Of a stretch of DNA of 24,288 bases, positions 1 to 24,288 are shown piece by piece. The number at the start of each line of letters is the position of its first letter. Positions within the stretch are counted from its first letter, which is position 1. The position numbers were made by a program, and so were the translations under genes. Below the pieces are notes generated by a model. It worked only from the letters and a program-made list of their open reading frames with translations, ran no database searches and was not told the DNA's origin. This DNA is from a virus, in the IMG/VR virus record IMGVR_UViG_3300025647_000265, positions 1 through 24,288 of that record; one strand, written 5' to 3'.

Positions 1-1
1 A

Positions 2-1108
2 ATCCGCTGGCTAACCCAGGACGTAAGAAGCCGTCTTAACCCAACTGGTAAGTTGGTAGTAATCGGCACCCGAGTTGCCGCTGTAGATTTATACAAAGAA
101 TTGCGTAACCCCGACAGGTATCCTGGAGGCCAGGTTCCTTGGACCTATTTGGCAATGCCAGCCTTACTAGAAACAGATGAGGAACCTGAGAAATGGGTTA
201 CGCTCTGGCCTTACTCTGACCAACCCTTTGATGGACAGTCAGATGCTGATAAAACCGAAGAAGGTTTGTACCCCCGCTGGAATGGCAAACATTTATTTAA
301 TGAGCGCCAAGCGATGGATGCCCAGACTTGGGCTTTGGTTTATCAACAGCAAGATGTTTCCGACGATGCCATATTTGACCCTGTATGCGTGAAAGGCTCC
401 ATTGATGGAATGCGAAAAGCAGGACGTCTGGTACCTGGCAATCCTGGTCACCCAAGAGACCTCAACGGTTTCAGTATCGTCTGTGGCCTCGACCCAGCAA
501 TGGTCGGAGATACAGCAGCAGTATGTTACGCAGTTGACCGTATCTCTCATAAAAGGTACATTGTTGATGCTACGAAAATCACGCGTCCCACTCCTGCACA
601 AATCCGCCAGCTCATCATCGATTGGACTAATCTTTACACTCCAGGGGAGTGGATTGTTGAACGTAATGCTTTTCAGTCCTTCCTTACCCAAGATGAAGGA
701 ATTAGACAGTTCCTGGCTACTAAGGGCGTTATATTAAGGGAGCATCACACTGGCTCGAACAAATGGGATTCAGGATTCGGCGTTGCTTCGATGTCGACTC
801 TATTTGGTACTAAACAGCAGGACGGCAAGCATCATAGAGATAATCTCATCCATCTCCCGTCGGACCAGACGGAGAACATCAAGGCTTTGATGGAACAACT
901 TATCACTTGGTCACCAACGACTAAGGGTAAGACAGATATGGTGATGGCTCTTTGGTTCTGTGAAATCAGAGCAAGAGAATGGCTAAACACCGGTATCTAT
1001 CAACAGCACCATCTAAAGAACCCGTTTCTATCAAGAGCAGAAAAGAATAAACGAATCGTAGTAAATATAGATAACTTATTGGCAGAACAAGAGAGGCAGT
1101 TCATCTAA
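2..1108 (+). CDS. Terminase large subunit, 5'-truncated by the window edge (nuclease domain complete)
   Basis: This is the DNA-packaging motor subunit: an ATPase that pumps DNA through the portal, plus a nuclease that cuts the concatemer. The frame is open to the left edge, so the gene starts outside the window; a TTG at 53 is internal. About 368 residues are visible. The first ones (RLNPTGKLVVIGTR) look like the end of the ATPase domain. The rest is an RNase H-like nuclease with three acidic residues in the expected order. Numbered from the TTG, they are Asp147 in GLDPAM, Glu203 in IVERNAF and Asp295 in KTDMVMAL. The stop overlaps the next start (TAATG). The family is clear from these motifs and from the portal gene downstream. 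The Walker A and B motifs are not in view. Confidence 0.92.
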   Translation: MRWLTQDVRSRLNPTGKLVVIGTRVAAVDLYKELRNPDRYPGGQVPWTYLAMPALLETDEEPEKWVTLWPYSDQPFDGQSDADKTEEGLYPRWNGKHLFNERQAMDAQTWALVYQQQDVSDDAIFDPVCVKGSIDGMRKAGRLVPGNPGHPRDLNGFSIVCGLDPAMVGDTAAVCYAVDRISHKRYIVDATKITRPTPAQIRQLIIDWTNLYTPGEWIVERNAFQSFLTQDEGIRQFLATKGVILREHHTGSNKWDSGFGVASMSTLFGTKQQDGKHHRDNLIHLPSDQTENIKALMEQLITWSPTTKGKTDMVMALWFCEIRAREWLNTGIYQQHHLKNPFLSRAEKNKRIVVNIDNLLAEQERQFI

Positions 1109-1440
1109 TGGCAAAGAAAAAGTATAGCGGCAAAAAGCCAATGGGCGTAAAAGAAGCCGCTAAGAAAGCTAAAGAAAAAGCATCACCAAGCAAGGCGGCA
1201 TTTAATAACGCAGGAACAGCGCTTGCTAAAAAGAATCGAACTGGGAAACTTGGATTTTTTGATGTAGATTTTAAGGGTAATGTAGCAGGAGCTACTAAAG
1301 CTGACAAGGCTGCTGGTAAAATTATCGGAACCCGTATGAAGTCAGATAGAACTCGTGCAGCATCTCGCGCTAAAGGTATAGCAAGTCGCCAAACAAAAGC
1401 AGCCCAGGCTCGTAGAGCAAAGAAGGCACTAGGTAATTAA
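1108..1440 (+). CDS. Small highly basic protein, function unknown (110 aa)
   Basis: I do not recognise a family. The protein is dominated by lysine, alanine and arginine, with a run of KKAKEKA-type residues at the N-terminus and an Ala/Arg/Lys-rich C-terminus (SRAKGIASRQTKAAQARRAKKALGN region). A less charged middle segment near residues 47-60 contains GKLGFFDVDFKG. There is no signal peptide or membrane segment. It is coupled to the terminase by TAATG and its stop lies directly against the portal start, so it is made with the packaging proteins. The charge suggests nucleic-acid contact, for example in packaging or as a virion DNA-bound protein, but that is inference. A purine-rich GAGAGG lies upstream of the start. 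Confidence 0.75.
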   Translation: MAKKKYSGKKPMGVKEAAKKAKEKASPSKAAFNNAGTALAKKNRTGKLGFFDVDFKGNVAGATKADKAAGKIIGTRMKSDRTRAASRAKGIASRQTKAAQARRAKKALGN

Positions 1441-3186
1441 ATGTTAACATCCAAAGAGGTCATTGCGAAGGTAACACGCCTTCAGACTCGTTACGCTAAA
1501 CGCGACCAGCGTATGCGTGACGTTCTATCAGTGCGCCAAGGAGACATCTCCAAGGTTTATCCTGCTATGTTCTCTGAGGATTACCCAAAGCCACTCGTTG
1601 CTAACTTTATTGATGTAGCAGCACGTGACTTAGCAGAGGCTATGGCACCACTTCCAGCCTTTGAATGCTCTGCTACAAATATGGTTTCTGACTCTGCTCG
1701 TAAAGCTGCAGATACCAGAACCCGCATCGCTAACTATTACGTATCATCTAGCGAACTACAGATTCAGATGTACTCCGGTGCTGACTGGTTCAACACTTAT
1801 GGAATGCTACCAGCAGTAGTGGAGATGGATTATGAAACTAATAACCCGCGTATTCGTCTACTTAATCCGTTCGGTGTTTACCCGGAAATCGACAGATTCG
1901 GTCGCTGTATCTCAATCACTCAGGTTGTTCAGTCTGATGCGGAAACTATCGCAGCCCAATACCCAGAGTTCGCAAAGCAAATCCTAGGTGGCAATGCTTA
2001 CATTCAAAACTCTCCTTATGTTTCTCTAGTTCGCTACCACGACAAAGACCAGGATTTAATCTTCCTACCTGAGCGACAGAACCTTGTCCTTGCTAATATC
2101 CCGAATCCAATCGGCAAATGCCTCGCCTCTGTTGCGGTTCGGGCCTCTCTTGATGGCGAAGCTCGCGGTCAGTTTGATGACGTCCTAGCAGTTCAACTTG
2201 CTAGAGCGCGGTTTGCTGTACTGCAGATTCAAGCAGCAGAAAAATCTATCCAAGCACCGATTGCCATTCCGCAGGATGTCCAAGAACTTGCACTTGGCCC
2301 TGATTCGATTATGCGAAGCGCTAATCCACAGGCAATTCGTCGTGTACCGCTAGAACTACCTCCTGGAGTATTTACTGAATCCGGTGTTCTAGAACGAGAA
2401 CTTCGTCTCGGTTCGCGTTATCCAGAAGTTAGAAGCGGTAATCTTGATGCTTCTGTTGTTACTGGTCGTGGCGTACAAGCGCTACAAGCTGGGTTTGATA
2501 CACAGATTCGCTCTGCTCAAGCACAGTTTGCTCGACTATTTACAGATATGGTTGCGCTTTGCTTCGAGGTAGACGAGAAGATATTTGGCAATATGACCAA
2601 AGAGATTCGTGGCTCCGAAGATGGAACACCATTCTCAATGAAGTACGTACCATCTCGCGCTATTGGCGGCGAGTATGGCGTAGATGTTCGTTACGGAATT
2701 ATGTCCGGTATGGACCCCAACCGTGCAATCATTGCACTACTTCAGATGCGTAGCGATAAGTTAGTTTCCCGCGACTATGTACGTCGTGAAATTCCGATGG
2801 AGCTAAATGTTACACAAGAAGAACAACGTGTGGACATTGAAGAGATGCGTGATTCTCTTCGTGTTGCTGTGGCTCAGTATGCACAAGCTATTCCCGCACT
2901 TGCAGCGCAAGGCCAAGACCCTTCGCAAATTGTTTCAAGGATTGCTGAAGTTATTAAAGGCAGACAAAAAGGCAAGGCAATAGAGACTATTGTAGAAGAA
3001 GTCTTTATGCCAGAAGAGCCAGAGATGCCAGAAGTCCCAACAGAAATGATGGGTGGTCAAGTTCCAGCAGCAGGTATGGCCCCAGCCCCTGCCTCGCAGC
3101 CAACTCCAGAAATGATGACTGGTGCGGCCCCTGCTGCTGGCGCTCGTCCCGATATAGCAAGTTTGCTCGCGCAAATCGCAGGTTGA
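1441..3186 (+). CDS. Portal protein (581 aa)
   Basis: This is probably the dodecameric portal at the capsid vertex through which DNA enters and leaves. Length, position directly after the terminase, and architecture fit. A helical N-terminus with a KPLVANFIDVAARDLAEAMA segment is followed by a mixed alpha/beta wing. A central region near residues 343-385 (GRGVQALQAGFDTQ onward, then a long helix) resembles portal stem and clip helices. The C-terminal 60 or so residues are rich in Met, Pro and Ala (MPEEPEMPEVP, APAPASQPTPEMM) and look disordered. The start abuts the upstream stop. No single catalytic motif exists for portals, so the call rests on overall pattern and synteny. A fused head protease is not visible. 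Confidence 0.75.
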   Translation: MLTSKEVIAKVTRLQTRYAKRDQRMRDVLSVRQGDISKVYPAMFSEDYPKPLVANFIDVAARDLAEAMAPLPAFECSATNMVSDSARKAADTRTRIANYYVSSSELQIQMYSGADWFNTYGMLPAVVEMDYETNNPRIRLLNPFGVYPEIDRFGRCISITQVVQSDAETIAAQYPEFAKQILGGNAYIQNSPYVSLVRYHDKDQDLIFLPERQNLVLANIPNPIGKCLASVAVRASLDGEARGQFDDVLAVQLARARFAVLQIQAAEKSIQAPIAIPQDVQELALGPDSIMRSANPQAIRRVPLELPPGVFTESGVLERELRLGSRYPEVRSGNLDASVVTGRGVQALQAGFDTQIRSAQAQFARLFTDMVALCFEVDEKIFGNMTKEIRGSEDGTPFSMKYVPSRAIGGEYGVDVRYGIMSGMDPNRAIIALLQMRSDKLVSRDYVRREIPMELNVTQEEQRVDIEEMRDSLRVAVAQYAQAIPALAAQGQDPSQIVSRIAEVIKGRQKGKAIETIVEEVFMPEEPEMPEVPTEMMGGQVPAAGMAPAPASQPTPEMMTGAAPAAGARPDIASLLAQIAG

Positions 3187-3209
3187 GCATAGCCGAAGGA
3201 GGTGTACAA

Positions 3210-3341
3210 ATGAAAAAAGGTGGTCGCGCTGCTGCACCCGTGCAGAAGCCAACAGAAGGCAAGAAGGACACATCAAAGCCAAAAGGTGGAGATGTGAAGT
3301 TCGGATATGCCCCTGCCGGTCGTAAGGGCAAGAAGGCTTAA
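3210..3341 (+). CDS. Tiny lysine/glycine-rich protein, unknown (43 aa)
   Basis: A short ORF fills the gap after the portal gene. It has an unusually strong Shine-Dalgarno, GAAGGAGGTG, ending about six bases before the ATG, which is the main reason to believe it. The product begins MKKGGRAAAPVQKPTEGKK and ends KFGYAPAGRKGKKA. It is basic, Gly/Lys/Pro-rich and probably unstructured. Its composition matches the other tiny basic proteins at 14933-15764. No family recognised. It could be a small virion or DNA-binding peptide, which is inference only. Confidence 0.65.
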   Translation: MKKGGRAAAPVQKPTEGKKDTSKPKGGDVKFGYAPAGRKGKKA

Positions 3342-3367
3342 GTAAAACTTAACGAGAGGACAGAGCG

Positions 3368-3586
3368 TTGAAGAAAGAACCAGATTACATTCCTCGCTCT
3401 GTCCGTCTCGCTGACCTTGCTGTTTTACTCGCAGGTCTATTTCATAATTTAGTAAGTGCGATACATATGTTTGCAGAAGAAGTTTTAGATTTAGCTACAT
3501 ACAATGCAATTAGAAAGAACCAAGTGAATCAGGCTTGGGAACAATTCACAGTAGATTTAGAAACGATGGAGGACAACAATGGCTAG
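3368..3586 (+). CDS. Small protein of unknown function (72 aa), TTG start
   Basis: I do not recognise this family. The chosen start is a TTG preceded by GAGAGGA at about eight bases, with the upstream stop 27 bases away. The protein has a hydrophobic helix-like stretch around residues 16-35 (LAVLLAGLFHNLVSAIHMF), followed by an amphipathic, charged C-terminal half ending LETMEDNNG. The hydrophobic part could be one membrane-associated helix or simply a buried helix. The end overlaps the next gene by eight bases, so the two are probably coupled. Its position between portal and large virion genes suggests a minor structural or assembly role, not demonstrated. Confidence 0.7.
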   Translation: MKKEPDYIPRSVRLADLAVLLAGLFHNLVSAIHMFAEEVLDLATYNAIRKNQVNQAWEQFTVDLETMEDNNG

Positions 3587-3977
3587 AGGTCCATTAGCAG
3601 GAGCATCAGGCCCTGGTAAGTTCTCCAAGAGAACAGATATGAATATGGGTTCAATCGCATACGGCGAAGGAAAAGAAACTGCCGCTATTCAAGCAGGCGC
3701 ACCTATGGCTAGAACCCCAGATGTTCGCGGTATGCCAGCAGGCCAAGTACGTGAGGCCGCAGCACAAGCACCAGTAACTCCATTATTTGCACCATCAACT
3801 CGTCCTGATGAACCAATTACATCAGGTATTGCTATGGGTGCAGGACCCGGACCAGAGGTCCTTGGTATGCAACCAGTACAAGAAAAACTTTCAGACGTAC
3901 TAGCACGTATGCTTCCATACGACCAGAGTGGAGAGGTAGAGATTCTCTATCAGCGTGCGCTTGCGCGAGGTATGTAA
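3579..3977 (+). CDS. Hypothetical protein of the head gene cluster (132 aa)
   Basis: Not recognised. The protein is low in complexity, rich in Gly, Ala, Pro and Met, with few predicted helices until the last 25 residues (LSDVLARMLPYDQSGEVEILYQRALARGM), which look helical. The N-terminus MARGPLAGASGPGKFSKRTDM is basic and flexible. A good Shine-Dalgarno, ATGGAGGAC, lies within the end of the previous gene. The stop codon directly abuts the GTG of the 1583-aa gene, so the two are probably translated in tandem. The flexible body with a terminal helix would suit a linker or head-completion protein, but nothing in the sequence proves it. Confidence 0.7.
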   Translation: MARGPLAGASGPGKFSKRTDMNMGSIAYGEGKETAAIQAGAPMARTPDVRGMPAGQVREAAAQAPVTPLFAPSTRPDEPITSGIAMGAGPGPEVLGMQPVQEKLSDVLARMLPYDQSGEVEILYQRALARGM

Positions 3978-6900
3978 GTGCCACAGGAGAATTTACAAGC
4001 AGCAGCGCTTCGCGCTAACCTTACACCTGCACAGCGTAAGCAAGTTGACGGCTTAGGCAAACTTCTTGATACACATAAGAACTTGCTTGCTATGCCAGCT
4101 CCTGTTGCACAGGCTCAATTTAATCAACTAACACAAGACCAACAGAATGCAATGGTTGGTTTACTCGGCGGAGATGATGACCCAGTAAACCCGCAGCGTG
4201 GTTGGCTTGGTAATGTAAAGCATTATGCTGGTATTGCCGTAAAAGAAACTCTAGGTCGCGGCATCGCAGCACTCGGTGAAGTCTCTGACTTTATGACTCG
4301 CCTTTATAGAACTGGTGCTATTGCGCTAGACCAAGGTGTAGATATAGGCAGAGCTTTTAATATTGCCAATGATAAAGGCGATACAGTATTTAGCCCAACT
4401 CGTATTGCTAAAGCAAAAGCAAAGTTTGGTGCAGAGCGCGTAGGTATTGCTATGCGTGTAGCTCAAGGCGAAACCCTTGACTCCATTATTGCTAATGGAA
4501 CTGAAACTGAAAAAGTTATTGCAGCTAATGCTGCACAGAAAAGAGATGACCTTTTCCAAGATGCGCTAGATGCAGTTCAAGCATCTAAGTACTCACCAGG
4601 TCGCCAATTAGCAAACCTACTTTTACCAGAGCAACTAGAAGGTTCTGGTGCTTTATACAAAGGTATCTCTGGCTTTGCCGATGCAGCCTATAGATTTTTT
4701 GCAGACCCTACGCTTATTCTTGGTAAAGCTAAGAAAGCCTACGATGCTGGTGACTATCTACTATTTAACGTCTTAGGCAAAGAGAAGTTTACCTACGGTC
4801 GCAATCTTATGTCCGTTATGGGACCTGAGAACGTACAAAACCTAGATAGAGTATTTCAAAACCCAGGCGTAGTTAAATTTTTTGACGATTACGGTAAAGG
4901 TTTAGAGGACTTAAGTAAAGCACGTGCAGCTAAAGATACTGCAGCAGGTGCAGAAGCCTCACAGCGTCTACGTAGATTAGCTCCAGAGTTTGGTTCTGCA
5001 GCCGTAGATGAGTTTATTAAGGCTGGAGTAACTAATTCCACTACTGCTAAGAACTATCTACAGAATATAACTGATGTAAAAAGCATTCTTTCTGGTCAAG
5101 CAGCCCGTAGAACACCGCTTGTTCCTGTATTAAACGCTGCTCGCAAGGCTCGCGTTGGTTTCTTTACAGCAACAGATAGAGTTTTTAATATAGACAAGGT
5201 AGGCCAGCGAGTAGTTCAGGCTTTGTATGGCGCATCTCCGCAGCTTGATGACATAGCAACAGGCCTAACTCAACGTTCTGGTGAGATTGCTGACGTAGAA
5301 GCATTCGTTGGGCGCTTTGGAGTTAGAAGATTAGAAGAAGGTGCAGAGAAAGCCACCTGGACAAAGGGTAAAGACGGTGCATTCCGTATGCCTTTGGCTC
5401 AGATTCAAGGACGTCTTGATAGATTTGCTCGCAAGTTCACAACGATTCCGTACTTTCCTAATGGATTCTTTGACCCGATGGCTGCAAACGCACCAGACCA
5501 GATATATCGCCTAGCTCGTTTGGCTAATACTCGTTACCATTCTAGAATTATCTCTGAGGCTTTTGCAGCAGGTAACGAAGGTCAGCGTCGTCAGATATTC
5601 AAAGGTCTATATAACACTATATATGACGTACGTGGAGTCAATAAGTCCACCGGAACCCAACGATTCTTGACAGACTTTGACAAAGTTGGACGTAAGCAAC
5701 AATATTCCACAGGAGTTACTGTACGTACTGTAGATGAAACTACAGGTAAGGTTACCTATACCCGTTACAGTCCATCAAACTTTGACGGTGAAGAACTTGC
5801 CATCAAAGATTGGCAGTTGGCTGAAGGTATTGCTGCGCCATCTGTACAGGATATAGATAGATTTGCTACCCGTTCTGGTCTTATTGACAGAATAATGGGT
5901 GTATCGCACCAGGATTGGGCAAATAAAACTACATCAGCCTGGACTCTATCAACACTCGCGGGTCCAAGATTCCCTGTCCGTAACGCCGCAGAAGACCTCG
6001 GTTTGCACTTACTTGTAGGTGATTCAATGTGGGGAATTGCTAAGGCTAAAACTTTATCGCGTCGTTATTTTGCAGCAAAAGGCGATATGGGTTTTATTAA
6101 CCGTTTATTTGCCCGCCGTATTGCAGACAAAGCCACCAGAGAAATTGAAACCGCTATTAAGGCTGGCGATGTAGATGCAGCTCGTAGGATAACTGCCCGA
6201 GCATTTACAGAATCAAAGTTCGTTAATTACTTTGATGATGAAATAGGCGAGTTTCTTGATGACCTAGTGTCCTATGGTAACCCTGACAGAATGTTAGGAA
6301 ACCTTGGCGAAGGCGGCAAGAACGCATTTCGCGGCGCAGACCGTTATGTTCAAGTAGCTAAAGACATTGAAGATTTTGGTACTGTCGGCGCCCTTGAGAT
6401 TGACAACATAAAATACATCAGAGCTTATGGGAAACCATTTACCTCAATCAATCCTATGATGAGCGACAAAGGCTTGATGGGTATGTATGCTTTAATTGGC
6501 ATTGAGGCCAAAAGTCCTATGTCATCTTTAGTTCTAAAAAACATAGTTCCTGGCAAATTAGAAGACAATAAAGGCGCTATTGATGCTTTGCGTAAGTATT
6601 TAGATGACCTACCTGCGGCGGAACGTAACAGATTCGAGGCTATTCAAAAAGGTTACTCAACTCAGGTTATAGCTGAGAAGAATGTACAAGACATTCTAAA
6701 CCTACTAACCACACGTGAAGGTGGCTTTAACGCTGCGCTTCTAAACAAGATTCGCTTCACTGACGAGGCTGGTAACTCTGTTGTATCTGCCAAGAAACTT
6801 ACTTGGGAAGATATGCAAAAGCTTGCCGATGAAGGCAACCTTCCTGAGTCGGTATATGGCCCAGAGATGATACCTATTTCTGATACAGGTCAATTCTTGC

Positions 6901-8729
6901 CATCAAAGATAGACAAAATTTGGGATATAATGGGCGAGGCTAACGCTCGCTTAACTCGCTACGATTTAGGTTTTGATGCTTTTGCAAAAGTCCGTAAGGA
7001 TATGCGAGCATCTGGTCTTGAGAAGCACCTTATGAACTCCTTTACTAAGGGACTTGAAGGTGATGATTTAGTAAAGGCTACGGTAAAAGCCAAGCAATAC
7101 ATTTCGCAGATGGCTGAAGAAATGGCTACTGCTAGAGTTCTTGCATTCGTAGATAACCCAGCAGTACGTAGCCAACTTGCTATGGCAAGCCGTAACTTTG
7201 CTCGTTTCTACCGTGCAACTGAAGACTTTTATCGTCGTCTTTATCGCGCTGTCAAGTATAACCCTGAGTCTATCCAAAGAGCAGCACTAACTTACGAAGG
7301 TATTTCTCACTCTGGCTTTGTTCAGACTGACGACAACGGTGATGAGTACTTCTTCTACCCAGGTCTAACACCTGTATACAAGGTTATGAATAAGGTGGCT
7401 ACCGTATTTGGTATGCCAGAAGCGTTCAAGGCTCCAATGCCTATTGAGTTCGGTGGCAAGTTAAAGATGATTACGCCATCGATGAACCCAGATTCCTTGT
7501 TCCCGACATTTGCTGGGCCTATCGCAGCAGTTCCACTAGGACTGGTATTTCGTGCAGTTCCTCAACTAGATAAGATTGAAGCTGCGCTAGTTGGTCAGTA
7601 TGGTCAAGACCAACCGTTGATTAACGCTGCACTTCCTAGCCACGTCAACAGGTTCCTTGCATTACTATCAAAGGATGAGCGTTCAAGTCAGTACGCATCA
7701 GCTTTCCGTAAGGCAGCAACTTACCTTGAGGCTACAGGTCACGGCATTGAGCCTAAGATTGACCCAGCAACAGGTCTTGAGATAGCGCCTACACCTGGCG
7801 AAGTTCAGGCTTACAAAGAGAAGCTAGAAGGTTCTACTCTTACAGTTCTTAGCCTACGATTCTTGTTTGGATTCGTAGCACCAGCATCACCGCAGTTAAC
7901 TCTAAAGAGCGAGATGGCTAAGTGGGTACGCGATAATCAACGTACATCCTATAAGCAAGTATTTAGCCAGATGCTAAATCGCTATAACGGTGATATTGAT
8001 AGAGCCACGCAAGAGTGGATTCGTCTATTCCCAGACAAGATGCCATATACAGTATCTGAGTCTGACCGTTCAACCGTAGCGTTGGTTCGCTCTGTAGAAC
8101 AATCAGGTCAATGGGTTGATGAGAACAAGCAACTTCTCAAGGATTATCCAGAAGGCGCTGCATTCTTAATTCCATCTGCAGGTGACTTTGACTTTGATTC
8201 CTACAGAATGATGTTTGATACTGGCCTAAAGGTTAATAAGACTACATCTGACTTCTTGAGAGAAGTACAGACTGCCAAGGAAATCCAGTATTACTATCAA
8301 CAAAAGGACCTATACGAGTCTCAACTTGCCAATACATTTGGCGATGCAGCCAAGAGCCAGTTGCGTAAACAGTGGCAAGTCTGGTCTGACCAATACAAGG
8401 CAACCAAGCCTTTGATGCAAGAAGAACTTGGTGCTGGTGGAGCGCGTCAGATTCAAAGAATAAGAGCGTATGAAGACCTACGTAGAATGCTTAATGACAC
8501 GAGCATAACTACCCAGCCTAAAACTAGAGCGATTCTACGTCAGATGGCTGCAGAGTTTGACCAGTATCAAATGGCTTTAGGTTCAATAACAAGCAATACA
8601 GAGACAGCACAAAATTACAAAGACCTTCTTCAGATGAACATTAAGGCTCGTCTGCAAGAGTTAGCAAAGCAGAATACAAATGCTCAGATGGCATATGACG
8701 TTCTATTTGCTAGATTGATAGGAGAGTAA
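3978..8729 (+). CDS. Giant virion-associated protein, candidate internal/ejected protein (1583 aa)
   Basis: This is the largest gene of the window, with a GTG start immediately after the previous stop. The product is mostly helical, rich in Ala, Arg and Lys, with no signal peptide and no lysozyme, transglycosylase or protease motif that I can see. Two stretches stand out: residues about 652-690 (STLAGPRFPVRNAAEDLGLH region) and about 1068-1105 (ASRNFARFYRATEDFYRRLYR region). Aromatic/Arg/Asn-rich blocks of this sort recur, from memory, in very large phage virion proteins placed beside portal genes. A third segment near residue 1290 contains LRFLFGFVAPASPQLTL. It is longer than T7 gp16 or gp15. 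The lack of hydrophobic repeats and the position before the scaffold argue against a tape measure. An ejected or capsid-internal protein is the best inference. Confidence 0.7.
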   Translation: MPQENLQAAALRANLTPAQRKQVDGLGKLLDTHKNLLAMPAPVAQAQFNQLTQDQQNAMVGLLGGDDDPVNPQRGWLGNVKHYAGIAVKETLGRGIAALGEVSDFMTRLYRTGAIALDQGVDIGRAFNIANDKGDTVFSPTRIAKAKAKFGAERVGIAMRVAQGETLDSIIANGTETEKVIAANAAQKRDDLFQDALDAVQASKYSPGRQLANLLLPEQLEGSGALYKGISGFADAAYRFFADPTLILGKAKKAYDAGDYLLFNVLGKEKFTYGRNLMSVMGPENVQNLDRVFQNPGVVKFFDDYGKGLEDLSKARAAKDTAAGAEASQRLRRLAPEFGSAAVDEFIKAGVTNSTTAKNYLQNITDVKSILSGQAARRTPLVPVLNAARKARVGFFTATDRVFNIDKVGQRVVQALYGASPQLDDIATGLTQRSGEIADVEAFVGRFGVRRLEEGAEKATWTKGKDGAFRMPLAQIQGRLDRFARKFTTIPYFPNGFFDPMAANAPDQIYRLARLANTRYHSRIISEAFAAGNEGQRRQIFKGLYNTIYDVRGVNKSTGTQRFLTDFDKVGRKQQYSTGVTVRTVDETTGKVTYTRYSPSNFDGEELAIKDWQLAEGIAAPSVQDIDRFATRSGLIDRIMGVSHQDWANKTTSAWTLSTLAGPRFPVRNAAEDLGLHLLVGDSMWGIAKAKTLSRRYFAAKGDMGFINRLFARRIADKATREIETAIKAGDVDAARRITARAFTESKFVNYFDDEIGEFLDDLVSYGNPDRMLGNLGEGGKNAFRGADRYVQVAKDIEDFGTVGALEIDNIKYIRAYGKPFTSINPMMSDKGLMGMYALIGIEAKSPMSSLVLKNIVPGKLEDNKGAIDALRKYLDDLPAAERNRFEAIQKGYSTQVIAEKNVQDILNLLTTREGGFNAALLNKIRFTDEAGNSVVSAKKLTWEDMQKLADEGNLPESVYGPEMIPISDTGQFLPSKIDKIWDIMGEANARLTRYDLGFDAFAKVRKDMRASGLEKHLMNSFTKGLEGDDLVKATVKAKQYISQMAEEMATARVLAFVDNPAVRSQLAMASRNFARFYRATEDFYRRLYRAVKYNPESIQRAALTYEGISHSGFVQTDDNGDEYFFYPGLTPVYKVMNKVATVFGMPEAFKAPMPIEFGGKLKMITPSMNPDSLFPTFAGPIAAVPLGLVFRAVPQLDKIEAALVGQYGQDQPLINAALPSHVNRFLALLSKDERSSQYASAFRKAATYLEATGHGIEPKIDPATGLEIAPTPGEVQAYKEKLEGSTLTVLSLRFLFGFVAPASPQLTLKSEMAKWVRDNQRTSYKQVFSQMLNRYNGDIDRATQEWIRLFPDKMPYTVSESDRSTVALVRSVEQSGQWVDENKQLLKDYPEGAAFLIPSAGDFDFDSYRMMFDTGLKVNKTTSDFLREVQTAKEIQYYYQQKDLYESQLANTFGDAAKSQLRKQWQVWSDQYKATKPLMQEELGAGGARQIQRIRAYEDLRRMLNDTSITTQPKTRAILRQMAAEFDQYQMALGSITSNTETAQNYKDLLQMNIKARLQELAKQNTNAQMAYDVLFARLIGE

Positions 8730-8732
8730 CCA

Positions 8733-9455
8733 GTGGCTAAAAAGAAAGGTTTGACCAGCGCACCTGGTCCAACTGAGGTAGGTACCTGGAACAACCAGAT
8801 TATTCCTACTGGCGATACAGTTATATCTGGTACTCCAGCAACTACAGGGTTTGCAGGAGCAACAGCCATAGGTGTCAATCCGCAGGCTCAGGCTCTTTAC
8901 AATATGTCAAATGCAGAAAGAGCGCAGATTGCACAAGCTCTAAAGAATGCTGGCTATAGAGGATTTCCTACCAACGGTCTATACAACCAAGCGCTAGCGA
9001 ATGCTTATTCTTCTGCATTGATGGCAGCACAAACCAGCGCTATGCAGCTAGGTCAACCATTCGACCAGAACTTCTTTACTGGTTTTCTTGGTCAAGAGAT
9101 TGCCGCTCGTAATGTTATGGGTGACGGAACCGGTCCAAAAGTAACTGAGCAAATGGCTGTTGCCACTGATGAACAAGCTAAGTCTATTATTGATGCTGTA
9201 TTCAGAGACCAGTTTGGTCGTTCTGCCAGCCAAAAAGAAATTAAAAAGTATACAACCGCTATCCAAAAGGCTCAGAAAAAAAGTCCGGTAGTTACTACAA
9301 CTACTCGTGTTGGTGGCAAAACAATGGTATCTACAACCGGTGGCATAAATGCTACTCAGTATCTTCTAGACAGAGTTGCTGGAACTGATGAGGCAAAGGC
9401 AAATAAAGTGCTTGGTTTCTATGAAACATTTATGAATGCGCTAGGTGCTGACTAA
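8733..9455 (+). CDS. Virion-associated hypothetical protein (240 aa)
   Basis: Start is a GTG three bases after the upstream stop, with GGAGAG about six bases ahead. Residues 1-45 are flexible (Gly, Thr, Pro). Residues 50-90 (MSNAERAQIAQALKNAGYRG) read like a small helical module of the peptidoglycan-binding-like sort, though I would not assign that. Around residues 145-180 lies DEQAKSIIDAVFRDQFGRSA followed by a Lys-rich helix, a pattern I recall from structural proteins of actinophage-like genomes. A Thr-rich strand segment (VVTTTTRVGGKTMVSTTGG) precedes the C-terminal helix. It is coupled by TAATG to the 549-aa gene. Probably a partner of the neighbouring large virion proteins; no enzymatic role visible. 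Confidence 0.68.
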   Translation: MAKKKGLTSAPGPTEVGTWNNQIIPTGDTVISGTPATTGFAGATAIGVNPQAQALYNMSNAERAQIAQALKNAGYRGFPTNGLYNQALANAYSSALMAAQTSAMQLGQPFDQNFFTGFLGQEIAARNVMGDGTGPKVTEQMAVATDEQAKSIIDAVFRDQFGRSASQKEIKKYTTAIQKAQKKSPVVTTTTRVGGKTMVSTTGGINATQYLLDRVAGTDEAKANKVLGFYETFMNALGAD

Positions 9456-11104
9456 TGGCACAAACATCAAAAGATTTTGAAGACATTGTAAAGCGAGCTA
9501 CGGCAACTATTAAAATTGCCGACCAAGCCTTGCGTTATCTCCGCGACCAAAAGCGCGTTTTGTCACAAGGTGACCTGAACCGTAAGCAAGAGGATTCGTT
9601 GCGTAAGATAAACGAACAAATCAATGAGAATGAAGCTGCAAAGGTTGAGGCAAAGATTGAGTCTGACCAAGCAAAGCGTCTCATCCCTAGCCTTAAGAGC
9701 ATTGAGAATATTGATAAGCAATTAGAGCGAGAGTATGCAGCATATGATAGAGCTGCAAGGACTGGTGGAAAGCCAAACAAATCTAGAATCAATCAGTTGC
9801 TTGCTCAACGTGAAGGCGTCGCAAGAATCCTACTTGGTTATGCACCTGATGCACCTCAAGCTCCAGAAAGTTTTGAAGCAGTAGAAACAGATGTAACTGC
9901 ACCTACTCCAGCCAAGACAACTCTTCAGGCAGATAAGACTGCTGCAGAGCAACAGGCTGCTGAAGAAGCAATAGACCAAAAGCCTGCTGCTGGCGGTAAG
10001 CCAGGTACAGGTAAAGGCGGAGACAAAGATAAAACAACAGCGGTTCCTGGTGTATTTGACCCAGCGGCAGCTCGTATTGGTGAAGAAGTATCTATGGGAG
10101 CAGCGCGTCCTCCTGGAGTTGTTGGTGGAGTAAAGCGCGACCTTCAAAGTCTTCTTGCTCAAACAGAGTTCTGGTATGACCTACCTGACTACATCTTCAA
10201 TCTAGACCCAAAACTAGGTGAACTTCTAGTTAAGGCTGTTGATGAGAACTGGGATAATGAGAAGTTCTTATCTCAAGCAAAGTTAACCACCTGGTGGCAA
10301 AAGAATGCTGCACCTGTACGTCAGCGTATCATTGCAAAGGCTAAGTTTGATGAACTTAGAAACGCTGGTCAGGATGTGGGAAATACTGAGTATGCAATGG
10401 ATACCGCGACAATCCGTCGTAGTGTTCAAGCAAGAGCAAGACAACTAGGCGCTCAGTTAGCAGAACCTCAACTTGAGCAGATTGTAAGTAAGGTTTACAA
10501 CGGATTCTTAGAGAACGATTCTATTGCTATTGATTCATTTATAGCACCTTATATTGGTAAAATATCAAGCATTGTTGGCACCGGTCTACCTGGTGCGGGT
10601 ACTGCAATGACTGGCTTCTCAGGTCAAGCGCTACAGAATTATCAGACACTTCAGAGCATTGCTAGAGCTAACGGTTTAAGTCTAAGAGATGTTCTACCTG
10701 GTATATCAGCAGTTGCTGCCGGTGGAGATTTAGAATCTGCCGTATTGCAAAAACTCGCTACTGGTGAACTTGATATAAACCGCATTGCCCAAGATGCCCG
10801 TATGATTGCAGCAACAGGTCAGCCTGAATATGTCCGTAATCTACTTGGACAAGGTTATGACCTTGAGCAGATATACGCTCCATACAGAGGCGTTATGGCT
10901 TCGGTCTTAGAGTTAAATCCAGAAGAGATTGACCTAAAGGAACTATCAGGATACGGGTTATTCTCTGATAAAGGTGAATCAAACATATTTGATTTTAAGA
11001 GAGCGCTTCGTAAAGACTCTCGCTGGCAGTATACAGAGCAGGCTAAAAGTGAAGTAGCCGATTCAGTTCTTGGCGTACTTCGTGACTTCGGATTCCAGGG
11101 GTAA
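9455..11104 (+). CDS. Virion-associated protein with coiled-coil N-terminus (549 aa)
   Basis: Residues about 5-75 are highly charged and heptad-like (LRKINEQINENEAAKVEAKI), a probable coiled coil. Residues 130-200 form a low-complexity Ala/Thr/Gly/Lys linker (PAAGGKPGTGKGGDKDKTT). Residues about 230-350 hold a helical module with the pattern DPKLGELLVKAVDENWDNE...F...K.TTWWQ, which I recall from structural proteins of other phages of this type. The C-terminal third has Gly-rich turns (GTGLPGAGTAMTGFSG) and helical repeats. The start overlaps the upstream stop (TAATG) with little Shine-Dalgarno, implying coupling. No catalytic residues recognised. It is likely an internal or tail-associated virion protein made with its flanking genes. 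Confidence 0.7.
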   Translation: MAQTSKDFEDIVKRATATIKIADQALRYLRDQKRVLSQGDLNRKQEDSLRKINEQINENEAAKVEAKIESDQAKRLIPSLKSIENIDKQLEREYAAYDRAARTGGKPNKSRINQLLAQREGVARILLGYAPDAPQAPESFEAVETDVTAPTPAKTTLQADKTAAEQQAAEEAIDQKPAAGGKPGTGKGGDKDKTTAVPGVFDPAAARIGEEVSMGAARPPGVVGGVKRDLQSLLAQTEFWYDLPDYIFNLDPKLGELLVKAVDENWDNEKFLSQAKLTTWWQKNAAPVRQRIIAKAKFDELRNAGQDVGNTEYAMDTATIRRSVQARARQLGAQLAEPQLEQIVSKVYNGFLENDSIAIDSFIAPYIGKISSIVGTGLPGAGTAMTGFSGQALQNYQTLQSIARANGLSLRDVLPGISAVAAGGDLESAVLQKLATGELDINRIAQDARMIAATGQPEYVRNLLGQGYDLEQIYAPYRGVMASVLELNPEEIDLKELSGYGLFSDKGESNIFDFKRALRKDSRWQYTEQAKSEVADSVLGVLRDFGFQG

Positions 11105-11106
11105 TA

Positions 11107-12555
11107 ATGGCGAAAAAGAAAAAGAAAAGCACTATACAACGCCTTGCTGAATCTACTGCTACAAGACTTGAAAACCTTGAAAAACTTCAAGCACAGGTAG
11201 AGGAAGCGCGAACAACGTTAACAGAACCTCCTGCCACTGATTCTTATTACGCGGTCAATCCTGCTACTGGTTTAAGTCAAGCACAGACTGAGGCTAGAGC
11301 AGCGCTAGCAGAAGCCCAGAATGTTAGAACCGAACTTGGATTACCAGGCATTCTTTCAACCCCAGCAGGGTCTGCTGGTTCTATAAACACTCCACCAACA
11401 ACTGGACTAAAACAAGGTTATGAATGGTACGCATTTAATCTACCTGGTGGTGGAATTGAATGGCGTCAACGCCCAACAAAGGGAACACTAACAGGTGCCT
11501 ACACCACTTTATTTGGCAGTGGAAACGGCAATGGAAACGGCGGTAACGGTAACGGTGGCGGTGGTAAAACTGTTACCGGAACTTACACAGACCCAGAGAC
11601 CGGCGATGTTTATTTAATTTACTCTGATGGCAGTAGAACTTTACAAGCCAAAGGAACTAAAGCAGCAGATGCCGCTAGAGCAAAAGCAGAAGCAGATGCA
11701 GCAGCAAAAGCAGGTCGTCAATCAGCATTTGATTTGCTATTTCAGCAATTTGCTGCATATGGACTACAGGGATTAGTTGAACCATTAAGAGGTTTAATAG
11801 AGTCAGGTGTATCTCCTGCAGAGTTTACAATTAAATTACGCGAGACCGATGCTTACAAGAAGCGCTTTGCCGCTAATCAAGCCCGTATCCAAAAGGGTCT
11901 ACGTGCGCTATCAGAGGCAGAGTACATCGGACTTGAAGACCAATACCAAGATGTAATGCGTCGCTATGGTTTACCTGATACTTATTATGCTCGCGGAGAT
12001 ATGGGCCGTCAAGAAGGATTTGAGAAGTTTATCGGCGGAGATGTCTCGCCTGTTGAACTAGAAGATAGAATTCAGACAGCACAGCGTAGAGTTATCAACG
12101 CTGCACCTGAAGTTACTGCTTCACTTCGCTCATTCTATCCAGAGATTGGTCAGGGAGATTTGCTCGCATATTTCCTAGACCCAGACAAGGCTATTGAAAA
12201 TATCAAGCGTAAGGTAACTGCTGCTGAAATCGGCGGAGCTGCAACAATGGCTGGTCTTACAACTGGTATGGCTAGAGCTGAAGAACTTGGTCGTTACGGT
12301 GTAACCGGAGAAGCGGCACGTCAAGGATTCCAGACCATTGCAGAAGTTCTACCTCGCGGTAGCCAACTAGCAGAGATTTACAAGCAATCACCATATACAC
12401 AAACCACAGCAGAGCAGGAAGTCTTTGGACTTGCTGGAGCAACAGAAGCGTCTAAGCGACGCAGACAGTTGACTCAACTTGAACAAGCTACATTCTCCGG
12501 TCAAGCCGGAGCTGCTGGTGGCGCTCTAGGCAGAGAACGAGCCGGAGCATTTTAG
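11107..12555 (+). CDS. Virion-associated protein with Gly/Asn linker and helical domain (482 aa)
   Basis: A basic N-terminus (MAKKKKKST) leads into a helical segment. A Gly/Asn hinge at residues about 138-154 (GNGNGNGGNGNGGGG) then separates a compact helical domain from residue 200 onward. That domain has the pattern FDLLFQQFAAYGLQGL...SGVSPAEF, then SEAEYIGLEDQYQDVMRRYGLP, then FLDPDKAIENIKRKVTAAEIGG. I recall this combination from actinophage structural proteins of unknown role. The final 60 residues are Ala/Gly/Gln-rich. The ATG is two bases after the upstream stop. The modular layout (basic end, hinge, helical body) resembles the 549-aa neighbour, suggesting two parts of one virion assembly. 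No enzyme motif seen. Confidence 0.7.
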   Translation: MAKKKKKSTIQRLAESTATRLENLEKLQAQVEEARTTLTEPPATDSYYAVNPATGLSQAQTEARAALAEAQNVRTELGLPGILSTPAGSAGSINTPPTTGLKQGYEWYAFNLPGGGIEWRQRPTKGTLTGAYTTLFGSGNGNGNGGNGNGGGGKTVTGTYTDPETGDVYLIYSDGSRTLQAKGTKAADAARAKAEADAAAKAGRQSAFDLLFQQFAAYGLQGLVEPLRGLIESGVSPAEFTIKLRETDAYKKRFAANQARIQKGLRALSEAEYIGLEDQYQDVMRRYGLPDTYYARGDMGRQEGFEKFIGGDVSPVELEDRIQTAQRRVINAAPEVTASLRSFYPEIGQGDLLAYFLDPDKAIENIKRKVTAAEIGGAATMAGLTTGMARAEELGRYGVTGEAARQGFQTIAEVLPRGSQLAEIYKQSPYTQTTAEQEVFGLAGATEASKRRRQLTQLEQATFSGQAGAAGGALGRERAGAF

Positions 12556-12560
12556 GCCTG

Positions 12561-12584
12561 CTAACGGGACGACTGGTCCGTTAG
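12561..12584 (+). promoter_or_regulatory. Hairpin 1 upstream of the scaffold/capsid genes
   Basis: CTAACGGGAC and GTCCGTTAG pair around a five-base loop with one bulged G, giving nine base pairs. It starts five bases after the stop of the 482-aa gene. There is no following T-run, so it is not a standard intrinsic terminator. A processing, stabilising or attenuation role is inferred. Confidence 0.5.
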
Positions 12585-12611
12585 AGAGACAACAAAACCA
12601 GTAGTAGAAGC

Positions 12612-12636
12612 CATACGGCGTTCCCCAAACCGTATG
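12612..12636 (+). promoter_or_regulatory. Hairpin 2 upstream of the scaffold/capsid genes
   Basis: CATACGG and CCGTATG form a perfect seven-base-pair stem around an eleven-base loop, 27 bases downstream of hairpin 1. It ends 35 bases before the scaffold ATG and leaves the Shine-Dalgarno GGGAGAAGGA free. There is no T-run. With hairpin 1 it occupies most of the longest gap in the window. Confidence 0.48.
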
Positions 12637-12671
12637 AGGTCTACGTAACTACAAATAAGGGAGAAGGACCT

Positions 12672-13139
12672 ATGTCCAACTATGACTACGAAGACGACGA
12701 TTACAGTGTTGAAGACACTGCAAATGACCTCGTTAAGCAGTTGCGTAAAGCAAATAAGCAGAAAGAAAAAGAACTAGCAGATTTGAAAAGCCAGTTCGAG
12801 AATCTTTCAAAAGCACAAAGAGAACGAGCAATCAAAGACGCCCTCGCTAGTCGCGGGGTAAATCAGAAAATTGCTGCATTTATCCCACAGGATATAGACC
12901 CAACTGAGGAGTCTGTATCAAAATGGCTCAGTGACTATGCCGATGTATTCGGCTTTGAATCTGAGTCAAACCAGGCAACACCTAACGTTGACCCAGCTCA
13001 GGCAAAGCAATATCAGAAGATGACCAAGACAGTTGATGCTGGCTCGGCACCTGATGGAGCAGATGACATTATGCGTCGTCTACTCAATGCTAATAGCCGT
13101 GAAGAGCTTGATGAAGTGATTAGGCAGTCTGGACTCTAA
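12672..13139 (+). CDS. Capsid scaffolding-like protein (155 aa)
   Basis: This probably guides capsid-protein assembly and leaves the shell before maturation. Evidence is position, size and composition. It lies immediately before the major capsid gene. It has a very acidic start (YDYEDDDYSVEDT), then a long charged coiled-coil helix at residues about 18-60 (KQLRKANKQKEKELADLKSQ). A loose Gly/Asp/Gln-rich middle follows, and a short helical C-terminus (MRRLLNANSREELDEVIRQSG) that could touch the capsid protein. The Shine-Dalgarno GGGAGAAGGA is strong, fitting high expression. No protease domain is present here or in the adjacent genes. The fold cannot be proven from sequence alone, and a minor head protein remains possible. 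Confidence 0.68.
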   Translation: MSNYDYEDDDYSVEDTANDLVKQLRKANKQKEKELADLKSQFENLSKAQRERAIKDALASRGVNQKIAAFIPQDIDPTEESVSKWLSDYADVFGFESESNQATPNVDPAQAKQYQKMTKTVDAGSAPDGADDIMRRLLNANSREELDEVIRQSGL

Positions 13140-13171
13140 TCCGAACCTAACTACAGAAAGGTGGTAGCTAA

Positions 13172-14101
13172 ATGGCAGTTCCTGGTGGTTCACCCACTAC
13201 GGTATCGTCCGTAGCTAACCTCGTCCAAACGGCGTATGACCAATACGTACGTATGGCCCTTCGCTCCATTCCAGTAATGCGTGCGATTGCAGATGTAAAG
13301 CCTGTACAACAGGCTATGCCAGGTTCGTCAGTTGTTTTCTCCATCTACTCAGATTTGAGCGCTGCAACCAGCACTCTGACAGAAACCGCTGACGTTTCCT
13401 CTGTTGCCCTTGGCAACCCATCACAGGTAACCGTAACTCTTCAAGAGTACGGCTCTGCTGTGACAACAACCAAGAAGTTAAACCTAACTTCTTTCAACGA
13501 CGTAGATGCTGCCCTCGCAGACATCATTGCTTACAACGCTGCCGATTCTATCGACCAGGTTGTAGCAGGTGTTCTAACCGGAGGAAGCAACGTAATCTAC
13601 GCAGGTACCGCAACAAACACCAACGGAATCACATCAACAATGACACTCTCTGTTGCTGACATCCGTGAGGCTGTTGTTCAGCTTCGTACCAACAAGGCTG
13701 TACCTCGCATTGGCGAGCTATATGCTGCTTATCTACACCCACGTCAATCTGCTGACCTCCGTGCCGAATCAGGTACCGGCGGATTCCAGGAGTTGACAAA
13801 GTACGTCGAGCGTACACCGTTCGTCGCAGGTGCAGTTGGCGTTCTCGAAGGTGCATTCATCGTCGAAACACCACGTGTTCCATTCGCTGCAAACAGCGGT
13901 GCTGTTAACGTTTACAGCGCTGTTATCGCAGGCCGTGAGGCTCTTGCTGAAGCAATGGCACAAGACATCTCAACCGTTATCGGTCCAGAAATCGACGCAC
14001 TCCGTCGTTTCCGCACCATCGGTTGGTACTACTTCGGTGGCTTCAACCGCCTCCGTGAAGCAGCTCTATATCGCATCGAGTCTGCTACATCAATTAACTA
14101 G
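13172..14101 (+). CDS. Major capsid protein, HK97 fold, N4-gp56-like (309 aa)
   Basis: This is the protein that builds the icosahedral shell. Features that fit the N4 gp56-like branch are a helical N-terminal region (LVQTAYDQYVRMALRS) and a segment PGSSVVFSIYSDL. The characteristic strand TLQEYGSAVTTTKKL follows near residues 89-103. There is then a long helix-rich P-domain region with LHPRQSADLRAES, and a C-terminus with IGPEIDALRRFRTIGWYYFGG and a final helix. Length around 300 aa is normal for the family. The Shine-Dalgarno AGAAAGGTGG is strong. Codons are noticeably richer in C-ending forms (GTT/GTC, AAC, ATC, TTC) than in the flanking large genes, as expected for an abundantly made protein. 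A long hairpin follows the stop. Confidence 0.88.
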   Translation: MAVPGGSPTTVSSVANLVQTAYDQYVRMALRSIPVMRAIADVKPVQQAMPGSSVVFSIYSDLSAATSTLTETADVSSVALGNPSQVTVTLQEYGSAVTTTKKLNLTSFNDVDAALADIIAYNAADSIDQVVAGVLTGGSNVIYAGTATNTNGITSTMTLSVADIREAVVQLRTNKAVPRIGELYAAYLHPRQSADLRAESGTGGFQELTKYVERTPFVAGAVGVLEGAFIVETPRVPFAANSGAVNVYSAVIAGREALAEAMAQDISTVIGPEIDALRRFRTIGWYYFGGFNRLREAALYRIESATSIN

Positions 14102-14102
14102 T

Positions 14103-14148
14103 TTGATTGACTGCTGGGCAGGGGCAACCCTGCCTAGTGGTGAGTTAA
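14103..14148 (+). promoter_or_regulatory. Long hairpin with GCAA tetraloop after the major capsid gene
   Basis: The core is GGCAGGG-GCAA-CCCTGCC at 14117-14134, a seven-base-pair GC stem closed by a GNRA tetraloop. Pairing continues outward with G-U and A-U pairs to 14110/14141 and, past one G-G mismatch, to 14103/14148, about 20 pairs in all. It begins two bases after the capsid stop codon. The bases after it are not a T-run, so stabilisation, RNase processing or partial attenuation fits better than classic termination. Confidence 0.65.
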
Positions 14149-14164
14149 TCTAAGAAAGGACAAG

Positions 14165-14476
14165 ATGACACAGTATCAAGTTACGACACCTTGGCAGAAT
14201 GAAACTTGGATTACCGGTTCTCAGTATTCGCCATATGCTCGCCTTGCTGGTCGTCCATTATCCAACGGAACCTTTTTGACTGACATTAGCAGAGGCATCA
14301 CTCTGATTGTAAATGGAACTACAGTCACTGAAGCTAGAACTCCATATCAGAATGACCTTGAAGATGCAGACGCATATTATCTCGGTGGTCACGAATACGT
14401 TGTTGACCAAGCAGCCGCTGATATTCTTATCAACGCTGGATACGGCGACTACGTAACAGCGATACCGGGGAGCTAA
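14165..14476 (+). CDS. Small protein after the capsid gene, unknown (103 aa)
   Basis: Not recognised. It starts behind AAGAAAGGA, a good site just beyond the capsid hairpin. The sequence looks beta-rich and compact: PWQNETWITGSQYSPYARLAG, then FLTDISRGITLIVNGTTV. It ends with an alternating segment, HEYVVDQAAADILINAGYGDYV. There are no cysteines, membrane segments or charged tails. Directly after a capsid gene, small beta proteins are often decoration or head-completion proteins, but this is position-based inference. The stop overlaps the next ATG (TAATG), with GGGGAG acting as a ribosome site inside its end. Confidence 0.68.
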   Translation: MTQYQVTTPWQNETWITGSQYSPYARLAGRPLSNGTFLTDISRGITLIVNGTTVTEARTPYQNDLEDADAYYLGGHEYVVDQAAADILINAGYGDYVTAIPGS

Positions 14477-14763
14477 TGAATAATTCAAATTGCAGGTCTG
14501 GGTGCAAGACCCAGGACCACGAATCCTATGCAGACTGCCTGATGGATTCAAATGTAAGTTTTGCCGGGTGCTTCCCTACTCGGCAAGGTTGGGACAAATC
14601 CAAGGAGAATGCTGACGTAAAAGAACTAGAGTCTTATTACTCAGCGGTACGCCAGGGAATAGAACCAATATCAACAAAGAAAAAAGATATAGACGCTGCT
14701 GTCAAACTTTCCAACGAAGCAGGCAAGGCGTTCGATGGAAACACATTATCCTTTAAGGAGTAA
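14476..14763 (+). CDS. Small Cys-rich protein, actinophage-type CRSGC family (95 aa)
   Basis: The N-terminal third holds Cys6, Cys10, His15, Cys21 and Cys32 in the pattern CRSGCKTQDHESYADC...C. I recall very similar short motifs in uncharacterised proteins of many actinobacteriophages, usually near capsid genes. The spacing could bind one metal ion, but this is unproven. The rest is a charged helical region (SKENADVKELESYYSAVRQG) and an acidic/lysine-rich C-terminus. No signal peptide is present. It is coupled to the previous gene by TAATG and followed by an AAGGAG site for the next one. A virion or assembly role is inferred from context. Confidence 0.72.
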   Translation: MNNSNCRSGCKTQDHESYADCLMDSNVSFAGCFPTRQGWDKSKENADVKELESYYSAVRQGIEPISTKKKDIDAAVKLSNEAGKAFDGNTLSFKE

Positions 14764-14765
14764 CA

Positions 14766-14930
14766 ATGCCAATACAAGACCCAGAACAATACAAGAATAA
14801 GTATAAGGCTTCCGAGCGTCCAGAGTTCTACCAACCATATCCGTCGGACTCAAACGACAAGCCATTTATGACATACGAAGCTATCTCACAAGGTGCGCCA
14901 GGAAAGCCTGCGCCAAAGCAAGGTAAGTAA
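14766..14930 (+). CDS. Tiny Pro/Tyr/Lys-rich protein, unknown (54 aa)
   Basis: A short ORF begins two bases after the previous stop with a good AAGGAG five bases ahead of the ATG. The product starts MPIQDPEQYKNKYKASERPE and ends GAPGKPAPKQGK. It is probably disordered: no hydrophobic core, many Pro, Tyr and Lys. It opens a run of very short genes before the next one at 14933. No family recognised. Spacing, site strength and the tight array support it being a real gene. Confidence 0.62.
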   Translation: MPIQDPEQYKNKYKASERPEFYQPYPSDSNDKPFMTYEAISQGAPGKPAPKQGK

Positions 14931-14932
14931 CT

Positions 14933-15064
14933 ATGCCAGGAATGATGAAGAAGAAGCCAATGGCTAAGAAGACCAAGAAGATGAACGCTCTTGACAAAGC
15001 CATTATGAAGCAGAAGCCACTCAAGTCCAAGAACAAGAACCCAGGAAGATACCTAGACAAGTGA
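14933..15064 (+). CDS. Tiny lysine-rich protein, unknown (43 aa)
   Basis: Starts two bases after the previous stop, behind a GCAAGGTAAG purine stretch. The product starts MPGMMKKKPMAKKTKKMN and ends NPGRYLDK; lysine and methionine make up a large share of it. The stop TGA overlaps the GTG of the next gene (GTGA). Such a basic peptide could bind nucleic acid or acidic virion surfaces, which is inference. Not recognised as a family. Confidence 0.6.
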   Translation: MPGMMKKKPMAKKTKKMNALDKAIMKQKPLKSKNKNPGRYLDK

Positions 15065-15225
15065 AGAAGAAAAACGGCAAGAAGAAAGTCGCCAAGGTAA
15101 TGCGTGAGTTCAAGAAGGGCGAACTACGTTCCGGTTCCAGGAAGGGACCAGTAGTTAAGTCCCGCAAGCAAGCCGTCGCTATCGCTATGAGCGAAGCAGG
15201 AATGGCTAAGAAGAAAAAGAAGTAA
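15061..15225 (+). CDS. Small basic protein, DUF6496-like (54 aa), GTG start
   Basis: The core reads VMREFKKGELRSGSRKGP, then VVKSRKQAVAIAMSEAG, a pattern I recall from the DUF6496 family, where it is preceded and followed by lysine tails. Function of that family is unknown. Here the tails are KKKNGKKK at the start and AKKKKK at the end. The start is GTG in a GTGA overlap with the previous stop, with AGGAAG upstream, and the stop overlaps the next ATG (TAATG). The conserved S-RKQAVAIA-SEA helix suggests a folded unit rather than a random basic peptide. Family name is from memory. Confidence 0.68.
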   Translation: MKKKNGKKKVAKVMREFKKGELRSGSRKGPVVKSRKQAVAIAMSEAGMAKKKKK

Positions 15226-15377
15226 TGTCTTCGGGCAAGTACAAAACCCATAGAGGTTTTAACTCTGTTCAAATTAAAAATGGAATGGTAGTTCGTCTAA
15301 ATAAGAACGGCACTGTCCGAGCCGTATTAGGAAAGTACGGAGAATATGGCAAGCAAGAAAGACCCAAGGCTAACTAG
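15225..15377 (+). CDS. Tiny basic protein, unknown (50 aa), overlapping the next gene
   Basis: Begins in a TAATG overlap with the previous stop. The middle, FNSVQIKNGMVVRLNKNGTV, looks like two short beta hairpins, and Lys/Arg are spread over the length. Its last 32 bases overlap the next gene in another frame, so the C-terminus YGKQERPKAN is encoded by the same DNA as the start of the 88-aa protein. The upstream site is only a weak purine run, so translation probably depends on coupling. Not recognised. Confidence 0.55.
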   Translation: MSSGKYKTHRGFNSVQIKNGMVVRLNKNGTVRAVLGKYGEYGKQERPKAN

Positions 15378-15612
15378 GGCTGGAGTATCTGGTTTTAACA
15401 AACCGAAGAGAACTCCTAATCACCCGAAGAAGTCACACGTAGTTGTGGCTAAAGAGGGCAGTCAAGTAAAGACAATTCGTTTCGGACAGCAAGGCGTTAC
15501 TGGTGATAGAAAACCAACTAAGCGTCAGGCTTCCTTCAAGGCTCGTCACGCCAAGAACATTGCTAAAGGCAAGATGTCTGCAGCGTACTGGGCAGATAGG
15601 GTCAAGTGGTGA
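15346..15612 (+). CDS. Small basic conserved protein, DUF5872-like (88 aa)
   Basis: The sequence KPKRTPNHPKKSHVVVAKEG, then KTIRFGQQGVTGDRKPT, then SFKARHAKNIAKGKMSAAYWADRVKW matches a pattern I recall from DUF5872-type proteins in phages, bacteria and large viruses, where the function is unknown. The C-terminal R-H-KNI-K--MSAAYWA-RVKW segment is the most distinctive part. The start ATG has GGAG six bases ahead and lies inside the end of the 50-aa gene. The stop overlaps the next GTG (GTGA). Its conserved aromatic and basic residues suggest nucleic-acid binding, but I know of no experimental proof. Family name is from memory. Confidence 0.75.
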   Translation: MASKKDPRLTRAGVSGFNKPKRTPNHPKKSHVVVAKEGSQVKTIRFGQQGVTGDRKPTKRQASFKARHAKNIAKGKMSAAYWADRVKW

Positions 15613-15764
15613 AGAAGAAAGCATTTTGGGATAAACCCAATCCGAAGAAGAAGTCAAAGAAGTTAACGCCAGCACAAAAGACCGCTGCAAAGAAACGCGC
15701 TAAAGCAGCAGGTCGCCCTTATCCAAACTTAGTGGATAACGCAGCAGTAGCGAAAAAGAAGTAA
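15609..15764 (+). CDS. Tiny lysine-rich protein with GRPYPNLVDN motif (51 aa), GTG start
   Basis: Starts with GTG in a GTGA overlap with the previous stop. After a basic leader (KKKAFWDKPNPKKKSKK) comes a helix of Ala/Lys and then AKAAGRPYPNLVDNAAVAKKK. I recall that motif from small proteins of phages and bacteria near structural genes, with no known function. There is little Shine-Dalgarno, so coupling is likely. The conserved motif makes this more credible than length alone would. It ends 10 bases before the next gene. Confidence 0.65.
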   Translation: MKKKAFWDKPNPKKKSKKLTPAQKTAAKKRAKAAGRPYPNLVDNAAVAKKK

Positions 15765-15774
15765 GGAGAGATAG

Positions 15775-16061
15775 GTGTCCATCAACAGTCAGTCAACTCT
15801 TAATCAGGAATTGAACCGCCTTGCCAACGGTGGCACCTATCGAACCAATGACGAGATGGTTGATATGGCTCTTGCCGCAAAGCAATGGGCTGAAGCCAGA
15901 GGCGTTACTCCGTACCACACAGATACTGTAGGAGTTCTAAATGACATCGCGGGTAATACGGACCCTGACGCACCTCATCTTGATTACAGCGGGGTATGTA
16001 ATCTTCTCGCTGGTACTTCTGGATTACCTGCAGCGCAAGCTCTCAGAGGTATCGCTTCCTG

Positions 16062-16062
<1 letters not shown>
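15775..16062 (+). CDS. Small protein of unknown function (95 aa), GTG start
   Basis: Starts at GTG with AAGGAGAGA five bases upstream. Unlike its basic neighbours it is not charged, and it looks folded. It has helical N- and C-terminal halves, with LNQELNRLANGGTYRTNDEM and MALAAKQWAEARGV, then DPDAPHLDYSGVCNLLAGTSG. There is one cysteine. I do not recognise the family. The stop overlaps the next ATG (TGATG), tying it to the beta adaptor, collagen-like and glycosyltransferase genes. A connector or minor tail role is possible from position only. Confidence 0.68.
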
Positions 16063-17302
<1,240 letters not shown>

Positions 17303-17313
17303 AATCTGCTACT

Positions 17314-18393
17314 ATGAAAGTAGCTGTCTATACCATTGCCTTAAACGAAGCAAAGCACGTCAAGCGCTGGTATGAATCTAGCAAAGATGCTGATTATCAT
17401 TTAATCTGCGATACAGGCTCAACGGATGATACTGTTGAGATAGCAGAGAGTCTAGGCATCAAAGTAGTCAAATGTAAGATAACACCATTTAGGTTTGATG
17501 ATGCTAGAAACATTAGTTTGTTTACGCTACCTGAAGATATTGATTACTGCGTAGCCTTAGATATGGATGAGGTTATGGTTCCAGGCTGGAGGCCTGAACT
17601 AGAGAAAGCCTTTGAAGAAGGAACAGATAGACCGCAGTATAGATTTATTACTGACTGGGATGCTGAAGGTAAACCAGCGGTAGAGTTTGATGGATTCAGA
17701 ATCCACAGACGTCACGGCGTCAGATGGATATATCCAATCCACGAAGTGCCAAGCACTTACGATGGTACAGATGTACGCAAGAAGTATAACTTTGAGATAC
17801 ATCACGTACCGGATAAAACTAAATCAAGAGGGCAATACCTGCCGATGCTTGAGATGGCAGCTAAAGAGAGTCCTGATTCTAGAAATCTTTATTACCTCGG
17901 GCGAGAATATTTCTACCGCCAGATGTATACAGAATGCGGTACTACGCTTAAGCAATACTTAGAGAAGTCTGTATTCAAAGCTGAGATGGGTTACGCAATG
18001 CGAATGCTTGCTAAATGTGAACCTGAAGAAGCTGAGGAATGGCTGACTAAATCTATAGAAACCTTCCCGTGTAGAGAAGCGCTACTGGCTTTGGCTAATC
18101 ATTACTATATGACTCAGCAATGGGCTGAGTGTGTATTAGTCTCAGAAGAAGCCTTAAAAGTTACACAGAAGCCAACAGAGTTCCTATCCGAAGGTTGGGC
18201 TTGGGGACATATGGCAGATGACTTGATTGCAGTTTGTTCCTGGCAACTAAATGATTTTAAGAAAGCATATAAGCACGGCAAGGTAGCGGCAGAGATGTCG
18301 CCTAACGATGAAAGGCTACAGAAAAACCTAGCCTTTTACAAGGAGAAGAAAGATGCCATCATTCGACCAGTTAGTCGACGAGGTAAAAAGTAA
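17314..18393 (+). CDS. Glycosyltransferase family 2-type protein with TPR-like C-terminus (359 aa)
   Basis: A GT-A fold domain at residues about 1-165 has the expected order: IALNEA (8-13), DTGSTDDT (33-40), RFDDARN (60-66) and the metal-binding DMD in LDMDEV (83-85). FRIHRRHGVRWIYPIHE follows. It should transfer a sugar from a nucleotide-sugar donor; the acceptor is unknown. Residues about 185-345 are helical pairs (YYLGREYFYRQMYTECGTTL, ALLALANHYYMTQQWAEC), which look like TPR repeats and would bind a protein acceptor. It starts 11 bases after the collagen-like gene with a poor ribosome site and overlaps the next gene by 41 bases. Context favours glycosylation of a virion protein, most simply the Thr-rich collagen tract. 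No signal or membrane segment, so it is probably cytoplasmic. Confidence 0.9.
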   Translation: MKVAVYTIALNEAKHVKRWYESSKDADYHLICDTGSTDDTVEIAESLGIKVVKCKITPFRFDDARNISLFTLPEDIDYCVALDMDEVMVPGWRPELEKAFEEGTDRPQYRFITDWDAEGKPAVEFDGFRIHRRHGVRWIYPIHEVPSTYDGTDVRKKYNFEIHHVPDKTKSRGQYLPMLEMAAKESPDSRNLYYLGREYFYRQMYTECGTTLKQYLEKSVFKAEMGYAMRMLAKCEPEEAEEWLTKSIETFPCREALLALANHYYMTQQWAECVLVSEEALKVTQKPTEFLSEGWAWGHMADDLIAVCSWQLNDFKKAYKHGKVAAEMSPNDERLQKNLAFYKEKKDAIIRPVSRRGKK

Positions 18394-19255
18394 CCTTATT
18401 GGTTACACACTGCGGCAAGACCGTTTGACTTATCTAACCAATACATCGGGTATATCAACTACCTCGCTTGCTATCAACATCGGCTCAACTGACAACCTTG
18501 CTAAAGGTATTATTGAGATTGATGATGAATTGATTTGGATTGACACATTCAGTAAGACAACTAATACCTTGAATGTAGCACCAGGATTTGGTCGTGGTTA
18601 TATGGGAACTACCCCAGCTCCACACAGCGTAAATGCAATGGTTACTTTATCTCCAGCATTCCCTCGGGTTAATATCAAGAAGGCTATCAACGACACCATC
18701 AAGAGTTTCTATCCTAAGTTGTTCGCAGTAGGGTCAACAACCTTTACCTTCAACGCGTCACAGACAACCTATGCCTTGCCTGATGATGCTAGAGAAGTTC
18801 TTTATATGTCCTGGCAGACTACAGGTTCTTCCAAAGAATGGTTACCAATCAAGCGCTGGCGCTTTGACCCATTGGCTAACGTAGCAACATTTAATACACA
18901 AAAGACTGTAAACATCTACGAGAATATCCAGCCAGGTAGAACAGTTAAAGTTTGGTACACAATGGTTCCAGATACTTTAGATTCCAATACTGATGACTTT
19001 GTAGATGTAACTGGCTTGCCAGAATCCTGCCAGGATGTAGTTGTTTATGGAGCATCCTATCGTCTGCTTACATTCCTAGATGCAGGCCGTATCAATCTAA
19101 CCTCAGCGGAGTCTGACTTTGCAGATTCTAAGAATCCATATAACTCTGGTTCTGCTGCAAGCCGTTATGTATTTGCTTTGTTCCAACAGAGACTTCAGGA
19201 AGAAGCGCTGAAGTTATCTGACCAGTTTCCAATTCGGCTTCACTACACCAAGTAA
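18353..19255 (+). CDS. Connector/tail-adaptor-like virion protein (300 aa)
   Basis: The ATG follows AAGGAGAAGAAAG inside the end of the transferase gene, so it uses a different frame over 41 bases. The protein is a helix (1-22), then a beta barrel at 26-105, then a helix (107-122), then a beta sandwich (125-215). It ends in a long helical C-terminus (220-300) with DAGRINLTSAESDFADSK and FALFQQRLQEEALKLSDQF. Helical ends around beta domains, at this position, resemble podophage tubular adaptor or neck proteins. The beta barrel (DELIWID, VAPGFGRGYMG, HSVNAMV) is also seen alone in the next gene. The function is inferred from this shape, and an alternative is a tail fibre base. Confidence 0.55.
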   Translation: MPSFDQLVDEVKSNLIGYTLRQDRLTYLTNTSGISTTSLAINIGSTDNLAKGIIEIDDELIWIDTFSKTTNTLNVAPGFGRGYMGTTPAPHSVNAMVTLSPAFPRVNIKKAINDTIKSFYPKLFAVGSTTFTFNASQTTYALPDDAREVLYMSWQTTGSSKEWLPIKRWRFDPLANVATFNTQKTVNIYENIQPGRTVKVWYTMVPDTLDSNTDDFVDVTGLPESCQDVVVYGASYRLLTFLDAGRINLTSAESDFADSKNPYNSGSAASRYVFALFQQRLQEEALKLSDQFPIRLHYTK

Positions 19256-19264
19256 GGAAGGCAT

Positions 19265-19639
19265 ATGGCAGTTCGTAGATTCTCTTCTATCAGCGTAGAA
19301 ACAACGCTGGCATCGGGCATATCAAACAGCGCAACATCTATGACCGTTGCTTCAGGTACTGGTAATGCCTTAATTCAGGGTTCCGGCTTTGTCAATGGTG
19401 ACCAGTTTACGGTTGCGATTGACGTAGATACGGCTAACGAAGAAATTGTGTTTGTTACAGTACAGTCCAGCGATACCTTTACGATAACTAGAGGACAAGC
19501 TGGCTCGTCTGCAATATCGCACTCGGCAGGTGCTTCAGTAAAGCACGTGCTTACATCCGATGACCTAAACGCTTTTGAGGCAGGTCTTACATCTAACACT
19601 GGAGACAATCTTTCCAGCTTGATGCTTATGGGCGGATAA
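19265..19639 (+). CDS. Small beta-barrel virion protein, fibre-adaptor type (124 aa)
   Basis: Starts after AAGGAAGG. The body is the same type of beta module as residues 26-105 of the previous protein: EEIVFV (59-64), TITRGQAG (73-80), HSAGASVKHVLT (86-97). I recall this pattern in phage fibre and tail-adaptor proteins. The C-terminus NTGDNLSSLMLMGG resembles the last residues of the collagen-like protein (PAILMLGGM). It probably contacts the tail or a fibre base; function is not proven. Gap to the next gene is 26 bases and carries its AAGGAG. Confidence 0.6.
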   Translation: MAVRRFSSISVETTLASGISNSATSMTVASGTGNALIQGSGFVNGDQFTVAIDVDTANEEIVFVTVQSSDTFTITRGQAGSSAISHSAGASVKHVLTSDDLNAFEAGLTSNTGDNLSSLMLMGG

Positions 19640-19665
19640 CCAAGAAACTAACTAAGGAGAAATAA

Positions 19666-19995
19666 ATGGCAACAACTTACAAGGTGCTTGGTCAATCAAA
19701 CCCAAGTGCAACAACTGCAACAACACTCTATACGGTACCTGCTGCTACTGAGGCTATCGTCTCTACGATTACCGTATGTAACCAAGCAGCATCTGCTGCT
19801 ACCTACCGTATTGCGGTACGAGTCAATGGTGCAGCCTTGGCTGCTAGCCAGTACATCGCCTACGACGTATCACTACCTGCTAATGCCTCAGACACCTTAA
19901 CTCTTGGTGTCACCCTTGGTGCTGCAGACATCATCACCGTCTACGCATCAACTGCAACTATGTCCTTCGCAGCGTTCGGAAGCGAGTTATCATAA
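19666..19995 (+). CDS. Beta-sandwich virion protein, unknown (109 aa)
   Basis: A strong AAGGAG precedes the ATG. The protein is Ala/Thr-rich and alternates hydrophobic and polar residues: ATEAIVSTITVCNQAASAA, then YRIAVRVNGAALAAS, then DTLTLGVTLGAADIITVYAS. This is a clear all-beta pattern with no charges to speak of. I recall similar proteins beside tail-fibre genes in marine and freshwater phages, usually called structural. It ends one base before the ATG of the jelly-roll fibre. Probably a fibre-associated or decoration protein, by context. Confidence 0.65.
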   Translation: MATTYKVLGQSNPSATTATTLYTVPAATEAIVSTITVCNQAASAATYRIAVRVNGAALAASQYIAYDVSLPANASDTLTLGVTLGAADIITVYASTATMSFAAFGSELS

Positions 19996-19996
19996 T

Positions 19997-20608
19997 ATGA
20001 CAATCGGAAGAATACCCTCAGTTGAAGGTGGTATCCAGCCTACCATCGTTGACGCAAAGGGAGATTTAATTGTTGCTACTGCAGCAGATACGGTGAGCAG
20101 ACTGGCGGTTGGTACCAACGATTATGTCCTCACCGCTGCGAGCGGTGAAACGACAGGGGTCAAGTGGGCTGCGCCTAGTGCGCCAACGGCACAGGCGGTG
20201 GCACTTGAAAACAGCACAGACGCTACCTTAACAACTGGTGTTTATACGACAATAACTTGGAATACAGAAACTTTTGATACTGATGGATTTCATAGCACAG
20301 TCACAAATACTGGTCGGATAACTATTCCGGTTGGTTTAGCCGGAAAATATATGTTTTATTTTCTTGGCTATGTGAATCCTGGGGCTACCGGAGATTTCGT
20401 AGCAAAATTTCAACTTAATGGAAATGATAGAAACAGATGGGCGCACAAAATTGTTAGTGGTGAGCCTTTTTCACCGCAATTGAGTGAGGTTTTTTCTTTA
20501 AGCGAAAACGATTATGTAGAAGTTTTATGTTATCAAAACACAGGTGGAAACTTAAGTATGAATATTGGGCAGTATGGACAATTCGCAGCGTTTAGGATTG
20601 GAGCATAA
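19997..20608 (+). CDS. Tail fibre with C1q/TNF-like jelly-roll tip (203 aa)
   Basis: I chose the ATG at 19997 because a longer in-frame start at 19904 would lie inside the previous gene and add a 31-residue non-conserved extension. Residues about 12-60 are the fibre linker: DAKGDLIVATAADTVSRLAVG, then VLTAASGETTGVKWAAP, a pattern common in actinophage fibre proteins as I recall. Residues 66-203 have the strand order of a C1q/TNF-like jelly roll: TTITWNTETFD, GRITIPVGLAGKYMFYFLGY, FQLNGNDRNRW, SENDYVEVLCYQ, and a final GQFAAFRIG. Such domains trimerise and are typical receptor-binding tips. The 20931 gene is a paralogue. The stop overlaps the next ATG (TAATG). Confidence 0.75.
   Translation: MTIGRIPSVEGGIQPTIVDAKGDLIVATAADTVSRLAVGTNDYVLTAASGETTGVKWAAPSAPTAQAVALENSTDATLTTGVYTTITWNTETFDTDGFHSTVTNTGRITIPVGLAGKYMFYFLGYVNPGATGDFVAKFQLNGNDRNRWAHKIVSGEPFSPQLSEVFSLSENDYVEVLCYQNTGGNLSMNIGQYGQFAAFRIGA
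20151..20179 (+). repeat. Copy 1 of a near-identical 29-base seam shared by two fibre genes
   Basis: The 3' 18 bases, AAGTGGGCTGCGCCTAGT, are identical to 21336-21353, and the first eight bases (CGACAGGG) also match; two of 29 positions differ. It encodes the linker end (TTGVKWAAPS) just before the jelly roll. Confidence 0.8.
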
Positions 20609-20877
20609 TGATTAACTTTGATAAACCTTTGAACTTTGATGGTGTTCAACTTTGCGAAGAACTTGAAGCCGAAGGTGTTTCTATTAACAAAAACACCTCT
20701 CCGCTAATAGATGGCAACGGACATTTTTGGTTAGATATTGACCCTGCCGATACTCAAAAGGCTCAGGATGTTTTGAACAAGCACACCCCAAAGCCTCGAC
20801 CCGAACCTACTATTGCTGACAAATTGGCAAGCGTAGGTCTGACCATTGATGACCTAAAGGCTGCGCTGGGTCTTTAG
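20608..20877 (+). CDS. Small fibre-associated protein, unknown (89 aa)
   Basis: Coupled to the jelly-roll fibre by TAATG, with GGAG upstream inside the fibre gene. The N-terminal half is compact alpha/beta (LNFDGVQLCEELEAEGVSI, HFWLDIDPADTQKAQDVLN). Then comes a Pro/Lys hinge (KHTPKPRPEP), then a short helical end, TIADKLASVGLTIDDLKAAL. The end resembles that of the 75-aa protein at 23909 (DKLKALGLSDLEVAAL). A small gene placed straight after a fibre gene is often a chaperone or attachment factor, but that is inference. Acidic overall, with one cysteine. Not recognised as a named family. Confidence 0.65.
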   Translation: MINFDKPLNFDGVQLCEELEAEGVSINKNTSPLIDGNGHFWLDIDPADTQKAQDVLNKHTPKPRPEPTIADKLASVGLTIDDLKAALGL

Positions 20878-20930
20878 CACAATCCCTCAAGATTATGAAA
20901 ACACACATACACGAAAGGAGCCACAGATAG

Positions 20931-21791
20931 ATGGCTACAGGTAGAATCGGAGTTACTCCGGTACTCGGAACTCGCTGGTCTAAAGCACCAGCAGGGGGAA
21001 CAACATCCCTATCTGGACTGGACGATAACTCAGTATCGCTGGTCTACTCAGTTGGCTATGAGCAGGTATACCGCAACGGTGTATTGCTATCTCGTGGCAA
21101 TGACTACACAGCAACTGATGGCACAAGCATTACCTTGACTGATGCAACCATTACTGGCGACATCATTGAGGTCTTTGCTCAAGAGTTAGTACCGCTAACT
21201 GATGCAATCAGCAAGGGTCAGTTCACCGCTAAGGGTTCTTTGCTTTCAGCATCTGCTGCATCAACACCAGCAGTGTTGGGTGTAGGTAGCAATGACCAAG
21301 TTTTGACTGCCGACTCCAGTACGGCGACAGGGTTGAAGTGGGCTGCGCCTAGTAGTCCAAGTTTTTCTGGTTGTTATCTATATCGCACAACTGCTCAGAC
21401 GATTTCAAACAATACAAATACAACTGTCTTATGGGATGCCGAAGAATTTGATGTCGGCGGTTATCACAGCACTTCTTCAAACACAGAAAGAATTACAATA
21501 CCTACCGGCAAAGGTGGATATTATCTTTTCACCTTTAATATCTTTTGGAATACTGGAGCAGATAGTTTGCGCCAAGTGGAAATGTATAAGAACGGAAGCA
21601 CTCAGGTAGGAAAATTTGACCAATCTAGGGCTTCCTCTAGTTATGGTCAGGGTGTAATGGGAAGCACCATTTTAAGTACCGCAGCCAATGATTACTTTGA
21701 ATTAAGAGTTTATCAAGATTCAGGTAACAATGTTGATTTAAGACAACTTACATTTCGTTCATTCTTTGCTTGCACATTGTTAGGAGCCTGA
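20931..21791 (+). CDS. Tail fibre with N-terminal beta module and C1q/TNF-like tip (286 aa)
   Basis: AAAGGAG lies 10 bases before the ATG. Residues about 25-85 form a beta module with YEQVYRNGVLLSRGNDYTA (43-61), a pattern I recall from fibre N-terminal attachment domains. Residues 95-142 are a linker paralogous to the 19997 fibre (FTAKGSLLSASAASTPAVLG, TATGLKWAAPSSP). Residues 147-286 are a jelly roll: TTVLWDAEEFDVGGYHS, ERITIPTGKGGYYLFTFNIF, VEMYKNGSTQVG, NDYFELRVYQDSG, and FRSFFACTLLG at the end. It should trimerise and bind the cell surface. Two fibres with different N-termini and related tips suggest two attachment points or alternative receptors, which is inferred. Confidence 0.78.
   Translation: MATGRIGVTPVLGTRWSKAPAGGTTSLSGLDDNSVSLVYSVGYEQVYRNGVLLSRGNDYTATDGTSITLTDATITGDIIEVFAQELVPLTDAISKGQFTAKGSLLSASAASTPAVLGVGSNDQVLTADSSTATGLKWAAPSSPSFSGCYLYRTTAQTISNNTNTTVLWDAEEFDVGGYHSTSSNTERITIPTGKGGYYLFTFNIFWNTGADSLRQVEMYKNGSTQVGKFDQSRASSSYGQGVMGSTILSTAANDYFELRVYQDSGNNVDLRQLTFRSFFACTLLGA
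21325..21353 (+). repeat. Copy 2 of the near-identical 29-base seam
   Basis: Matches 20151-20179 at 27 of 29 positions, and at all of the last 18. It encodes ATGLKWAAPS at the junction between linker and jelly roll of the second fibre. The flanking jelly-roll coding DNA is clearly more divergent. Confidence 0.8.
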
Positions 21792-21792
21792 T

Positions 21793-21966
21793 ATGGAACT
21801 TTGGGAAATAATTAGAACTGCTTATCCTGAATTGACTAATGCAGATTTTTTGCCGGAAGATGGAATTATTCATCTTAGGGATGATTCTGATGGTCAAGGT
21901 GCTTACATTGAAAAATGGGAATACGAAAAGCCACTACCTGAAGGTATGAAAGTAGGTAAGAACTAA
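21793..21966 (+). CDS. Small acidic protein after the fibre gene, possible assembly factor (57 aa)
   Basis: The ATG is one base after the previous stop, behind TTAGGAG. The product starts MELWEIIRTAYPELTNADFL and then reads EDGIIHLRDDSDGQ, AYIEKWEYEKPLPEG, rich in acid residues and tryptophan. The central 'I--W-----P-P-G' pattern is like small XkdW/YorD-type or tail-fibre-assembly proteins in other phages; the resemblance is short, so this stays a suggestion. The stop overlaps the next ATG (TAATG). Not otherwise recognised. Confidence 0.6.
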   Translation: MELWEIIRTAYPELTNADFLPEDGIIHLRDDSDGQGAYIEKWEYEKPLPEGMKVGKN

Positions 21967-22313
21967 TGCCAACAACAAGAGCGCTACAACTTGCAAGTAG
22001 CCTATTCCTGGCTACCAACGCTCAGACTGGTACCACATACACAACGGTATTAGCAGACCAAGGTAAGATAGTTGAACTAAGCAATGCTGCCTCTATCACC
22101 CTGACTGTACCTACTAACGCATCCGTTGCCTATCCTGTAGGGACAACTATCAACCTACTACAGACAGGCGCTGGTCAGGTTACTGTGGCTGGTGCTGGCG
22201 GTGTAACTGTCAACGCTACGCCTGGGTTAAAACTAAGAGAGCAATGGTCATCGGCTACGCTGATTAAGCGAGCAGAGAACACTTGGGTTCTAGTTGGAGA
22301 TTTGAGCGCCTAA
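21966..22313 (+). CDS. Conserved beta-rich tail-fibre-type protein (115 aa)
   Basis: The order TTYTTVLADQGKIVELSNAA, then ITLTVPTNASVAYPVGTTI, then NLLQTGAGQVTVAGAGGVTV, then LKLREQWSSATLIKRAENTW, ending VLVGDLS, is a pattern I recall as frequent in phage tail and fibre proteins, often as a domain of longer ones. Here it is a stand-alone gene. All strands, no charges in the core. Coupled to the gene before and after it by TAATG overlaps. Probably a fibre tip or fibre-bound beta-helix-like unit; molecular target unknown. Confidence 0.72.
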   Translation: MPTTRALQLASSLFLATNAQTGTTYTTVLADQGKIVELSNAASITLTVPTNASVAYPVGTTINLLQTGAGQVTVAGAGGVTVNATPGLKLREQWSSATLIKRAENTWVLVGDLSA

Positions 22314-22879
22314 TGTCACTGATATTAGGAACGATTGCATCTGGCGTAGTCGCCGCAGCCGGTGACTATGAAAGCATAGCCACAGTCACAGTTGGTTCAG
22401 GTGGAAGTGCTGATATTGAGTTCACTTCAATTCCTGCCGACTTTGCCCATCTCCAAATCCGCGCCATAGCAAGAACAACGACTGGTAGTTCAGCCGGAGC
22501 AGACTGGGTTTTGGGTCGCGTTAATGCTGATAGTGGCTCCAATTATTCAAGGCATTATCTTTATGGTTATGGCTCAGGTGTTACTGCCAATGGTGAAACA
22601 AGCCAAACAAGTTTTAGGGCAGGTTTAGCGCCGATGGATGGAACTACTGCCAGTATGTATGGTGCTTTTGTCATTGACATTTTGGACTATGCCGACACAA
22701 ACAAATATAAGACTTTAAGAGTATTACTTGGCAGCGATAGAAATGGCGCTGGTGAAATGATTTTTCAATCAAATTTATGGATGAGCACAAGTGCCATAAC
22801 CAGTATTAAACTTTATCCAGAAGTTAATAATTTCAAACAATACTCACACTTCGCCCTATACGGCATTAAGGGGGCATAA
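22313..22879 (+). CDS. Beta-sandwich receptor-binding-type protein, paralogue A (188 aa)
   Basis: The ATG at 22313 is preferred over an in-frame one at 22283, which would lie inside the previous gene; 22313 forms a TAATG overlap. After a hydrophobic N-terminus (MSLILGTIASGVVAAAG) comes the domain shared with the next two genes: GSGGSADIEFTSIP, then DSGSNYSRHYLYG, then LWMSTSAITSIKLYP, ending HFALYGIKG. The pattern is all-beta with few charges, as in phage receptor-binding or carbohydrate-binding proteins. It has the longest N-terminus of the three. Its hydrophobic start could be a fibre-attachment strand rather than a signal, since virion proteins are not secreted. Confidence 0.7.
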   Translation: MSLILGTIASGVVAAAGDYESIATVTVGSGGSADIEFTSIPADFAHLQIRAIARTTTGSSAGADWVLGRVNADSGSNYSRHYLYGYGSGVTANGETSQTSFRAGLAPMDGTTASMYGAFVIDILDYADTNKYKTLRVLLGSDRNGAGEMIFQSNLWMSTSAITSIKLYPEVNNFKQYSHFALYGIKGA

Positions 22880-23376
22880 TGGCTGCGACTTATGAACCGA
22901 TAGCAACGACTACGCTAACAACTAGCGCCGCGACAGTTTCATTCACTTCAATTAGTGGCAGTTACACAGACCTTGTTTTGGTTTTTAACGCTAAATCTAG
23001 TGCGGGAGCGGATGTTTGGATTAGATTGAATAGTGATAGTGGCAGTAATTATTCTTATACTGCATTATATGGGAATGGCACTTCCGCAGGTTCGTCTAAA
23101 GGTAGTAATTTATCGGAAGGAATGCTGACGGATTACTATGGAACACCAAGCAATTCAGAAGCAAATGTATGTATTTTTCAGTTATTGAATTACGCAAATA
23201 CAACAACATACAAAACTGCAATTTCTCGCGCTAATCGTTCAAATAGCGGAACGGATGCAGTAGTATCTTTATGGCGAAGCACATCAGCAGTTACTTCATT
23301 GTTAATTAGATTCGGTGGCGCTCAAACATTTTCGTCCGGCTCAACCTTCACCCTCTACGGCATTTTGGCAGCATAG
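22879..23376 (+). CDS. Beta-sandwich receptor-binding-type protein, paralogue B (165 aa)
   Basis: The start is in a TAATG overlap with paralogue A and follows AAGGGGG. It lacks the hydrophobic leader of A. It shares the module: TYEPIATTTL, VSFTSISGSYTDLVL, DSGSNYSYTALYGNG, LLNYANTTTYKT, LWRSTSAVTSLLIRF, ending FTLYGIL. DSGSNYS is identical to A, while the loops between strands differ in length and composition, as expected if loops meet different ligands. Function is inferred from context after the fibre genes. Confidence 0.7.
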   Translation: MAATYEPIATTTLTTSAATVSFTSISGSYTDLVLVFNAKSSAGADVWIRLNSDSGSNYSYTALYGNGTSAGSSKGSNLSEGMLTDYYGTPSNSEANVCIFQLLNYANTTTYKTAISRANRSNSGTDAVVSLWRSTSAVTSLLIRFGGAQTFSSGSTFTLYGILAA

Positions 23377-23384
23377 GAGAATTT

Positions 23385-23897
23385 ATGGCAAACACTTATG
23401 TAGCAATAGCCACCGTTGAGGTAGGAAGCGGCGGGGCTGCTGACATTGAATTTACTTCAATTCCTGGTACATACACAGACCTCAAAGTAGTATTTTCATT
23501 ACGAGATACTTCTAATACTGGTGATGTTTGGGATTGGTTTGACCTGACCTTTAATGGTAATACTTCAAACTATTCATCTAGAGGTCTTTTTGGAACTGGA
23601 AGCACAGCAGGTAGCGGTTCAGACGCAACTAAAATTAGATACGGCTATTACACAGCCTCAACTGCCACAGCAACAACTTTTGGAAATGGTGAATTTTATG
23701 TTCCAAATTATGCTGGCTCAAATAATAAATCAGTATCACAAGATTCAGTTTCCGAAAATAATGCCACAGCAGCAATTACAATGCTTGGCGCTGGCTTGTG
23801 GGCAAATACTTCAGCCATAACTTCTATAAAAATGGCAGCAAGAATTTCTTTTGCCCAATACTCAACCGCCACACTTTACGGAATCAAGAACAGTTAG
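23385..23897 (+). CDS. Beta-sandwich receptor-binding-type protein, paralogue C (170 aa)
   Basis: Starts eight bases after B, behind TAGGAGAA. The module is again present: TYVAIATVEV, GSGGAADIEFTSIP (one residue different from A), TYTDLKVVF, NYSSRGLFGTGS, LWANTSAITSIKMAA, ending TATLYGIKN. The middle third differs from both A and B (YYTASTATATTFGNGEFYV). C is closer to A at both ends, although synonymous DNA positions differ, so the duplication is not very recent. Probably a third interchangeable surface-binding protein; its target is unknown. Confidence 0.7.
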   Translation: MANTYVAIATVEVGSGGAADIEFTSIPGTYTDLKVVFSLRDTSNTGDVWDWFDLTFNGNTSNYSSRGLFGTGSTAGSGSDATKIRYGYYTASTATATTFGNGEFYVPNYAGSNNKSVSQDSVSENNATAAITMLGAGLWANTSAITSIKMAARISFAQYSTATLYGIKNS

Positions 23898-23908
23898 GAA
23901 AGGAAACA

Positions 23909-24136
23909 ATGCCAACTAAACTAGTAGTGGATTGCTCCACCGGAGTCACCACAGAAGTAGAACTAACAGCCGAAGAAATCGCACAGCGCGAGGCAGATGC
24001 GGCAGCGTTCGCTGAGGCTAAGGCTATTGAGGAAGCCGAGGCACAGGCTAAGGCAGCAGCAAAGCAGGCAGCACAAGACAAACTCAAGGCTCTTGGTTTA
24101 TCAGACCTTGAAGTTGCAGCACTCGTCGGCGCTTAA
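23909..24136 (+). CDS. Small Ala/Glu-rich protein after the fibre genes (75 aa)
   Basis: The start at 23909 has GGAAAGGAAA upstream; a longer in-frame start at 23798 lies inside the previous gene. The product begins PTKLVVDCSTGVTTEVELTA and continues as a long acidic, alanine-rich helix (AEEIAQREADAAAFAEAKAI), ending DKLKALGLSDLEVAALVG. It is like the small helical proteins encoded after phage fibre genes and thought to help assembly, but I cannot confirm this. The last 15 residues resemble the end of the 89-aa protein at 20608. One cysteine, no membrane segment. Confidence 0.68.
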   Translation: MPTKLVVDCSTGVTTEVELTAEEIAQREADAAAFAEAKAIEEAEAQAKAAAKQAAQDKLKALGLSDLEVAALVGA

Positions 24137-24157
24137 ATAATCTTAAAGGAGTAACTA

Positions 24158-24288
24158 GTGGCACCTTATGGTGACGATATAACAGAAGGCATACCGTATG
24201 TACTGTCTAATCCATCTGGGTCTGCTACTTATCAAGCCTCTAATGAAGCCTACGATATAGCAATCAATGGTCTGCCGTTCTTCTTAAA
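24158..24288 (+). CDS. Start of a tail/structural protein, cut by the right edge
   Basis: A GTG follows TTAAAGGAGT by seven bases. The 43 visible codons have no stop and read MAPYGDDITEGIPYVLSNPS, then TYQASNEAYDIAINGLPFFL. The phrase 'NEAYDIAINGLPFFL' resembles the beginning of large phage tail proteins I recall from actinophage-like genomes. The gene extends beyond the window, so its size and product are unknown. Site strength and reading frame make it credible. Confidence 0.65.
   Translation, partial: MAPYGDDITEGIPYVLSNPSGSATYQASNEAYDIAINGLPFFL

Follow-up and report, generated by a model that had tools for sequence, protein, structure and literature searches.

Nearly a fifth of an IMG/VR virus record of 24,288 bases (the whole of which was analysed and is here called the window) is taken up by one gene, and the question that it raises is what so large a phage protein does. 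A first-pass annotation, made from the sequence, had placed this gene between portal and scaffold, and this is so; its 4752 of 24288 bases (19.6%) lie between the portal on one side and the scaffold-like gene and MCP on the other. The annotation went on to suggest an ejected protein, in a type of phage where such proteins are poorly described, and here the support is indirect, coming from the exclusion of cysteine, the gene order, podovirus relatives, a link to gp9 of Streptomyces phages, wall hydrolases and exchange of the cassette. We argue that the giant protein (BIG) is probably the giant among the ejection (internal virion) proteins of a short-tailed phage whose hosts are freshwater actinobacteria, and that BIG, with g132, g240, g549 and g482 (Table 1), would be packaged, ejected and refolded into a conduit for DNA. 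The evidence concerns this cassette, that is, g132, the giant and the two or three genes that follow, rather than the single gene on which the annotation had focused.

Gene order, conservation and predicted structure

The window holds, in order, a TerL fragment, a basic 110-aa protein, the portal, g132, BIG, g240, g549, g482, the scaffold-like gene, MCP and a tail/fibre region. The protein between TerL and portal (1108-1440) is short, rich in Lys and Ala, and cysteine-free; farther along are a 301-aa collagen-like protein with GPT-rich repeats (16397-17302) and, amid structural genes, a glycosyltransferase-like gene with 8 cysteines (17314-18393; phrog_13126, E 5e-117). BIG starts with GTG immediately 3' of the TAA of the upstream gene. 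Its frame is unbroken in 58 more non-redundant full-length relatives, at identities of 43-79%, and is therefore not a product of chance. Scans of IMG/VR returned 4 loci with BIG as the query, 49 with one relative, and at least 577 confirmed relatives, among 600 pattern matches listed, with a 23-row alignment; a 93% identity filter kept 62 of 94 sequences, and the removal of three Streptomyces phages (L123-L125) left the window and 58 relatives. None of 39 pattern matches in bacterial genome contigs was confirmed as a relative of BIG. All 58 relatives share the order portal-g132-BIG-(g240)-g549-g482-scaffold-MCP as far as their contigs extend, with g240 and g549 present either as separate genes or as one fusion. 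Two g549 homologues (L064 9413-12076, 887 aa; L117 9724-12399, 891 aa) have a C-terminal module that, by eye, seems to be repeated in tandem in several copies.

Table 1. Features of the giant-protein cassette and adjoining genes in the window
Feature	Position	Strand	Description
portal	1441..3186	+	581 aa; outside cassette; 44% identical to FlowerPower 'portal protein'
g132	3579..3977	+	132 aa, phrog_8200; first gene of cassette; left swap point lies inside its homologue in related phages
BIG (giant protein)	3978..8729	+	1583 aa, cysteine-free, predicted helical throughout; proposed main ejection protein
signature block 1	4659..4757	+	BIG residues 228-260 (GISGFADAAYRFFADPTLILGKAKKAYDA region); collinear with Streptomyces phage gp9 residues 203-235
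PRFPVRNAAEDLG block	5964..6002	+	BIG residues 663-675
signature block 2	7164..7340	+	BIG residues 1063-1121 (RSQLAMASRNFARFYRATEDFYRR ... GFVQTDDNG); collinear with gp9 residues 1051-1108
hydrophobic segment	7494..7550	+	BIG residues 1173-1191; 19-residue Kyte-Doolittle value 1.63
hydrophobic segment	7824..7880	+	BIG residues 1283-1301; column average 1.48
g240	8733..9455	+	240 aa, cysteine-free; joined to g549 homologue in many relatives
g549	9455..11104	+	549 aa, cysteine-free; residues 242-548 are a phrog_6654 module
g482	11107..12555	+	482 aa, phrog_8424, cysteine-free; last gene of cassette; right swap point at end of its homologue
scaffold-like	12672..13139	+	155 aa, phrog_7813, weak phrog_3760 scaffolding match; outside cassette
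MCP	13172..14101	+	309 aa, phrog_1357; outside cassette

Both sequence blocks that had drawn the attention of the first-pass annotation are present. The ASRNFARFYRA...RRLYR block, at about residues 1071-1091, sits inside the best-conserved stretch of BIG (mean conservation 0.86 over the 50-residue block 1051-1100) and is one of two stretches that align to the Streptomyces phage protein; in the PRFPVRNAAEDLG block R668, N669, E672 and D673 are invariant or almost so across the 59 rows, and this block pairs with GYAPRALADDFLG of gp9 in a weak hhalign match. The two conserved hydrophobic segments are comparable with the top segment of T7 gp16 (1.44 on the Kyte-Doolittle scale); they are borderline for insertion and could make contact with a membrane.

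BIG matches no Pfam family at E<=1, no PHROGs family at E<=0.01 (there is a single match at 0.1) and no PDB sequence. The lack of a recognisable enzyme domain, as first annotated, is thus borne out in Pfam and PHROGs, and neither collection yields the clear tape-measure or enzyme-family profile that the annotation had said would count against an ejected protein. A tail tape-measure protein would likewise be large and helical; one of 23 family members matches a tape-measure PHROG (E 0.011), and there are low-ranking Foldseek matches to such proteins with probability <=0.12. However, BIG is encoded between portal and scaffold and away from the tail genes, no tail-tube family was found among 10 window genes scanned, and relatives are podoviruses by electron microscopy. 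Gene position and podovirus relatives led us to reject this reading, which we hold to be most improbable.

Structure prediction by segments, which had been put forward as a check, gave a mixed outcome. The models of the two halves of BIG are poor (mean pLDDT 59 and 66, pTM 0.29 and 0.36), and Foldseek found nothing in the PDB at E<=0.001; the low-confidence model of the N-terminal half is nevertheless matched by Foldseek, independently of the sequence profiles, to gp9 of Streptomyces phage Manuel (E 9e-6, probability 1.00). Against BFVD, the C-terminal half has four matches at E<=2e-6, all to uncharacterised or unnamed proteins. The best VIA-align Z scores, 6.5 and 4.7, are at the level that the tool's own notes give as chance for helical proteins; the matches listed contain no ejection protein of T7, P22 or N4, which does not imply their exclusion.

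Relationship to gp9 of Streptomyces podoviruses

In pairwise comparison the link between BIG and gp9 is faint. BLAST gives no significant match, the public phrog_10618 model does not match BIG, and hhalign returns probability 9 against one gp9, and 24 (E 8e-4) and 1 against a gp9 alignment. These matches were too weak to stand alone, and so we built profiles of 60 window-type sequences including that of Planktophila phage E7 (A), 14 of the type of Planktophila phage F5 (B1) and 30 Streptomyces-type sequences (B2), and searched each against every group and against reversed and shuffled decoys. Profile A finds B2 with a best E of 1.4e-5 (12/30 below 1e-3; best decoy 0.07), and B2 finds A with a best E of 2.3e-5 (14/60; best decoy 0.22); the matches sit in two collinear blocks. 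A sensitive profile search, the other check proposed at the outset, identifies the gp9 family, with decoys at 0.07 or worse. B2 also finds all 14 of the F5 type (E 8e-10; best decoy 0.22). Searched directly, A reaches the F5 type at 0.033 against a decoy at 0.07, which is not clearly above the decoys, so that the connection between them runs through the Streptomyces type; by hhalign and BLASTP the F5 giant has no significant match to the window and E7 giants. On these sequence comparisons, BIG is related to the gp9 family (phrog_10618 and relatives) of actinobacterial podoviruses.

Gene context runs parallel to these matches. Like BIG, gp9 of the Beephvirinae (cluster BF, phrog_10618) follows the portal and small genes and precedes gp10-gp13 and the scaffold-MCP pair, and it is a protein of about 1600 aa that is effectively cysteine-free and carries the two collinear conserved blocks. 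Neighbours of phrog_8200, phrog_6654 and phrog_8424 type accompany the giant in both the window and F5; FlowerPower has the latter two. The corresponding place in FlowerPower and Abafar is taken by a 'hypothetical protein' of 1635-1644 aa, after which come gp10, an NlpC/P60 peptidase, an SLT glycosylase and a phrog_8424 protein. FlowerPower gp11 and gp12 (L054 12173-14767) are paralogues with a C-terminal module that is 44% identical and with differing wall hydrolases at the N-terminus.

Those two hydrolase-bearing paralogues are the feature that sets gp9 loci apart from the window cassette, which lacks them. The C-terminal module that the peptidase and glycosylase share is found in g549 (21% identity, E 1e-11), and in Streptomyces phages this phrog_6654 module bears NlpC/P60 or SLT hydrolase domains. 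Among loci that include the whole giant and the 4.2 kb following it, NlpC/P60 is present in 21/21 gp9 cassettes and SLT in 20/21; a recognisable wall hydrolase is present in 0/51 A, 0/9 B1 and 0/5 E7-type freshwater loci. Separately, 0/43 g549 homologues have a convincing hydrolase match in Pfam. The lack of a recognisable hydrolase in the freshwater cassettes may reflect a different wall.

Among named phages BIG matches OX376640 (E7) only, at 27% identity. The portal matches 31 records, comprising 29 Streptomyces podoviruses and two Planktophila phages, of which the latter are nearest (53%), and every portal relative with a known host infects actinobacteria; since these are its matches, the host of the BIG phage is very probably an actinobacterium too. 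The Streptomyces relatives are described as podoviruses by electron microscopy (PMC9753666), and a short tail is known for them alone.

Cysteine exclusion and cassette exchange

BIG, its 58 relatives, the E7 giant and 14 F5-type giants have no cysteine in 94,471 + 25,100 residues, and the homologues of g132, BIG, g240, g549 and g482 at the 58 loci have none in 151,962. At the same loci TerL has 135 cysteines in 14,991 residues (9.0 per 1000) and the portals 143 in 25,042 (5.7 per 1000). These counts come from related sequences and are not independent; for the window taken by itself, at the rate of its tail region, the probability of no cysteine is 2e-4 for BIG and 9e-8 for the cassette. The scaffold (0 in 5,885 residues) and MCP (1 in 7,775) of these loci are nearly free of cysteine as well, so that ejected proteins are not alone in this trait. 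Cysteines do occur in 6/30 Streptomyces-type giants, one or two in each, all at residues 8-43 when the longest start is taken; the longest-start giant of FlowerPower (L186) has one in this interval, and the shorter annotated gp9 has none. The NlpC/P60 protein of all 21 Streptomyces-type cassettes (21/21) has a single cysteine, in every case within DCSG, which we take to be the catalytic motif; the cassette thus tolerates cysteine where chemistry requires it.

The same exclusion is seen in established ejection proteins. T7 gp15 and gp16, P22 gp7, gp20 and gp16 and the N4 vRNAP are all cysteine-free, and T7 gp14 has one cysteine; TerL, portal and most tail proteins of T7, P22 and N4 are not cysteine-free. 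Passages of two papers tie the absence of cysteine from vRNAP to its passage through the tail or the envelope/periplasm (PMC2784036, PMC3715699), and, in the passages searched on ejection and internal virion proteins, vRNAP and vRNAP-like giants are the only ones for which cysteine is raised. Cysteine exclusion offers an easy genome-level marker for further candidate ejected proteins.

The limits of the unit are indicated by two cultured phages. Planktophila phages E7 (OX376640) and F5 (OX376641) are the first cultured phages of Nanopelagicales, and the paper reporting them left an '8 kbp island' unexplained (PMC10202952); both records are filed as 'Caudovirales sp. ct2KA10' and are unannotated, the phage names being those of the paper. 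Aligned with one another, the two genomes are 96.3% identical up to base 89 of the g132 homologue, where alignment ends, and identity (97.7%) resumes in the final 10 bases of the g482 homologue. Because these breaks bracket the cassette, the island is the giant-protein cassette, which gives an identity to a segment for which, like gp9, the literature searched assigns no function (the phage names searched occur in PMC10202952 only).

The E7 version (L131 8373-16921) and the F5 version cannot be aligned with each other and are both cysteine-free. The E7 (LanE43AprE7) giant resembles BIG in its cassette, in its lack of cysteine and in 27-28% identity over most of its length; it differs in being 1764 aa long and in belonging to a clade where its cassette alternates with the F5 type. 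The F5 giant, of 1711 aa, is cysteine-free, matches phrog_10618 (3e-13) and has companions of phrog_6654, phrog_8424 and phrog_8200 type; judged by sequence relationship, the F5 cassette is a diverged allele of the E7/window module.

Both cassette types co-occur in one clade in IMG/VR. On well-supported branches of the MCP tree the cassette type must have changed at least four times, and on the portal tree at least twice for the E7 type and once for the F5 type; since MCP itself may recombine, what is counted here is change in linkage. The left break falls inside the g132 homologue in 7/8 pairings (at base 89 in four, base 108 in one and base 192 in two), and in all six of these that have sequence on both sides the right break comes 2-10 bases before the g482 homologue ends; the eighth pairing is too divergent for its breaks to be placed. 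The alignments indicate that related viruses swap the cassette as one unit, and the trees that they do so repeatedly. Natural exchange thereby delimits a functional unit, and with its limits so marked a direct test is possible in two cultured phages of one host.

These swaps bear on whether BIG might instead be an internal assembly protein, such as a core scaffold left behind when the DNA leaves, or else a fixed part of the head or neck. Its gene is close to that of the scaffold, and scaffold and MCP share its near-absence of cysteine; but the cassette is swapped while the adjoining scaffold, MCP and portal are unchanged, and Streptomyces cassettes encode wall hydrolases. Exchange beside unchanged head genes, taken with these hydrolases, fits a role in entry and not in assembly, and we judge an assembly protein or fixed head part decidedly unlikely.

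Comparison with known ejection systems

The precedent for exchange of a whole set is P22. P22 is reported to remain viable when its three ejection genes are all replaced by those of Sf6, L, CUS-3 or HK620, but not when gp16 or gp20 is replaced singly, and the HK620 set allows P22 to escape SieA exclusion in part (PMC10883804). The exchange between E7 and F5 shows in nature a co-adapted set at work with head and tail unchanged, and this, with the P22 precedent, is among our grounds for proposing an ejectosome. The proteins of the cassette (g132, BIG, g240, g549 and g482) would be loaded into the head at assembly, and we infer that they would pass out by way of portal and tail, wholly or partly unfolded and without the hazard of disulfides, to refold in the cell envelope as part of a channel by which DNA enters. 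Against this stand the poor structure models with no significant PDB match, the lack of sequence similarity to ejection proteins of T7, P22 or N4, the near-absence of cysteine from scaffold and MCP too, the missing wall hydrolase of the freshwater cassettes and the borderline hydrophobicity of the two segments. A broader proposal, which we find evenly balanced, is that actinobacterial podoviruses share a DNA-entry cartridge, packaged in the head and exchangeable, with two or more far-diverged types (window/E7 and F5/Streptomyces), purged of cysteine save for one catalytic residue, and that the types alternate in freshwater phages of the same host under selection from superinfection exclusion or from differences in the envelope. 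That swapping serves to escape entry-blocking proteins is one guess.

The sets of T7 (gp14/gp15/gp16) and P22 (gp7/gp20/gp16) resemble the BIG cassette in being adjacent genes for helical proteins, one or two of them very large, and cysteine-free apart from the single residue of gp14; the P22 set, like the cassette, is replaceable as a unit. The window itself displays the T7/P22-type trait of a run of neighbouring genes, one of them very large, beside the head genes, and the short tail is seen in the Streptomyces relatives. They differ in that the T7 and P22 genes come after scaffold and MCP, rather than before as with BIG, and in their Gram-negative hosts. According to PMC8954989, it is podoviruses infecting Gram-negative bacteria that have ejection proteins, phi29-like phages lacking them, and such proteins are often paired by size and synteny alone. 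An HMM of BIG found no match above decoys among the ejection proteins of T7, P22 and N4. It is likely that the cassette works as these proteins do, and its resemblance to the T7/P22 ejectosomes would be one of analogy. We regard it as a strong ejectosome candidate in podoviruses of actinobacteria, which are among the commonest freshwater bacteria, and one with no sequence relation to known ejectosomes.

N4 vRNAP, a protein known from the literature to be ejected, is like BIG a cysteine-free giant, and it raises the possibility that BIG is cargo, an enzyme or effector ('polyvalent' protein) packaged and ejected to act in the cytoplasm. The size, predicted helicity and lack of cysteine of BIG recall vRNAP, and PMC10747016 proposes a vRNAP for another giant on such grounds; there is a weak match to Pfam vRNAP_dom (E 0.055) in 1/23 family members, and the giant of a Bacillus podophage bears the polyvalent domain LPD38. 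Yet vRNAP is an enzyme of 3500 aa, whereas BIG has no recognised catalytic domain, matches no Pfam enzyme family and has an HMM that picks out N4 vRNAP no better than decoys. RNAP motif B is missing by a simple pattern, a weak point in that this pattern misses the motif of N4 too. Moreover, a sigma factor gene is present in the Streptomyces relatives and in E7/F5 (PMC10202952), which indicates use of the host polymerase and tells against a vRNAP. We consider cargo unlikely, and an ejection protein that helps to form the entry route the better account of BIG.

A further set of large genes occurs in Bacillus phage Page (L203 17622-24825), where three adjacent cysteine-free genes encode proteins of 417 aa, 246 aa (SLT, partial NlpC) and 1679 aa (LPD38). 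The similarity of the Page giant to BIG is not above chance, and Page, a podophage of a Gram-positive host, shows an ejectosome-like pattern independently.
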